Of a stretch of 64,000 nucleotides of DNA, positions 1-64,000 are shown piece after piece; position 1 is the stretch's first letter; each line of letters begins with the position of its first letter. Source of the stretch: Streptomyces sp. HM190 (lineage in GTDB: Bacteria > Actinomycetota > Actinomycetes > Streptomycetales > Streptomycetaceae); NCBI RefSeq assembly GCF_009857135.1, contig NZ_CP047318.1:1736001-1800000 (forward strand). Direction: 5' to 3'. The position numbers and the translations under genes are program-made. A model generated the notes under the pieces. It saw only the letters and a program-made list of their open reading frames with translations. It made no database searches and was not told the DNA's origin.

Positions 1-110
1 GTCCAGAGGGTGACAGCCGCCACTGACACAGCACGACCCGATGAGTAACGCTCCCGGAAGAGGTCTACCTCCGTGACACCGCGGGACACGGTAGACGCAA
101 GGAGGCAGCC

Positions 111-245
111 ATGCGCCGTACGACCGTGCAGAAGCCCCTGAGGAAGTCCGACTCCCGCCGGGTGCGGGAAGAGGCCGACGAGCGCCCCGTCGAGCGCCGG
201 GAAGTGCGGAAGGACATCGCGCGCACCTGGTGGCCGGACGGCTGA
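111..245 (+). CDS. Small charged hypothetical protein (44 aa)
   Basis: The ATG follows a strong AAGGAGG ribosome binding site at 5-nt spacing, which supports a real gene despite its size. The product is very rich in Arg, Glu and Lys and ends in WWPDG. It has no signal peptide, membrane segment or Cys, so it is probably a small soluble cytoplasmic protein. I do not recognise a family. The first 110 bases of the window hold no gene I can support. Confidence 0.6.
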   Translation: MRRTTVQKPLRKSDSRRVREEADERPVERREVRKDIARTWWPDG

Positions 246-276
246 CCCCGCCGGTCCGGCCCGTCGGCCGGGCCGC

Positions 277-1077
277 TCAGGACTCCGGGCGTCCGGGAGT
301 CCCGGAGTCCGCCACAGGACGCACGAGCGTGCGGTCCAGCAGGTCGAGCAGGGCCGTCCAGTGGCGTTCCGCCGCCTCGGCGTCGTAGGCGGCGGTGTCG
401 GCCTGGGTGTAGCCGTGGGAGGCGCCCGGGTACACCTCGGTGCGGTGGGTGACACCCGCCTCCGTGAGCGTCCTGTCGAGCAGTTCGATCTGCTCCGGCG
501 GCATGGACGAGTCGTTGTCGGCGAACCCGAGGTACACCTCGGCCGTGATGCGCTCCACGGTCAGGTGCGGGCTGTCCGGGGCGTCGGTCGCCAGCCGGCC
601 GCCGTGGAACCCGCCCACGGCCGCGACCCGCTCCGGGAAGGCGCTCGCGGTACGCAGCGCGAGTGCGGCGCCCATGCAGTAGCCGGTGACGCCGACGGGC
701 CCGTCCGTGGTGTGCGGGCTGTCCGCCAGCCACGTCAGGTAGGCCGCGGCGTCCCGCACCGCCAGGTCCGGTGTCAGCGCCAGCATCACGGGGAGGATCC
801 GGTCCCACAGTTCGGGGCGCGCCCCGGGGTCGATGAAGTCGGGCAGGTCGAAGAGCGGGGCGCGTCCCTCGCGGTGGAAGACGTTGGGCAGGAGGACCGC
901 GTAGCCGGCCCCGGCCAGCCGGTCGGCCATCGCCCTCAGGTGCGGCCGCGGTCCGAACGCGTCCATGTAGAACAGCACCGCGGGATACGGGCCGTCGCCG
1001 TCGGGGCGGACGAAGTAGGCGTCGACGGCGCCGTCCTGGGTGGTGATGTCCACGGTCGTTCCGCGTACGGCGGTCAT
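277..1077 (-). CDS. Dienelactone hydrolase family protein
   Basis: This is a 266-residue alpha/beta hydrolase of the dienelactone hydrolase family, whose members open lactone or ester bonds with a Cys-His-Asp triad. The nucleophile is the Cys of GYCMGA. The acid is probably in FADND, and the histidine is in GASHGY near the C-terminus. Length is normal for the family. There is no signal peptide, so it should act in the cytoplasm. The start MTAVRG is preceded by an AGAAGAGGAG-type ribosome binding site. The true substrate is unknown. It stands alone, convergent with the small gene on its left and divergent from the LPMO gene on its right. Confidence 0.88.
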   Translation of the reverse strand: MTAVRGTTVDITTQDGAVDAYFVRPDGDGPYPAVLFYMDAFGPRPHLRAMADRLAGAGYAVLLPNVFHREGRAPLFDLPDFIDPGARPELWDRILPVMLALTPDLAVRDAAAYLTWLADSPHTTDGPVGVTGYCMGAALALRTASAFPERVAAVGGFHGGRLATDAPDSPHLTVERITAEVYLGFADNDSSMPPEQIELLDRTLTEAGVTHRTEVYPGASHGYTQADTAAYDAEAAERHWTALLDLLDRTLVRPVADSGTPGRPES

Positions 1078-1375
1078 GGATGCTCCTCTTCTTCACTCCG
1101 GCAGGTCGTCAACCGGTCGTCAACTGTCGTGGCCGGTCGCATTGTTCCGCGTCCGGGTGAGAACGGGATCACCGACGGCTCGGCGGCCGGTGTTCCTGAG
1201 CCCTCGGTTAGCCCTTCCTTAACGCGACCATAAGGATCTCCCGCACCCGCCCTCAGCAGGCGAGATCGCGGTTCCGTGGGGCTAGCTTGCTGATCGACCG
1301 GAAAACCCGGCCCGGCCGGAGCCCCGGCTCGGCGGGAGAACCCGGAAACCCGGAACCGCTTCGAGGAGTACCGCC

Positions 1376-2503
<1,128 letters not shown>

Positions 2504-2509
2504 CGGACT

Positions 2510-2586
2510 CCGGGGCCTGCCCGGCGGCTCAGGCCGGACAGGCCCCGGTGGTGTGCGTCCGGGTCACCCGCGCCACGGGTGACCCG
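2510..2586. terminator. Two hairpins between convergent LPMO and lipase genes
   Basis: Hairpin one has arms 2510-2525 and 2533-2548 (16 bp, one mismatch). Hairpin two has arms 2560-2569 and 2577-2586 (10 bp, perfect). They lie between the converging stop codons and probably act as a bidirectional terminator. As is usual in Streptomyces, there is no clear U-run. Confidence 0.65.
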
Positions 2587-2601
2587 GCGTGCGGGCACGT
2601 G

Positions 2602-3468
2602 TCAGCCGATGACCGACAGACAGGTCGTCGGGGTGGCGTGGGCCGGGTCGAGGGCGTTGGTGACCTCGTGGAAGGCGATGCGGTCGATGATGCCGATCGC
2701 CGCGTGCTCGGAGAGGTCGGCGGCGCACAGGTCCTGGACGACGACGTTGCGCACGTTCGGACCGGTGAGGAACTGGGACCGGTAGGGCGTGACGACCTCG
2801 TCGTACTTGGTGGCGATGACCGTGTAGGTGACGCCGGGGACGGTGTCGCCGCCCGCGTTGAGCTTCTTCAGGAACGGGGAGCCGACGACCTGGTCGGCGA
2901 GGGCGGGGGTGGCGGTGGACAGCAGATCGGCCGCGCCGGGGAAGTAGTCGAGGAGCTGGGTGAGGCCGCCCAGGGTGGTGCCGTGGTTGGAGGGGGCGAT
3001 GCCGACGAGGGCGTTCACCTCCGCCGCCCCGCCGAGGAACTTGAGGTAGTAGCGGGGCATCATGCCGCCCTGCGAGTGGCCGACGAGGTCGACCTCGGCG
3101 GCGCCGGTCGAGGCGAGCACCCGGTCGACGAAGGTGTCGAGCTGCTGTGCCGACTTCTCGATCGGGCCGAGGCCGTTGAAGAAGGGGACGCCGGGGAGCT
3201 GCCCGTAGTCGAGGGAGTAGACGCAGTACCCGCGGTTGACCAGGTACGGGGCGAGGCCCAGCCAGTTGTCGACGGAGTTGGCGAACGTCCCGTGCACGAG
3301 GACGACGGGGCGGGGGTGGGCACTGGACGGCTTGCACGCGTAGTCGTTCCAGCCACGGCTGGAAGTGGCGGCCGTGTCGGCGGCCGCGGAGGTGGCGGGG
3401 ACGGTGGTCGCCGCGGCGGCGAGGAGCAGGGCGGCCAGCGGTCTGATCAGGCGCTTCCAGGGCAGCAT
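2602..3468 (-). CDS. Secreted alpha/beta-hydrolase lipase
   Basis: This is a 288-residue exported lipase or esterase. A signal peptide (MLPWKRLIRPL followed by an Ala-rich stretch ending SAAAD) directs export. The lipase oxyanion region is VLVHGTF, the nucleophile elbow is GHSQGG, and the catalytic Asp and His are probably in KYDEVV and EHAAIG. Cys pairs may form disulfides. I chose the ATG at 3468 because an AAGGAG lies 7 nt upstream and the signal peptide begins there. An upstream in-frame start would add ten uncharacteristic residues. The family resembles secreted Streptomyces lipases that release fatty acids from esters. It is convergent with the LPMO gene and both look like extracellular nutrient-acquisition enzymes. 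Confidence 0.88.
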   Translation of the reverse strand: MLPWKRLIRPLAALLLAAAATTVPATSAAADTAATSSRGWNDYACKPSSAHPRPVVLVHGTFANSVDNWLGLAPYLVNRGYCVYSLDYGQLPGVPFFNGLGPIEKSAQQLDTFVDRVLASTGAAEVDLVGHSQGGMMPRYYLKFLGGAAEVNALVGIAPSNHGTTLGGLTQLLDYFPGAADLLSTATPALADQVVGSPFLKKLNAGGDTVPGVTYTVIATKYDEVVTPYRSQFLTGPNVRNVVVQDLCAADLSEHAAIGIIDRIAFHEVTNALDPAHATPTTCLSVIG

Positions 3469-3643
3469 CAAGTGATCTCCTTGCGGCTCAAGGGACATGC
3501 GACGGCGTTCGCCCTGTGATCCGGATCACGAGGATGCTGTTCTTATCCAGCCAAGTTACGGGCGGGTAGGGAAACTGGGAAGTTACGCGTCAGTAAAAAC
3601 TTCAAGTGATGCCTGTGGACGCTGATATCACGCGGCGAAACCG

Positions 3644-4090
3644 TCACCAGGCCGGCCTGATGGGGCCATAGGGGGCGATGCGCGCCAACTGTTCGCGCAG
3701 TGCCCGCACTTCCGCCTCCCCGCCGAGCGCACCGCTCCACCCCCGGATCACCTCGGCCGCCGCCTCCTCCGCCGCCCGGGTGCAGGCCCACCCCCGGTCG
3801 GTCAGCACGATCAGCCGGGCACGGGCGTCCCGAGGGTGCGGCCGGCGCTCGACGTACCCCTTGGCGACCAGTTCGTCGACGAGCTGACTGGCGCCCTGCT
3901 TGGTCACTCCGAGATGACGGGCGAGTTCGGTGACCGTCGCGCCGTCCGGAGCGAGCCGGGTGAACGCGAAGCCGTAGGCGGGCCGCCCCTCGAAGCCGCG
4001 GGCGACGACCCCGTCATGGATGCGCTGCGTCAGATCGCCCGCGACGGCGAGCAGGGCGGCGGTCAGCCCGAGGGCCTCGGAGTTCTGCAT
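3644..4090 (-). CDS. MarR family transcriptional regulator
   Basis: This 148-residue winged-helix repressor has the recognition region TVTELARHLGVTKQGASQLV and a typical wing (GYVERRPHPRDARARLIVLT). It is transcribed divergently from the adjacent cupin gene. The 94-bp intergenic region carries two palindromes of the same half-site, so it probably represses itself and the cupin gene. The ligand is unknown. MarR dimers usually release DNA on binding phenolic or oxidising compounds. Confidence 0.9.
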   Translation of the reverse strand: MQNSEALGLTAALLAVAGDLTQRIHDGVVARGFEGRPAYGFAFTRLAPDGATVTELARHLGVTKQGASQLVDELVAKGYVERRPHPRDARARLIVLTDRGWACTRAAEEAAAEVIRGWSGALGGEAEVRALREQLARIAPYGPIRPAW

Positions 4091-4117
4091 GCCCGCATTG
4101 AAACACCCTTGACGAAT

Positions 4118-4166
4118 TGGTCAAGCTGCTTGACCATAGTTCCATATAGTCAACCAGCTTGACCAT
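4118..4166. promoter_or_regulatory. Twin MarR-type operators in the marR/cupin intergenic region
   Basis: Site 1 is TGGTCAAG-CTG-CTTGACCA (4118-4136), with perfect 8-bp arms. Site 2 is TAGTCAAC-CAG-CTTGACCA (4148-4166), with 6 of 8 arm positions paired. The centres are 30 bp apart, about three helical turns, so two dimers could sit on one DNA face. The location between the divergent starts is seen directly. Binding by the neighbouring MarR protein is inferred. Confidence 0.75.
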
Positions 4167-4184
4167 CTTCTCCAGGAGGCCCGC

Positions 4185-4559
4185 ATGCCCGTGGTCCGTT
4201 CGTCCGACGCCGTCACCCACGAGATCCACGGCGCCCGCTTCGTCTCGTACGCCACGCCCCGCACCGGCAGCAGGGAACTGGCGGCCTGGCGGGGGGAGAT
4301 CCCCGCCGGCACCACGGCGCCCGCCCACACCGTCACCAAGGAGGAGATCTTCCATCTGCTCCACGGCGAACTGCTGATCACCCTCGACGGCCGCACCGAG
4401 CGCGTCGGGGCGGGCGACACCCTGATCATCAACGCGGGGGCGACCCTCGCCGTGGAGAACCCGACGGCGGAGACCGCCGTCACCTGGGTCACCACCTCCC
4501 TGGGCCTGGAGGCCGAGCTGGCCGACGGCACGCGGATCGTGCCGCCGTGGGCCAACTGA
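4185..4559 (+). CDS. Cupin domain protein
   Basis: This 124-residue single-domain cupin has motif 1 around AHTVTKEEIFHLLHGE and motif 2 around GDTLIINAGATLAVEN. The first motif keeps a His and Glu, so a metal site is possible. The second looks poorer in metal ligands. The function (isomerase, dioxygenase or binding protein) cannot be read from sequence. An AGGAGG lies just before the ATG. The divergent MarR gene and shared operators suggest small-molecule induction. Its stop lies 12 nt from the converging ImuB-like gene. Confidence 0.85.
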   Translation: MPVVRSSDAVTHEIHGARFVSYATPRTGSRELAAWRGEIPAGTTAPAHTVTKEEIFHLLHGELLITLDGRTERVGAGDTLIINAGATLAVENPTAETAVTWVTTSLGLEAELADGTRIVPPWAN

Positions 4560-4571
4560 CACCCCTGGGCG

Positions 4572-5540
4572 TCACGCCGCCAGCGTCCCCGGCACGATCG
4601 CGCGCGGGCCGAACTTCGCCCGCGCCCGGTCAGCGACCTCCTCGATCCGGCGGAGCTTGTCGTCCGTGGGGTCGAAGGCGAGCTGGTGGGCGGCCTCCTC
4701 GGCGGGGGTGAGGCCCTCGGCGCGCAGGGCGATCGCCCGGACACGGGCGCGCTGGAGACCGAGGGCGGCGTACATCCCGTAGGCGGTGCGGGTGAGTTCC
4801 GGCGAGTGGGCGGTCGGCTCCGGGAGGGTGCGGGTGCGGGTCGTCGAGGACCGGTCGGCGTAGCGGACGGTGAGGGTGAGGGTGCGGCACACCGTGTCCA
4901 GGGCGCGCAGCCGGGAGCCCAGCTCCTCGGCGGTGGCGAGCAGGGCACGGCGGTGCCGGTCCGGGTTCAGCTCGTCGTGCGCGAAGGGGTGTTCGGCGGC
5001 GAGGGACCGGGAGACGGCGTTGGGGACGACCCGGCCGCGGTCGATGCCGTTCGCCTTCTCGTGGAGTTCGCGGCCGGTCCGCGCGCCGACCAGGCGCTGG
5101 AGCGTGGACAGGGGCGCGGCGGCGACCCGGCCGAGGGTGTCGAGGCCGTACTCGCACAGGGTGCGGGCGGTCGCGGTGCCGACACCGGGCAGCGCGGCGA
5201 CGGGCCGCTCGGCGAGGAAGTCCACGACCAGGTCCTCGGGGACCGCGCACGGTTCGCCGGGTTCGGCCCGACCCAGGGCCATCCGGGCGAGCAACGGTCC
5301 GGGCCCGGCGCCGATCGCGCAGTCGATGCCGTACAGCGCGAGGGCACGGACCCGGATCAGCCGGGCCAGTTCCTCGGCGCCCCGGCCGAAGTACCGTTCG
5401 GCGCCCCGCAGATCGGCCAGCGCGCCGTCGGGCGGCAGCGCCTGGACGACCGGGGTGAAGTCCTCGAGCAGACCGAGCAGCCCGGGCAGGGCGGCCTCGT
5501 ACTTGGGCGGCAGCTGGAAACGTACGCAGAGGATGGTCAT
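4572..5540 (-). CDS. Truncated Y-family polymerase-like protein (ImuB-like), coupled to dnaE2
   Basis: This 322-residue protein is related to DinB/ImuB Y-family polymerases. The start ATG overlaps the dnaE2 stop (ATGA), so it is translationally coupled, and no plausible earlier start exists. The N-terminus MTILCVRF lacks the catalytic Asp of the Pol IV DxDxFF motif. Roughly 60 palm/finger residues are missing before PPDGALADLRG (residues 36-46), where the usual SLDEAYLD has lost its Glu. The helix-hairpin-helix (PGVGTATARTLCEYGL, near 135-150) and little-finger domain are intact. It is therefore probably a non-catalytic adaptor for the error-prone polymerase DnaE2, as ImuB is in the mycobacterial mutasome. 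No ImuA gene is adjacent. It has been annotated as DinB/Pol IV in related genomes. Confidence 0.8.
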   Translation of the reverse strand: MTILCVRFQLPPKYEAALPGLLGLLEDFTPVVQALPPDGALADLRGAERYFGRGAEELARLIRVRALALYGIDCAIGAGPGPLLARMALGRAEPGEPCAVPEDLVVDFLAERPVAALPGVGTATARTLCEYGLDTLGRVAAAPLSTLQRLVGARTGRELHEKANGIDRGRVVPNAVSRSLAAEHPFAHDELNPDRHRRALLATAEELGSRLRALDTVCRTLTLTVRYADRSSTTRTRTLPEPTAHSPELTRTAYGMYAALGLQRARVRAIALRAEGLTPAEEAAHQLAFDPTDDKLRRIEEVADRARAKFGPRAIVPGTLAA

Positions 5541-8500
5541 CCCGCACTCCCTGGACTCTGGTGCCACAACTTCCGTACCTTCGAGGGCTCTTCGCCCGCG
5601 GGCCGCAGATCGGCCCACGGGTGCATCTCGTAGCCGGTGGGCAGTTGGATGCGGCGGCCGTGCGTCGGGTCGCCGCCGCTCGTGGGCACCGGCTCCGCCA
5701 GCCGCGGCGCGACCGCGTCGAGGCCACCCTCGCGCCGCAGTTCCACCAGCTCGGCGAGGTTCCAGGCGGCCGAGCCGACCACGCTGAGGCTGCGCGGGCC
5801 GCGCCGCTGCACCACACCGCGCACCAGCAGCAGCCAGGAGTGGAAGACGGTGTGGGCGCACGCCTCGTGGGAGTCGTCGAAGAAGGCGAGGTCGACCAGG
5901 CCGGTGCCGTCGTCGAGAGTGGTGAAGACGACCCGCTTGCCGGAGCGGATCGGCGGGGTCTGGGTCGCCGCCTTGGCGCCCGCGACCAGGACCGTCTCCC
6001 CGTGACGCGCCTCGCGCAGGCGCCGCGCCGACACCACGCCCAACTCGTCGAGGAACGCGCGGTGGTCGTCCATCAGGTTGCGGGAGACGTCCATCGACAG
6101 CACGCCCAGCTCGGCGCTGAGCCGCTCCGCCGGGGAGAGGTCGGGCAGCCCGGCCGAGGCGGTCCCGCGGCCGCCGGACAGCGGGAGCTGTCCCCCTCCG
6201 CCGCCCATGCCCCGGGCGCCCCGGTGCAGTTCGGTGAGGTGCAGTTGCAGGTCGCGCCGGTTGGCGCCGAAGGCGTCCAGCGCGCCGACCCGGGCCAGCC
6301 GCTGGGCGAGCGGACGGCTCGGCCGCGCCCGCTCCCAGAAGTCCAGCAGCGAGGCGTACGGCCGGCCGGCCGCGATCCGCGCCGCCTCGGCCTCGCTGAT
6401 GCCGTGCACGTCGGACAGGGCCAGCCGCAGCCCCCAGCGCACGGGTCCGCCCGTTCCCGCCGCTCCGGGCGCCACCGACCCGGGTCCGGCCGGCCCGGGT
6501 CCGGCCGGGGAGAGGGCTTCCGGCCCTTTCGGGGCGGATCCCTCCGGGGCGGGTCCCTCCGGGGAGGATCCCTCCGACTCCCTTGATTCAGACACCAGTT
6601 CGATACGATGGGTGGCCGCCGACCGGTTCACGTCCACCGGCAGGATCGGCACCCCCCTCCGCCGCGCGTCCGCCAGCAGCAGCCGCTTCGGGTACATCCC
6701 GGGGTCGTGGGTGAGCAACCCCGCGTAGAACGCCGCCGGATGATGGGTCTTCAGCCACGCCGACTGGTACGTCGGCACCGCGAAGGCCACCGCGTGCGCC
6801 TTGCAGAAGCCGTACGAGCCGAAGGCCTCGACGATCTCCCAGGTCCGGGCGATCGTCTCCGCGTCGTACCCCTTCGCGGCGGCGTGCTGCGCGAACCACA
6901 CCCGGATCCGCCCCTGCGACTCGGGGTCGGAGAGCCCGCGGCGCACCCGGTCCGCCTCGTCCCGGCCGCAGCCGGTCATGAGGTGCACGATGTCGATGAC
7001 CTGTTCGTGGAAGACGACGACGCCGTACGTCTCCCGCAGCGGCGCCTCCAGATCGGGGTGCGGGTAGCGGACCGGTGCCCGTCCGTGCCGGGCCGCGATG
7101 AACGGCCGCACCATGTCGGCGGCGACCGGACCGGGCCGGAACAGGGAGATGTCGACCACGAGGTCGTGGAAGGTCGACGGCTGGAGCCGCCCCACCAGGT
7201 CCCGCTGGCCGGGCGACTCGATCTGGAAGCAGCCCAGCGTCTCGGCGGACCGGATCAGCCGGTACGTGGCCGGGTCGCCCGCGCCGCGCTCGAAGTCGAG
7301 GGCGTCCAGGTCGACCCGCTCCCCCGTCGCCCGTTCCACCTCGGCCACCGCGTGCGCCATCGCCGACTGCATCCGCACGCCCAGCACATCGAGTTTGAGC
7401 AGCCCGAGGTCCTCGACGTCGTCCTTGTCGAACTGCGACATGGGGAACCCCTCGCCGCTGGTCGGCATCACCGGCGTACGGGCGAGGAGGGAGGAGTCGG
7501 ACAGGAGGACCCCGCAGGGGTGCATGGCGACGCCGCGCGGGAGGGCGTCGAGGGACTCGACCAGGTCCCACAGCCTGCCGTACCGCTCCTTCTCCCCCGC
7601 CAGTTTCCTCAGCTCGGGCAGTTCCTCCAGCGCCGCGCGGGCGTCACGGGCCCGGATGTGCGGGAAGGACTTGGCGATCCGGTCGACGTCGGCGGGGTCC
7701 ATGGACAGGGCAGCGCCCACGTCACGGACGGCGTGGCGGACACGGTACGTCTCCGGCATCGCCACCGTCGCGACCCGCTCGGCGCCGAAGCGGCCGATGA
7801 TCGCGCGGTAGACCTCCAGCCGGCGCGCGGACTCCACGTCGATGTCGATGTCGGGCAGCACCACCCGGCGCTTGGACAGGAACCGCTCCATCAGCAGCCC
7901 GTGCTCGACGGGGTCGGCGTGCGCGATCCCGAGGAGGTGGTTGACGAGGGAGCCCGCGCCGGAGCCCCGCGCGGCGACCCGGATGCCCATCCGCCGTACG
8001 TCGTCGACGACCTGGGCGACGGTGAGGAAGTAGGAGGCGAAGCCGTGGTGGGCGATCACGTCCAGTTCCTGGTGCACGCGCTCCCAGTAGTCGCGCCGGG
8101 TGTCGTAGCCGAGCCGCAGCATGCCCGCCGCCGCCCGCGAGGCGAGGACGCGCTGGGCGGTGCGGCGGCCGGCGCCGACGAGGTGCGGCTCGGGGAAGTG
8201 GACGGTGCCGAGGCCGAGGTCGTCCTCCGGGTCGACCAGGCACTCGGCGGCGGTGGCGCGGGTCTGCTCCAGCAGCCGGCAGGCGGTGTCCCGGCGGTAG
8301 CCCGCGGCCTCGACGATCCGTTCGGCGGCGGCCAGCATGGCACCGGCGTCCTTGAGCCATGCCTCGCCGGAGTCCAGCTCGCCCCGGGGGTCGACCGGGA
8401 CCAGCCGGCGGGCCGCGTCCAGCACGTCGGCGACGGGCCCCATGCCGGGGTCGGCGTACCGGACGGCGTTGCTGAGCACCGGGCGGATCCGCTGCTCGGC

Positions 8501-9175
8501 GGCGAAGCCCACGGTCCGGGCGGCCAGCCGCAGCGAGCCGGGGCCGGTGCCCTGACGGCCGTGCCACACCGCCTCCAGCCGCAGGGCGTCACCGAACCGC
8601 TCCCGCCAGGGGCCGAGGAGCTTCGCGGCGCGGTCGGGGCGCCCGGCGGCGAGCGCGCGGCCCACGTCGGAGGCGGGGCCGAGCAGCACGGTCAGGCCGT
8701 CGCCGGCGCACTCCGCCCAGGGCAGCAGGGGCGGGCCCTCTCCTCGACCGGCTGCCGCACCCCGGCCACCGGCGGCGCCGGCGCTTCGGATGCCGCCCTC
8801 ATCGCTCCCGGCATGCGACGCAGAAACGATTCCGCACAGCTCGGCCCACCCTTTGGCCCCCTCGCGGGCGAGGAACGTCACCCGCGGGGTCGACTCATCG
8901 ACAAAGGCACCGCCCCGGACAGGGGCCCGACGTCGCGCCTGCCGCGCGGAGGGCTCGGGTGCCCCCACGGCCAGCTCGGCCCCGAACAGCGGACGGACGC
9001 CCGCCGCCGCGCAGGCCTTGGCGAACCGGACCGCGCCCGCGAGGGTGTCCCGGTCGGTGAGCGCGAGGGCGTCCATGCCGCGCTCGGAGGCGCGCTCGGC
9101 CAGCCGCTCCGGGTGCGAGGCGCCGTACCGCAGGGAGAACCCGGAGGCGGTGTGCAGATGCGTGAAGCCTGGCAT
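5537..9175 (-). CDS. dnaE2: Error-prone DNA polymerase III alpha subunit DnaE2
   Basis: This 1212-residue C-family polymerase is of the error-prone DnaE2 type and acts in translesion synthesis after DNA damage. The N-terminal PHP domain (HLHTASGFSLRYG; ALTDRDTLAGA, with the usual TDH His replaced by Arg) is followed by the palm, with catalytic LPDIDID near residue 440. A helix-hairpin-helix region and an OB fold (about 1075, VVFTTLDDGTGLVDL) follow. A Pro/Gly/Glu low-complexity insert occupies roughly residues 858-910 and looks recently expanded. RBS GGGAGGTG lies 4 nt before the ATG. A SOS box sits about 25 nt upstream. The stop overlaps the start of the ImuB-like gene. Confidence 0.93.
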   Translation of the reverse strand: MPGFTHLHTASGFSLRYGASHPERLAERASERGMDALALTDRDTLAGAVRFAKACAAAGVRPLFGAELAVGAPEPSARQARRRAPVRGGAFVDESTPRVTFLAREGAKGWAELCGIVSASHAGSDEGGIRSAGAAGGRGAAAGRGEGPPLLPWAECAGDGLTVLLGPASDVGRALAAGRPDRAAKLLGPWRERFGDALRLEAVWHGRQGTGPGSLRLAARTVGFAAEQRIRPVLSNAVRYADPGMGPVADVLDAARRLVPVDPRGELDSGEAWLKDAGAMLAAAERIVEAAGYRRDTACRLLEQTRATAAECLVDPEDDLGLGTVHFPEPHLVGAGRRTAQRVLASRAAAGMLRLGYDTRRDYWERVHQELDVIAHHGFASYFLTVAQVVDDVRRMGIRVAARGSGAGSLVNHLLGIAHADPVEHGLLMERFLSKRRVVLPDIDIDVESARRLEVYRAIIGRFGAERVATVAMPETYRVRHAVRDVGAALSMDPADVDRIAKSFPHIRARDARAALEELPELRKLAGEKERYGRLWDLVESLDALPRGVAMHPCGVLLSDSSLLARTPVMPTSGEGFPMSQFDKDDVEDLGLLKLDVLGVRMQSAMAHAVAEVERATGERVDLDALDFERGAGDPATYRLIRSAETLGCFQIESPGQRDLVGRLQPSTFHDLVVDISLFRPGPVAADMVRPFIAARHGRAPVRYPHPDLEAPLRETYGVVVFHEQVIDIVHLMTGCGRDEADRVRRGLSDPESQGRIRVWFAQHAAAKGYDAETIARTWEIVEAFGSYGFCKAHAVAFAVPTYQSAWLKTHHPAAFYAGLLTHDPGMYPKRLLLADARRRGVPILPVDVNRSAATHRIELVSESRESEGSSPEGPAPEGSAPKGPEALSPAGPGPAGPGSVAPGAAGTGGPVRWGLRLALSDVHGISEAEAARIAAGRPYASLLDFWERARPSRPLAQRLARVGALDAFGANRRDLQLHLTELHRGARGMGGGGGQLPLSGGRGTASAGLPDLSPAERLSAELGVLSMDVSRNLMDDHRAFLDELGVVSARRLREARHGETVLVAGAKAATQTPPIRSGKRVVFTTLDDGTGLVDLAFFDDSHEACAHTVFHSWLLLVRGVVQRRGPRSLSVVGSAAWNLAELVELRREGGLDAVAPRLAEPVPTSGGDPTHGRRIQLPTGYEMHPWADLRPAGEEPSKVRKLWHQSPGSAG

Positions 9176-9197
9176 CGCACCTCCCGCACTCGATCAA

Positions 9198-9213
9198 TCG
9201 AACATCAGTTCAC
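9198..9213 (-). promoter_or_regulatory. LexA-type SOS box upstream of dnaE2
   Basis: The core reads TCGAACATCAGTTC, that is GAAC-N4-GTTC (9200-9211), which fits the Gram-positive/actinobacterial LexA box. It lies 25 nt upstream of the dnaE2 start and is oriented to control the dnaE2 and ImuB-like pair. The opposite-strand membrane-protein gene starts 100 nt away and could also be affected. Confidence 0.8.
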
Positions 9214-9316
9214 AGCCTGCCCGTCTCCACCATAGACCACTTCTCGAACCTCTGTACGACATCCGTTCGGCCCCGTCCCACCTGCGCAAACGCGCGGCGC
9301 CTCGGACCGTGAGGAC

Positions 9317-10390
9317 ATGACCCAGCAGGCCGACAGCCCTCGCCGGTCCCCCGCCCAGGACTCGGACCCGCCGCCGTCCCTCCTCGCCGAGCTGAGAGAC
9401 GCGATCACTCCGCACGCCACCCTGCTGGTCGTCGGCGTGCTCGCCCTCCAGCTGCTCTTCATCGCCTCGTACGTGGGGGCGCTGCACCATCCGAAGCTCC
9501 GGGACGCGCCGTTCGGCGTGGTCGCGCCGCCGGCGGTCGCCGAGCAGACGGTGGCCCGGCTGGAACGCCTGCCGGGTGAGCCGCTGGACCCGCGCAAGGT
9601 GGCCGACGCGGCGGCGGCGCGCGAGCTGATCCTCAACCGGGAGATCGACGGCGCCCTGCTCGTCGACCCGGCCCGGACCACCGACACCCTGCTGGTCGCC
9701 TCCGGCGGCGGCCGCTCCCTCGCCACCGCGCTGACCACTCTCGTCGGCACGCTGGAGCGGTCCGAGGGACGCACGCTGCGGACGGTGGACGTGTCCCCGG
9801 CCGACCTCGGGGACGCCAACGGGCTCACGTCCTTCTACCTGGTCGTGGGCTGGTGCGTCGGTGGCTATCTGTGCGCGTCGGCGCTGGCGGTGAGCGCGGG
9901 GGCGCGGCCCACCGATCTGCGGCGCGGCGCGATCCGGCTCGCCGCCCTGGCGGTGTTCTCGGCCCTCGGCGGGCTCGGCGGCGCGGTCATCGCCGGGCCG
10001 GTCCTGGGCGCCCTGCCCGGAAGCGTGGCGGCACTGTGGGGGCTCGGGACACTGGTCGTCTTCGCGGTGGGCGCGGCCACGCTCGCGCTCCAGTGCCTCT
10101 TCGGGATCGCCGGTATCGGGGTCGCCGTCCTGCTGGTGGTGATCGCCGGCAACCCGAGCGCGGGCGGCGCGCTGCCGCTGCCACTGCTGCCCCCGTTCTG
10201 GGCGGCGATCGGCCCGGCGCTGCCACCGGGCGCGGGCGTCTGGGTGGCCCGCTCGATCGCGTACTTCGAGGGCAACGACGTCACCGTCGCCCTGCTGGTG
10301 CTCTCCGCCTGGGCAACGGCGGGGGCCGCCATCACCCTGGTGATGGCGGCCCTGAGGAGGACACCGGAACCCCGGCCCTCCGAGGCGTGA
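9317..10390 (+). CDS. Membrane protein with YhgE/ABC-2 permease-like topology
   Basis: This 357-residue integral membrane protein has an N-terminal transmembrane helix at about 33-53 and an extracytoplasmic soluble region of about 110 residues. Five or so further helices follow from about 175 to 345. One long first loop plus a C-terminal helix bundle is the layout of the YhgE/Pip and ABC-2 permease group, but I see no nucleotide-binding partner nearby. Function is unknown. It is divergent from dnaE2 and ends 39 nt from a converging protease gene. Confidence 0.7.
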   Translation: MTQQADSPRRSPAQDSDPPPSLLAELRDAITPHATLLVVGVLALQLLFIASYVGALHHPKLRDAPFGVVAPPAVAEQTVARLERLPGEPLDPRKVADAAAARELILNREIDGALLVDPARTTDTLLVASGGGRSLATALTTLVGTLERSEGRTLRTVDVSPADLGDANGLTSFYLVVGWCVGGYLCASALAVSAGARPTDLRRGAIRLAALAVFSALGGLGGAVIAGPVLGALPGSVAALWGLGTLVVFAVGAATLALQCLFGIAGIGVAVLLVVIAGNPSAGGALPLPLLPPFWAAIGPALPPGAGVWVARSIAYFEGNDVTVALLVLSAWATAGAAITLVMAALRRTPEPRPSEA

Positions 10391-10429
10391 GCGGTCGGCC
10401 CGGCCGAGCCGGCGGTCCGGCGCGCGGCC

Positions 10430-11509
10430 TCAGCCGATCTGCGTGCCCGTCGCCGACAGCGCCTCGGTGACCGGCTGGAAGAACGTCTCGCCGCCCGAGG
10501 TGCAGTCGCCGCTGCCGCCCGAGGTGAGGCCGATCGCCTTGTCACCCGAGAAGAGGGAACCGCCGCTGTCGCCGGGCTCGGCGCAGACGTCGGTCTGGAT
10601 GAGGCCGTTGACGATGTCGCCGTTGCCGTAGTTCACGGTGGCGTCGAGGCCGGTGACCGTGCCGCTGTGGACCTGGGTGGTCGAGCCGCTGCGGGTCACC
10701 TTCATGCCCACGGTCGCCTCGGCGGCGCCGTTGATGGCCTGGGTCGAGCCGTCGTAGAGGTTGACCTCGCTGGGGTGGTCGACGTCCGCCGTGTACTTGA
10801 CCAGGCCGTAGTCGTCGCCCGGGAAGCTGGAGTCCGCGTTCTGGCCGATGACCCGACCGCCGGCCGACCAGGTGGAGATGCCCTCGGTGCAGTGACCCGC
10901 CGTCAGGAAGAACGGCTCGCCGCCCTTGATCACGTTGAAGCCGAGGGAGCAGCGCCCGCTGCCGCCGGTGATGGCGTCGCCGCCCGCGACGAAGGTCCGG
11001 AACTCACCCTTCGTGCGCTTCAGTTCGGCCGTGGCGCCGAGGCCGTCCACGACCTCGGTCAGTCTCGTCAGCTCGGCCTTGGAGACGGTGCGGTCGGCGG
11101 TGACGACGACCTTGTTGGTGGTGGGGTCGGTGGCCCAGGAGGTGCCGGGGATGGTGGCGTCCTCCTTGAGGGTCGTCCGCGCGCTCTTCAGCTCGGCGAG
11201 GGAGTTCTCGACGATCCGGGCCTTGGCGCCGGCCGCCTCGACGGTCTCGGCGGCGGCCTCGTCGAGCACGTTCACGACGAGGAGCCTGCTCTTCGCGTCG
11301 TAGTACGTTCCCGCCGCGTCGGCGCCGAGGTCCTCGCCGAGGGTCGAGGCGAGCTTTCCGGCCGCCAGCACGGAGAGCGCTTTCGGCTGGGCGGTCGGGG
11401 CGGTCTCGCTCGCGTTCGCAGTCTGGAAGGTCACTCCCGCCGCGACGAGCGCGGCGATGCCCGCCCCGGTCACGACGGTACGGCGCCGGGCCATGCGTCG
11501 GTGCTTCAA
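10430..11509 (-). CDS. Secreted S1 serine protease with long prodomain (streptogrisin-type)
   Basis: This 359-residue prepro-protease has a signal peptide, an alpha-lytic-protease-type prodomain (to about residue 170) and a chymotrypsin-fold mature enzyme starting near [16 protein letters not shown]. Catalytic His is in TAGHCTEG, Asp in DDYGLVKY and Ser in [10 protein letters not shown]. Two disulfides fit the streptogrisin pattern ([26 protein letters not shown]). I prefer a TTG start at 11509 because AGGAGG lies 7 nt upstream. The ATG at 11494 is the alternative. The mature protease is released after the prodomain has folded it. It is one of two such genes transcribed the same way here. Confidence 0.88.
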
Positions 11510-11710
11510 CTCACGTCCTCCTGTGGGGGGACGGCCGAAGAGGTTGTGGGGACCCCGTTCGACCGTAAGGAATACGGACAAGGAGGCGACGGACTACAAA
11601 ACGCCGCGTCCATGCCAACTGTGCGGCGCCAACTATTCCGAGACGCACAGGGAGCACACAAGGTCGACTTCAGGACGAGCACACACCGTGGGTCCACGCC
11701 CCCTATGTCA

Positions 11711-11724
11711 TTACCGTCCGGTAA
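11711..11724. promoter_or_regulatory. Palindrome upstream of the first S1 protease
   Basis: TTACCG-TC-CGGTAA is a perfect palindrome about 200 nt upstream of the protease start, inside a relatively AT-rich stretch (11530-11800) that otherwise holds no gene. It is a candidate operator. The cognate regulator is not identifiable from sequence. Confidence 0.35.
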
Positions 11725-11909
11725 CGCCCCACAGGAATTCACACTGCAAACACAGGAGACAACGATCTCCTGCGCAACGGGTGAGGACTAGCCCTGTCCG
11801 AAAATCACCTACGCGAGACCCGATTGCCTACGCGGCGTCCCGCGACGGAAGTTGCTCCCGCACCGATCACCGCACCGTCCCGACGGCGGCCCGGCCGCCA
11901 CGAACAGGA

Positions 11910-11943
11910 CGAGCCCCCGCACGTCGTCACGTGCGGGGGCTCG
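11910..11943. terminator. Strong hairpin downstream of the second S1 protease
   Basis: There is a 15-bp perfect stem (11910-11924 with 11929-11943) and a 4-nt loop, about 105 nt after the stop codon of the protease gene that reads toward it. The rest of 11510-12046 contains the upstream region of the first protease and no recognisable gene. Confidence 0.75.
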
Positions 11944-12046
11944 AACTACTGACTACCGACCTCGATGCGCCAGACGGTTGGATGCGGGTGCCGGGGGGAA
12001 GAGCACCCGCTCGGGGCCGGCCCGCCCGACCGGTGGTCCGGCCGGG

Positions 12047-12949
12047 CTAGTAGACGCTGACGCCGTAGGCGCTCAGGGCCTCGGTGACCGGCTGGAAGAA
12101 GGTCGTACCACCGGAGGTGCAGTTGCCACTGCCGCCGGAGGTCAGACCGTACGCTACGCCGTTGCTGCCGTAGAGCGGGCCGCCGGAGTCGCCGGGCTCG
12201 GCACAGACCGTGGTCTGGATCATGCCGTAGACGATGTCGCCGCCACCGTAGTTCACGGTCGCGTTGAGAGCGGTCACGCGTCCGGTGTGGGTCCCGGTGG
12301 TGGAGCCGGTACGGATGACGTTGGTGCCCACGCTCGGGGTGGCGGCGCTGGTGATGTCGACGCTGCCGGCGGTGCCGTCCTTGGCGATGGACGTGTTGCT
12401 GTAGCGCACGATGCCGTAGTCGTTGGTCGGGAAGCTCGACCCGGTGGTCGGGCCGAGGACCGTCGTACGACCGGAGTTGGAGTACCACGTGCCCGCGCCG
12501 TCGGTGCAGTGACCGGCGGTCAGGAAGTAGTAGGTGCTCCCACTGCGGACGTTGAAGCCGAGCGAGCAGCGCCAGCTGGTCGCGTAGATGGCGTCGCCGC
12601 CCTTGATGAGCTTGTTGAACTTGCCCGGCGTCCGCTTGATCGTCAGAGCGCCGGCCTTGTCGCCCGCCGCTTCCTTGATCTTCAGCAGTTCGGCCTGGGA
12701 GACCGTGCTGTCGACGGTGACGACGAGCTTGTCCGTCTTCTCGTCGATGGCCCAGGCGGTACCGGGGATGTCCGCCTTGAGCACCGACGCGCTGGCGCTC
12801 TTGAGCTCCGCCGCGCTGAAGGTACGGGCGTCTGCCGCACTGGCGGTGGGGACGGTGGCGGCTGCCGCGGCCACGAGTCCGGTGGTCACGGCGATCAGCC
12901 GGGTCCGTCTCGCGATTCCGCTGCGGGGAGTGGTGCGCTTGATCCTCAC
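12047..12949 (-). CDS. Secreted S1 serine protease, streptogrisin A/B-like
   Basis: This 300-residue prepro-protease is very close in motif content to streptogrisins A/B. It has an Arg-rich signal peptide, a short prodomain (about residues 39-115) and a mature enzyme starting near [17 protein letters not shown]. Catalytic His is in LTAGHCTDG, Asp in NDYGIVRY and Ser in [10 protein letters not shown]. The C-terminus [17 protein letters not shown] matches the family. The mature form is about 185 residues, the usual size. It is a broad-specificity extracellular protease, probably made during development or nitrogen limitation. The shared orientation and similarity with the neighbouring protease suggest an old tandem duplication followed by prodomain divergence. 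Confidence 0.93.
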
Positions 12950-13241
12950 TGTTCGTTCCCTCCTAAAGGGAAGTCGGGGGCCCGCGTGGGGTTTGGGCCC
13001 GTGAGGCGCGAATCAGGGCACGTGTCCGGATTCCGAACATGCCGTGCTCCTGACAAGGCGCTGCGGGGAAGTATTCGGCCGCACCACCGATCCCCGCAAG
13101 GGTGCCTTTCGGCCGCTCGAACACCAACCGGCCCAGTGGGCAAGGCAGTTGATCTCAACGGCGGAGTTGTGGGGATTCTGTGTGAATCCCGGACGGCCCC
13201 AAGCCCTCGCCCCGGCGCGGGGACGGGCCCCCGGCCTCCCC

Positions 13242-13262
13242 GGCACCGGCCAAGCCGGTGCC
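13242..13262. terminator. Hairpin downstream of the DUF5685-type gene
   Basis: A 9-bp stem (GGCACCGGC with GCCGGTGCC) and 3-nt loop lie about 63 nt after the stop of the Cys-tailed protein gene. The remaining 12950-13241 is the upstream region of the streptogrisin-like gene, with no coding sequence I can support. Confidence 0.5.
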
Positions 13263-13325
13263 CGCCTGCGGAAACGGGCAGTTGAGAGCGCCGGCGCAGC
13301 CGCAAGGGGGCGGCCCGGCCTCGTG

Positions 13326-13385
13326 TCAGCAGTCGCAGCAGTCACAGCAGTCACACGCATCGCAGCAGTCGCAGTCCCGGCAGCA
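13326..13385 (-). repeat. Tandem Cys-Asp codon repeat at the 3' end of the Cys-tailed protein
   Basis: Near-identical 9-base units (CAGCAGTCG/CAGCAGTCA on the plus strand) encode DCC repeats at the extreme C-terminus. The regular repetition suggests slippage expansion. Confidence 0.7.
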
Positions 13386-14558
13386 GCCCTCCCGCTTCTT
13401 CCGGGACCACGGCCCCTCGTACTCCTTCGCACAGCACAACTGGCAGGTGCAGCACAGCAACCAGAACATCCCGCAGCCGGCCCAGAACCCCCGCCGCCTC
13501 GGCGGCTGCGGCTGCGGCACTCCGCCGAAGCCGCCGGGCCCGCCCCCGCTGCCGCCGTACGCCCCGCCACCGCCACCGCCACCGAACGGGTTCCCGCCGC
13601 CGTAGGGGTTCCCGCCCGCCCCTCCGTACGGGTTCCCGGCGCCGCCCCCGTACCGGTTGCCCTGCTGCGGGGGCCCGCCGTGCTGGTGCGCCGCGCACAC
13701 CGGCACCGTGCCGAACGCCCGGTCGACGGAGCGCCGGAGTTCGTGCACGAGCAGCAGACGGGCCAGCTTGCCGTCGACGAAGTCGACCTCGCGCAGGGCG
13801 AGCCGGATGCCGTGCAGGGCATCCTCGGCTAGCCGCCGCGCCTCGGGCAGGGACGTCCCGGTCGCGGTCAGCGGGTTCCACGCGCCCGAGGCTTCGTCGT
13901 CGGCCCGGTCCTCGACCGCGTCGAGCAGATGGGCGAGCCGCCCGAAGAGCCGGCCAGCCTCGGCGAGCGGCTCGATGTTGCCCGGTCGTCCGGCGAGCAC
14001 CGCGGTGTGGGCGAAGGCCGCCGCGGTCGCCGTCTCGGTCGGCTCGGTCACCGTCAGCAGCGGAGTGCCCGGACCGGCGAGCGCCTCGATGCCGAGCTGC
14101 CGGTCCACGGCGTCGACCAGTACCGCCGTGTCGAAGCCGAGGTCCGAGCCGGTGCGTGCGCCCGCGCGCCCCCAGCTCGTCGCGAGCCGGCGCGCGGCGG
14201 ACGCGACCGGCTTGCGCGCCAGTAGTCCGTCACCGTCGGCGATGTGGTCGCGCACCTTGGCCGAGGCGAGGACCAGCGAGACGGCGGCGGCGAGCCGCGC
14301 GCCCTCGCCCCGCGCGACGGACGCGGTGCGCATCCCGCGCAGCGGGCAGGGCCCGGCGGTGCGCCGCCAGTCGGTGGTCCGCTCGGCCTGAGCCTCCGTC
14401 AGGACCGAGACCAGCAGGCCGTCGTAGTTGGTCACGACGCGGGCGAACTGCCCGTGGTCCCCGCGCAGCGCGAGGCAGAGCCCGCACAGGTGCGCCATCC
14501 ACTGCGTCTTCAGCCCTTCACCGAGCCGATGGCCGCAGGGCCTCACGATTCCGAACAC
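13326..14558 (-). CDS. DUF5685-type protein with Cys-rich C-terminal tail
   Basis: This 410-residue protein starts MFGIVRPCGHRLGEG, encoded from GTG at 14558. The downstream family-typical start region and a GGGGGA upstream support this start. The conserved front half contains paired Cys (RPCGH; HLCGLCLAL; GPCPLRG), likely a metal site, and is mainly helical. After about residue 310 comes a Gly/Asn/Pro/Tyr repeat segment (GGNPYGG units). It is followed by a tail of about 50 residues with 17 Cys in CC, CxC and DCC patterns, which suggests metal clustering. The family has no established biochemical role that I know. It is divergent from the SepF-like gene across 314 bp. Confidence 0.75.
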   Translation of the reverse strand: MFGIVRPCGHRLGEGLKTQWMAHLCGLCLALRGDHGQFARVVTNYDGLLVSVLTEAQAERTTDWRRTAGPCPLRGMRTASVARGEGARLAAAVSLVLASAKVRDHIADGDGLLARKPVASAARRLATSWGRAGARTGSDLGFDTAVLVDAVDRQLGIEALAGPGTPLLTVTEPTETATAAAFAHTAVLAGRPGNIEPLAEAGRLFGRLAHLLDAVEDRADDEASGAWNPLTATGTSLPEARRLAEDALHGIRLALREVDFVDGKLARLLLVHELRRSVDRAFGTVPVCAAHQHGGPPQQGNRYGGGAGNPYGGAGGNPYGGGNPFGGGGGGGAYGGSGGGPGGFGGVPQPQPPRRRGFWAGCGMFWLLCCTCQLCCAKEYEGPWSRKKREGCCRDCDCCDACDCCDCCDC

Positions 14559-14872
14559 GACATCCCCCGTGTCTGTCGCGCGTCCCGGACTGCCACGCGC
14601 ACGTGCCTGAAACTGCGCCGCATCGTAGCCGCCGGAACGTTCACCCGGACGCCCGACACTCACCCAAACGCCGCGAACAATATTATTTCACTCTCAGTCA
14701 GCAGACGTGTACGGCGCAGCCCTTGGGGCACACGGACTCTCGACGAATTCGTTCTGCACCAGTACCGTCACGAAACCCCCGTGCGGCGTCTATCCACTTG
14801 GCGAGACATCCGCATCATGGACGACGATAGGGATGCGGAAAGAGAAAGAGACCGCTGTGAGAGGAGGCGTCC
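14559..14872. other. Divergent intergenic region, no gene seen
   Basis: This 314-bp spacer sits between the DUF5685-type gene and the SepF-like gene and must hold both promoters. It includes a short AT-rich patch (about 14675-14700) unusual for this genome. I see no clear palindrome or RNA structure. Confidence 0.4.
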
Positions 14873-15316
14873 ATGGGATCGGTGCGCAAGGCGAGTGCCT
14901 GGCTTGGCCTCGTCGACGACAACGATGACGAGCGTTACTACGACGACGACTACGCCGATGAGCGGGAGTCCGGGTCCGGCGAGGCATGGGTCACCGACCC
15001 TCGCGTGAAGGTCGCGTCCGAGTCCGCCCACGAGCAGGGCCGCCGGATCGGCACGGTCACCCCGGACAGCTTCCGCGACGCACGCCACATCGGCGAGCTC
15101 TTCCGGGACGGCGTCCCGGTCATCATGAACCTCACGAACATGGAGCCCGGCGACGCCAAGCGTGTCGTCGACTTCGCGGCCGGCCTGATCTTCGGTCTGC
15201 GCGGCTCGATCGAGCGGGTGTCCAACCGCGTGTTCCTGCTGACCCCCGCCGACACGGAGATCGTCAGCGGCGAGGCCGTCGGCCGCCCCGCCGACGGCTT
15301 CTTCAACCAGAGCTGA
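14873..15316 (+). CDS. SepF-like cell division protein
   Basis: This 147-residue protein has the SepF architecture. An N-terminal segment ([13 protein letters not shown], amphipathic, likely membrane-touching) and an acidic linker ([13 protein letters not shown]) precede the SepF fold ([52 protein letters not shown]). SepF proteins tether FtsZ to the membrane and guide septation. This gene is not beside ftsZ. It looks like the extra SepF-like paralogue of Streptomyces (SflA-type, from memory), which modulates sporulation septa. A strong AGGAGG precedes the ATG. Confidence 0.85.
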
Positions 15317-15355
15317 GGCAGGGCGGCTCACCGCCCAGCCTTCCGGAGCCCCAGG

Positions 15356-16543
15356 TCACCGGAAGGCATCGAGTCCGGTGAGCGCCTTGCCCAGCACGAG
15401 CTGGTGCATCTCGACGGTGCCCTCGTAGGTGAGCACGGACTCCAGGTTGGTCGCGTGCCGCATCACCGGGTACTCCAGGGAGATCCCGTTCGCACCGAGG
15501 ATCGTGCGGGCGGTACGGCAGATCTCGATCGCCTCCCGTACGTTGTTCAGCTTGCCGAAGCTGATCTGCTCGGGACGGAGTCGTCCCGCGTCCATCCGCC
15601 GCCCCAGATGGTGGGCGAGCAGAATCCCCTTGTGCAACTCGACCGCCATGTCGGCGAGTTTGGCCTGGGTGAGCTGGAAACCGCCGATCGGCCGCCCGAA
15701 CTGCTCCCTGGTCCTCGCGTAGTCGAGGGCGGCCTCGAAACTGGACCGCGCCGCCCCCATCGAGCCCCACACGATCCCGTACCGGGCGTGCGACAGACAA
15801 CTGAGCGGTCCCTTGAGCCCCATGACCTCCGGCAGCACGGCGTCGGCGGGCAACCGGACGTCGTCGAGGACGAGTTCGCTGGTGACGGAGGCCCGCAGGG
15901 ACCACTTGTGCTTGATCTCCGGTGCCGAGAACCCGGCGGTGTCCGTCGGCACGGCGAACCCCCGGATGCCCTCGTCCGTCTGGGCCCACACGACGGCGAC
16001 CCCGGCGACGGACCCGTTCGTGATCCACATCTTGCGCCCGTTGAGAACCCAGTCGGCGCCGTCGCGCTTGGCGTATGTCCGCATCGAGGCCGGGTCGGAC
16101 CCGTGGTCCGGCTCGGTCAGCCCGAAGCACCCGATGACCTCGCCGGCCGCCATCCGCGGCAGCCAGGTCTCCTTCTGCTCCTCACTGCCGAACCGGTGGA
16201 GGGCGTACATCGCGAGGGAGCCCTGCACGGACACGAGGGAGCGGATCCCGGAGTCCGCGGCCTCCAGCTCCAGACAGGCGAGCCCGTACTGCACGGCACT
16301 CGCCCCCGCGCACCCGTACCCGTCGAGCGACATGCCCAGCGCCCCGATCGCACCCAGCTCCCGGGCGAGCTCGCGGATCTCCGGCAGCTCGCCCCGCTCG
16401 TACCACTCGGCGACGTACGGCAGCACCCGGTCCGCGGCCCAGTCACGCACGGTGTCCCGTACGGCGAGGTCCTCGGGTTCGAGCAGGTCGTCGAGGCCGA
16501 GCGGGTCGACGGGGTCGAAGGACGGCTTCCGGGGCACGGACAT
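15356..16543 (-). CDS. Acyl-CoA dehydrogenase, glutaryl-CoA dehydrogenase-like
   Basis: This 395-residue FAD flavoprotein oxidises an acyl-CoA thioester. The FAD/substrate-binding signature CFGLTEPDHGSDPASM and C-terminal YEGTVEMHQLVLG, with its likely catalytic Glu, resemble glutaryl-CoA dehydrogenases. SVQGSLAMYALHRFGSEEQK is also typical of that group. Start at 16543 (MSVPRKPSF) was chosen because GGAGG lies 8 nt upstream. A longer frame upstream has no family match. Glutaryl-CoA in lysine/tryptophan breakdown is the likely but unproven substrate. Confidence 0.88.
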   Translation of the reverse strand: MSVPRKPSFDPVDPLGLDDLLEPEDLAVRDTVRDWAADRVLPYVAEWYERGELPEIRELARELGAIGALGMSLDGYGCAGASAVQYGLACLELEAADSGIRSLVSVQGSLAMYALHRFGSEEQKETWLPRMAAGEVIGCFGLTEPDHGSDPASMRTYAKRDGADWVLNGRKMWITNGSVAGVAVVWAQTDEGIRGFAVPTDTAGFSAPEIKHKWSLRASVTSELVLDDVRLPADAVLPEVMGLKGPLSCLSHARYGIVWGSMGAARSSFEAALDYARTREQFGRPIGGFQLTQAKLADMAVELHKGILLAHHLGRRMDAGRLRPEQISFGKLNNVREAIEICRTARTILGANGISLEYPVMRHATNLESVLTYEGTVEMHQLVLGKALTGLDAFR

Positions 16544-16624
16544 GAGGGCAACCTCCGGCTCACTAAAACTAGCAACGCTAGGCAGCGTACTCACACGCCC
16601 CGGCCGCGCCCAGTGCCCGACGCC

Positions 16625-18235
16625 TCAGCGCACGGACTCCGCCCGCACGGGCGTCGTCGTCGCCTCCCTCGGCCCCGGTACACCCGGCACGTCCGCCGCG
16701 CACTCCATCGCCCGCGGCAGCCGCAGCGCCATGACCGCGCCCAGCACCAGCAACCCCGCACTGACCAGCAACGTCACATGCAGTCCGTGCACGAAGGAGT
16801 CACGGGCCGCGTGCCGCAGCGCGTCCCCGGAGGGCCCGCCCAACCGTCCGGCGACCTCGTACGCCTCACCGAGCGAGTGCCCCGCCGCCGCGGACGCCGA
16901 CGACGGCACCCCCGGCACCGCCGACAACCCGGGCGCGTACGCCGCGTTCATCACACTGCCGAGGAGCGCGATGCCGATGCCGGCGCCCAGCTGGTAGGAG
17001 GTCTCACCGATCGCCGCCGCCCCGCCGGCGGACGACGCGGGCGCCTCGCTCAGCATCGACTCGTACGCCCCGAACAGGGTCGTCTCCAGGCCGAAGCCCA
17101 GCAGGACGAACCCGGTGAGCAGCAGGGCCGCGTTGTCGTGGCGGCCCATCGCCGTGAGCAGCACCACCGCGAACGCTGTCAGGCAGAAGCCCACTGACAC
17201 CATGCGGCGCGGGCCGAAGCGGTGCAGCAGATGGGAGCCGACGAGCCCGGCCGCCATCGCCGCGACGGTCAGTGGCAGCAGCCGCAGCCCGGTCTCCAGC
17301 GGGGACAGCCCGAGGACCAGTTGCAGATACTGCGCGGCGATCAGTTCGAGGCCCACCAGCGCGAGCATGGCGAGGACGATGCAGCCGACGGAGGTGCTGA
17401 ACGCGGGCCGCGCGAACATCCGCAGGTCGACCAGCGGATGCGTCCGGCGCCGCTGCCGGCGCACGAACGCGGCCAGCAGGACGCCACCCACGAGCAGCGC
17501 GAGTGCCGTGCCCGGGTCGAACGGCGGGTGCCCGCCGCCGAGCCGCTTCACGCCGAGAACGACACCGAAGAGTCCGACGGCGGCCATCAGCGCGCCCACG
17601 ACGTCCCACGGTCCGTCGCGGTCGCCTGTCGACTCCGGCAGCAGCAGACGTCCGACGGGCAGGCTGACGAGCATCAGGGGGATGTTGACGAGGAAGACGG
17701 AGCCCCACCAGAAGTGCTCCAGCAGGAACCCGCCGAGCAGCGGTCCGACGGCCGCGCCGACCGCGGCGACGGCGCTCCAGACCCCGATGGCGAGGGCCCG
17801 CTCGCGCCGGTCGGGGAACACCTGGCGCAGGATCGACAGCGTCGCCGGCATGATCATCGCGCCGCCGACGCCGAGCAGCGCGCGGGCCGCGATCAGGACC
17901 TCGGGGTTCTCGGCGAAGGCGGCCAGAGCGGAGGCGACGCCGAACAGGGCGTAGCCGAGGAGCAGGACGCGCCTGCGGCCGACGCGGTCGCCGAGGGTGC
18001 CGAAGAGGATCAGCAGCGAGGCGCAGACCAGCGGGTAGACGTCGACGATCCAGAGCAGCTGCATGGCGCCGGGCTTGATGTCCTCGGTGACCGCGGGCAC
18101 CGCCACGTGCAGCACGGTGGCGTCCACGGCGACGAGCAACAGGCTGACGCAGAGGACGACGAGGACGACCCATCGGTGTGCACCGGCCCCGGCCTCCCTA
18201 CGGCATCGCTCGGCGGCCGTGGGCGTCCCGGACAT
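16625..18235 (-). CDS. MFS drug exporter, DHA2 (14-TM) family
   Basis: This 536-residue proton-driven exporter has about 14 transmembrane helices. Motif A-like GDRVGRRRVLLLG lies between helices 2 and 3. Motif C-like glycines (GPLLGGFLLEHFWWGSVFLVNIPL) lie in helix 5, typical of QacA/EmrB-type antiporters. Start at 18235 (MSGTPTAAER) has GGGAGG upstream. No TetR-type regulator is adjacent, so control is unclear. Substrate is unknown (antibiotic, dye or own metabolite). The upstream 323 bp (18236-18558) to the divergent mannosyltransferase gene shows nothing recognisable. Confidence 0.88.
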   Translation of the reverse strand: MSGTPTAAERCRREAGAGAHRWVVLVVLCVSLLLVAVDATVLHVAVPAVTEDIKPGAMQLLWIVDVYPLVCASLLILFGTLGDRVGRRRVLLLGYALFGVASALAAFAENPEVLIAARALLGVGGAMIMPATLSILRQVFPDRRERALAIGVWSAVAAVGAAVGPLLGGFLLEHFWWGSVFLVNIPLMLVSLPVGRLLLPESTGDRDGPWDVVGALMAAVGLFGVVLGVKRLGGGHPPFDPGTALALLVGGVLLAAFVRRQRRRTHPLVDLRMFARPAFSTSVGCIVLAMLALVGLELIAAQYLQLVLGLSPLETGLRLLPLTVAAMAAGLVGSHLLHRFGPRRMVSVGFCLTAFAVVLLTAMGRHDNAALLLTGFVLLGFGLETTLFGAYESMLSEAPASSAGGAAAIGETSYQLGAGIGIALLGSVMNAAYAPGLSAVPGVPSSASAAAGHSLGEAYEVAGRLGGPSGDALRHAARDSFVHGLHVTLLVSAGLLVLGAVMALRLPRAMECAADVPGVPGPREATTTPVRAESVR

Positions 18236-18558
18236 GTACGTACCTCCCAGATGCTCTCGCGTTCGGCGGGGCCGCGGGGCGGGGACTGCCCGGCGGCTGC
18301 GGCCCGGGAGAGCGGCGGCCCGGACCCGCGCGACGAAAGGCGAGTGAGCCGTCAGGGTACGCGAGTTCCGGCCGGTGAAACGTGGTGGGTGTCTCATGGA
18401 CCGCTTCGGCGGTGTGTGGCGTGCGACACCCCGCCGGGCGTCCACGGGTTCTCCATGACTCCTCCATCACCCGTCCGTGGGCCGTCCGTCACGGTCGCTC
18501 ACCGACCCTCACGTGCGGGTCGCCCGGCCGGTTCCGGGCAGCGCCGATAATCGAGCGC

Positions 18559-19818
18559 GTGACCGACCTTGCTACGCGCCCGGCGCCGCCCCGCCTGCGG
18601 CGGGCCGCCCCCGCAGTCCTCGGGTACGCCGCCGTGCGCGCGCTGGGGGTCGTCGTGCTCATCGTGTGGAGCGCGGCGCGCGACAAGAGCGCCCTGACAC
18701 TGCTGTCGGCCCGCTGGGACGCGCTCTGGTACACACGGGTGGCCGAGCTGGGGTACGGCTACGAGGTACGGCTGCCCAACGGCGACGTCCACTCGAACCT
18801 GGCCTTCTTCCCGCTGCTGCCGTGGCTGGAGCGGGCGGTGTCGGCGGTGACGCCGCTGTCCCACGCGCACGCCGGGCTGGCCGTCGGCACGCCGGCCTCG
18901 CTCGGGGCGGCCTGGGGGATCTTCGCCGTCGCCGACCTGCTGTACGGCCGGAGGGCGGGGGTGTGCGCGGTGCTGCTGTGGGCGGTGCTGCCGGTGGGGA
19001 TCGTGCAGTCGATGGCGTACACGGAGGCGCTGTTCACCGCGCTGGCCGCCTGGTCCCTGTACGGCGTCCTGACCGGCCGCTGGGTGACCGCGGGCGTCCT
19101 GGCCTCCCTCGCGGGCCTCACCCGCCCGGTGGGCCTGGCGGTGGTCGCGGCGGTGTGGGCGGCGGCGATCTCGTCGTACGTACGGGAACGGCGACGCGGT
19201 CCGACCACCGCCCCGTCGCCTGCCGGCATCCCGGTCCCGGCCCCCTCGCCTCCAGGCACCTCCGACCCCGCTCACTCGTTCGTACGGAACCGGAGTCCGG
19301 AGGCGTCGGGGGGCACGTCCTGGTGGCCGCGCGCCCTCGGCATGCTCCTCGCCCCCCTGGGGGTGGCCGGTTACGTACTGTGGGTCGGCCGGCGCACCGG
19401 CCAGGGGCCGCTCGGCTATCTCGACGTCCAGGCGGGCTGGCGCAACGGCTTCGACGGGGGGTACGCCTTCGCCCGGTTCGTCGCCGACAAGTTCACGTCG
19501 TTCCCCTCGGCCCTGGCGGGCGCCGGCCTGATCGCCGGTGTGGCGGCGGTCGTCTGGCTGTACGTCCTCTGTGTCCGGCAGAGCCAGCCGCTCCCGCTGC
19601 TGGTCTACGCGGGGGTCGTGACCGCGCTGGCGCTGTGCGCGTCGAGTTACTTCGGCTCGAAGCCGCGCCTGCTGATGCCCGCCTTCCCGCTGCTCCTCCC
19701 CCTCGCGCTGACCCTGGCCCGGGTCCGCACCCCGAGGTCGGCGGCGGTGCTGGGCGGCGTCGCGGCCGTGTCGGCGGCGTACGGGGCGTTCTGGCTGAAC
19801 GGCTCCGGTCCGCCCTGA
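18559..19818 (+). CDS. PIG-V-like membrane mannosyltransferase
   Basis: This 419-residue polytopic membrane protein resembles the PIG-V/GT-C class of polyprenyl-phosphate-mannose transferases. The first luminal loop has WDALWYTRVAELGYGYE, which places acidic and Tyr residues where GT-C enzymes bind donor and metal. About 9-10 helices follow. A Pro/Ser-rich cytoplasmic or periplasmic loop (about residues 218-255) is low-complexity. Start GTG at 18559 lacks a strong ribosome binding site, so it is the least certain part. It probably adds mannose to secreted proteins or wall lipids. Confidence 0.75.
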   Translation: MTDLATRPAPPRLRRAAPAVLGYAAVRALGVVVLIVWSAARDKSALTLLSARWDALWYTRVAELGYGYEVRLPNGDVHSNLAFFPLLPWLERAVSAVTPLSHAHAGLAVGTPASLGAAWGIFAVADLLYGRRAGVCAVLLWAVLPVGIVQSMAYTEALFTALAAWSLYGVLTGRWVTAGVLASLAGLTRPVGLAVVAAVWAAAISSYVRERRRGPTTAPSPAGIPVPAPSPPGTSDPAHSFVRNRSPEASGGTSWWPRALGMLLAPLGVAGYVLWVGRRTGQGPLGYLDVQAGWRNGFDGGYAFARFVADKFTSFPSALAGAGLIAGVAAVVWLYVLCVRQSQPLPLLVYAGVVTALALCASSYFGSKPRLLMPAFPLLLPLALTLARVRTPRSAAVLGGVAAVSAAYGAFWLNGSGPP

Positions 19819-20056
19819 GCGTCCCCCGACCGCGGGAAGCGGTTGCGTAATTCGGCGCAAGCGCACGGTGAACGAATTCAAAAGAGCGTCAAAACGACCG
19901 CCCCTCATTCGGCCATGGAATTGAAGGCTGAACAGCTCATCCATTCAACATTCAGCAGAAATAAGCATCAATCTGAGAGCAATCCCACATCACGGCGTCA
20001 TCACAAAGCCGGTGATTCACACCGCACCGGAGCTCACTCGCTGTAACGTCGATTGA
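19819..20056. other. AT-rich spacer upstream of the PAP2 gene
   Basis: About 200 bp here have clearly lower GC than the flanks (e.g. runs such as GAATTCAAAAGAG). There are no supportable reading frames. It probably holds the PAP2-gene promoter. It may also be foreign or relaxed sequence. Confidence 0.45.
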
Positions 20057-21076
20057 GTGCGTACCGAACTAAAGCCGACCCGTCTGGACCGGGTCTTCTC
20101 CAGGCTGGACCGTGAGCCTGAGCGACCGGCCCACATCGACGTGCCGGTGATGACGCGGCACCGCGTGGTGCTGTTCTCCTCGACCCTCGCCTTCTACCTG
20201 GCCATCGTGTGGGCCGTGATCATCACCTCGTGGCTCGTGCGGCTCGACTGGCAGATCATGTTCTTCCGGCCGTACCAGCAGTGGCCGGAGATCCACGCCT
20301 TCCTCGACTACTACGTCGTGCTGGGCCAGCGCGGCCCCACCGCCGTGATGGTCGCGGCCTGGCTGGGCTGGCGCTCCTGGCGGCAGCACACCCTGCGCCC
20401 GCTGCTCGCGCTCGGTGTCTCGCTGCTGCTGCTCAACATCACGGTCGGCGCTGCCAAGCTCGGCATGGGCAGACTCGGCCCGCACTACGCGACCGAGATC
20501 GGCTCCAACGAGATGTGGCTGGGCGGCGACATATTTCCCTCGGGCCACACCGCGAACGCCGTGGTGACCTGGGGCATCCTGGCGTACCTGGCGTCGACCC
20601 CGCGGGCCAGGCGCTGGCTGTCCGCGCTGTCCGCCGTGACGTCGCTCGGTGTCGGCCTCACCACCGTGTACCTGGGCACGCACTGGCTCAGCGACGTGCT
20701 GCTGGGCTGGGCCGCGGGTCTGCTGATCCTGCTGGCGCTGCCCTGGTTCGAGCCGCTGATCTCCCGCGCCGAGGCCTGGATCTTCTCGCTGCGGGACGCC
20801 TGGCGCGACCGCCGTACGACGGCTCCCGCTCCCGCCCCGGCCCCGGTGGGGACGAGCACGCTGCGCACACCCGGCGAGGAGGCGGCGAGCGTCCGCGACA
20901 CGGGCATCGCGGCCCGCGCCCCCCATGCCCCGATCGTGCCGCTGCACCTGCCCTCCACCCCGCACCTGACCAGGTCGGAGCGGTCGCCGGTCACCCCGCT
21001 CGGCCACCGTCGGCCGCCCCACGCGGACCGCATGACGCGAGGGACCTCCTCGGCCCGGCCGGTCGCGGGCGGCTGA
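20057..21076 (+). CDS. PAP2 superfamily membrane phosphatase
   Basis: This 339-residue protein has about six membrane helices and the three PAP2 phosphatase motifs. Motif 1 is around KLGMGRLGP, motif 2 is FPSGHTAN (nucleophile-activating His) and motif 3 is VYLGTHWLSDVLLG. Such enzymes remove phosphate from lipid phosphates, e.g. phosphatidate or undecaprenyl pyrophosphate. Residues after about 260 form a disordered Pro/Ala-rich cytoplasmic tail. The GTG at 20057 is chosen; the reading frame cannot begin earlier with a plausible start. Confidence 0.87.
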   Translation: MRTELKPTRLDRVFSRLDREPERPAHIDVPVMTRHRVVLFSSTLAFYLAIVWAVIITSWLVRLDWQIMFFRPYQQWPEIHAFLDYYVVLGQRGPTAVMVAAWLGWRSWRQHTLRPLLALGVSLLLLNITVGAAKLGMGRLGPHYATEIGSNEMWLGGDIFPSGHTANAVVTWGILAYLASTPRARRWLSALSAVTSLGVGLTTVYLGTHWLSDVLLGWAAGLLILLALPWFEPLISRAEAWIFSLRDAWRDRRTTAPAPAPAPVGTSTLRTPGEEAASVRDTGIAARAPHAPIVPLHLPSTPHLTRSERSPVTPLGHRRPPHADRMTRGTSSARPVAGG

Positions 21077-21120
21077 CACGAGACAGCGGGGCAGGTACGC
21101 ACACTCCACGCCCCGCACCG

Positions 21121-21153
21121 CGAAGGCCCGGCTCGTCACGAGCCGGGCCTTCG
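21121..21153. terminator. Bidirectional hairpin after the PAP2 gene
   Basis: A perfect 15-bp stem (CGAAGGCCCGGCTCG) and 3-nt loop lie between the converging PAP2 and I78-type genes. Confidence 0.8.
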
Positions 21154-21181
21154 CCCGTTCCTGCCTCCGGCCGCGCCCCGA

Positions 21182-21397
21182 TCACCCCTTCCAGGCGCGC
21201 CTCACCCGGCCGTCCTCGACCTCCAGGTTGAGCCGGCCGAAGCGGTACTCCATGGTGATGACGGCGCCCGGCGGCAGCTTCCTGACGGTGGACCAGCCGT
21301 GTTCCAGGGCGCGTCGCTCGGCGCGCGGCGCCTCCAGTCCGACGTAGGAGTCGGGGTTGTCCCGGGGCTCTTCGGGCGAGTGCGGAATCGGTGCCAT
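21182..21397 (-). CDS. I78-type protease inhibitor-like small protein
   Basis: This 71-residue protein matches the peptidase inhibitor I78 fold by pattern: a helix with [13 protein letters not shown], then [21 protein letters not shown], then GRVRRAWKG. It has no signal peptide and ends without the usual Cys, so it is probably cytoplasmic. The protease target is unknown and it is not beside the two secreted proteases. Start ATG at 21397 (MAPIPHS) is the only short, family-sized option. Confidence 0.75.
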
Positions 21398-21773
21398 GAC
21401 CGCCACGTTAGGCGGCCCGAGGGGGCGCTGTCCTCCCGTAGTCACGCTTCTGTCACAGAACCACGACACGCGTTTCGGCCCAACTTCGTCACACGTACGA
21501 GCGGTTCCGCGGGCCTTGCCCGCGCTGGCGAACACAATTGCGGAGCACTTCGGCACCCTCTCGAATAGCCCGTGGCAAAGCAGGTCCGGGGCCGCGTGTC
21601 CGGTGCATGTCCGGCCTTTTCCCACCGATTCCCGGACGGCTCCGGGAAGCGGGGACCTCATGGGAAATACACGGTTCCCGCACACTTCCCCCGTACGCCC
21701 CCGGTCGGCGGCCGGGGTACGCGCATCATGGCGTGCATCACGGGCCCGGGACGCGGCAGCGAAGGGGCGAGCG
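21398..21773. other. Divergent intergenic region upstream of ctaD
   Basis: This 376-bp region sits between the I78-type gene and ctaD. I see no convincing Rex-type or other operator. Reading frames running through it have no family resemblance. Confidence 0.4.
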
Positions 21774-23507
21774 ATGAAGACCGAGACCGTACCGGCGTCG
21801 GTACGAGCCGTACGGAGGGACAGGCGGCCGGGCCGCGTGGTGGTCGACTGGCTGACCACCACGGACCACAAGAAGATCGGCCATCTCTACCTGATGACGT
21901 CGTTCCTGTTCTTCCTGGCGGCCGGGCTGATGGCGCTGGTGATGCGGGCCGAACTGGCCCGGCCGGGCCTGCAGATCGTGGACAACAACCAGTTCAACCA
22001 GTTGTTCACCCTGCACGGCACGATCATGCTGCTTCTCTTCGCGACCCCGACCTTCGCCGGGTTCGCCAACGAGATCATGCCGCTGCAGATCGGCGCGCCC
22101 GATGTCGCGTTCCCCCGGCTGAACATGCTGTCGTACTGGCTGTTCCTCTTCGGCGGGCTGATCGTGACGGCGTCGCTGCTGGTGCCGTCCGGTCCCGCCG
22201 CCTTCGGCTGGTTCGCCTACGCGCCGCTGAACAGCCTGGAGCGGTCACCGGGCGTCGGGCCCGACATGTGGATCATGGGGCTGGCGCTGTCCGGGTTCGG
22301 CACGATCCTCGGCGCGGTGAACTTCCTGACCACGATCATCGCGATGCGCGCGCCCGGTATGACGATGTTCCGGATGCCGATCTTCACCTGGAACACGCTG
22401 TTCACGTCGATCCTGATCCTGATGGCGTTCCCGGTGCTGGCCGCGGCGCTGCTCTGTCTGGAGGCCGACCGGCGGTTCGGCGCGCAGGTCTTCGACTCGG
22501 CGAACGGCGGCGCCCTGCTGTGGCAGCACCTGTTCTGGTTCTTCGGGCATCCCGAGGTCTACATCATCGCGCTGCCGTTCTTCGGGATCATCACGGAGAT
22601 CATCCCGGTCTTCAGCCGGAAGCCGATCTTCGGCTACCTCACCCTGGTGGGCGCGACGATGGCGATCACCGGGCTGTCGGTGGTCGTGTGGGCGCACCAC
22701 ATGTTCGCCACCGGGGCGGTGCTGCTGCCGTTCTTCTCCTTCATGAGCTTCCTGATCGCCGTACCGACGGGGGTGAAGTTCTTCAACTGGACGGGGACGA
22801 TGCTGAGGGGCTCGCTCTCCTTCGAGACGCCGATGCTGTGGGCGACCGGGTTCCTGGTGTCGTTCCTGTTCGGTGGTCTGACGGGAGTGATCCTGGCCTC
22901 GCCGCCCCTGGACTTCCACGTCACGGACTCGTACTTCGTGGTGGCGCACTTCCACTACGTGGTGTTCGGCACGGTCGTCTTCGCGACGTTCGCGGGGCTG
23001 TTCTTCTGGTGGCCGAAGTTCACCGGGAGGATGCTGGACGAGCGGCTCGGCAAGATCCAGTTCTGGACGTTGTTCGTCGGCTTCCACACCACGTTCCTGG
23101 TGCAGCACTGGCTGGGCGCGGAGGGCATGCCGCGGCGGTACGCGGACTATCTGGCCGCCGACGGCTTCACCGCCCTCAACACGGTCTCGACGATCGGCGC
23201 GTTCCTGCTGGGCCTGTCGACGCTGCCGTTCCTCTACAACGTCTGGAGGACCTCCCGGTACGGCGTACGGGTCCACGTCGACGACCCCTGGGGCTTCGGG
23301 CGGTCCCTGGAGTGGGCGACGTCGTGTCCGCCGCCGCGGCACAACTTCGTGACGCTGCCCCGGGTCCGCTCCGAGTCCCCGGCGTTCGACCTGCACCATC
23401 CGCGGTTCGCCGCGCTCACGCCGCCCCAGACCCGGGAGGGCCAGGAGGGGACGCCGCATCCGCGCTTCGGTCAAGAGCGGCCGTCAGACGGTCGCGAAGG
23501 GTCCTGA
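21774..23507 (+). CDS. ctaD: Cytochrome c oxidase subunit I (aa3-type), orphan copy
   Basis: This 577-residue catalytic subunit of the terminal aa3-type oxidase reduces O2 to water and pumps protons across the membrane. Twelve helices carry the haem a ligand (LHGTIM), the haem-copper site ([14 protein letters not shown] with the cross-linked His-Tyr), further CuB His in AHHMFATG, and haem ligands in [11 protein letters not shown]. Start ATG at 21774 has AAGGGG upstream. The neighbours are not ctaC, ctaE or ctaF, so this is probably a second copy that must borrow other subunits. The last 30 codons read into the antisense of the WYL regulator gene. Confidence 0.93.
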
Positions 23508-24426
23508 TCGTCTCGGTCAGCGCCGCGGGCTCGACGACCTCGAACGCGATGCCGGTCATCATCACGTGGATGGCCATCACATCGAGGTCCGCCGCCCCGG
23601 TGCGCAGCAGACAGCTGTCGTCGTCGAAGGGCTCCAGGGTGCCGGCGGCGGCAGACAGCCGGGCGGCGGCCTCCTCCACGGGGACGAGCAGCCGCACGGC
23701 GGCGCGGGCGGCGTACGCACGCGTGGAGATCCCCTCGGAGACGTACGCGGCGAGGTCGGCGGCCGGGGCCTCGCGGGGGGTGAAGCGCGGCCCGTGCGGC
23801 GGCCTGGGCGTGACGCGGTCGACGCGGAAGGTGCGCCAGTCGCCGCGGTCGACGTCCCAGGCGACGAGGTACCAGCGCCGCTCGGTGCACACGAGGCGGT
23901 GCGGCTCGACCGTACGGCGGGTGGTGGCGCCACCGTGGTCGCGGTACTCGAAGCGCAGGCGCTCCGCGTCCCGGCAGGCGTGCGCGAGGTCGGTGAGGAC
24001 CGCCGGGTCGACGGCGGAGGGCTGAGGGCCGCGCAGCAGCGGCACGGTGAAGGCGTTGAGGGCGCCGACCCGGCGGCGCAGCCGGTTCGGCAGCACCTGT
24101 TCGAGCTTGGCGAGGGCCCGTACGGAGGACTCGCCGATGCCCTCGACGCCCTGGCCCGCGGCCGTGCGCAGCCCGACGGCGACGGCGACCGCCTCGTCGT
24201 CGTCCAGCAGCAGCGGCGGCAGCTGGGCGCCGGCGCCGAGCTGGTAGCCGCCGCCGGTGCCGGGGCTGGCGTTGACCGGGTAGCCGAGTTCCCGCAGCCG
24301 GTCCACGTCGCGGCGCACCGTGCGGGGGGTGACGCCGAGGCGGTCGGCCAGCTCGGAGCCGGACCACTCGCGGTGGGCCTGCAGGAGCGAGAGCAGCCGC
24401 AGCAGACGTGCCGATGTCTCCAACAT
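23416..24426 (-). CDS. HTH/WYL-domain transcriptional regulator (YafY-type)
   Basis: This 336-residue regulator has an N-terminal winged HTH ([20 protein letters not shown]) and a WYL ligand-sensing domain ([19 protein letters not shown]). A WCX-like C-terminal extension follows. WYL proteins typically bind single-stranded nucleic acid or small ligands and repress or activate nearby genes. The start at 24426 gives the normal HTH N-terminus. A perfect 12-bp inverted repeat lies 18-46 nt upstream and may be its operator. Its 3' end overlaps ctaD by 92 nt in convergent orientation. Confidence 0.88.
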
Positions 24427-24443
24427 GGGGGCGAGTCTGCCAG

Positions 24444-24472
24444 CGGTCGAGGACAGTTGCTGTCCTCGACCG
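24444..24472. promoter_or_regulatory. Perfect inverted repeat upstream of the WYL regulator
   Basis: CGGTCGAGGACA (24444-24455) and TGTCCTCGACCG (24461-24472) form perfect 12-bp arms around GTTGC. Lying just upstream of the regulator gene, it fits an autoregulatory operator. It is also 20 nt past the stop of the preceding gene on the same strand, so a terminator is equally possible. Confidence 0.6.
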
Positions 24473-24491
24473 CCGCCGCCTCGGGTGCGGC

Positions 24492-25322
24492 TCAGCCAAC
24501 GGCGGCGACCGTGACCGACAGATCGTTGTCGGCCGTGTAGTACGGGGTGGCCTCCACGGGGCCGTGTTCCGTGTCGACGCCGACCGTGGGGTACACGTAG
24601 ACGGGCTTCTTGTCGACGATGTCGTCGAGCAGCCGCGCGATCCGCACCCGTGGCCCGGCCGCGCCGCCGGGGCGCAGCCACAGGTCCCAGAGGCCGGGCC
24701 GCAGGGCGCCGTAGGAGACGGTGAAGCGGAGACCGCCGGGGGCCGGGGCGACGTCGGCCCGCACGGGCGGGAACGTGCCGTGCCGGTCGGCGGCCTCGGC
24801 GTAGGCGTCCGGGGCGGGTCCGGTGCCGTAGAGGCGGGCGCTGACGGTCAGTTCGCCGTCGCCGATGTGGAGGGCGCCGGCCTCGGCGTGCGGAGCGCGC
24901 TCCCAGCTGCGGACCGAGAGGTTGCCGTGCTTGGTGGCGTAGGGGATGCGGACGGCGATCCGCTCGGCGGTCGCGGTGGGGGCCCGGTCGACCAGGGAGC
25001 GCAGGTCGTTGAGGCCGGGGGCGAGCCGGCGCGGTTCGGCGCCCGCCGCGCGCAGATAGGCGTCCCAGCGGCCCTCGGGGAGGGCCACGCCGGCGGGCAG
25101 GGCCGCCCGCAGGTGGTGGCCGCCGGCCGGGGTGAGGGGCAGGCGCACCTCCTCCTGGCCGCCCCGACGGCGCAGGAGCAGCTGGGCCGGGCAGGGTCCG
25201 CCCTCGTCGGTGACGTCGAAGGTCAGGCCGCCTGCGACGTCGGCGACGCAGTCGGCGCGCGGGGTGGTGGCGGGCTCGTCGGCGCCGCCGGGGACCGGGG
25301 GGCGGCGGGCCGGTGGCGTCAT
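24492..25322 (-). CDS. Beta-rich protein coupled to a glycosyltransferase, function unknown
   Basis: This 276-residue protein has no signal peptide or membrane helix. It is predicted mostly beta from its alternating pattern, with two similar halves that include WDAYLRAAGAEPRRLAPG and WDLWLRPGGAAGPRVRIAR. Homologues are sometimes loosely named transferases; I cannot support a reaction. The ATG overlaps the stop of the upstream GT4 gene (ATGA), so both are made together. A role in the same polysaccharide or teichoic-acid-like pathway is likely by context only. Confidence 0.6.
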   Translation of the reverse strand: MTPPARRPPVPGGADEPATTPRADCVADVAGGLTFDVTDEGGPCPAQLLLRRRGGQEEVRLPLTPAGGHHLRAALPAGVALPEGRWDAYLRAAGAEPRRLAPGLNDLRSLVDRAPTATAERIAVRIPYATKHGNLSVRSWERAPHAEAGALHIGDGELTVSARLYGTGPAPDAYAEAADRHGTFPPVRADVAPAPGGLRFTVSYGALRPGLWDLWLRPGGAAGPRVRIARLLDDIVDKKPVYVYPTVGVDTEHGPVEATPYYTADNDLSVTVAAVG

Positions 25323-26581
25323 GCGGCGCGCCCCTTCCCGAGCACCGAACGTCCGGCATCGCGAACGGCGTACGCGCCGCCGAGCAGCGCGCCGCGGGTG
25401 CGGTGCAGTGAGCCGCGCACCCGGCCGGCCCGTGAGGTCCCGCCGCGGGCCGTCAGGCCGGTGAAGAGCGCCTCGTGGCGTTCGGCGATCCGGGCCGGGT
25501 CGAAGCGCTCGGAGTCCTTGAGCGCCGCGTGCGCCATCTGCTGCCGCTTGGTGTCGTCGTTGATGAGTTCGAGCAGTCCGGCGGCGATGGCGTCGACGTC
25601 GCCGACCTTCACCAGGCGGCCGTCGACGCCGTCCTCGATGATCTCGCCGGGGCCGTGCGGGCAGTCGGTGGAGACCACGGGCAGTCCGCACCGCATGGCC
25701 TCGACGATCGTCATGCCGAAGGACTCCAGGCTGGAGGTGACGGCGGCGATGGAGCCCTTGGCCCACTCGGGTTCGATGGGGTGGGCGGGGCCCATCAGGT
25801 AGACGTGGTTGTAGAGGCCCAACTGGTCGATGAGGGAACGCAGTCCGTCCTTCTGCCTGCCGCTGCCGTAGATCCGCAGCCGCCAGTCGGGCCGCTCCGC
25901 GCGCACCGTGTCGAAGGCCCGCACCAGCAGGTCGTAGCGCTTGACGGGGGCGAGCCGCCCGGCGGCGACGACCCACTTGCCGCTGCCGTCGGCCGGGTCG
26001 ACGCCGGGCGCGGGCACCGGGTTGGGCACGGCTGCGAACCGGACTCCGGGCAGCCGCATCTTCGTGCCGTACGCGCGCGCGTCGGCCTCGGTGGTCGTGG
26101 TGAACCCGTCGAGCCGCGGGTAGGCGCCGCGCAGGGTGGCGCGCAGGGCCGGGGAGTGGCTGTCCAGGGTGAGGTGCTCCTGGCCGACGCGGACCGGCCC
26201 GCGGCGGGTCTGCCGGGCCAGGTGGACGTTCAGGCCCGGCCGGGTGCCGACGACGACGTCGGCGTCGATCGAGGAGAGGTGCTCGGCGATGCGCCGGTCG
26301 GTCAGGGCGCTGTACTGCTCGTAGCGGCCCTCGGCGCGCGGGAACACCTGGGCGGGGCGCCGCAGTTCGGCGTGGTCGCGGTCGGCGCCGCCGTCGCGGA
26401 CGTCGACGAGGGCGCGGAGCCGGACGCGCGGGTCGTGCCGGAAGACCGGCTCGTCGCGGTGGCGGAAGACGGAGACGATCTCGATGTCGTGCTGCTCGGC
26501 CAGGGTGTTCGCGAGGTTGTACGTCGTGCGGATCGTGCCCCCGATCCCGTACGCGTTGTGTATCAGGAAAGAGATGTGCAT
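25319..26581 (-). CDS. GT4 family glycosyltransferase
   Basis: This 420-residue retaining glycosyltransferase has the GT-B fold. The N-domain opens with HISFLIHNAYGIGGTIRTTYNLA and the C-domain with VVAAGRLAPVKRYDLLVRAF. The sugar-nucleotide EX7E motif is in SSLESFGMTIVEAMRCGLPVV. There is no membrane segment. Start ATG at 26581 follows GGGGGA. It is related to glycosyltransferases of wall polymer assembly, but donor and acceptor are unknown. Between this start and the next remnant (26582-26753) lies a short spacer with an AACGGTT...AACCGTT inverted repeat. Confidence 0.85.
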   Translation of the reverse strand: MHISFLIHNAYGIGGTIRTTYNLANTLAEQHDIEIVSVFRHRDEPVFRHDPRVRLRALVDVRDGGADRDHAELRRPAQVFPRAEGRYEQYSALTDRRIAEHLSSIDADVVVGTRPGLNVHLARQTRRGPVRVGQEHLTLDSHSPALRATLRGAYPRLDGFTTTTEADARAYGTKMRLPGVRFAAVPNPVPAPGVDPADGSGKWVVAAGRLAPVKRYDLLVRAFDTVRAERPDWRLRIYGSGRQKDGLRSLIDQLGLYNHVYLMGPAHPIEPEWAKGSIAAVTSSLESFGMTIVEAMRCGLPVVSTDCPHGPGEIIEDGVDGRLVKVGDVDAIAAGLLELINDDTKRQQMAHAALKDSERFDPARIAERHEALFTGLTARGGTSRAGRVRGSLHRTRGALLGGAYAVRDAGRSVLGKGRAA

Positions 26582-26753
26582 TGGTCCCCCGGAGCCCTTT
26601 TCTTCCTGGTCGGATGGTGTTTGGCGGTGCTGGTCCACCGCCGTACGGTTAGACCCGGGTTCGTTGGGGATGGTTGGGCCGCCACATCAACTTGTCATGG
26701 AACGGTTGCGCGATCGGTAACCGTTTCGGGGAACCCGTCGGGGCCGTTTCGCA

Positions 26754-27302
26754 TCAGGGTCGGTAGGGCAACTGCGGAACCACGAAGCAGTTCCGGTCCA
26801 TGTCCCCCTGGCTCACCCAGCCGCGGCCGTCCTGCCAGCGGGCGACGGACAGACAGGTCCTGCGGGTGGCCGGCGGCGCGGCGAGCCGCTCGAAGCGGAC
26901 GGGCAGCAGGAGTCCGTCGGCGGTGTAGGGCTCCTCGCGGTTCATGAACCGGTCGACGCACGTGCGCGTGACGCCCTGTTCGGTGCGGGCGCAGGAGCGC
27001 GCCGCGTCCGTGAACCACTTGGCGGCGGCCCAGCCCTCCAGCTGCCACTGGGAGTGCGTCCCGAGGCCCCGGGTGGCCTCCCTGAACTCCGCCACGGCGG
27101 GGCGGCCGGTGTCCTCGTAGTTGCGGCTGGAGCCGGTGACCCACAGGGCGTTGCGGCAGCGCGGGGCGTCGGCGTAGTCCTCGGCGACGGAGGAGGTCCA
27201 GTTCTGCACGTTGGTGACCTTGGCCGTCATCCGGGCGCCCGCCGCGTCCAGCGCCGCGCAGAGCCGGGCGTTGCCGTGGCCGTCGATCGCCGCGTCGAAC
27301 TG
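26754..27302 (-). pseudogene. 3' remnant of a periplasmic-binding protein of an amino-acid-type ABC transporter
   Basis: About 183 codons encode what looks like the C-terminal part of a branched-chain-amino-acid-type substrate-binding protein (VTNVQNWTSSVAEDYADAP; TRRTCLSVARWQDGRGWVSQ). Cys and Trp are conserved, but no signal peptide or N-terminal lobe is present. The family-like sequence stops at QFDAAIDG (about 27285-27302). Beyond that the frame runs into antisense of an ABC ATPase fragment. The gene was therefore truncated by a deletion or rearrangement and is probably non-functional. Confidence 0.7.
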
Positions 27303-27608
27303 GCACGGGCCCTGGCCGGGTCCCCCCGCGTGCTGCTGCTCGACGAACCCGCCGCCGGGCTCGACACCGCCGAGGCCGCCGCCCTCGCCCGGATCCTGCG
27401 CGCCCTCGCCGACGACGGCACGGCCCTGCTGGTCGTCGAGCACGACCTGGACCTCGTCGCCGGTCTCGCGGACGTCGTGCACGTCATGGCGGCCGGCCGG
27501 ATCGTGGCCTCGGGCCCCGCCACCGAGGTCCTGCGCGCCCTCGCCTCCACCGATCCACGCGGTCCCGCCGATCCGCGCGACCCCCTCGACCCGGCGGCCG
27601 GACGATGA
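27288..27608 (+). pseudogene. 3' remnant of an ABC transporter ATPase (LivG-like)
   Basis: The fragment starts at RRVELARALAG and continues with Walker B LLLDEPAAGLD and the H-loop VVEHDLDLV, ending in a Pro/Asp-rich tail. Walker A, Q-loop and most of the signature motif are missing. It retains the ATGA overlap with the next ATPase gene, the usual livG-livF arrangement. The missing 5' part, the permeases and the N-terminal part of the binding protein were all probably removed in one event whose junction is near 27285-27305. Confidence 0.75.
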
Positions 27609-28243
27609 CCCTCATCGCGCTCCGGCGCGCCCGCGTCCGCTACGGCCCCCTGGAGGCCCTGCACGGCATCACCGTCGCCGCGCCCGGCCCCGGCGTGACC
27701 GTCCTGCTGGGCCGCAACGGCTCCGGTCGTACGACCGCTCTCGGGGCACTCGCGGGCACGGTGCCGCTGACCGGCGGGGCCGTGGTGTGGGACGGCGTCG
27801 ACATCACACGGCTGTCGGCCCACCAGCGGGCCGGGCGGGGCCTCGTCCTCGTCCCCGAGCGGCGCGCGGTCTTCGGCTCGCTCACCGTGCGCGAGAACCT
27901 CGAACTCGCCGCGTGGGACGTCGCCCCCGCCCTGGAGGCGTACCCGGCGCTCGAACCGCTGCTCCCCCGCCGCGCCGGCACCCTCTCCGGCGGTGAGCAG
28001 CGCATGCTCGCGCTCTCCCGCGCCCTGCTGGCACGCGCGCGTGTCGTCCTCGTCGACGAGCCGGCCCAGGGCATGTCACCGGCGGTCGCGGCCCGCACGT
28101 ACGCCCTGCTGAGCGGTCTGGACGCCTGTGTCGTCGTCGCCGAGCAGCGCCTGCCGCCGGCACTGCGGGAGGCGTCCGCGCTCGTCTACGAACTACGGCG
28201 CGGCACGGTTGCGTTCTGCGGCGAGGCCGCCGAACTGCCCTGA
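27605..28243 (+). CDS. ABC transporter ATPase (LivF-like) of a decayed transporter
   Basis: This 212-residue ATPase of the branched-chain amino acid uptake family is complete in length. The Walker A reads GRNGSGRTT, so the invariant Lys is Arg. The signature is LSGGEQ, Walker B is VVLVDEPAQG and the switch His region is AEQRLPPALRE, which lacks the usual His. With the neighbouring ATPase truncated, permeases absent and key residues substituted, it is probably inactive, although the frame is open. The start overlaps the stop of the upstream remnant. Confidence 0.7.
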   Translation: MTLIALRRARVRYGPLEALHGITVAAPGPGVTVLLGRNGSGRTTALGALAGTVPLTGGAVVWDGVDITRLSAHQRAGRGLVLVPERRAVFGSLTVRENLELAAWDVAPALEAYPALEPLLPRRAGTLSGGEQRMLALSRALLARARVVLVDEPAQGMSPAVAARTYALLSGLDACVVVAEQRLPPALREASALVYELRRGTVAFCGEAAELP

Positions 28244-28257
28244 GCGCGGGAGGAGGA

Positions 28258-28297
28258 CGCGGGTCCCGTCCGAGCGGCGCGCCGGACGGGACCCGCG
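28258..28297. terminator. Bidirectional hairpin
   Basis: A perfect 15-bp stem (28258-28272 with 28283-28297) lies between the converging LivF-like and Rpf/LysM genes. Confidence 0.75.
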
Positions 28298-28318
28298 GGC
28301 ACGGTGCGGTGAGGGTGC

Positions 28319-29568
<1,250 letters not shown>

Positions 29569-30339
29569 GTGCCGCGCATGCTCGAGGTCAGCGACGAGGT
29601 ACGCGCCGAGATCGGCGACGAAGAAGCCGACCGGCTGCTCGCCGGAGAGAACGCCCCCGGCGGCTACGACTGCACGTCCTGCCGTACCCCGGGGGACTCC
29701 GAGCAGGAGCGCACCAGCACCGTCCTGTTCGTCGGCGACGAGACCGCCGTGCTCGCCTTCGCCCACGCCACCTGCCTGCCCTCCCAGGTCGTCCAGGTCA
29801 CCGAGGAGCAGCTGCAGGGCGCCGCCCGCTCCATCGCCGGGTCGGCCGCGCCGCAGGCCGCGCCCGAGCAGGCCGTGCTCGGCGTCACCAGCGGACTGAT
29901 CCTGCTCAGCGGGGAGTTGCACCCGGCGCTGGTCGTCGAGCCGACCGCGCCGATCGCCCGCCCGGGCACCACCGGCGCCGGCGACGACTTCCTGCCGCTG
30001 CTCATCGAGCAGGGCTTCATGCCGCTCCCCCAGATCGACTCCGTGCCGCCCGTGCTGCACGGCTGGTCGGTCCTGCTCGCGATGGGCCGGCTGCACGCCA
30101 TCCTGCAGCCGGGCCCCGCCGGCGGCACCCCGGTCGCCTGGTGGCAGGCGCACCAGGCGCTCCAGGTGGCCGACAGCTGGCGGGCCGCGGCCAACAAGCA
30201 CCAGCAGGTCCTGCTGTTCGCGGCGCCGGTCGGGTCGATCGGGCGGCAGCCGCGGGAGGACCTGCTGCGGGACGCGCTCGACAAGGCCGCGGCGAACGGC
30301 CAGTTGGTGGCGGCGACGCTGCCGCTCGCCGGGACCTGA
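29569..30339 (+). CDS. Conserved hypothetical protein (256 aa)
   Basis: This soluble protein has no signal peptide. The N-terminal part carries an acidic helix (VSDEVRAEIGDEEADRLL) and a paired-Cys motif CTSCRTPGD with a further Cys in HATCLP, a possible zinc-binding set. The rest alternates helices and strands with no motif I recognise. GTG at 29569 is favoured by GAGGAG at a good distance; ATG at 29578 is an alternative. It is not in an obvious operon. Confidence 0.65.
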   Translation: MPRMLEVSDEVRAEIGDEEADRLLAGENAPGGYDCTSCRTPGDSEQERTSTVLFVGDETAVLAFAHATCLPSQVVQVTEEQLQGAARSIAGSAAPQAAPEQAVLGVTSGLILLSGELHPALVVEPTAPIARPGTTGAGDDFLPLLIEQGFMPLPQIDSVPPVLHGWSVLLAMGRLHAILQPGPAGGTPVAWWQAHQALQVADSWRAAANKHQQVLLFAAPVGSIGRQPREDLLRDALDKAAANGQLVAATLPLAGT

Positions 30340-30506
30340 GAGCCGCCCCGGCCGGGGCCGTGCCCCGCGGATCCCCGCACGGGACGCGGCCCCGGCCCGG
30401 GGGCTGAATGGTGTACGGCCCGCATCCCTTGCCCCGCGGGGTCGTTGGCACAGACGTGCACGCATTTGACGTTCCCCACCGCCAGTCCTACTCGTCGATC
30501 CCGTCC

Positions 30507-30857
30507 ATGCGGCCGACACAGGACCCTTCGGGCGGCCCATCGACCACACCGATCTACGACACGCTCTACGCGGAGTGGGTCAGGTCCTATCGGGCCCTGC
30601 CGGGCGACCGGCACGGCGAGGAGGGGCTGGGGTTCACCGGGTTCGGGAACCTCCACCACGGCTCGGGCGGCCAGCACACCGGCTCGTACGGTTCCCGGCA
30701 CTCGGCCGGACACCTCGCGACCCAGCGCGACAGCCAGCCCGGACAGACCAGCGCGACGACCACCGTCTGGCAGGCGGTCGGCCGCATTCCCACCGGCCAC
30801 ACGGGGATGCACCACATCCCGTCCCCGCTGCCGCCCAACCCGCGCCGGGGCCACTAG
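30507..30857 (+). CDS. Small Gly/His-rich hypothetical protein
   Basis: About 116 residues from ATG at 30507 (MRPTQDPSGG) contain TTPIYDTLYAEWVRSYRALPGDRHGEE, a short helical segment, then a disordered Gly/His/Ser/Pro tail. I do not recognise a domain. An earlier in-frame ATG at 30408 is possible, but the extra 33 codons have lower third-position GC and look like promoter sequence. The true start is therefore uncertain. Confidence 0.55.
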   Translation: MRPTQDPSGGPSTTPIYDTLYAEWVRSYRALPGDRHGEEGLGFTGFGNLHHGSGGQHTGSYGSRHSAGHLATQRDSQPGQTSATTTVWQAVGRIPTGHTGMHHIPSPLPPNPRRGH

Positions 30858-30872
30858 TGCTGTGACCGGCAC

Positions 30873-30932
30873 GTACGAGGAGGGCGGCTCCCCCGAGGCC
30901 GGATGACCTGGGGGGAGCCGCCCTCCTCGTAC
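30873..30932. terminator. Very long bidirectional terminator hairpin
   Basis: Arms GTACGAGGAGGGCGGCTCCC and its complement are at 30873-30893 and 30912-30932. The 21-bp stem is perfect around an 18-nt loop, between converging genes (hypothetical and der). Confidence 0.85.
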
Positions 30933-30972
30933 ATGTCCCGTCAGGTGAGCCCGCGGGCGGGGCCCGCCGCCG

Positions 30973-32433
30973 TCACTTCTTCCTGCCGCGCTTCTCGCGC
31001 ACGCGGACGGAGATGTGGATCGGGGTGCCCTCGAAGCCGAACTCCTCACGCAGCCGGCGCTCGACGAAGCGGCGGTAGCCCGCCTCGATGAAGCCGGAGG
31101 CGAAGAGCACGAAACGCGGGGGCTTGGTGCCCGCCTGGGTGCCGAAGAGGATACGGGGCTGCTTGCCGCCGCGGATCGGGTGCGGGTGGGCGGAGACCAG
31201 CTCGCCGAGGAAGGCGTTGAGGCGGCCCGTCGGCACCCGGGTCTCCCAGCCCGCGAGGGCCGTCTCGATCGCGGGGACCAGCTTCTCCATGTGCCGGCCG
31301 GTACGCGCCGAGACATTGACCCGGGGCGCCCAGGCGACCTGGCCGAACTCGGTCTCGATCTCCCGCTCCAGGTAGTAGCGGCGCTCCTCGTCGAGGGTGT
31401 CCCACTTGTTGTAGGCGATGACCATGGCGCGGCCCGCCTCGACGGCCATCGTGACGATGCGCTGGTCCTGGACCGAGATCGACTCGGAGGCGTCGATCAG
31501 GATGACCGCCACCTCCGCCTTCTCGACGGCGGCCGCGGTGCGCAGCGAGGCGTAGTAGTCGGCGCCCTGCTGGAGGTGGACCCGCTTGCGGATGCCCGCC
31601 GTGTCGACGAACTTCCAGGTGACGCCGCCCAGTTCGATCAGCTCGTCGACCGGGTCGCGGGTGGTGCCCGCGATTTCGTTGACGACGACGCGCTCCTCGC
31701 CCGCCACCTTGTTGAGGAGGGAGGACTTGCCGACGTTCGGGCGGCCGATCAGGGCGACCCGGCGGGGCCCGCCGACGGCCGTGCCGAAGCTCTGCGCGGG
31801 CGCCTCGGGCAGGGCCTGAAGGACCGCGTCCAGCATGTCGCCGGTGCCCCGGCCGTGCAGCGCGGACACCGGGTACGGCTCGCCGAGGCCCAGCGACCAC
31901 AGGTACGCCGCGTCGGCCTCGCCGCTCGGGCCGTCGACCTTGTTGGCGCACAGCACCACGGGCTTGCCGGCCTTGCGCAGCAGCCGTACGACGGCCTCGT
32001 CGGTGTCGGTGGCGCCGACCTTGGCGTCGACGACGAAGACGACGGCGTCGGCGGCCTCGATGGCGTACTCGGCCTGGGCGGCGACGGAGGCGTCGATGCC
32101 GAGGACGTCCTGCTCCCAGCCGCCGGTGTCGACGACCTTGAAGCGGCGGCCCGCCCACTCGGCCTCGTAGGTGACGCGGTCGCGGGTGACACCGGGCTTG
32201 TCCTCGACGACCGCCTCACGGCGGCCGATGATGCGGTTCACGAGCGTCGACTTGCCGACGTTCGGGCGGCCGACGACGGCGAGGACGGGCAGCGGGCCGT
32301 GGCCCGCCTCGTCGAGGGCCCCCTCGACGTCCTCCAGGTCGAAGCCCTCTTCCGCGGCGAGCTCCATGAACTCCGCGTACTCGGCGTCGCCAAGCTCTCC
32401 GTGCTCGTGCTCGGAGGGAAACTGGTCGTTCAT
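30973..32433 (-). CDS. der: Ribosome biogenesis GTPase Der (EngA)
   Basis: This 486-residue essential tandem-GTPase is needed for 50S subunit maturation. G domain 1 has [14 protein letters not shown] and NKVD. G domain 2 has [21 protein letters not shown] and NKWD. A C-terminal KH-like domain with a basic end (KRGRKK) binds rRNA. An acidic N-terminal extension of about 50 residues is typical for actinobacteria. It is the last gene of the run aroH-tyrA-cmk-plsC-der, with 108 nt to the gene upstream. Confidence 0.97.
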
Positions 32434-32541
32434 GAAGTGCGTACCTCGTCGTTCATCGTGGTGATCGGTGGAGCACCCGGCCGGTCGACCGGCTGATCCA
32501 CTACTCAGTGTCGCCCAGCGCCCGATCGGACGCCCGGCGTT

Positions 32542-33237
32542 TTATCCGCGGCCGGTGAGCCGCCGCGCGTGGTCCAGGTGGGCGCCGAGCTGCTTCTGGA
32601 TGCGCTCGGTCGCCTCGTCGAGGGCCTTGCGCGTCCGGCGGCCGCTGCCGTCGCCCGCGTCGAACGGGTCGCCGAAGACGACGTCGACGCGGGAGCGCAG
32701 CGGGGGCAGCCCCTTGACCAGCCGTCCGCGCCGCTCCGTGCTTCCCAGGACGGCCACCGGGACGATCGGCGCGCCACTGCGGACGGCGAAGTAGGAGAGC
32801 CCGGCGCGCAGCGAGGCGAAGTCGCCCTCGCCCCGGGTGCCCTCGGGGAATATGCCCAGTACACCGCCGTGCTCCAGGACGGCGAGCGCCTGGGTGATGG
32901 CGGTGCGGTCGGCGGTCGAGCGGTCCACCTTGACCTGCCCGATGCCGAGCAGGAAGGGGTCGAGGGGACCGACGAACGCCTCCTTCTTGATGAGGAAGTG
33001 CGTCGGCCGGGGTGCCACGCCCATGACCATGGGGCCGTCAATGTTGTGGGAGTGGTTGACGGCGAGGATCACCGGGCCGGCCGTGGGGACCTTCCAGGCG
33101 CCCAGCACGCGCGGCTTCCACAGCCCGTACATCAGCCCGACGCCGATGCGCCGGCCGACCTCGGCGCCCCGCAGCGAGGGGGCCTCGGCGGACGGGGCGC
33201 GGCCCGAGGGGGCGCGGTCGGGGGACGCCTCGCTCAC
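32542..33237 (-). CDS. plsC: 1-acylglycerol-3-phosphate acyltransferase (PlsC-like)
   Basis: This 231-residue acyltransferase of the lysophosphatidate class makes phosphatidate for membrane lipids. The catalytic HX4D motif is NHSHNIDG, and the acyl/glycerol-phosphate-binding motif is FPEGTRGEGD. A variable, disordered N-terminus of about 30 residues precedes the hydrophobic RRIGVGLMYGLW. GTG at 33237 is chosen because it overlaps the cmk stop (GTGA), indicating coupled translation. Placement between cmk and der is common in actinobacteria. Confidence 0.9.
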   Translation of the reverse strand: MSEASPDRAPSGRAPSAEAPSLRGAEVGRRIGVGLMYGLWKPRVLGAWKVPTAGPVILAVNHSHNIDGPMVMGVAPRPTHFLIKKEAFVGPLDPFLLGIGQVKVDRSTADRTAITQALAVLEHGGVLGIFPEGTRGEGDFASLRAGLSYFAVRSGAPIVPVAVLGSTERRGRLVKGLPPLRSRVDVVFGDPFDAGDGSGRRTRKALDEATERIQKQLGAHLDHARRLTGRG

Positions 33238-33911
33238 TTCCCCGCCCGCTTCTCCTCGACGAGGGTGACGACGCACTCGATGACCTGCTGGAGCGTGAGG
33301 TCCGAGGTGTCCACCTCGACCGCGTCGTCCGCCTTGGCGAGCGGCGAGGTCTTGCGGCTGGAGTCGGCGGCGTCCCGCTTCAGGAGGGCCTCGCGGGTGG
33401 CCTGGACGTCGGCGTTCTTCAGCTCGCCGCTGCGGCGGGCCGCGCGGGCCTCCGGGGAGGCGGTGAGGAAGATCTTCAGGTCGGCGTCCGGCAGCACGGT
33501 CGTGCCGATGTCGCGGCCCTCGACGACGATGCCGTTCCCGGCGTCGGCGGCGATGGAGCGCTGCAGCTCGGTGATCCGCGCGCGGACCTCCGGTACGGCG
33601 CTGACCGCGCTGACCTTGGAGGTGACGTCCTGGGTGCGGATCGCGGCGGCGACGTCCGTGCCGTCGACCGTGATGGTCGGCGCGGACGGGTCGGTGCCCG
33701 AGATGATCTCCGGCTTGCCGGCCACGGCGGCGATGGCCGACGGGTCGTCTATGTCGATGCCGTTGGTGACCATCCACCATGTGATCGCCCGGTACTGGGC
33801 GCCCGTGTCGAGGTAGCTCAGCCCGAGCTGTGCGGCCACGGCCTTCGAGGTGCTCGACTTGCCCGTGCCGGAGGGGCCGTCGATGGCAACGATCACTGTG
33901 GCGCGTTCCAC
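33234..33911 (-). CDS. cmk: Cytidylate kinase
   Basis: This 225-residue kinase phosphorylates CMP/dCMP using ATP. The P-loop is IDGPSGTGKSS. CMP-binding residues are in YLDTGAQYRA and in VVEGRDIGTTVLPDADLKIFLTAS, and the lid region is AARRSGELK. Start GTG at 33911 sits after an AGG-type ribosome binding site. An upstream extension in the frame has no family match. It is coupled to plsC by GTGA overlap. A 155-nt gap separates it from tyrA. Confidence 0.96.
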   Translation of the reverse strand: MERATVIVAIDGPSGTGKSSTSKAVAAQLGLSYLDTGAQYRAITWWMVTNGIDIDDPSAIAAVAGKPEIISGTDPSAPTITVDGTDVAAAIRTQDVTSKVSAVSAVPEVRARITELQRSIAADAGNGIVVEGRDIGTTVLPDADLKIFLTASPEARAARRSGELKNADVQATREALLKRDAADSSRKTSPLAKADDAVEVDTSDLTLQQVIECVVTLVEEKRAGK

Positions 33912-34066
33912 TGGGGGGCACCTTTCCTGTTCCGAGGTGGCGGGGCGAGACGGAAGGCGCCCCGGACAAGGGTACTGGGTGTGCGTAGCCCGTCCGGCCC
34001 AGCCCGCGGCGGCGCCCGCCGTCCCCGGTCGCGTGCCGGGCGGTCCGGCGGGCGAACGGGCGGCGG

Positions 34067-35152
34067 TCACTGCCGCAGCGCCCACCCGCGGTTGCGCAGG
34101 GCGCCGGTCAGCACCGGCACCGCCTTCGGCTCCACCATCAACTGGACCAGGCCGGCCTGCTGGCCGGTGGCGTGCTCGATGCGGACGTCCTCGATGTTGA
34201 CGCCGGCCGCGCCGGCGTCGGCGAAGATCCGGGCGAGCTGGCCGGGCTGGTCGTCGATGAGGACGGCCACGGTCTCGTAGACGCGGGGCGCGGAGCCGTG
34301 CTTGCCGGGGACGCGGACCTGGCCGGCGTTGCCGCGGCGCAGGACGTCCTCGATGCCGGTGGTGCCCTCACGGCGTTTGGCCTCGTCGGACGTCTGGAGG
34401 GCGCGCAGGGCCCGGACCGTCTCGTCGAGGTCGGCGGCGACGTCGGTGAGGAGGTCGGCGACGGGTCCGGGGTTGGCGGAGAGGATGTCGATCCACATGC
34501 GCGGGTCGGAGGCCGCGACACGGGTCACGTCCCGGATGCCCTGCCCGCACAGCCGTACGGCGGCCTCCTCGGCGTGCTCCAGCCGCGCGGCGACCAGGCT
34601 GGACACCAGGTGCGGCATGTGCGAGACCAGGGCGACCGCCCGGTCGTGGGCGTCGGCGTCCATGACGACGGGCACGGCCCGGCAGTGCGAGACCAGTTCC
34701 AGGGCGAGGTTCAGGACCTCGGTGTCCGTGTCACGGGTCGGGGTGAGCACCCAGGGGCGGCCCTCGAAGAGGTCGGCGGTGGCGGCCAGCGGGCCGGACT
34801 TCTCCCGGCCCGACATGGGGTGGGTGCCGATGTAGGAGGAGAGGTCCAGGCCCAGTTCCTCCAGCTCGCGCCGGGGGCCGCCCTTGACGGAGGCCACGTC
34901 GAGGTAGCCGCGGGCCAGGCCCCGGCGCATCGCGTCGGCGAGGGTCGCGGCCACGTGCGCGGGCGGGGCGGCGACGACCGCGAGGTCCACGGGTCCGTCG
35001 GGCGCCTCGTCGGTGCCGGCGCCGAGCGCGGCGGCCGTGCGGGCCTGCTCGGGGTCGTGGTCGGTGAGGTGGACGGTCACCCCGCGCTGGGCGAGGGCGA
35101 GCGCGGCGGAGGTGCCGATGAGGCCGGTGCCGATGACGAGGGCGGTTCTCAC
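34067..35152 (-). CDS. tyrA: Prephenate dehydrogenase with C-terminal ACT domain
   Basis: This 361-residue NAD(P)-dependent dehydrogenase converts prephenate to 4-hydroxyphenylpyruvate for tyrosine synthesis. The Rossmann motif is GTGLIGTSAALAL, and catalytic His is in YIGTHPMSGREKSGP. Helical dimerisation follows. A C-terminal ACT-type domain (about 285-361: VAVLIDDQPGQLARIFADAG...) probably senses tyrosine for feedback control. Its ATG overlaps the aroH stop (ATGA), so the two shikimate-branch steps are coupled. Confidence 0.95.
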   Translation of the reverse strand: MRTALVIGTGLIGTSAALALAQRGVTVHLTDHDPEQARTAAALGAGTDEAPDGPVDLAVVAAPPAHVAATLADAMRRGLARGYLDVASVKGGPRRELEELGLDLSSYIGTHPMSGREKSGPLAATADLFEGRPWVLTPTRDTDTEVLNLALELVSHCRAVPVVMDADAHDRAVALVSHMPHLVSSLVAARLEHAEEAAVRLCGQGIRDVTRVAASDPRMWIDILSANPGPVADLLTDVAADLDETVRALRALQTSDEAKRREGTTGIEDVLRRGNAGQVRVPGKHGSAPRVYETVAVLIDDQPGQLARIFADAGAAGVNIEDVRIEHATGQQAGLVQLMVEPKAVPVLTGALRNRGWALRQ

Positions 35153-35511
35153 TGGGCGATGTCCTTGCGGAGTGCGGCCGCGGCGCCCAGGTAGACGTGC
35201 GCGATCTCGGAGCGGGGCAGGTCGGACTCGATGTGCGCGAGGATCCGTACGACGCGGGGCATCGCGCCCTCGATGTCGAGTTCCTGCGCGCAGATCAGCG
35301 GTACGTCGACGATGCCGAGCCCTCGGGCGGCGGCGGCCGGGAAGTCGCTGTGCAGGTCGGGCGTGGCCGTGAACCAGATGCTGATCAGGTCCTCCTGGGT
35401 GAGCCCGTTGCGCTCCAGGACGGCGGTGAGCAGTTCAGCCACCCGCTCGTCCATGTGGGCCGCCTGGTCCTCGTCGAGTTGGACGGCGCCCCGGACCGCT
35501 CGTACCGCCAC
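35149..35511 (-). CDS. aroH: Chorismate mutase, AroH class
   Basis: This 120-residue trimeric chorismate mutase is of the Bacillus AroH type. It contains VRAVRGAVQLDEDQAAHMDE (active-site Arg), ISIWFTATPDLHSDFPA and MPRVVRILAHIE, all characteristic of the fold. It makes prephenate, the substrate of the adjacent tyrA product. Start GTG at 35511. It is the first gene of the aroH-tyrA-cmk-plsC-der run, so the promoter should lie in 35512-35678. Confidence 0.95.
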   Translation of the reverse strand: MAVRAVRGAVQLDEDQAAHMDERVAELLTAVLERNGLTQEDLISIWFTATPDLHSDFPAAAARGLGIVDVPLICAQELDIEGAMPRVVRILAHIESDLPRSEIAHVYLGAAAALRKDIAQ

Positions 35512-35678
35512 GGTTCGGCTCCTTACCTGCTGTGCGTCACGGCTCCTTGCCCGTCCAGCCTAGTGAGCCCGCCCTGACCGGGCGCGCGGCGCCCGCCTGC
35601 CGAGACACCTGCATGTACCTCTCTTTGTGACACTCTGTTCTGAATTGCATCTTCTGCGGTTTTCTTCGGGGTGACGAC

Positions 35679-36098
35679 ATGACGACGGGTACATCACGGC
35701 GCACGGTGCTGGCGACCGGCGCGACGGGCGCGGCAGCGCTGTTCACGGGCTGCGGCGGGGGCGGTGACGGCGCGGACGGGACCTCGGCCTCGGAGGGCAC
35801 CCGCGGCGCGGGCGAGGCACTGGCCGCCACGGCCGACATCCCGGTCGGCGGCGGCAGGATCTTCAAGGACCGGAAGGTCGTCGTCACCCAGCCCCAGGAG
35901 GGCGAGTTCAAGGCGTTCTCGGCGGTCTGCACCCACCGCGCCTGCCTCGTGAGCGCGGTCGCGGACGGCACGATCAACTGCCCCTGTCACGGGAGCAGGT
36001 TCAGCATCACCGACGGCGCGGTGGAGCACGGCCCCGCCCAGGTGCCGCTGCCCGCCGAGCAGATCACCATCTCGGGAAACTCGATTCAACTGGGCTGA
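35679..36098 (+). CDS. Lipoprotein Rieske [2Fe-2S] protein with Tat-like signal
   Basis: This 139-residue exported iron-sulfur protein has twin-arginine SRRTVLATGA and a lipobox ending in Cys25 (LFTGC). Folded, metallated export and lipid anchoring outside the membrane are therefore expected. The Rieske ligands are CTHRAC and CPCHGS. A linker rich in Gly/Asp/Ser separates anchor and domain. Such stand-alone Rieske proteins probably carry electrons to an unknown partner. It is not next to a bc1 complex. It lies 21 nt upstream of the first RlaP-like gene on the same strand. Confidence 0.88.
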   Translation: MTTGTSRRTVLATGATGAAALFTGCGGGGDGADGTSASEGTRGAGEALAATADIPVGGGRIFKDRKVVVTQPQEGEFKAFSAVCTHRACLVSAVADGTINCPCHGSRFSITDGAVEHGPAQVPLPAEQITISGNSIQLG

Positions 36099-36119
36099 GC
36101 CCGCCCGTACGCTCCCGGC

Positions 36120-36881
36120 ATGGAGCCCTCGTACGCCCACGCCCTGGTCCGCGACCACACGATCTACGCCTGTGTGATGGGTTCGCGCGCCTTCGGACTC
36201 GCGACGGACGACAGCGACACGGACCTCCGGGGGGTGTTCCTGGCGCCGACCGCGCTGTTCTGGCGCTTCGAGAAGCCGCCGACGCATGTGGAGGGGCCGG
36301 CCGAGGAGCAGTTCGGCTGGGAGCTGGAGCGCTTTTGCGAGCTGGCCCTGCGCGCCAACCCGAACATCCTGGAGTGCCTGCACTCCCCCCTGGTGGAACG
36401 CCTCGACGACACGGGCCGCGAACTGCTGTCCCTGCGCGAGGCGTTCCTGTCGCGGCAGGCCCGTGAGACGTTCGCCCGCTACGCCCTCGGCCAGCGCAGG
36501 AAGCTGGAGGCGGACCTCCGCACGCGCGGCGCGCCCCGCTGGAAGCACGCCATGCATCTGCTGCGCCTGCTGATGAGCTGCCGCGACCTGCTGCGCACGG
36601 GGACGCTCACCGTCGACGTGGGCGAGCAGCGCGAGCCCCTGCTGGCGGTCAAGCGCGGCGAGGTGGCCTGGGACCGGGTCGAGTCGTGGATGGTCCGGCT
36701 GGCCGCCGAGACCGAGGAGGCGGCGGCCCGCTCCCCGCTGCCGGCGGAGCCGGACCGGGCCCGGGTCGAGGACTTCGTCGTCCGCACCCGGCGCGCGTCA
36801 GCCCTTCGGGCCGTCGAGGCGGACCCGGACCACGAAGTCGTGCAGGGCGTCGTACGCGGAGGGGGTCTCCGGCAGCGCTGA
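36120..36881 (+). CDS. RlaP-type (DNA polymerase beta superfamily) nucleotidyltransferase A
   Basis: This 253-residue predicted nucleotidyltransferase has the palm motif GSRAFGLATDDSDTDLRGVF, where GS and the D-x-D pair would bind NTP and metal. A helical C-terminal half includes RWKHAMHLLRLLMSCRDLLRTG. The pattern fits the RlaP/YcgL family (Pfam PF10127 from memory), linked to RNA repair by comparative genomics. The family domain appears to end near DFVVRTRR (about residue 225). The remaining 28 residues read into antisense of the converging paralogue (84-nt overlap), suggesting a lost stop codon. Confidence 0.8.
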   Translation: MEPSYAHALVRDHTIYACVMGSRAFGLATDDSDTDLRGVFLAPTALFWRFEKPPTHVEGPAEEQFGWELERFCELALRANPNILECLHSPLVERLDDTGRELLSLREAFLSRQARETFARYALGQRRKLEADLRTRGAPRWKHAMHLLRLLMSCRDLLRTGTLTVDVGEQREPLLAVKRGEVAWDRVESWMVRLAAETEEAAARSPLPAEPDRARVEDFVVRTRRASALRAVEADPDHEVVQGVVRGGGLRQR

Positions 36882-37598
36882 CAGGGCCTGCTCCTCGTCG
36901 AGCGTCCTGTGCAGCCGCTCCACGTCCCGCGCCACGCGGTCCTGGTCGACGGCGGCCCTGCCGTGCTCGCGCTCCGCCTTCGCGGCGACGAGGTCCGGCA
37001 GATACGCGGGGGCCTCCTCGACCAGCGGCAGCAGGCTGGGCAGATGGGCCCGCACCTCGCCGGCGCGCATGAGGTGGATACCGGTGAGCAGCACCCGGAA
37101 CGTGTAGAGCAGCGGCTTGAGTTCACCGGTCTTCTCGAACAGCCGCCACTGGGTGATCGCGAAGCCGCGGTAGTGGTGGGCGTGGTGCCGGGTGAGGACG
37201 CCCGGCGCGAGGGAGACCAGTTCGCGGTGCGCATCGCCGGTGCGCACGACGAGCGGGGAGAGCACCTGCTCCAGCACGTAGCCGTTGCGGCGCAGCATCA
37301 GCCGTACGAACTTGCGCAGGTCGTGGGTGACGAGGTCCATCTCGACGCCGTCCCTGACCCACATCCTCGACCGGGTCTCCTCCGGCTCCCGCGGCCCCAC
37401 CAGGTCGGCCGCGGGCAGCAGGTGCACCCCGCGCAGGTCGACGTCGGAGTCGCGGGAGGGGAAGCCGTACAGGTGGGCTCCGGAGACGGTGGCGAACAGC
37501 AGGGGGCCGGGCTGTTCGGCGTCCTCCAGGCTCTCCACCAGGTTCGCGCAGGAGGCGCCCTTGTCCGGGGCCAGGGCGATGTCGAGGGCGTCGGTCAT
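36798..37598 (-). CDS. RlaP-type nucleotidyltransferase B
   Basis: This 266-residue paralogue of the converging nucleotidyltransferase has the palm motif SGAHLYGFPSRDSDVDLRGV with both Asp ligands kept. The C-terminal helices include RVLLTGIHLMRAGEVR and end DALHDFVVRVRL. The start is 3 nt after the ADP-ribosylglycohydrolase stop, so it belongs to the nrtR-like/hydrolase operon. It probably transfers a nucleotide to RNA or protein, but the substrate is unknown. Two diverged copies facing each other suggest duplication with inversion. Confidence 0.8.
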   Translation of the reverse strand: MTDALDIALAPDKGASCANLVESLEDAEQPGPLLFATVSGAHLYGFPSRDSDVDLRGVHLLPAADLVGPREPEETRSRMWVRDGVEMDLVTHDLRKFVRLMLRRNGYVLEQVLSPLVVRTGDAHRELVSLAPGVLTRHHAHHYRGFAITQWRLFEKTGELKPLLYTFRVLLTGIHLMRAGEVRAHLPSLLPLVEEAPAYLPDLVAAKAEREHGRAAVDQDRVARDVERLHRTLDEEQALSALPETPSAYDALHDFVVRVRLDGPKG

Positions 37599-37601
37599 CC
37601 C

Positions 37602-38624
37602 TCAAGCGTCCCAGAGGGCCCCCAGCGACACGAGGTCGCCCTGGTACTCGATCCGGTCGGCCCACTCGACGGGCCAGGCGGCCGGGCCGTGGTGGGCGCC
37701 CGCGAAGGCCCCGGTGAGGCAGGCGATGGAGTCCGAGTCGCCGGCGGTGCAGGCGGCGCGGCGCAGCGCGGTGACGGGTTCGTCGACGAAGAGGAGGAAG
37801 CACAGCAGACCGGTGGCGAGGGCCTCCTCGGCGATCCAGCCCTCCCCCGTGGCGAGGCAGGGGTCGGTCTCGGGCGACGGGTCGCGCAGGGCCTGCCGGA
37901 CGCGGTCCAGGGCGTCGAGGCACTCGTCCCAGCCGCGGGCGATGTAGTGCTCGGGCGAGGGGTCCTGGCCGTAGGTCCACAGGTCGCCGAGCCAGCGCGC
38001 GTGGTAGCGGGAGCGGTTCTCGTAGGCGTACGAGCGGAGCCGGCCGACCAGGCCGAGCGGTTCCGCGCCCTGGGCGAGCAGCCGTATCGCGTGTGCGGTG
38101 AGGTCGGCGGCGGCGAGCGCCGTGGGGTGGCCGTGGGTGAGCGCGGCCTGCAACTGGGCGGCGCCCGCGCGCTGTTCGTCGCTGAGCGGGCCGATGAGGC
38201 CGAGCGGCGCGACCCGCATGTTGGCGCCGCACCCCTTGGAGTGGAGCTGGCTCGCGAGCTGCCAGGGGTGACGCTCCCGCGCGAGGAGGTCGCAGGCGAC
38301 CAGGCAGGTGTGGCCGGGGGCGCGGTTGTTCTCCGGGGAGCGGGACCACTCGACGAACTCCTTGCGGACGGACCGCTCCAGCGCCTCGGGGCCGAGCACT
38401 CCGCGGTCCATGGCCGCCCGCAGTCCGTGGGCCAGCGCCAGCGTCATCTGGGTGTCGTCGGTGACGATCGCCGGCTTCGGCAGCTCCATCTGGCGCCAGG
38501 GGCCGCACTTGGCGAGGATCGACGGTACGTCGTTGAACTCCGTGGGGAAGCCGAGCGCGTCCCCGAGGGCGAGGCCGAGCAGGCATCCGGTGGCGGCGCG
38601 CTTGTCGAGCAGCGTCATGGCCAT
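37602..38624 (-). CDS. ADP-ribosylglycohydrolase (DraG-type)
   Basis: This 340-residue all-helical hydrolase removes ADP-ribose from proteins, nucleic acids or small molecules. The binuclear magnesium site is visible as GLALGDALGFPTEF, VTDDTQMTLALAHG and GDSDSIACLTGAFAGA. Length is normal. Its ATG overlaps the stop of the NUDIX regulator gene (TGATG), and the RlaP-B gene follows after 3 nt, so the three form one translational unit. With an NrtR-type ADP-ribose sensor upstream, the operon probably responds to and processes ADP-ribosyl products. Confidence 0.9.
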   Translation of the reverse strand: MAMTLLDKRAATGCLLGLALGDALGFPTEFNDVPSILAKCGPWRQMELPKPAIVTDDTQMTLALAHGLRAAMDRGVLGPEALERSVRKEFVEWSRSPENNRAPGHTCLVACDLLARERHPWQLASQLHSKGCGANMRVAPLGLIGPLSDEQRAGAAQLQAALTHGHPTALAAADLTAHAIRLLAQGAEPLGLVGRLRSYAYENRSRYHARWLGDLWTYGQDPSPEHYIARGWDECLDALDRVRQALRDPSPETDPCLATGEGWIAEEALATGLLCFLLFVDEPVTALRRAACTAGDSDSIACLTGAFAGAHHGPAAWPVEWADRIEYQGDLVSLGALWDA

Positions 38625-39349
38625 CAGGGCCGTCCTTCCGTGGTGGGTCGCAGCAGGGGCGGGTGCAGGGCGGTGGCCCCACCCGCCCGGTACAGCGCGG
38701 CGGGCTTGCCGCGGCCGCCGGTCAGGCGGGCGGCGCCGGGCACCTGTTCGACGAAGCCCGGCGTGGCGAGCACCTTGCGCCGGAAGTTGGGCCGGTCGAG
38801 CGGAGTGCCCCACACGGTCTCGTAGACCTGCTGCAACTCGCCGAGCGTGAACTCGGGGGGACAGAAGGCGGTGGCGAGACAGGTGTACTCGAGCTTGGCA
38901 CCGACGCGTTCGTGGGCGTCGGCGAGGATGCGGTCGTGATCGAAGGCGAGCGGTCCGACGGCGTCGAAGCGCAGCCACTGGGCCTGGGCGGCGTCGCCGC
39001 CGCCGTGCGGGGCGGGCGGATCCGGGAGCAGGGCGGCGAACGCGACGGTGACGACCCGCATCCGGGGGTCCCTGCCGGGTTCGCTGTAGGTCCGCAACTG
39101 CTCCAGGTGGAGCCCGGAGCCGTCCGTGACGCCGGTCTCCTCCGCGAGCTCCCGCCAGGCGGCCTGCTCGGCGGACTCCTCCGGCAGCACGAACCCGCCG
39201 GGCAGCGCCCAGCGCCCGGCGTAGGGCTCCTGGCCGCGCTCGACGAGCAGGACCTGAAGGGTGCCCGCGCGGAGGGTGAAGACGGCGAGGTCGACGGTGA
39301 CGGCGAAGGGCTCGAAGGCGTATTTGTCGTAACCCTCGGGTGAGGTCAT
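38624..39349 (-). CDS. NrtR-type NUDIX transcriptional regulator
   Basis: This 241-residue protein has an N-terminal NUDIX domain and a C-terminal winged helix (EFTLGELQQVYETVWGTPLDRPNFRRKVLATPGFVEQ). The NUDIX box is GGFVLPEESAEQAAWRELAEETGV. This is the NrtR layout, where ADP-ribose binding at the NUDIX fold relieves repression of NAD-related genes. The box keeps most catalytic Glu, so residual hydrolysis cannot be excluded. Start ATG at 39349 was chosen because palindromes lie across the alternative GTG at 39373. It is the first gene of the ADP-ribosylglycohydrolase/RlaP-B operon. Confidence 0.85.
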   Translation of the reverse strand: MTSPEGYDKYAFEPFAVTVDLAVFTLRAGTLQVLLVERGQEPYAGRWALPGGFVLPEESAEQAAWRELAEETGVTDGSGLHLEQLRTYSEPGRDPRMRVVTVAFAALLPDPPAPHGGGDAAQAQWLRFDAVGPLAFDHDRILADAHERVGAKLEYTCLATAFCPPEFTLGELQQVYETVWGTPLDRPNFRRKVLATPGFVEQVPGAARLTGGRGKPAALYRAGGATALHPPLLRPTTEGRP

Positions 39350-39367
39350 TCCCGTCGCCCCCTTTAT

Positions 39368-39400
39368 GGTCACTCTGACTAATAGTCATCCCGACTATAA
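39368..39400. promoter_or_regulatory. Candidate NrtR operator palindromes
   Basis: Overlapping inverted repeats are seen: GGTC-ACTCT-GACTA (39368-39381), GACTA-A-TAGTC (39377-39387) and TAGTC-ATCCC-GACTA (39383-39397). They lie 20-50 nt upstream of the NrtR-type gene. Autoregulation through these sites is inferred. Confidence 0.6.
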
Positions 39401-39471
39401 ATGCGCGTCGGTGGGGGGCGCAACCCTTTTCCGGGGAGAGGAACGCCAGGACCGGGAGCGGAAACGGCAAC

Positions 39472-39506
39472 GGGCCGCCCCCGGGAACGAGACCCGGGAC
39501 CGGCCC
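39472..39506 (-). terminator. Hairpin downstream of rluB
   Basis: Imperfect stem (GGGCCG.CCCGGG with CCCGGG.CGGCCC) begins about 25 nt after the rluB stop codon. It is the likely terminator of the parA-to-rluB transcription unit. Confidence 0.5.
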
Positions 39507-39531
39507 ACTGCTGCCGAACAGGGAAGGAGAC

Positions 39532-40605
39532 CTAGAGGTCGACCTCCGCCATCAGCATCCCGACCTCGGTGTTCGACAGTCGGCGCAGCCAGCCCGACTT
39601 CTGGTCGCCGAGGGTGATCGGCCCGAAGGCGGTGCGGACGAGCTTGTCGACGGGGAAGCCGGCCTCGGCCAGCATCCGGCGCACGATGTGCTTGCGTCCC
39701 TCGTGGAGGGTGACCTCGACGAGGTAGTTCTTGCCGGTCTGCTCGACGACCCGGAAGTGGTCCGCGCGCGCGTACCCGTCCTCCAGCTGGATGCCGTCCT
39801 TCAGCCGCTTGCCCAGGTCCCGCGGGATCGGGCCGACGATGTGCGCGACGTAGGTCTTCTTCACGCCGTACTTGGGGTGGGTCAGCCGGTGCGCCAGTTC
39901 GCCGTGGTTGGTGAGCAGGATGACACCCTCGGTCTCGGTGTCCAGGCGGCCCACGTGGAACAGCCGGGTCTCGCGGTTGGTGACGTAGTCACCGAGGCAC
40001 TGCCGGCCCTCCGGGTCCTCCATGGTCGACACGACACCGGCGGGCTTGTTGAGGGAGAAGAACTGGTACGACTGCGTCGCCACGGTCAGGCCGTCGACCT
40101 TGACCTCGTCCTTCTCCGGGTCGACCCGCCGGCCCTGCTCGGTGACGATCTCGCCGTTGACCTCGACGCGGGCCTGCTCGATCAGCTCCTCGCAGGCGCG
40201 CCGGGAGCCGTAGCCCGCGCGGGCGAGCACCTTCTGCAGCCGCTCACCCTCCTGCTCGGCGCCGGGGAAGGTCTTGGGCAGCTTGATGTCCTTCTTGCCC
40301 GCGTACCGCTCCCGGTTGCGCTCCTCGGCGCGCGCGTCGTACTCGCGCGAGGTCGCCGGGGCCGAACGGCCTCGCCCGCGGGGCTGCTGCGCCTGCTTGG
40401 GGCCGCCCTTGGCGCCGCCGCGCGCGGAGGCGCCCCGCCCGGACTTCGGACCGTCCTGCGTCCCGCCGGGGCCCACGTCGTAGCGGCGCTCCTCGGGGCG
40501 GGGCTTGCGGGGACGGCCCTGGCCGCCCTGCTTCTGGTCCCTGTTGTTGCCGGCACCGCGGTGGTTACCGCGCCCGCCGCTCTTGCCGCTACCGCTGCTT
40601 CGCAT
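39532..40605 (-). CDS. rluB: 23S rRNA pseudouridine synthase (RluB-type)
   Basis: This 357-residue synthase has a basic, Gly/Arg/Lys-rich disordered N-terminus of about 110 residues. An S4 RNA-binding domain follows (RLQKVLARAGYGSRRACEELI), then the RsuA/RluB catalytic domain with GRLDTETEGVILLTNHG (catalytic Asp) and HEGRKHIVRRM. It probably modifies helix 89-region uridine of 23S rRNA. It ends the parA-RHH-scpA-scpB-rluB run, an order conserved in actinobacteria. ATG at 40605 follows GGAAC. Confidence 0.92.
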   Translation of the reverse strand: MRSSGSGKSGGRGNHRGAGNNRDQKQGGQGRPRKPRPEERRYDVGPGGTQDGPKSGRGASARGGAKGGPKQAQQPRGRGRSAPATSREYDARAEERNRERYAGKKDIKLPKTFPGAEQEGERLQKVLARAGYGSRRACEELIEQARVEVNGEIVTEQGRRVDPEKDEVKVDGLTVATQSYQFFSLNKPAGVVSTMEDPEGRQCLGDYVTNRETRLFHVGRLDTETEGVILLTNHGELAHRLTHPKYGVKKTYVAHIVGPIPRDLGKRLKDGIQLEDGYARADHFRVVEQTGKNYLVEVTLHEGRKHIVRRMLAEAGFPVDKLVRTAFGPITLGDQKSGWLRRLSNTEVGMLMAEVDL

Positions 40606-40626
40606 CAAAGTTCCGTCGTCGTCGTG

Positions 40627-41289
40627 TCAGTCATGGCCCGACGTGGGCCCGTCGTCCGCGTCCGGGGCATCCGGATCGAACGACGGTACGGCTTCCTGGG
40701 TCTCGGCCTCGATCGCCTCGGCCTCCGGGAGGAAGGGCGCGAGTTCCGGTAGCTCGTCCAGGCCGCGCAGGCCCATCCGCTCCAGGAAGTAGTTCGTCGT
40801 CCTGTACAGGATCGCACCTGATTCGGGTTCCGTGCCCGCCTCCTCGACCAACCCGCGCTGGAGCAGGGTCCGCATGACCCCGTCACAGTTCACCCCGCGC
40901 ACCGCCGAGACCCGGCTGCGGCTGACCGGCTGCCGGTAGGCGACCACGGCCAGCGTCTCCAGCGCCGCCTGGGTGAGCCGGGCCTGCTGCCCGTCGAGCA
41001 CGAACCGCTCCACGGCCGCCGCGTACGCGGGGCGGGTGTAGAACCGCCATCCCCCGGCGATCACCCGCAGCTCGAAGCCGCGCCCCTGCGCGGTGTAGTC
41101 GTCGGCCAGTTCCCTGAGCGCCCGGGCGATCTGCCGCTTGGGGCGCTCCAGGATCCGGCTCAGGTGCTCCTCGGTCGCGGGCTCGTCCACGACCATGAGG
41201 ACGGCCTCCAGAGCGGGCTTGAGGTCGAGGTCGGCGACGGTACGCACACCCCCGGTCCCCCCGGACACCCCGGTCGTCTCCTCGCTCAC
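40627..41289 (-). CDS. scpB: Segregation and condensation protein B
   Basis: This 220-residue protein has two winged-helix domains typical of ScpB (LKPALEAVLMVVDEPATEEHLSRIL; LTQAALETLAVVAYRQPVSRSRVSAVRGVN). It binds ScpA and, with SMC, forms the condensin that compacts and segregates chromosomes. Its GTG start overlaps the scpA stop (GTGA). The acidic C-terminus is disordered. Confidence 0.95.
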   Translation of the reverse strand: MSEETTGVSGGTGGVRTVADLDLKPALEAVLMVVDEPATEEHLSRILERPKRQIARALRELADDYTAQGRGFELRVIAGGWRFYTRPAYAAAVERFVLDGQQARLTQAALETLAVVAYRQPVSRSRVSAVRGVNCDGVMRTLLQRGLVEEAGTEPESGAILYRTTNYFLERMGLRGLDELPELAPFLPEAEAIEAETQEAVPSFDPDAPDADDGPTSGHD

Positions 41290-42485
41290 GCCTTCTCCTC
41301 CTCGGGGCGCTCGGGCGGGCGGTCGAACTCGTCCGTGACCACGGGCTCCGCGTCCCCGTCCCCGCCCGTCCAGCGGACGACCAGATCGCCGAGGGCGGTC
41401 TCCTGGTCCAGGGCCACGGCCTTCTCCCGGTACAGCTCCAGCAGCGCCAGGAAGCGGGCCACGACGGTCAGGGTGTCGTCGGTGTCCTCGACGAGCGTGC
41501 GGAAACTGGCCTCGCCCAGCTCCCGAAGCCGCGCGACGACGATCCCGGCCTGCTCATGCACGCTCACCAGCGGCGCGTGGATGTGGTCGACGTACACCTG
41601 CGGCCTGGGCTTCGGCTGCATGGCCTTCACGGCCAGCCTGGCGAATCCGTCCGCCCCGATGCTGATGACCACCTCAGGCAGCAGTTCCGCGTGCTGCGGC
41701 TCCAGACCGACGGTACGGGGGTAGCGCCGGGCCTCCTCCTCCAGCCGCCCGTTGAAGATCTCCGCGATCCGCTTGTACGCCCGGTACTGCAGCAGCCGGG
41801 CGAACAGCAGGTCACGGGCTTCGAGGAGCGCGAGGTCGCCCTCGTCCTCCACCTCGGCGGCGGGCAGCAGCCTGGCCGCCTTCAGGTCGAGCAGCGTCGC
41901 GGCGACGACGAGGAACTCGGTCGTCTCGTCGAGGTCCCAGTCCGCCCCCATGCCACGGATGTGCGCCATGAACTCGTCGGTGACCTTGGACAGCGCGACC
42001 TCGGTGACGTCCAGCTTGTGCTTGGAGATCAGCTGGAGCAGCAGGTCGAACGGTCCCTCGAAGTTGGCGAGCCGCACCGTGAAGACGCCGTCGTCGCCCC
42101 CGTCCGAAGCACCGGGGTCGGACCCCCCGACGCCACCAAGGGCGGGGCTCGTGCCGTCCCGCGACACCGACTCGCCCGGTGACCCGGCCTCACCGGCCGG
42201 CATCCGCGACGCGTCGGCCTCCGGGCCCGGCCCGTCCGGCGTCGGCCGGGGTTCCCCGACGACCGGGGCGTCCTCGGCGCCGACCCCGGCGGCCCGCGTC
42301 TCCCGCGCGGCTTCGGCCTGGGCACGCCCGGCGGCGGAGGGCTCCCCTGCCGGGGGTCCGCTCTCCGCCTCCGGTTCCTCCGGCGGAGCCACCCGCGGTG
42401 CGGTCGGCCCTCTCCCCAGCGCACGCCGACGGCCGGCGAAACCGCCGGGGGGCGTCGCCGACGACGAGGGGTCATACGAGGTCAT
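41286..42485 (-). CDS. scpA: Segregation and condensation protein A
   Basis: This 399-residue kleisin subunit of the SMC complex has a core that begins near residue 133 (VFTVRLANFEGPFDLLLQLI), which binds the SMC neck. It ends with the winged helix that contacts the SMC head (VARFLALLELYREKAVALDQ). The first 130 residues are a Pro/Ala/Glu-rich disordered extension, longer than in most bacteria. Downstream scpB is translationally coupled. Confidence 0.94.
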   Translation of the reverse strand: MTSYDPSSSATPPGGFAGRRRALGRGPTAPRVAPPEEPEAESGPPAGEPSAAGRAQAEAARETRAAGVGAEDAPVVGEPRPTPDGPGPEADASRMPAGEAGSPGESVSRDGTSPALGGVGGSDPGASDGGDDGVFTVRLANFEGPFDLLLQLISKHKLDVTEVALSKVTDEFMAHIRGMGADWDLDETTEFLVVAATLLDLKAARLLPAAEVEDEGDLALLEARDLLFARLLQYRAYKRIAEIFNGRLEEEARRYPRTVGLEPQHAELLPEVVISIGADGFARLAVKAMQPKPRPQVYVDHIHAPLVSVHEQAGIVVARLRELGEASFRTLVEDTDDTLTVVARFLALLELYREKAVALDQETALGDLVVRWTGGDGDAEPVVTDEFDRPPERPEEEKA

Positions 42486-42503
42486 AGCCCCCGCAGGCTA
42501 CCC

Positions 42504-43085
42504 CTATCGCCCACGCAGCCGTCGTACGAGGATGCTCGCGTCCCCGCGGGACTCCAGATCCGCCAGCACCACGGCGACGGCCTCCCGGACGATCCGCCCT
42601 CGGTCGACGGCCAGCCCGTGTTCCCCGCGCAGCACCAGCCGCGCGTGTTCGAGGTCCATCAGTTCCTCGGCGGAGACATACACGGTGATCTTCTCGTCGT
42701 GCCGCTCACGTCCGCTGGGTCGGCGCCCGGCGGCCCGTCCCCGCTTGCGCGGCGCGGCCCCGGCGGCGGCACCCGGCGTGGCAGAACCTTCCTGCGGCTT
42801 CGGCTGGCGCCCGGCGGCGACCCGCTCGGCCCCCGCGGCGGCGGACCGGCTGCGCGGCTGGTCCCCGTCGGACTCGGCGTCCGCGGCCACATGCTCGGAC
42901 CCCTCACCGTCCCCGCCCTGCACGGGCACCGACGGCGGCGCGTCCTCCACGGCCGCGCCGACGTCGCTCTCCCCGGCGGGAGCGGGCACACGGGCTTCTC
43001 CGTTGGCCCCCCGTCGGGGAGTGGACGGCTGAAGCGCCATTCCCCCTGTCGTACGGAAGAGTTCGTCGGCCCCCGGCAGACTCAC
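42504..43085 (-). CDS. Ribbon-helix-helix-like DNA-binding partner of ParA
   Basis: This 193-residue protein has a disordered Ala/Pro/Glu N-terminal two-thirds and a basic patch (KRGRAAGRRPSGRERHD). The C-terminal segment KITVYVSAEELMDLEHARLVL...GRIVREAVAVVLADLE looks like a ribbon-helix-helix or related dimer. GTG at 43085 overlaps the parA stop (GTGA), so I prefer it to GTG at 43097. By position it is probably the centromere-binding or regulatory partner of the adjacent ParA ATPase, or the autorepressor of the operon. Confidence 0.75.
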   Translation of the reverse strand: MSLPGADELFRTTGGMALQPSTPRRGANGEARVPAPAGESDVGAAVEDAPPSVPVQGGDGEGSEHVAADAESDGDQPRSRSAAAGAERVAAGRQPKPQEGSATPGAAAGAAPRKRGRAAGRRPSGRERHDEKITVYVSAEELMDLEHARLVLRGEHGLAVDRGRIVREAVAVVLADLESRGDASILVRRLRGR

Positions 43086-44260
43086 TCGGCGTGACACCGG
43101 GCGAGCACCTCCCTGGCGAGCTGACGATAGGCGGCGGCACCGACGGAGTTGGAGGCGTACGTGGTGATCGGCTCACCGGCGACCGTGGTCTCCGGGAAGC
43201 GGACCGTGCGCCCGATGACCGTGTGGTAGACGTGGTCGTCGAAGGCCTCGACGACGCGCGCGAGCACCTCACGGCTGTGCACCGTGCGGGAGTCGTACAT
43301 GGTGGCGAGGATGCCGTCGAGCTCCAGCTCCGGGTTGAGCCGCTCCTGGACCTTCTCGATGGTCTCCGTCAGCAGTGCGACACCGCGCAGCGCGAAGAAC
43401 TCGCACTCCAGCGGCACGATCACCTTGTGCGCGGCCGTCAGGGCGTTCACGGTGAGCAGGCCGAGCGAGGGCTGGCAGTCGATCACGATGTAGTCGTAGT
43501 CGGCCATCAGCGGCTTCAGCGCCCGCTGGAGCGTGGACTCGCGCGCGACCTCGGAGACCAGCTGGACCTCGGCCGCCGAGAGGTCGATGTTGCTCGGCAG
43601 CAGGTCCATGTTCGGGACCGCGGTCTTCAGCAGGACCTCGTCGGCCGACATGCCCCGCTCCATGAGCAGGTTGTAGACCGTGAGGTCGAGCTCCATCGGG
43701 TTCACCCCGAGGCCGACCGAGAGGGCGCCCTGCGGGTCGAAGTCGACGAGGAGGACCCGGCGTCCGTACTCCGCGAGCGCGGCACCCAGGTTGATGGTCG
43801 ACGTGGTCTTGCCGACGCCGCCCTTCTGGTTGCACATCGCGATGATCTTCGCGGGGCCGTGGTCGGTCAGCGGGCCCGGGATCGGGAAGTACGGGAGCGG
43901 GCGCCCGGTCGGGCCGATGCGCTCGCGGCGCTGACGGGCCGCGTCGGGCGCGAGCGTGGCCGCGTACTCCGGATCGGGCTCGTACTCGGCGTCGGGGTCG
44001 TAGAAGTGCCCGTCGGGCAGCTCGTCGTAGTCGGCGAAGTGGTTGTGGACCCCGCCACTTCCGTCGCCGGCCATGGCGTTCACGTGTTGGCCATCCATGC
44101 TCTGGTGTGCTGGCTGAGTCACCCCTGAGGACTGGTGACCCTGGTGGGCTGCGAAGGTGCGGACTGCGACGGAGCCGACAGCCGCGAACCCCGTGGGTCC
44201 CGAGACCCGCGCAGGCATTCCTGGTTGACCACCCCCGGGAGTAAATGTCGACTCATTCAC
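43082..44260 (-). CDS. ParA/MinD-type ATPase, orphan
   Basis: This 392-residue deviant-Walker ATPase has the P-loop CNQKGGVGKTTSTINLG, with the signature Lys before the P-loop. Switch motifs are VLLVDFDPQG and YDYIVIDCQPSLG. A disordered N-terminal extension of about 135 residues precedes it. It is not beside a classical parB, so it is a second ParA, coupled to the RHH-like gene and to scpA/scpB. It probably positions condensin or another cargo. The order matches the mycobacterial parA-like/scpA/scpB/rluB locus. Confidence 0.9.
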   Translation of the reverse strand: MNESTFTPGGGQPGMPARVSGPTGFAAVGSVAVRTFAAHQGHQSSGVTQPAHQSMDGQHVNAMAGDGSGGVHNHFADYDELPDGHFYDPDAEYEPDPEYAATLAPDAARQRRERIGPTGRPLPYFPIPGPLTDHGPAKIIAMCNQKGGVGKTTSTINLGAALAEYGRRVLLVDFDPQGALSVGLGVNPMELDLTVYNLLMERGMSADEVLLKTAVPNMDLLPSNIDLSAAEVQLVSEVARESTLQRALKPLMADYDYIVIDCQPSLGLLTVNALTAAHKVIVPLECEFFALRGVALLTETIEKVQERLNPELELDGILATMYDSRTVHSREVLARVVEAFDDHVYHTVIGRTVRFPETTVAGEPITTYASNSVGAAAYRQLAREVLARCHAE

Positions 44261-44440
44261 AAGTCGTCTTACCTCCTTGGTGACCAGGAAACTTCTAGAT
44301 AGGTCAGCGTGGCACCATGCCGACGGTTGGCGACTCTATGGCGTGTCGGCGGTCCGCAGCAACACAATCCGCCGGACCCGGCCCGATGTGTCGGCAATGA
44401 AACATGCGGCTGTCAAGGGCGTAGGGGCGTCGCACAGCAG

Positions 44441-44460
44441 GTTTCACCGGTGCGTGAAAC
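44441..44460. promoter_or_regulatory. Split parS-like palindrome upstream of the orphan parA
   Basis: GTTTCAC (44441-44447) and GTGAAAC (44454-44460) are exact parS half-sites but are separated by 6 nt instead of abutting. A further TGAAACAT copy lies at 44398-44405. It is located about 180 nt upstream of the parA-like start. It may be an operator for the operon's RHH protein, or a degenerate ParB site. Confidence 0.55.
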
Positions 44461-44520
44461 ATCCGAAGCGTTACGTTCGAGGCGAGTTGCGCGAGTGCCG
44501 CAAAGTGACCATACACACAT

Positions 44521-44553
44521 CCGGCCGGATCTTGTCGGGCAAGATCCGGCCGG
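44521..44553. terminator. Hairpin downstream of ald
   Basis: A perfect 14-bp stem (CCGGCCGGATCTTG / CAAGATCCGGCCGG) and 5-nt loop lie 82 nt past the ald stop. It is the only strong structure between ald and parA (44261-44634). Confidence 0.7.
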
Positions 44554-44634
44554 GAAACCGCTGTTGACGACCTGTGTTGACGTATCGCCTTTTGCTGAAA
44601 GGTGACTCAAAGCCGTCCGTCGGCGGCCCGTCGG

Positions 44635-45750
44635 TCAGCCCAGGAGCGAGGCCAGTTCGGTGTGCTCCAGTCCGTGCGCCTCCGCGACCTCGCGGTAAAC
44701 CACGGCCCCGTCATGCGTGTTGAGGCCCTTGGCCAGCGCGGGGTCACGGCGCAGCGCCTCGACCCAGCCGTGGTTCGCGAGCTCCACGATGTACGGCAGC
44801 GTGGCGTTGGTCAGCGCGTAGGTGGAGGTGTTGGGCACCGCGCCGGGCATGTTGGCGACGCAGTAGAACACCGACTCGTGGACCGGGAAGGTCGGTTCGG
44901 CGTGCGTGGTGGGCCGCGAGTCCTCGAAGCAGCCGCCCTGGTCGATCGCGATGTCGACAAGGACACTTCCCGGCTTCATGCGCGACACCAGCTCGTTGGT
45001 GACCAGCTTCGGCGCCTTGGCGCCCGGGATGAGGACGGCGCCGATGACGAGGTCGGCCTCCAGGCACGCCTTCTCCAGTTCGAAGGCGTTGGAGACGACC
45101 GTCTGGATCCTCGTGCCGAAGATCTTGTCGGCTTCCTTGAGCTTGTTGATGTCCTTGTCGAGCAGGGTCACGTGGAAGCCCATGCCGATGGCGATCTGCG
45201 CGGCGTTCCAGCCGGAGACACCGCCGCCGATGACGACGGCCCGCCCGGCCAGCACGCCCGGCACACCGCCGGGGAGGACACCGCGGCCGCCGTTGGCCCG
45301 CATCAGGTGGTAGGCGCCGACCTGGGGGGCGAGTCGGCCCGCGACCTCGGACATCGGGGCGAGCAGCGGCAGCGCGCGGTTCGGGAGCTCGACGGTCTCG
45401 TAGGCGATCGCGGTGGTGCCCGACTCGACGAGCGCGTCGGTGCACTCCTTGGAGGCGGCCAGGTGCAGATAGGTGAAGAGCGTCTGGTCCTTGCGGAGGC
45501 GGTGGTACTCCTCGGCGATGGGCTCCTTGACCTTGAGCAGCAGGTCGGCGGCGGCCCACACCTCGTCGGCCGTGGCCAGGATCTCGGCGCCGGCGGCGAC
45601 GTACTCGGTGTCCGGGATCGAGGAACCGACACCGGCGCCCTGCTCGATGACGACCTGGTGGCCGTGGCGCACCAGCTCGTGGACACCGGCCGGGGTGATC
45701 GCCACTCGGAACTCGTTGTTCTTGACCTCGCGGGGGATGCCGACCTTCAC
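44635..45750 (-). CDS. ald: L-alanine dehydrogenase
   Basis: This 371-residue NAD-dependent enzyme interconverts L-alanine and pyruvate plus ammonia. MKVGIPREVKNNEFRVAITPAG is encoded from GTG at 45750, which gives exactly the family length. Catalytic Lys is in LLKVKEP and His in YLHLAAS. The NAD-binding glycine motif is IGGGVSGWNAAQIA, and the C-terminal signature is MPGAVPNTSTYALTNATLPY. It is probably induced on alanine or nitrogen shift. It stands alone. Confidence 0.95.
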   Translation of the reverse strand: MKVGIPREVKNNEFRVAITPAGVHELVRHGHQVVIEQGAGVGSSIPDTEYVAAGAEILATADEVWAAADLLLKVKEPIAEEYHRLRKDQTLFTYLHLAASKECTDALVESGTTAIAYETVELPNRALPLLAPMSEVAGRLAPQVGAYHLMRANGGRGVLPGGVPGVLAGRAVVIGGGVSGWNAAQIAIGMGFHVTLLDKDINKLKEADKIFGTRIQTVVSNAFELEKACLEADLVIGAVLIPGAKAPKLVTNELVSRMKPGSVLVDIAIDQGGCFEDSRPTTHAEPTFPVHESVFYCVANMPGAVPNTSTYALTNATLPYIVELANHGWVEALRRDPALAKGLNTHDGAVVYREVAEAHGLEHTELASLLG

Positions 45751-45925
45751 GTCGATCACGGTCCTTGGATCGGAGGGGTGTGGGGGCTCGCACGCACAAT
45801 CGGTACATGCCCGCACGATGCAGGACATACCCGTGCACATCGGAGCGCACCGGGAGACACCGCAGGAGAACCGGCGGCTCAGCCAGTCTAATGAAGGTAT
45901 CCCCGCTGTCTAGCCTTTCAATGCA

Positions 45926-48034
45926 TCAATCTTTCGCGGATGCACTGCGGATTTCGTAGGCGTTAGGGCCGTGTTCCGGCTCGGTCTCTCCGGTGGCACC
46001 GGTTTCGGGCGGCGTGGTCTCGTCGTCGAGCAGCCGTTCGGCGACCCCGCGGTGCAGCCGGGCGGCCGCCGGGTCGCCGAGCCGTTCCAGGGTGTCGGCG
46101 AGCCGGATCTGCAGCGCGGCCTGCAGCCGGACGTCCTCGGCGCGCCGCGCCCACTCCACCGCCTCCTGGCAGGTGGCCAGCGCCTCCTCGGGACGCCCGG
46201 CGTACTCCTGGACACGGGCCATCTCGCTCAACGCCCTCGCCTGGGCTCCCACATCGCCGAGCCGGCGGTGGCCGGTGAGGGCCGAGCGCCAGTTGCGCAG
46301 CGCCTCGCCGTAGCGGCCCGCGTAGGTGTACGCGGTGGCGATGCGGCCGTACAGCCGGGCGGCGTCCTCGCGCTCGTCCCGGGCGAGCCGCTGGGCCAGC
46401 GCCCTGCCGTACCAGTCGGCGGCCCGTTCGTAGTCCTCCAGCTCCTGGTGGGCGCCGCCTACGGATTCCATCGCGCGGCCGGTCGCGTAGGGGTCGTTCG
46501 CCTGCCGTCCGGCGTCGAGGGCGGCCCGGTAGCGGGCCAGCGCCGCCCTCGTCCGGCCGGTGCGGGCGTCGAGGTCCCCCAGGTTCAGCAGGGCCGCGGC
46601 CTTCTCACGGGGCAGGTCGCGGCGCTCGGCGACATCGAGGACGAGCCGGTGGACGCCGTACAGGTCGGCGGCCACGGCCTGGGTGCCGAAGTGCGCCACC
46701 AGGGCCCGGACGAGCTGGGACATCAGCCGCCGGGCGAGGGTGTCCAGCCGGCCGTCGGCGACGGCGAGCCGGGCGGCGGCGAGCAGCGCGGGCCGGCGGA
46801 CCCGCAGCCACTCCTCGGCGGCCCGAGGGCTCGGGAACCGCAGTGCCTTGGGCATCTCCAGAAGCTTCTCGCGGGCGAGCGGCCTGTCGGTCTCGGTGAT
46901 GGCCCGGCAGGACTGGAGCAGCCGTACCGTCCGCTCCAGCATCCGCGCCCGTGCCAGCTCGAGCTCGCCCGGCTTCTCCAGGCTCTCGGCGGCGGCCCGC
47001 AGCAGCGGCTGGAGGCAGCCGGGGACCTCGTACTGCGGCATCGCCGAGTCGGCCCGGTGCAGGAACCCCAGGGCGACGAGGTCGTCCAGCACGGTGCGGG
47101 CCGCGCCGACCGAGCATCCGGCGAGCCCGGAGGCGACGTGCGGGTCGACCAGGCCGGCCGGGGCGAGGGCCAGCAGGCGCAGGGTCCGGGCGGCGGGGCC
47201 GGGCAGCGCCGCGTACGCGAACCGGAAGACCCTGGCGAGGACCGGGCCCTCGTCGTCCTCGGCGCGCAGCTGCTTGGCGAGGTCGGAGACGGCGGCCGTG
47301 GGCCGGGCGGCGAGCCATCCGCCGGCGAGCCGGAGCGCGGCGGGCTGCGCCGCGCACGCCTCGGCGAGGATCTCGGCGGAGCGCGGGTCGACGGTGATGC
47401 GCACCGAGCCGGTGAAGCGTTCCAGCAGGGCCACCGCGGACTTGGTGTCCAGTCCGCCCAGGGTGCACGGGCGGACGTCGGAGATGCCCGTCAGCGGGCC
47501 TCCGGAGACCGCGACGACCAGGGAATCGGGTGTGTCCGGCAGCAGGGCGTCGACCTGTTCGGCGTCGACCGCGTCGTCCAGCAACAGCACCACCCGGCGG
47601 TCGGCCAGTGCCTCGCGCAGCGCCTCGCTGAGGTCGTCCTCGTCGGCCCCGGCGGGCACCGGGAGGCCGAGTCCGCCGAGCAGGTGGCCGACGGCCCGCT
47701 CGACCGGGACGCGGGTGCCGTCCGGCTCGGCGAGGCGGGTCCGCAGCACGCCGTCGGGGTAACCGTGGGCGACCTGCCGGACGAGCTCCTCGGCGAGCGC
47801 CGTACGGCCGAAGCCGGGCCGCCCGGCGATGAGCAGCACACGCGCGTGCGGTGCCTTGCGGCCGGCGAGGGTGTTGAGCCCGGCGCGGTCGATGTCGGCC
47901 CGCAGCTCCTTCAACTCCCGTGTCCTGCCGAGGAACTGACTGTCCGTGGGGGCGGCCTCGACAGCCGGGGGCCGCCCTGTTCCGGACGCCGGGGCTCCCC
48001 CGGTGTCCACCGCCTGATCCGCCACGGGCCACAC
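45926..48034 (-). CDS. STAND/NB-ARC ATPase with TPR repeats
   Basis: This 702-residue signalling ATPase has a short N-terminal tail and an NB-ARC-like domain (about 35-330). The P-loop reads IAGRPGFGRTAL (Lys replaced by Arg) and Walker B is VVLLLDDAVD. Winged-helix segments follow, then TPR-type helical repeats (about 480-680, e.g. AALLNLGDLDARTGRTRAAL). There is no N-terminal DNA-binding or effector domain, unlike AfsR. It probably works as a scaffold or regulator whose partner is unknown. GTG start at 48034 with GGGAG upstream. Confidence 0.8.
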   Translation of the reverse strand: MWPVADQAVDTGGAPASGTGRPPAVEAAPTDSQFLGRTRELKELRADIDRAGLNTLAGRKAPHARVLLIAGRPGFGRTALAEELVRQVAHGYPDGVLRTRLAEPDGTRVPVERAVGHLLGGLGLPVPAGADEDDLSEALREALADRRVVLLLDDAVDAEQVDALLPDTPDSLVVAVSGGPLTGISDVRPCTLGGLDTKSAVALLERFTGSVRITVDPRSAEILAEACAAQPAALRLAGGWLAARPTAAVSDLAKQLRAEDDEGPVLARVFRFAYAALPGPAARTLRLLALAPAGLVDPHVASGLAGCSVGAARTVLDDLVALGFLHRADSAMPQYEVPGCLQPLLRAAAESLEKPGELELARARMLERTVRLLQSCRAITETDRPLAREKLLEMPKALRFPSPRAAEEWLRVRRPALLAAARLAVADGRLDTLARRLMSQLVRALVAHFGTQAVAADLYGVHRLVLDVAERRDLPREKAAALLNLGDLDARTGRTRAALARYRAALDAGRQANDPYATGRAMESVGGAHQELEDYERAADWYGRALAQRLARDEREDAARLYGRIATAYTYAGRYGEALRNWRSALTGHRRLGDVGAQARALSEMARVQEYAGRPEEALATCQEAVEWARRAEDVRLQAALQIRLADTLERLGDPAAARLHRGVAERLLDDETTPPETGATGETEPEHGPNAYEIRSASAKD

Positions 48035-48190
48035 TCCCGTCCCACCGCACGAGCCAGCCCGCCGGGACTCCGATGCGGGCGTTTCCCGAGCCTAGTTCAC
48101 GCTCTGCGACGATCTCGGCGGAGCGGGGCGGACGGATCCCCCGATCGGATCAGCAGATCTTACGACTGGAACCGTCGGGGGGAGCGACCC

Positions 48191-48817
48191 CTACGACTCG
48201 AACGGGCGCGCGGGCCACGGCGCCTCGGCCGGACGCAGGGCGTCCTCCCCGTCGCCGCTGCGCGCCGCCACCAGCGACAGCGCGCCCACCACCAGGCAGT
48301 TGTTGTGCAGCTCCCCGGCGAGGACACCGCGGACCAGTTCGTCGAGGGGCACCCGGGCCAGCTCCATGTCGGCCTCCTCGTCCTCCACCGCGAAGCGCCG
48401 TCCGTCGGCCTCGGAGAGGTCGCGGGCGAGGAAGACGCGGACGGCCTCGTCGCAGCCGCCGGGGGTGGTGTAGACGTCGGTCAGCACCCGCCAGTCCTCC
48501 GCCTTGACGTGCGCCTCCTCGTACAGCTCGCGCTGGGCGGCGTGCAGCGGGTTCTCGCCCGGCACGTCCAGGAGGCCCGCCGGGATCTCCCACAGCTTCT
48601 GGCGCACGGGGTGGCGGTACTGGCGGAGCACCAGGACCCGGTCCTGGTCGTCGAGGGCGAGAACGGCGACGGAACCGGGGTGGACCTGGTAGTCCCGCCG
48701 GACGACCGAACCGTCGGGCATGACCACGTCGTCGGTGCGCACGGAGGTCTTGTTGCCGGTGAACGGCGTCTCGCTCGCCCGGACCTCCCACTCCTCGGCG
48801 GTGTCCTTGATCGTCAT
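48191..48817 (-). CDS. NUDIX hydrolase, ADP-ribose pyrophosphatase-like
   Basis: This 208-residue NUDIX enzyme has the box GLLDVPGENPLHAAQRELYEEAHV and upstream motif LVLRQYRHPVRQKLWEIPAG, typical of ADP-ribose pyrophosphatases. These split ADP-ribose to AMP and ribose 5-phosphate. ATG at 48817 (MTIKDTAEEWEV) is preceded by AGGACGAG. It lies downstream of pyrG on the same strand (119-nt gap), as in many actinobacteria. It might help dispose of ADP-ribose made by the 36-39 kb cluster. Confidence 0.9.
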   Translation of the reverse strand: MTIKDTAEEWEVRASETPFTGNKTSVRTDDVVMPDGSVVRRDYQVHPGSVAVLALDDQDRVLVLRQYRHPVRQKLWEIPAGLLDVPGENPLHAAQRELYEEAHVKAEDWRVLTDVYTTPGGCDEAVRVFLARDLSEADGRRFAVEDEEADMELARVPLDELVRGVLAGELHNNCLVVGALSLVAARSGDGEDALRPAEAPWPARPFES

Positions 48818-48936
48818 GTCGACTCGTCCTCCCACACGTGCCACGCAACCGGGGCGCACCTCCCGAAAGAGACGCACCCCGGTCACCGTACAACTCCTGC
48901 GTCGCGCAACTGGCCGTCACCAGTCGCGACTTGCCG

Positions 48937-50604
<1,668 letters not shown>

Positions 50605-51142
50605 GGCCAAGAGGGGGCTCCCGTGGTCGCGGTTCTGGGTGCGGATCGGCCGCCGCCCGATGGGGTCGCCGGGGGGTGCCGTCGCTGCGGTTCGGGGGTC
50701 CCTTGCGAGTCGGGGCGCCCACCGGTCCACGGGCTACCAGGGTATCAGCGACCGGCCACGATCGCTTCCGGCCACTCTCCGCGCACGGGCCGCCACGGAC
50801 TTCGTACGACAGTCGGCGAATACCGGCCGCGGGTCACCCCTGGCTCACTCGTTCGGCCCACTCGCGTTGCCTGGAGCGGCACGCGCAGCCCCCCGGTGCG
50901 TCGTATCCTCTTCGGACACTCGCTGCCGAGCCCGGCCGGGGAAACGGCACCACCCCAGCCCGTCTCCGGAAACACGCGAGCTCGTCAGTCCGTTGAGCAA
51001 CGATGGCCTCATATGCGTTGAGGATCGTTGAGCGACATCGCATGACACCGTCCCTTGGATCACTCTGGAAACATCCATCCTTTGTCGATCCCTTGGGTCC
51101 CTAGACCGCACACCGCACAGCGACCGCCCCTCGGGGGGCGAC
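50605..51142. other. Divergent intergenic region pyrG/GH15
   Basis: This 538-bp region has three CGTTGAG heptamers (50991-50997, 51016-51022, 51026-51032) and a repeated CCCTTGG[A/G]TC element near 51052 and 51091, all close to the GH15 gene start. They may be promoter or operator elements. I see no coding sequence. Confidence 0.45.
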
Positions 51143-52969
51143 GTGGCCGTTCGACTGGAGTTGCACGTGGCCGGGCGCATCGAAGACTACGCACTCATCG
51201 GAGACATGCAGACCGCTGCCCTGGTCTGCCGGGACGGGACGGTCGACTGGCTGTGCCTGCCCCGCTTCGATTCCCATGCCGTCTTCGCGGGCCTCCTCGG
51301 CACCGAGGAGCACGGCTTCTGGCGGCTGGGTCCCGCCCACGCCGCCGACGCGGAGCCGCCGACGGCCTCCCGCCGCCGGTACCGCGGCGACTCGCTGATC
51401 CTGGAGTCCGAGTGGGACACCCCGCGCGGCACGGTCCGTGTGACCGACTTCATGCCGCCGCGTGACGGCGCCCCGCAGGTGATCCGGATCGTCGAGGGCG
51501 TCAGCGGCCGGGTCCCGATGCGCTCCGCGCTGCGGATGCGCTTCTCCTACGGCCGGGTCGTGCCGTGGGTGCACAAGCACGAGGGGCGCACGGTGGCCGT
51601 CGCCGGCCCGGACTCGGTGTGGTTCGACACCGAGTGCGAGACGTACGGCAAGGCGCTGACCACCTACGCCGACTTCACGGTGACTCCGGGCGACCGCATC
51701 GCCTTCACCATCTCGTGGCAGCCTTCCCACAAGGAGCCGCCGCCGCTGCCCGAGCCCGAGCCGTCGCTGCAGGCCACGGAGGAGTTCTGGCGGGAGTGGG
51801 TGGAGCACTGCACGTACCACGGCCCGTACCGCGAGGCGGTGGTCCGCTCCCTGATCACGCTGAAGGCCCTGACGTACGCCCCGACCGGTGGCATCGTCGC
51901 CGCGCCGACGACCTCCCTGCCCGAGCACATCGGCGGCGTCCGCAACTGGGACTACCGCTACACCTGGCTGCGCGACGCGGCGATCACCCTCTCCTCGCTG
52001 CTGCGCACCGGGTACCGGGACGAGGCCCGCGCCTGGCGCGAGTGGCTGCTGCGGGCGGTCGCCGGCGACCCGGAGAACCTGCAGATCATGTACGGCATCG
52101 CCGGTGAGCGGGAACTGGGCGAGGCCGAGCTGGAGTGGCTGCCCGGCTACGAGAACTCCGCGCCCGTCCGGGTCGGCAACGGCGCCGCGCACCAGCTCCA
52201 GCTGGACGTGTACGGCGAGGTCACCGAGGCCCTGCACCTGGCCCACATGACGGGGCTGGCCCGCAACGACTACGCCTCCCTGCTCCAGCTGAAGCTGATC
52301 CGCTACCTGGAGGACCACTGGGACGAGCCGGACGAGGGCATCTGGGAGGTGCGCGGTCCGCGCCGCCACTTCGTGCACTCCAAGGTGATGGCCTGGGTCG
52401 CGGTGGACCGCACGATCAAGCTCATCGAGTCCGGTGACGCGGACGGCCCGCTGGAGAAGTGGCGCGAGCTGCGCGACGACATCCACCGGGACGTGTGCGA
52501 GAAGGGCTACGACAAGGAGCGCAACACCTTCACGCAGTCGTACGGCTCGAAGGAGCTGGACGCGTCGCTGCTGCTGATCCCCCAGATGGGCTTCCTGCCG
52601 CCGGACGACAAGCGCGTCATCGGCACCATCGAGGCGATCCAGCGGGAACTGTCGACACCGGACGGCTTCATCCTGCGCTACCCGACCGCCGGTGAGGACG
52701 AGGGCGTGGACGGGCTGCCGGGCGACGAGGGCGCCTTCCTCGCCTGCTCGTTCTGGATGGCGGACGACCTGGCGATGATCGGCCGCGTCGACGAGGCCCG
52801 CAAGCTCTTCGAGAAGCTGCTGTCCCTCCGCAACGACCTGGGCCTCCTGGCCGAGGAGTGGGACCCCGTGCTCAAGCGCCAGGTCGGCAACTTCCCCCAG
52901 GCGTTCAGCCATGTCCCCCTCATCGACACGGCGCTCCGGCTGACCGCATCGGGGGCGTACGGGGGCTGA
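51143..52969 (+). CDS. Glycoside hydrolase family 15 (glucoamylase/trehalase-like)
   Basis: This 608-residue inverting glycosidase has an N-terminal beta-sandwich domain (about 1-220) and a C-terminal (alpha/alpha)6 barrel with the motif GVRNWDYRYTWLRDAA. Catalytic acidic residues are probably in LPEHIGGV-adjacent barrel loops and near LLAEEWDPV. It has no signal peptide, so it is intracellular. In actinobacteria, this group often hydrolyses trehalose rather than starch. It starts from GTG at 51143. Confidence 0.88.
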   Translation: MAVRLELHVAGRIEDYALIGDMQTAALVCRDGTVDWLCLPRFDSHAVFAGLLGTEEHGFWRLGPAHAADAEPPTASRRRYRGDSLILESEWDTPRGTVRVTDFMPPRDGAPQVIRIVEGVSGRVPMRSALRMRFSYGRVVPWVHKHEGRTVAVAGPDSVWFDTECETYGKALTTYADFTVTPGDRIAFTISWQPSHKEPPPLPEPEPSLQATEEFWREWVEHCTYHGPYREAVVRSLITLKALTYAPTGGIVAAPTTSLPEHIGGVRNWDYRYTWLRDAAITLSSLLRTGYRDEARAWREWLLRAVAGDPENLQIMYGIAGERELGEAELEWLPGYENSAPVRVGNGAAHQLQLDVYGEVTEALHLAHMTGLARNDYASLLQLKLIRYLEDHWDEPDEGIWEVRGPRRHFVHSKVMAWVAVDRTIKLIESGDADGPLEKWRELRDDIHRDVCEKGYDKERNTFTQSYGSKELDASLLLIPQMGFLPPDDKRVIGTIEAIQRELSTPDGFILRYPTAGEDEGVDGLPGDEGAFLACSFWMADDLAMIGRVDEARKLFEKLLSLRNDLGLLAEEWDPVLKRQVGNFPQAFSHVPLIDTALRLTASGAYGG

Positions 52970-53115
52970 CGCACGCCTCCCGGTCCGCCGCGCACGGCGG
53001 CGGACCGGCGCACGACCAGGCGCACGCAGCAAGCGCTTGCGCCTGGTTCGGGGCTCGCGACCACCCCGGAGGGCGCCCTCTCAGTCGAGCAGGACCGAAC
53101 GGGCGTACCGGCCCA

Positions 53116-53312
53116 GTGCCGTGACCGGCAAGGTTCGCCGGAAAGCTCGCGGCGTCCGGTGCGGTGCCGCGCACGGCGGAGCATGACCCGCGTACCGGAT
53201 GTACGCGGGTCATGCGACAACGCCGCGGCGCGGCCCTCCCGCTCGAGCGACGCCGAGAGTGGGGGAGCCGTGCCGGGCGGCGCGAGCCGGTGAACCTTTC
53301 CGGTCACGGCAC
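53116..53312. repeat. Long imperfect inverted repeat
   Basis: Arm 1 (53116-53141) GTGCCGTGACCGGCAAGG... and arm 2 (53287-53312) match at 24 of 26 positions when inverted. Similarity continues inward for about 20 nt. The arms enclose a hairpin at 53182-53214. It could form a large cruciform or be a remnant of a small mobile element. Confidence 0.6.
53182..53214. terminator. Hairpin after the GH15 gene
   Basis: A perfect 14-bp stem (CATGACCCGCGTAC / GTACGCGGGTCATG) has a 5-nt loop. It is the likely terminator of the GH15 gene. Another imperfect hairpin at 53015-53047 lies closer to the stop. Confidence 0.65.
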
Positions 53313-53355
53313 TAGCCTGGAAGAAGTCCTGTCCCCTGGCTGAAAGGGGCCGGTC

Positions 53356-54765
53356 ATGGCTCCCCTTTCCAAGGCACACACGGCGCTGATCGAACTCCGC
53401 GAGGATCTGACCGGCGAGGTGCTCGCCCCGGGGGACCCCGGGTACGACGACGCCCGGGCGGTGTTCAACGGGATGATCGACCGGCATCCAGCAGTGATCG
53501 CCCAGTGCGAGAACCCGACCGATGTCGTCCGGGCCGTGCGCTTCGGCCGCGACCTCGACCTCAACATCGCGGTGCGCGGCGGCGGCCACAGCGTCGCCGG
53601 GTCGGCCGTCAACGACAACGGCCTGGTCGTCGACCTGCGCCGGATGCACGCCGTCAAGGTCGACCCCGCCGCGCGCAGCGTCCGTGTCGAGGGCGGCGCC
53701 ACCATGAGCCACCTCGACCGGGCCACCGAGCCGTACGGTCTCGCCACCACCGGCGGCCGGGCCTCGACCACCGGCGTCGGCGGCTTCGTCCTCGGCGGCG
53801 GCAGCGGCTGGCTGGAACGGGCCTTCGGTCTCGCCGTCGACAACCTCCTCGGCGTGGAACTGGTGACCGCCGACGGCCGCACGGTCCACGTGACCGCCGA
53901 GGAGAACCCGGAGCTGTTCTGGGCCCTGCACGGCGGCGGCGGCAACTTCGGCGTCGCCACCGCCCTCACCCTGCGTCTGCACGAGCTGCCCGCCTTCTCG
54001 ATCGCCCTGCTGCTGTACGAACCGGAGCACGGCCCGGAGGTCGTCCGCGTCTTCCGCGAGGTCGTCGAGAACGGCCCGCGCGAGGCCGGCGGGGGCGTCC
54101 TGTACTTCACCGGCCCGCCCGAGGAGTTCGTCCCCGCGCACATGGTGGGCAGGCTGGTGTGCGGGACGCTCCTGACCTACGTCGGCACCGAGGACGACAT
54201 GCGCAAGATCGCCCAGCCCCTGCTGGCCCTGCCGCACGGGGCCGAGGTCGTCGGCACGATGCCGTACGCGGACGTGCAGTGCATGATCGACGACCCGCCC
54301 GGTCTGCGGAACTACTGGTCGGCTGAGTACCTGACCGGCCTGCCGGACGACGTGGTCGACGTCTTCTGCGCCCAGGCCCGGTCGATGCCGGTGCCGACCA
54401 ACTCGCAGCACATCCTCTTCCCCTATGGCGGCGCGGTCGCCGACGGGCCCGCCGAGTACCCGGTGCCGTACCGGGACGCCCCATGGGCCGTGCACCCCTT
54501 CGGCGTCTGGCAGGACCCGGCGGACGACGAGCGGACCATCCGGTGGGTCCGGGACGTCCGCGAGCAGGTCCGGCCGTGGAGCACCGGCGCGGTCTATCTG
54601 AACTTCATCGGCGACGAGGGCGAGGGCCGGGTCCTGGCGGGTCTGGGCGCCCGGAACGCCCGGCGGCTGATGGCGGTGAAGGCCGAGTACGACCCCGACA
54701 ACGTCTTCCGCTTCAACCACAACATCCCGCCGCGCGACCCGAGGGGCCGACCCGTCACCCACTGA
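53356..54765 (+). CDS. FAD-linked oxidoreductase, berberine-bridge-like
   Basis: This 469-residue flavoprotein has a PCMH-type FAD-binding domain (VRGGGHSVAGSAVNDNG) and a C-terminal BBE motif (YDPDNVFRFNHN). His78 in RGGGHS is the expected covalent FAD attachment point. The second attachment Cys of bicovalent relatives is not evident. Such enzymes oxidise sugars, aldehydes or secondary metabolites; the substrate here is unknown. ATG follows AAAGGGG. It is followed by the PucR regulator gene on the same strand. Confidence 0.85.
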   Translation: MAPLSKAHTALIELREDLTGEVLAPGDPGYDDARAVFNGMIDRHPAVIAQCENPTDVVRAVRFGRDLDLNIAVRGGGHSVAGSAVNDNGLVVDLRRMHAVKVDPAARSVRVEGGATMSHLDRATEPYGLATTGGRASTTGVGGFVLGGGSGWLERAFGLAVDNLLGVELVTADGRTVHVTAEENPELFWALHGGGGNFGVATALTLRLHELPAFSIALLLYEPEHGPEVVRVFREVVENGPREAGGGVLYFTGPPEEFVPAHMVGRLVCGTLLTYVGTEDDMRKIAQPLLALPHGAEVVGTMPYADVQCMIDDPPGLRNYWSAEYLTGLPDDVVDVFCAQARSMPVPTNSQHILFPYGGAVADGPAEYPVPYRDAPWAVHPFGVWQDPADDERTIRWVRDVREQVRPWSTGAVYLNFIGDEGEGRVLAGLGARNARRLMAVKAEYDPDNVFRFNHNIPPRDPRGRPVTH

Positions 54766-54862
54766 AAGCGCCCCCGCCGCGCGCTCCCCCGGCGGGCGCT
54801 CCCGAGAGCGGCTTCCGGCGCGAAGATGCCCGGTCGGGCCGTGCACGGGTACCGTCCGGTCC

Positions 54863-56512
54863 ATGGACACCCGTGACAGCCGCCCGCCCGCCGACGGTCG
54901 TGAGGTACCGGGCGGTATCACCGTGCGGCGGGCGCTGGAGCTGCCCGGGTTGCGCGGCGGGCTGCCGGAGGTCCTGGCCGGCGCCGACCGGCTGGACCGC
55001 ACCGTGCGCTGGGTGCACGCGGGCGAGGTCCCCAACATCGCCTCGCTCCTCAAGGGCGGCGAGCTGCTGCTGACCACGGGCTACGGGCTCGGCACACGCC
55101 CCGCCGACCAGCGGGCGTTCGTGCGGACGCTGGCCGAGCGCGGTATCGCGGCGCTCGTCGTCGAGCTGGGCCCGCGGTTCACGCGCCTGCCCCCGGCCCT
55201 GGTGGAGACCGCGCGCTCGGCCGGTCTCCCGCTGGTCCAGCTGCACCGCGAGGTGGCGTTCGTGACGGTCACCGAGGAGATCCACACCGAGATCGTCAAC
55301 GGCCACTACGCGCTCCTCCAGCAGGCCGAGGAGGTCCACCGCCGCTGCACCGAGGCGCTGCTCGGCGGCGGTGGGGTGCCCCAGGTCCTCGGCATCCTGG
55401 CCGACTTCAGCGGCAACCCGGTCTTCCTGGAGACCGCCGACGGCCGGCTCCTGTACGCCGCCGGGGCCGGGCCCGCCGACACCGATCCGCTCCAGGTGTG
55501 GGAGGGGCTGCGGGACCGGCACCAGGACGAGCCGCCGGCCGGGACGACCATCGTCGACGTACCGGGCGGCGGACCGGGCACGGGCTCGGTACGGGCCCGG
55601 CTGGTCCTCCTGCCCGTGGTCGCGCCGCTGGCCCCGGTGCACCGTATGGCCGCCGAGCGGGCGGCCGGCGTCCTCGCCGTCGTCCTGATGCAGGCCCGCC
55701 AGGAGGAGGAGCTGGCGGCGCGCGGGCGCGGCGACTTCCTCACCGACCTCGCCGAGGGCCGTGTCGCGGCGGAGGACGCCCCCGCCCAGGCCCGGGTGCT
55801 GGGTTTCCGACCGGGTGGCGGGCCGCTGCTGCCGGTGGTGATGAAACTCGCCGACGGCCTGTCGCCGGGCGGTGGCTGGGCGGTGCTGGCCCGCGCGGTC
55901 GGCGAGGAGCTGACCCTGGTGGGGGTCCCCGTCCTGCTGGGGGTCCGGCCGGTCGAGGGCCGCGTTCCCCTGCTGGTGGGCCTGCGGGAGGAGGCGGAGC
56001 GTCCGGCGGTGGCGGACAAGGTGGCGGCGGCGCTGCGGGCGGGCGTGGAGCGGGCCGGGATGCGGCGGCCGGGCGGCCGGCCGCCCGTGGTGGTGGTCGG
56101 GGTGCCCGGCGGCTGGGCGGCCGCCTCGGCGGGGCTCAGGCACGCGGCGGAGACGGCGACGGCCGCGCAGGGGCTGGGCGACCGCCTCTGGTACGACGCC
56201 CGGCGCCTGGACATCGACCTGCTGCTGTGGCGGCTGCGCGACCATCCCGACCTGGCCGCCTTCGTGGACCGCGCGCTCGGGCCCCTCCTCGACCACGACA
56301 GCCGCTCCCGGCCGCCGCTGCTGCCGACCCTGCAGACGTACCTCGCCCACGCCGGCCGCAAGGCGGAGACGGCCCGCGAGCTGCATCTGAACCGGCAGAC
56401 CCTCTACAACCGCCTCGCCCGCATCGGCGAGCTGCTCGGCACGGACCTCGACGACCCGCAGACGGTCCTGGCCCTGAGCCTGGCGCTCAGGGCCCGCAGA
56501 CTCGTGCCGTAG
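54863..56512 (+). CDS. PucR family transcriptional regulator
   Basis: This 549-residue regulator has an N-terminal PurC-like ligand-sensing domain (VRRALELPGLRGGLPEVLAGAD; NIASLLKGGELLLTTGYGLG). A GGDEF-like central domain follows. The C-terminal HTH is of PucR type (AETARELHLNRQTLYNRLARI). These proteins typically sense purine- or amine-derived metabolites and activate catabolic genes. The nearby FAD oxidoreductase is the best target candidate, but the 97-bp gap has no obvious operator. Confidence 0.88.
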   Translation: MDTRDSRPPADGREVPGGITVRRALELPGLRGGLPEVLAGADRLDRTVRWVHAGEVPNIASLLKGGELLLTTGYGLGTRPADQRAFVRTLAERGIAALVVELGPRFTRLPPALVETARSAGLPLVQLHREVAFVTVTEEIHTEIVNGHYALLQQAEEVHRRCTEALLGGGGVPQVLGILADFSGNPVFLETADGRLLYAAGAGPADTDPLQVWEGLRDRHQDEPPAGTTIVDVPGGGPGTGSVRARLVLLPVVAPLAPVHRMAAERAAGVLAVVLMQARQEEELAARGRGDFLTDLAEGRVAAEDAPAQARVLGFRPGGGPLLPVVMKLADGLSPGGGWAVLARAVGEELTLVGVPVLLGVRPVEGRVPLLVGLREEAERPAVADKVAAALRAGVERAGMRRPGGRPPVVVVGVPGGWAAASAGLRHAAETATAAQGLGDRLWYDARRLDIDLLLWRLRDHPDLAAFVDRALGPLLDHDSRSRPPLLPTLQTYLAHAGRKAETARELHLNRQTLYNRLARIGELLGTDLDDPQTVLALSLALRARRLVP

Positions 56513-56568
56513 CGCACGCCGGCGTCAGGGCCCCGGACACGCGCGCCCCCGGACACGCGCGCGGGGCG

Positions 56569-57702
56569 TCACATCAGGGGCCGCAGGTCGGTCAACTCGT
56601 CGTAGACGCTGAGCACCTGGGCCACCGTCTCGTCCTCGGTCGGCCAGGTCGCGGCCTGCCGGGTGCCCCTGTCGCGCAGCTCGTCCTGGAGCCCGGGGTC
56701 CTTCAGCAGGCGCAGCACGGCCTCGGCGAAGGCCCCGGCGTCCCCGAACGGGACGAGCACGGCGGCGTCGCCCACGAGTTCGGGCACCGATCCGGCCGCG
56801 GCCGCGACGAGCGGTACGCGCGCGTGCAGCGCCTCCTGGGCGAGGACCGAGCGCGCCTCGGGTCCGCCGGGCAGCAGCGCCAGGTCGGCGGCCGCGACCA
56901 GTTCGCCGATGTCGTCGCACTGCCCGACGAGCCGAACGGGCAGCCCCTCGCCCTCGATACGCCGCTGGAAGGCGCTCCACTGCGGCCCCTCGCCCACGAT
57001 CACGACGAGCGGCTCGGGGTCGAGCCCCCGCCACTCCCGGGCCGCGTCGAGCAGCGTGTCGTAGCCCCGGTGCCGGTCGAGAGAGCCGGCGGCCATGAGC
57101 AACGGCCGGTCGGTCGCGCCGAGTTCGGCCCGGGTCTTGGAGCGGTGCCGGTCGGTGTCGTCGTCGCCGTTCCGGCGGAGCACGGGTACGGAGACGGCGG
57201 CGAGCCGGGCGTCACGGGCGCCCCGGCGGCGGGCGCGGTCGACGAGTTCGGAGGACGTCCCGAGCACCACGGCCGCGGCCTTGGCGACTCGCCGCTCCAG
57301 CAGCCGCAGCAGGTGGGCCCGCGCGCCCTCGGCGTAGGGCCGGGTGTGCCAGGTGACCACGAGCGGGGTGCGCCGCCCGCCGAGCGCGAGGGTGGCGCGG
57401 AAGCCTGCGTGGAGGCCGTGCGCGTGGACCAGGTCGGCGTCCGCGCAGACGTTGCGCAGGATGGCCACCGAGGCGGGGTCGCTGCTGCGAGGCACATGGA
57501 CGTGGCGGGCGCCGACGCCGGTGAAGTCGTGGACGCCGTCGGTCTCGTGGGGGGCGCACACGGTGACCCGTACCCCGCGGGCGACGAGTCCCGAGGTCAG
57601 CGACCGCACATGCGCGCTGCTCACCGCGCTGCCGCCGCCGAGCACTTGCACGGTTCGCAGCGGCGACTGGCCGTGCGGTGAGTGGCTGCTCACGTGGCTC
57701 AC
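56569..57702 (-). CDS. Glycosyltransferase family 4 protein
   Basis: This 377-residue GT-B enzyme has an N-terminal Gly-rich start (VQVLGGGSAVSSAHVRSLTSGLVARG), HAHGLHAGFRA, C-domain LLMAAGSLDRHRGYDTLLDAA, and the EX7E region PGGPEARSVLAQEALHARVPLV. GTG at 57702 has AGGAG about 10 nt upstream. Membrane segments are absent. Substrate is unknown. It stands alone on the strand, upstream of a gene-free spacer. Confidence 0.85.
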   Translation of the reverse strand: MSHVSSHSPHGQSPLRTVQVLGGGSAVSSAHVRSLTSGLVARGVRVTVCAPHETDGVHDFTGVGARHVHVPRSSDPASVAILRNVCADADLVHAHGLHAGFRATLALGGRRTPLVVTWHTRPYAEGARAHLLRLLERRVAKAAAVVLGTSSELVDRARRRGARDARLAAVSVPVLRRNGDDDTDRHRSKTRAELGATDRPLLMAAGSLDRHRGYDTLLDAAREWRGLDPEPLVVIVGEGPQWSAFQRRIEGEGLPVRLVGQCDDIGELVAAADLALLPGGPEARSVLAQEALHARVPLVAAAAGSVPELVGDAAVLVPFGDAGAFAEAVLRLLKDPGLQDELRDRGTRQAATWPTEDETVAQVLSVYDELTDLRPLM

Positions 57703-58114
57703 GTGGCCGGGGCTCCTGGTTCGGGGTCGGACGGTCACGAAGAAACGTACAGAAGGATCGAGCGGCGAGGGTGGACCGCGCGAGGCCCCTTCTGCGTGGT
57801 CTGCGTAGCACGTCTGGCTACGTCGTACCTGTCCAAGGATGCCAGGCCGTACGGGTGTTCCGGGACCGACGGACCACGCGAGCGGCGCGGCTGTGGGCAA
57901 CGCGACGCCCAGCATCACTCACACGAGTGAACTCTCGCACGCCGGGGCCACTCTGCGCCCCTTCCGCCCCGGTGCTGCGCGGGGCGTTCCGCACTCCGGT
58001 ACGAGACGTTCCGCCGACCCGTGCCGCCGTCGCCCCACCCGTGCGCCCCCCGGCGGGCTCCTCACGGAGCGCGCCGGGCGGCGCGAGGGCGAGCGCGGGC
58101 GGCCCGGACGTGGC
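57703..58114. other. Intergenic region, no gene seen
   Basis: This 412-bp region lies between the glycosyltransferase start and the recN stop, both on the minus strand. It should contain the glycosyltransferase promoter. Only GC-rich sequence without a supportable reading frame or clear repeat is visible. Confidence 0.4.
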
Positions 58115-59857
58115 TCAGGCGTCCGCGCGGGCCGCCGCCAGGAGTTCCTCGGCGTGTGCGCGGGCCGTCTCGGAGTCCTCCTGGCCGGCGAGCATGCGTG
58201 ACAGCTCCCGCACCCGGTCCTCGCCCTCCAGGACCTTGACGCCGGACCGGGTCACCGAGCCGTCGTTGGTCTTCTCCACCAGCAGCTGCCGGTCGGCGAA
58301 GGCGGCGACCTGCGGCAGGTGCGTGACGACGACGACCTGCGCCGACCGGGCGAGCCGAGCGAGCCGGCGGCCGATCTCCACGGCCGCCTTGCCGCCGACA
58401 CCGGCGTCGACCTCGTCGAAGAGGTACGTCGGCACGGGGTCCGTACCGGCGAACACGACCTCGACGGCGAGCATGACCCGCGACAGCTCACCGCCCGAGG
58501 CGCCCTTGGCGATGGGCCGCGGCGGCGCCCCCGGGTGGGGAGCGAGCAACAGCTCCACCTCGTCGACACCGGACGGCCCGTAGGCGACCGTGCGGCCACC
58601 GACCTCGACGCCCTCGGGGTCCTCGGTCTGGCGGATCTCGAACGACACGCGCGCGTGCGGCATGGCGAGCGAGCCCAGCTCGGCGGTCACGGCGGCGGCG
58701 AACCGCTCCGCTGCCTCCTGCCGGGCGTCCGTCAGGGCCTGCGCGAGACCGCCCAGTTCGCCGCGCAGCGCGTCCCGCTCGGCGGTCAGCTCCTCGATGC
58801 GTTCGTCGTCGCCGTCGAGTTCGGTGAGCCGCTGGGCGCCCTGCTCGGCCCAGGCGAGCACGGAGGCGATGTCCTCGCCGTACTTGCGGGTGAGGGCGGT
58901 CAGGGCGGCCCGCCGCTCCTCCACGGCCGCGAGCCGCAGCGGGTCGGCGTCCAGGTCGTCGGCGTATCCCGCCAGCTCGCCCGCGACGTCGCCGAGCAGG
59001 ATGCCGATCTCGCCGATCCGGTCGGCGAGCGCGGCCAGCGCCGGGTCGTGCGAGCGCACGGCCTCCAGCGCCCGGTGGGCGCCCGCGACGAGCGTGGAGG
59101 CGTCCACGCCCTCGGGGTCCTCGGGGTTGCCCGCGAGCGCGGCGTGCGCGGCCGTCGCGGCGGACGCCAGCGCCTCCGCGTGCCCGAGCCGCTCGGCCTC
59201 CTCGGCCAGCTCCACGTCCTCGCCGGCACGCGGCTCGACGGCGGCGATCTCGTCGAGCCCGTAGCGCAGCAGGTCGGCCTCCTGGGCCCGCTCACGCGCA
59301 CGGGTGACGATCTCGTCGAGTTCGACGGCGACGGCCCGCAGCCGCCGGTACGCCTCGCCGTACTTGGCGAGCGGCACGGCCACCGCGTCCCCCGCGTACC
59401 GGTCGAGGGCCGCCCGCTGCCGGGACAGCTTCAGCAGGCCCTGCTGGTCGGTCTGCCCGTGCACGGCCACCAGTTCGTCCGCCAGCTCCGCGAGGACACC
59501 CACGGGTACGGACCTGCCGCCGAGGTGCGCACGCGACCGTCCCTCGGCGGAAACGGTACGGCTGATCAGCAGCGCCCCGTCGTCGAGCTCGGCCCCGGCC
59601 TCCTCGGCCCGGACGACCGCCGAGGCGCCGTCGGGCACGGCGATCCGGCCCTCGACGACCGCGTTCTTCGCGCCGATCCGCACGAGCGCCGGGTCCGCCC
59701 GGCCCCCGAGCAGCAGCCCGAGACTGGTGACGACCATGGTCTTGCCCGCGCCCGTCTCGCCCGTCACGGCGGTGAAGCCGGGTGACAGCTCCACGACCGC
59801 GTCGTCGATGACTCCGAGCGACCGTATCCGCATCTCCTCCAACACGGACAAGACCAT
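58115..59857 (-). CDS. recN: DNA repair protein RecN
   Basis: This 580-residue SMC-like ATPase acts early in double-strand break repair. Walker A is AVTGETGAGKTMVV, the ABC signature is ASGGELSRVMLA, and Walker B is TYLFDEVDAGVGG. The coiled-coil arms span about 165-360. ATG at 59857 is the first in-frame start, although MRIRSLG at the ninth residue is an alternative. No GAAC-N4-GTTC SOS box was seen in the 180 nt upstream. An IS and a MITE-like element now separate it from nadK. Confidence 0.94.
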   Translation of the reverse strand: MVLSVLEEMRIRSLGVIDDAVVELSPGFTAVTGETGAGKTMVVTSLGLLLGGRADPALVRIGAKNAVVEGRIAVPDGASAVVRAEEAGAELDDGALLISRTVSAEGRSRAHLGGRSVPVGVLAELADELVAVHGQTDQQGLLKLSRQRAALDRYAGDAVAVPLAKYGEAYRRLRAVAVELDEIVTRARERAQEADLLRYGLDEIAAVEPRAGEDVELAEEAERLGHAEALASAATAAHAALAGNPEDPEGVDASTLVAGAHRALEAVRSHDPALAALADRIGEIGILLGDVAGELAGYADDLDADPLRLAAVEERRAALTALTRKYGEDIASVLAWAEQGAQRLTELDGDDERIEELTAERDALRGELGGLAQALTDARQEAAERFAAAVTAELGSLAMPHARVSFEIRQTEDPEGVEVGGRTVAYGPSGVDEVELLLAPHPGAPPRPIAKGASGGELSRVMLAVEVVFAGTDPVPTYLFDEVDAGVGGKAAVEIGRRLARLARSAQVVVVTHLPQVAAFADRQLLVEKTNDGSVTRSGVKVLEGEDRVRELSRMLAGQEDSETARAHAEELLAAARADA

Positions 59858-60035
59858 ACGAGGTCGAGGGAGGGAAGTGCGACGCCCCCCGTCCCCGATG
59901 TCACTCCGGGGAGGTACAAGGCGCCCCGTGACCCCGCGAGCGCCCCGGTCCCGCTATGGGGCGCCGGACGCCGCGCGAGCGACTCCGACCGCACCGACCG
60001 ACCGCGCGGAGCCGCCCGCCACCCTCTGCGCCCCT

Positions 60036-60210
60036 GGGCGTGTTTCGAAAGTCCCGTCTGCCCGGTGGCGTCCGGCACGCACGTTCGCCACGTTGTCGGG
60101 ACCGCCCCGATACCACCGGTATCGGGGCGACCCTCCGCCGTGCGAGCGCACGCACGGCACGCCGCCGGGCCTGCCCTTCGGGCAGACGACGCTATGCTCG
60201 AAACACGCCC
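60036..60210. mobile_element. MITE-like element (175 bp) with 13-bp terminal inverted repeats
   Basis: GGGCGTGTTTCGA (60036-60048) and TCGAAACACGCCC (60198-60210) are perfect inverted repeats. Pairing resumes a few bases inward (GTCTGCC with GGCAGAC). The inside has a 12-bp hairpin (60103-60129) and no real gene. The TTTCGA-type end is common to Streptomyces IS5-like elements, so it is probably a non-autonomous derivative. No clear target duplication is seen. Confidence 0.65.
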
Positions 60211-61922
60211 TAGAAGGCTGATGAAGATCTTGGTGAGGGGCTGTCCGGCCGTCAGGCCGGACAGCCCTCCGGTCATGTACCGGCTGGTGCGATGTGCCAG
60301 GTGCCACTGGTGTGGGTGAGTCCGAGGTTGATCAGTCGGCGGAGGTTGAGGGCGGCGGCCCGGGTGTGGAGCCAGGTGTCGTTCTTGATGGTGCCGCGGT
60401 AGCGCAGGCGCCGGTTGCCGTGGTGGACGAGCCAGGCGACGGCGCGTTCGACCGGTGGCCGCCAGCGGCGGTAGTCGGCCTGCCGGGCGGGGTCGGTGGC
60501 CTGGTGGCGGGCGGCTGTCTGGAGGTCGTGGTGCGGGCGGATGGTCAGGATGCGTCCGGCCCTGGCTTTGGTGCACTGCTCGCGCAGGTGGCAGCCGGTG
60601 CATAAGTTGCCGAAGATGGCTTTGCGTTGGCGGTGCTGCCCGCCGGGGTCGGACAGGGCCACGGTGTGTCCGGCCGGGCAGGTCACGGTGGCGGTGGTGG
60701 TGTCGATGGCGAAGTCGTCGAGGGTGAAGCCGCCGGGGACGGCGGGCCGCAGCGGTGCGGGCTTGAGGAACAGCCGGTGCCCTGCCCGGTGCAGGGCCTG
60801 GCGGGCGTCGCCGGTGGAGTAGGCGGTATCACCGAAGGCGTCCACCGGTGTGTCCTCCTCGGCAAGCAGGTCCAGTCCGACGGCGGCCTCGTGGTGTTCG
60901 GGCCCGGCGCCGGGCCGCAGGGCGACGGCGGTGTACAAGCCGGTCTCGGGCTCGACGGCCAGGTGGGCCTTGAAGCCGTCCTGCCGGTGGGAGCGGGTCT
61001 TGTGCACGTGCCGGGCTTCCGGATCGGCGGTGGAGACCATCCGGTTCGGGGCGGTGCCTTGGGTGATGCGCCAGCGTCCGTCGCGGCCGTCGGAGTCCTC
61101 GGCGGGCTCGACGTCCTGGCCGGCGACCAGGGCCAGGATGCCCACCGCGTTCGCGGCTTTGTCGCCGAGCTGCTGGTCGGGCAGGTGGCCCAGCAGCCGC
61201 AGGGCATCTGTGACCAGTGCGTCGACCAGCTCGGCGCGGGCCTGCTCGTCGTTCCAGGCGATGCGGGGCTTGCCCGGGCCGGTGTAGTCGTGCGCGGTGC
61301 ATCGCGCAGAGGCGACCGCTTCGGCGCCGGGGACCTCGCGGATCACCGCGCGGACGGCGGCGATGATCTGGGTGACGGTGTCCTGGGTGGCGACCGCGTC
61401 GTCCAGCACGGTGGAGTCCAGCGCCCGGCGGTGCCTGCCCTTGAGGACGCCGGTGGCCTTCACGACCTCGCGCACGGCCTCGAAGATCCGGTTCGGGCGG
61501 GCGGAACGGGCCAGCCGGCGGCGGAAGTAGGCCAGCAGCGACGGATCGAACGCCATGTCGTGAAGTCCCAGCCCGCATGCGGCCTTCCACCGCAGGTCGC
61601 ACCGCAGTTCCTGCACCGTCTCGAAGTCCGACAGCCCGTGCAGGGCCTGCAAGGTGATCGCGGCGGCCAGGATCTGCGGCGGCATGCTCGGCCGTCCGTT
61701 CGCCGACGGGTACATGTCCGTGAACATCTCAGCCGGGAACAGCTCGCCACGATGCTCGGCCAGGAACGCGAACACACTCCCCGCCGGAATCAGTTCCCGG
61801 CAGGTCTCCCACACGTCCGGCCCGACCGTCTCGCCGACCCACTCACCCATCGCCACATGACGAGTCTGGCCCTGCCGCTGACACGGCAGGGCCAGAACCC
61901 AAGATCTTCATGAGCCTTCTAG
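60210..61922. mobile_element. IS1182-family insertion sequence with CTAG target duplication
   Basis: The element body (60214-61918) has terminal repeats AAGGCT[G/C]ATGAAGATCTTGG, 20 bp with one mismatch. It is flanked on both sides by CTAG (60210-60213 and 61919-61922). It holds one full-length transposase. It is inserted at the stop codon of nadK, which the duplication restores, and next to a MITE-like element. Confidence 0.85.
60273..61856 (-). CDS. IS1182-family transposase
   Basis: This 527-residue DDE transposase has an N-terminal IS1182 domain (LIPAGSVFAFLAEHRGELFPAEMF; ILAAAITLQALHGLSDFETV). Acidic catalytic positions lie in ALDSTVLDDAV and VDAFGDTAYSTGDA, and a late Glu region in PPVERAVAWLVHHG. 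A Cys cluster (CTGCHLREQC) near residue 425 is typical. It is intact, so the element may still move. Confidence 0.93.
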   Translation of the reverse strand: MAMGEWVGETVGPDVWETCRELIPAGSVFAFLAEHRGELFPAEMFTDMYPSANGRPSMPPQILAAAITLQALHGLSDFETVQELRCDLRWKAACGLGLHDMAFDPSLLAYFRRRLARSARPNRIFEAVREVVKATGVLKGRHRRALDSTVLDDAVATQDTVTQIIAAVRAVIREVPGAEAVASARCTAHDYTGPGKPRIAWNDEQARAELVDALVTDALRLLGHLPDQQLGDKAANAVGILALVAGQDVEPAEDSDGRDGRWRITQGTAPNRMVSTADPEARHVHKTRSHRQDGFKAHLAVEPETGLYTAVALRPGAGPEHHEAAVGLDLLAEEDTPVDAFGDTAYSTGDARQALHRAGHRLFLKPAPLRPAVPGGFTLDDFAIDTTTATVTCPAGHTVALSDPGGQHRQRKAIFGNLCTGCHLREQCTKARAGRILTIRPHHDLQTAARHQATDPARQADYRRWRPPVERAVAWLVHHGNRRLRYRGTIKNDTWLHTRAAALNLRRLINLGLTHTSGTWHIAPAGT

Positions 61923-62824
61923 TGCCGTGCCCCGCGCCACCCTGCGACGGGCAGGGCGAACTTGGCCACGAGGCGGTCCGTGAACGAGGCGTGGTGCAGC
62001 CGGGCCAGCCGTACCGGTACGGCGCCCCGCCGGACCTCCACGCGGGCGCCCGGCGGCAACTCGACCGTCCGGCGTCCGTCGCACCACAGGACCCCGGGCG
62101 GGATGTGCGGCAGCACCTCCACCGCGAGCACCGAGTCCGGCGACGTCACCAGCGGCTTCGCGAACAGCGCGTGGGCGCTGATCGGGACCATCAGCAGCGC
62201 CTCGACCTCGGGCCACACGACCGGCCCACCGGCGGAGAAGGCGTACGCGGTCGACCCGGTCGGCGTGGACAGCACGATGCCGTCGCACCCGAACCCGGTC
62301 ACCGGCCGGCCGTCGATCTCCAGGACGACCTCCAGGAGCTTCTCGGCGCCGGCCTTCTGCACGGCCGCCTCGTTGAGCGCCCAGTCCGTGTGGACGATGT
62401 CCCCGTTCCGGTGAACGACGACGTCGACGGTCATCCGCTCCTCGACCTCGTACGCCTTGGTCACGACGCGGTCGACGACCTTGTCGAGGTCGTCGCGCTC
62501 CGCCTCCGCGAGGAAGCCGACGCTGCCGAGGTTGACGCCGAGCATCGGCACCCCGGAGGCACGGGCGAACTCCGCTCCGCGCAGCAGGGTGCCGTCACCG
62601 CCGAGGACGATGAGCAGCTCGCACCCGTCGAGGCACTGCGGGGTGGCCTCCTTGACCAGCTCCACCTCCTCGGGCAGCGGGATGTCCTCCGCCTCGGCCT
62701 CCAGGACGCGTACGCCCAGCCCGTGGTGGAGGAGTCCCTTCACCACGAGTTCCGCGCTGCGGATGGCCGCCGGCCGCCCGGTGTGGGTCAGCAGGAAGAC
62801 GGTTCGAGTTCGGTCCAGAGTCAC
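61919..62824 (-). CDS. nadK: NAD kinase
   Basis: This 301-residue kinase phosphorylates NAD to NADP. Motifs are LIVLGGDGTLLRGAEF, GVNLGSVGFLAEAE and GIVLSTPTGSTAYAFSAGGPVV. GTG at 62824 overlaps the tlyA stop (GTGA). The stop codon TAG (61921-61919) is inside the CTAG target duplicated by the IS, so the C-terminus is unchanged or nearly so (GARH end). NADP supply thus stays coupled to tlyA translation, while recN downstream is separated. Confidence 0.95.
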   Translation of the reverse strand: MTLDRTRTVFLLTHTGRPAAIRSAELVVKGLLHHGLGVRVLEAEAEDIPLPEEVELVKEATPQCLDGCELLIVLGGDGTLLRGAEFARASGVPMLGVNLGSVGFLAEAERDDLDKVVDRVVTKAYEVEERMTVDVVVHRNGDIVHTDWALNEAAVQKAGAEKLLEVVLEIDGRPVTGFGCDGIVLSTPTGSTAYAFSAGGPVVWPEVEALLMVPISAHALFAKPLVTSPDSVLAVEVLPHIPPGVLWCDGRRTVELPPGARVEVRRGAVPVRLARLHHASFTDRLVAKFALPVAGWRGARH

Positions 62825-63636
62825 CGCGGCCCCTCCGCAACTGCTCGGTCGACGTCGGCCGGGTCCAGTGCGGGTGCCCCGGCACGCAGCCACAGAAAGT
62901 ATTCGACGTTCCCCGAGGGTCCGGGCAGCGGACTCGCCGTCACGCCCTTCACCCCGAGTCCCAGCTCACCGGCCCGGCGGGCCACCCCGCACACCGCCTC
63001 GGCGCGCAGTTGCGGGCTCCGCACGACTCCTCCGCTGCCCAGCCGCTCCTTCCCCACCTCGAACTGCGGCTTGACCATCATCACCAGATCGGCGTCCGGC
63101 TTCACGCACCGCACCAGGGCGGGCAGTACCAGGCCGAGCGGGATGAAGGACAGATCCCCCACGACAAGATCCACAGGCTCCCCATCGATCGCTTCGAGCG
63201 TCAACTCCCGTACGTTCGTACGGTCCTTGACGGTGACGCGTTCATCGCTGCGCAGAGTCCAGGCGAGTTGTCCGTATCCGACGTCGACGGCGACGACGTG
63301 GGCGGCCCCGGCCCGCAGCAGGACGTCGGTGAAGCCGCCGGTGGAGGCCCCGGCGTCCAGCGCCCGCCGCCCCTTGACGGCCAGGCCCTCCGGGACGAAC
63401 ACCTCCAGCGCCCCGGCGAGCTTGTGGCCCCCTCGGGACACGTACTCGGGATCGCCGTCGTCGCTCGCGACGACGATGGCGGCCGCGGTCTCCACCTGGG
63501 TGGCGGGCTTGGTCGCGACGGTCTTGCCGACCGTGACCCGCCCGGCGGCGATCAGCTGGCTCGCGTGCTCACGCGACCGCGCGAGCTTCCGCCGGACCAG
63601 CTCGGCGTCGAGACGGCGTCGTGCCACACCTGCCAC
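62821..63636 (-). CDS. tlyA: TlyA family rRNA 2'-O-methyltransferase
   Basis: This 271-residue methyltransferase has an N-terminal S4 domain (RRRLDAELVRRKLARSREHASQLIAAGRV). A Rossmann methyltransferase domain follows (LDAGASTGGFTDVLLRAGAAHVVAVDVGYGQL; VVGDLSFIPL; VKPQFEVGKE). It methylates ribose in 16S and/or 23S rRNA, a modification linked to capreomycin sensitivity in mycobacteria. GTG at 63636 is chosen because AGGAG lies upstream and it gives family length. ATG at 63660 adds eight residues. Confidence 0.93.
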   Translation of the reverse strand: MAGVARRRLDAELVRRKLARSREHASQLIAAGRVTVGKTVATKPATQVETAAAIVVASDDGDPEYVSRGGHKLAGALEVFVPEGLAVKGRRALDAGASTGGFTDVLLRAGAAHVVAVDVGYGQLAWTLRSDERVTVKDRTNVRELTLEAIDGEPVDLVVGDLSFIPLGLVLPALVRCVKPDADLVMMVKPQFEVGKERLGSGGVVRSPQLRAEAVCGVARRAGELGLGVKGVTASPLPGPSGNVEYFLWLRAGAPALDPADVDRAVAEGPR

Positions 63637-63694
63637 GTTCGGTTCAGCTCCTCGTGCCATGCTTCTGGATCACCATGATGCGATCCACAGGGTC

Positions 63695-63988
63695 TCATTC
63701 GGCGCCCGGTGACGGGTGACGGGAGGGGGCCGGCGGACCCGGGCGGGTGTCGAGCGCGGTGAGCGCGTCGCGCAGCCCCCGGTGCGCTTCCTCGTACACC
63801 TCGACATGCCCGTCGGTGGCGAGGTGGTCGGCGTCGGCCAGCCGGTCGAGGGCGGCGTCGACGTCCGGGTGGCCGGTGGCGGTGCGGGCCACGTTCAGCG
63901 GGGCCGGGGCGGCGGGGTCGTCCTCCGCCCCGACGACCGCGTCGGCCGTCTCCTCCCCCGCGGTGGCCTCGGACACAGAGTCGTTCAT
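63695..63988 (-). CDS. Small acidic conserved protein upstream of tlyA
   Basis: This 97-residue protein has an acidic disordered N-terminus and a helical C-terminal part (VDAALDRLADADHL...VYEEAHRGLRDALTAL). I do not recognise a named family. Similar small genes commonly precede tlyA in actinobacteria, so it is probably the first gene of the tlyA-nadK run. The window ends 12 bases beyond its start. Confidence 0.7.
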   Translation of the reverse strand: MNDSVSEATAGEETADAVVGAEDDPAAPAPLNVARTATGHPDVDAALDRLADADHLATDGHVEVYEEAHRGLRDALTALDTRPGPPAPSRHPSPGAE

Positions 63989-64000
63989 GCCCCGACGCTA

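Follow-up and report, generated by a model that had tools for sequence, protein, structure and literature searches.

A likely NAD-sensing nrtR-draG switch shares a Streptomyces locus with a pair of RlaP-type nucleotidyltransferases, probably of separate origin

The locus lies at positions 35679 to 39400 of a 64,000-nucleotide window, meaning the whole stretch of DNA analyzed, which spans 1.736 to 1.800 Mb of the Streptomyces genome that carries it (G000). Three of its genes run on the minus strand. The lead gene, nrtR (38624 to 39349, ATG start), encodes a protein matching NUDIX (PF00293, 75 bits) and NrtR_WHD (PF21906, 60 bits). It is followed by draG (37602 to 38624, 340 residues), which matches ADP_ribosyl_GH (PF03747, 222 bits) and carries the motifs TDDTQ and GDSDS, and by rlaB (36798 to 37598), which matches RlaP (PF10127, 166 bits) and has the B-type motif SGAHLYGFPSxDSDVDLRG. 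The draG-nrtR junction reads TGATG, a 1-nt overlap, and 3 nt separate draG from rlaB, as an earlier note on this DNA had described. On the plus strand, rlaA (36120 to 36881) encodes a second RlaP protein (125 bits) of the A type (GSRAFGLxTxxSDxD). It is convergent with rlaB, tail to tail, and overlaps the rlaB 3' end by 84 nt. The two proteins are 30% identical over 233 residues, which agrees with the claim that a diverged RlaP copy faces the trio; the motifs reported for the four genes are likewise present. All four genes score above the curated Pfam cut-offs (23 for PF10127), placing both nucleotidyltransferases inside RlaP. The interval also contains a Rieske 2Fe-2S gene (35679 to 36098) absent from the earlier note. 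That note found no RNA ligase or phosphotransferase in the window, which is true of the three families searched, RtcB, KptA, and the Pnkp ligase; their sole matches in G000 are at about 5.06, 4.29, and 6.65 Mb.

Just 5' of the lead gene of the operon is a perfect palindrome, ATAGTC-N5-GACTAT (39382 to 39398), whose perfect match is unique in the G000 genome and which, on sequence grounds, is likely the NrtR operator. A second, weaker palindrome with two mismatches (39366 to 39382) shares one base with the first, and an alternative GTG start of nrtR at 39373 would fall within palindromic sequence. With at most one mismatch, the palindrome occurs in 17 of 18 exploratory loci that have nrtR; it is kept in 9 of 10 such loci of a held-out set and is found in none of 2,000 random windows searched with equal strictness. 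One locus (L187) has no good palindrome, and another (L109) has only matches with two mismatches, which alone occur at the genome background level. Where nrtR is missing, draG is preceded by a changed palindrome (5 of 5 held-out loci, 5 of 7 exploratory ones) that resembles the palindrome of a second NrtR; neither form was found in G009 and G014, both of which have draG. The palindrome is also absent from all five loci that have the RlaP genes A and B and neither nrtR nor draG. The predicted operator thus co-occurs with draG and nrtR and not with the RlaP pair alone.

The Nudix box of NrtR is complete and is kept in 33 of 33 relatives. In contrast, the closest solved relatives, AraR (5bs6) and an NrtR-like protein (3gz5), lack its EE as aligned. 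Measured against the NCBIfam equivalog, the protein falls below the cut-off (129 of 400 bits). Both NrtR domains and the likely operator bear out the NrtR-type regulator claimed earlier, and draG is supported as its partner. NrtR is said to be the subject of a 2008 paper by Rodionov. An example is MsNrtR, a regulator of NAD metabolism (eLife 2019, PMC6800001). The regulator studied here resembles the known ones in combining a Nudix domain with the NrtR winged helix, in having a palindrome before its own gene, and in sharing its operon with NAD genes in some species, whereas its palindrome differs from the mycobacterial GTTTTCGA-N7-TCGAAAAC and its chief partner is draG.

Every Streptomyces genome with this nrtR, G000 included, has draG adjoining it (16 of 16). 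The draG gene itself is retained at one housekeeping site in 23 of 25 Streptomyces; the draG search covered 246 genomes, with only the eight first-look candidates scored in each. Its nearest solved relatives are DraG (2woe) and ARH3 (2qty), and the metal-site motifs [TS]DDT and GD[ST]D[ST] are kept in 27 of 27 aligned rows (Thr in 21, Ser in 6). Scores are below the NCBIfam equivalog cut-offs for DraG (62 of 337 bits) and Tri1 (59 of 490 bits). The protein is predicted to remove ADP-ribose. In some species the operon is headed by the NAD-salvage genes pnuC and nadR, with the palindrome preceding pnuC; the identities of a PnuC and a NadR were verified with Pfam. A nadR of this kind is present in 6 of 25 Streptomyces, where its immediate downstream neighbor is always an nrtR like the present one, and pnuC-nadR stands at this site in 5 of 25. 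G000 has no nadR. We consider it likely that nrtR and draG form one NAD-sensing switch, and the predicted regulator, its operator, and the NAD-salvage link make the role of this draG homologue testable.

The two RlaP genes have a distribution of their own. The family was reportedly named in a 2016 paper in NAR; unlike known RlaP genes, those studied here belong to two diverged types that have stayed together as a pair, which in Streptomyces stands beside nrtR-draG. Among 59 non-Streptomyces loci with B, A is within 5 kb in 51 and directly upstream in 46, A being tallied by position because the A query also matches B; the remaining eight loci lack A within that distance, and two of them are near a contig end. 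Neither draG nor nrtR lies within 5 kb at any of the 59 loci, and no general third partner of the pair was found outside Streptomyces. The second-ranked neighbor cluster of the pair apparently contains reading frames antisense to A. These loci come from a wider search, separate from the B homologue search, of which the best 120 of 7,997 matches were taken, the named ones being from Streptomyces. One viral relative of B was found, partial and 40% identical. At the Streptomyces site, intact B is always accompanied by A (12 of 12), and 5 of 21 named loci have the pair without draG. In three of the 23 Streptomyces genomes with draG, the gene occurs without the RlaPs, and rlaB is frequently lost or decayed where draG is retained. 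The RlaP pair is likely a unit separate from nrtR-draG.

These counts divide the earlier proposal of a single ADP-ribose/RNA-repair module: the nrtR-draG partnership stands, but co-conservation of the four genes as one module is not supported. In its integrated form, the proposal holds that ADP-ribose from RNA repair or from attack relieves NrtR repression and that DraG and both RlaPs share a modified RNA or protein substrate. The position of rlaB immediately behind draG in the NrtR operon speaks for it, as do the RNA-repair links of RlaP relatives and the fact that 20 of the 23 draG-bearing Streptomyces keep A at the site, 12 of them with an intact B. Yet the lack of draG and nrtR near the pair outside Streptomyces, the loci where the pair has neither draG nor the palindrome, and the persistence of draG after the loss of B all run against such integration, which we consider unlikely.

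The RlaP proteins have the residues expected of their family, namely, D52, D54, and D88 in B (invariant in 57 rows) and D33, D35, and E63 in A (invariant in 51 rows), in each case a DxD motif plus a third carboxylate, D88 or E63, which the alignment suggests may be catalytic. A sequence search for solved relatives of the RlaPs gave none that was credible. Structural models (pLDDT of 89.9 for B and 88.1 for A) place B closest to aminoglycoside nucleotidyltransferases and then to the oligodeoxyadenylate synthase HalB, and match A to AadA, HalB, and weakly an MNT antitoxin. The models are as similar to small-molecule nucleotidyltransferases as they are to RNA enzymes. This resemblance suits a reading in which the pair does not act on RNA but produces a nucleotide signal or has a protein or small molecule as its substrate, its proximity to hen1-pnkp reflecting shared defense-rich regions. 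However, the TM-scores are about 0.4, as any Pol-beta-type domain may give, and hen1-pnkp adjoins the pair in three genera and an RlaP of another type, divergently, in G275. A function away from RNA seems improbable to us.

The hen1-pnkp genes are within 5 kb of A and B at 4 of the 59 non-Streptomyces loci and not within that distance at the other 55; in G279 they are about 3 kb from A. A Pnkp ligase is encoded in 52 of 61 genomes with RlaP versus 18 of 185 others, counts that ignore phylogeny; G199 has A and B with no Pnkp match. Within Streptomyces, Pnkp is found in 11 of 11 genomes with A versus 8 of 11 without, which is not decisive. In G000 itself, hen1-pnkp is about 4.9 Mb from the locus, and no RNA ligase is near it. 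RtcB and KptA were dropped as candidate RlaP partners: they are present in most genomes (40 and 34 of 41, respectively) and unlinked to the locus in G000, and so have no discriminating value. Proximity to hen1-pnkp and co-occurrence with Pnkp thus suggest Pnkp/Hen1, and not RtcB/KptA, as the RNA-repair partner; the tie of RlaPs to RNA repair asserted in the earlier note finds support, among relatives of the present genes, by the former route and not by the latter. The predicted role of the RlaPs is to assist Pnkp and Hen1 in repairing broken RNA, and the pair beside hen1-pnkp offers a defined two-protein unit for testing this RNA-end function.

On balance, we lean toward the explanation that the locus consists of two units of separate origin brought together, an nrtR-draG operon with its palindrome and an RlaP pair acting on broken RNA ends. 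Gene order, families, conservation, and palindromes are observed in the sequences, whereas each biochemical step that follows is inferred. When free ADP-ribose is scarce, NrtR would sit on the palindrome and keep nrtR-draG-rlaB off. Consumption of NAD, by ADP-ribosylation or NAD cleavage, would yield ADP-ribose, partly released by DraG as it strips modified molecules, and this would loosen NrtR and turn the operon on. Having a complete Nudix box, NrtR may also degrade its own inducer, thereby resetting the switch, and since pnuC and nadR head the operon in several species, the switch would there serve in addition to replenish NAD from nicotinamide riboside. Cleaved RNA would regain its lost nucleotides through the two RlaPs before being sealed by Pnkp and marked by Hen1. 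As the last gene of the NrtR operon, rlaB is probably coexpressed with draG in Streptomyces, whereas rlaA, on the other strand, probably is not. A bolder proposal, which we hold to be rather doubtful, is twofold: that Streptomyces put an enzyme for RNA-end repair under the control of an ADP-ribose sensor and that, after nrtR loss, the second NrtR took over draG, or draG-rlaB, through changed operator half-sites. If the first part is true, expression of rlaB from the NrtR operator would couple RNA repair capacity to the removal of ADP-ribose and, in some species, to the refilling of NAD, so that all rise together when attack burns NAD. The changed operator where nrtR is lost would offer a naturally occurring example of a paralogue replacing a regulator.

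Systems centered on an ADP-ribosylglycohydrolase (ARG) with a Nudix or WYL regulator have been proposed as host countermeasures to viral ADP-ribosylation (PMC9503650). Phosphatase, peptide-binding chaperone, or nuclease partners accompany only part of these systems, and section 3.8 of that paper, which treats them, names neither RlaP nor pnuC-nadR. The present locus shares with them the hydrolase, the adjacent Nudix-HTH repressor, and the lack of an ADP-ribosyltransferase among immediate neighbors, and its patchy gene content also speaks for such a role. We nevertheless give little credence to an antiviral role, since no phosphatase, chaperone, or nuclease is present among the genes scanned (the four genes, the Rieske gene, and aroH), draG keeps its housekeeping site unlike a fast-turning defense gene, and pnuC-nadR points to NAD metabolism. 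As for known defense systems, a single gene, that for the NUDIX protein, was matched by PADLOC, and weakly (PDC-S07, 26 bits).

In the literature searched on NrtR with ADP-ribosylglycohydrolase, PnuC, Streptomyces, or nadR, no title or abstract opening concerned this locus. PF10127 went unmentioned in the papers searched, and the pair or its hen1-pnkp link may be in print. No SOS box of the GAAC-N4-GTTC type is present in 39301 to 39700. By family and numbering, we take SCO1766 and SCO1767 of Streptomyces coelicolor to be the probable orthologues of draG and nrtR. SCO1766 appears as an uncharacterized DraG homologue in PMC9411070, where eight uncharacterized homologues are listed for S. coelicolor, the draG homologue probably among them. 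SCO1767 has been termed a DNA hydrolase, and its expression increases along with that of SOS genes upon altered topA expression (PMC5087735, PMC9411070, PMC6637917).

The genome of Streptomyces sp. HM190 (G000) is a single contig of 7.76 Mb, with the window at positions 1,736,001-1,800,000. Between aroH and rluB, a Rieske gene and rlaA (36120-36881) lie on the plus strand, and rlaB (36798-37598), draG (37602-38624), and nrtR (38624-39349) lie on the minus strand. The start and stop geometry in the earlier note matched the re-read sequence, and all four families that it had named exceeded their Pfam cut-offs. The RlaP genes A (rlaA type) and B (rlaB type) are distant paralogues (30% identical). 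The four genes had been proposed to form one ADP-ribose/RNA-repair stress module. The best description of the locus is an ADP-ribose/NAD switch made up of nrtR-draG, joined in some species by pnuC-nadR, next to a portable RlaP pair; in other genera, that pair is tied to Pnkp-Hen1. In Streptomyces, rlaB has come to stand last in this predicted switch. The Rieske 2Fe-2S gene (35679-36098), directly 5' of rlaA, is kept in most relatives (50-78% identity).

We searched for nrtR, draG, and PF10127 in G000 and 40 relatives, determining gene order at the loci by tblastn. Among the 25 Streptomyces genomes, draG is present in 23, each time adjoining rluB; nrtR of this type occurs in 16 and adjoins draG in every one. 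A is found at the site in 20 genomes and intact B in 12, none of these 12 lacking A there. None of nrtR, draG, A, or B was found in one of the 25 genomes (G008); in G018, A and B occupy two places apart from each other and draG is missing, and remnants persist of B in G007 and G012 and of A in G022. Losses of the locus genes are separate from one another, and draG is lost least often. In three Streptomyces, rlaB is fragmented or down to a piece (L052:9533-10102, L059:9200-9301, L109:7223-7974), with draG and rlaA still open. The A-type gene of G018 that stands apart from B (L107:7041-8423; 58% identical to rlaA) lies directly 5' of a DUF4291 gene and groups in the RlaP tree with non-Streptomyces A genes. 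Two Streptomyces carry a sigma-factor-like gene, called from sequence only, and an MFS transporter gene, assigned by Pfam in L048, between rluB and nrtR (L048:3047-6129, L052:4712-7701).

Outside the genus, the pair travels without the switch. The best 80 of 562 confirmed matches comprise 59 non-Streptomyces loci (Microbispora, Nonomuraea, Streptosporangium, Actinomadura, Plantactinospora, Actinoplanes, Kribbella, and others) and 21 Streptomyces loci. Within these best 80, a distinct A lies ≤5 kb from B in 51 of the 59, directly upstream on the same strand in 46 of those 51 (45 with a spacing from A to the B match of ≤132 nt, 27 with ≤10 nt, and L167 by inspection); draG, nrtR, nadR, and pnuC are found with A/B in 0/59. 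The 21 Streptomyces loci of the same best 80 include A in 21, draG in 15, nrtR in 10, and nadR-pnuC in 1, and five have A and B at the site without draG. In a class sample of 246 genomes, family f19 contains eight genomes with A- and B-type genes close together, flanked variously by genes for LysRS, a methyltransferase, a solute-binding protein, cation efflux, an AMP-binding enzyme, a luciferase type, GNAT, and, at two loci, APH. In a tree for which the tool warned of long branches, the B genes make up a single clade of 22 rows (100/99), the A genes make up a second of 32 rows (99/97), and six further RlaPs belong to neither. The structures of B (pLDDT 89.9) and A (pLDDT 88.1) are well predicted, with a nucleotidyltransferase head and a helical tail. 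Carboxylates D52, D54, and D88 in B and D33, D35, and E63 in A are invariant. The closest solved structures are aminoglycoside nucleotidyltransferases and HalB, with low TM-scores; the fold as modelled does not tell the substrate.

The switch has a likely operator of its own, a palindrome upstream of nrtR (ATAGTC-ATCCC-GACTAT, 39382-39398) that shares one base with a second site carrying two mismatches. It is the sole perfect match in the genome, and one other place (54 kb) matches with one mismatch. At ≤2 mismatches a reversed control pattern gave 13 matches versus 10 for the true pattern; thus, 2-mismatch matches alone mean nothing. The palindrome is present at ≤1 mismatch, in the ~150 nt preceding the lead gene, in 17/18 exploratory nrtR loci at this site; the nrtR locus L109 has two, each with 2 mismatches. 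In 428 kb of other loci there was none at ≤1 mismatch and two at 2 mismatches, and none was found at the nrtR of G025 (71% identical, no adjoining draG). Since the pattern was derived from the exploratory sequences, we tested it on named Streptomyces loci taken later: 9 of 10 loci with nrtR have it at ≤1 mismatch within 80 nt (exception, L187), and 0/5 with only A and B carry either this or the changed form described below. At ≤1 mismatch, the ATAGTC type was never found in 2,000 random windows.

The changed form, ATTGTC or ACTGTC-N5-GACGAT, occurs in all five held-out loci with draG and no nrtR and lies 5' of draG in 5/7 exploratory genomes lacking nrtR (absent in G009 and G014). Among 11 draG loci of other families, none has it at ≤1 mismatch and two have it at 2. 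It differs by 0 to 2 mismatches from ATCGTC-N5-GACGAT, the type found 5' of a second NrtR, for which the background is 8/2,000 random windows at ≤1 mismatch and 69/2,000 at ≤2. This second NrtR, 55-62% identical to nrtR and present in most Streptomyces searched, lies at about 6.516 Mb in G000 (L043:7617-8513), with its own palindrome (ATCGTC-N5-GACGAC), near a gene that we take from its sequence to be hrdB. Judging by these sites, it possibly regulates draG where nrtR was lost, which would amount to a takeover by a paralogue.

In six genomes (G004, G005, G012, G015, G019, and G181) and the named locus L169, pnuC and nadR head the operon, and the palindrome sits 5' of pnuC. Pfam supports both assignments (NMN_transporter, 199 bits, for PnuC of G005; AAA_28, 97 bits, and CTP_transf_like, 28 bits, for NadR of G004). 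This kind of nadR occurs in 6/25 Streptomyces, directly before nrtR of this type in 6/6. This linkage and the palindrome before pnuC indicate that the predicted regulator NrtR is part of NAD metabolism. In G000, nadR was not found, and the sole PnuC match is 29% identical and adjoins what is presumably a riboflavin synthase gene. G024 has a second, separate pnuC-nadR-nrtR operon without draG (L064:6748-9151), and a perfect palindrome precedes its pnuC reading frame by ~15 nt. The Nudix box is complete in 33/33 nrtR relatives, paralogues included, whereas it is incomplete in the aligned 3gz5 and 5bs6, which suggests that NrtR here may itself hydrolyse ADP-ribose. We take SCO1767 to be probably the nrtR orthologue. 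In one study, SCO1767 is reported to increase along with SOS genes upon alteration of topA (log2 1.92 and 1.81; PMC6637917). This rise, of one gene in one study, is compatible with a damage-linked switch.

The tie to RNA repair belongs to the RlaP pair. Clustering of the A+B flanks gave Hen1 (Hen1_L, 388 bits) and Pnkp (PNKP_ligase, 549 bits), and hen1-pnkp lies ≤5 kb from A+B in 4/59 non-Streptomyces loci of the best 80 of 562, from three genera. Two Microtetraspora have a tight, one-strand hen1-pnkp-A-B order; Bailinhaonella has both pairs on the same strand, ~0.85 kb from pnkp to A; and Actinomadura sp. DC4 has hen1-pnkp downstream of A+B on the opposite strand. By chance, 4/59 would have a p of ~1e-6, or 7e-5 for three genera, a crude estimate for these best 80 of 562 that assumes random placement and one hen1-pnkp in every genome. 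In G279, hen1-pnkp lies ~3 kb from A. Across the 246 genomes, a Pnkp ligase is present in 52/61 with RlaP versus 18/185 without (Fisher p 2e-28, phylogeny not corrected) and in 14/15 with A and intact B (exception, G199). Within Streptomyces the comparison is not decisive (11/11 with A versus 8/11 without A). In G275, a third RlaP type is divergent from an adjoining hen1-pnkp (L200:6184-11025).
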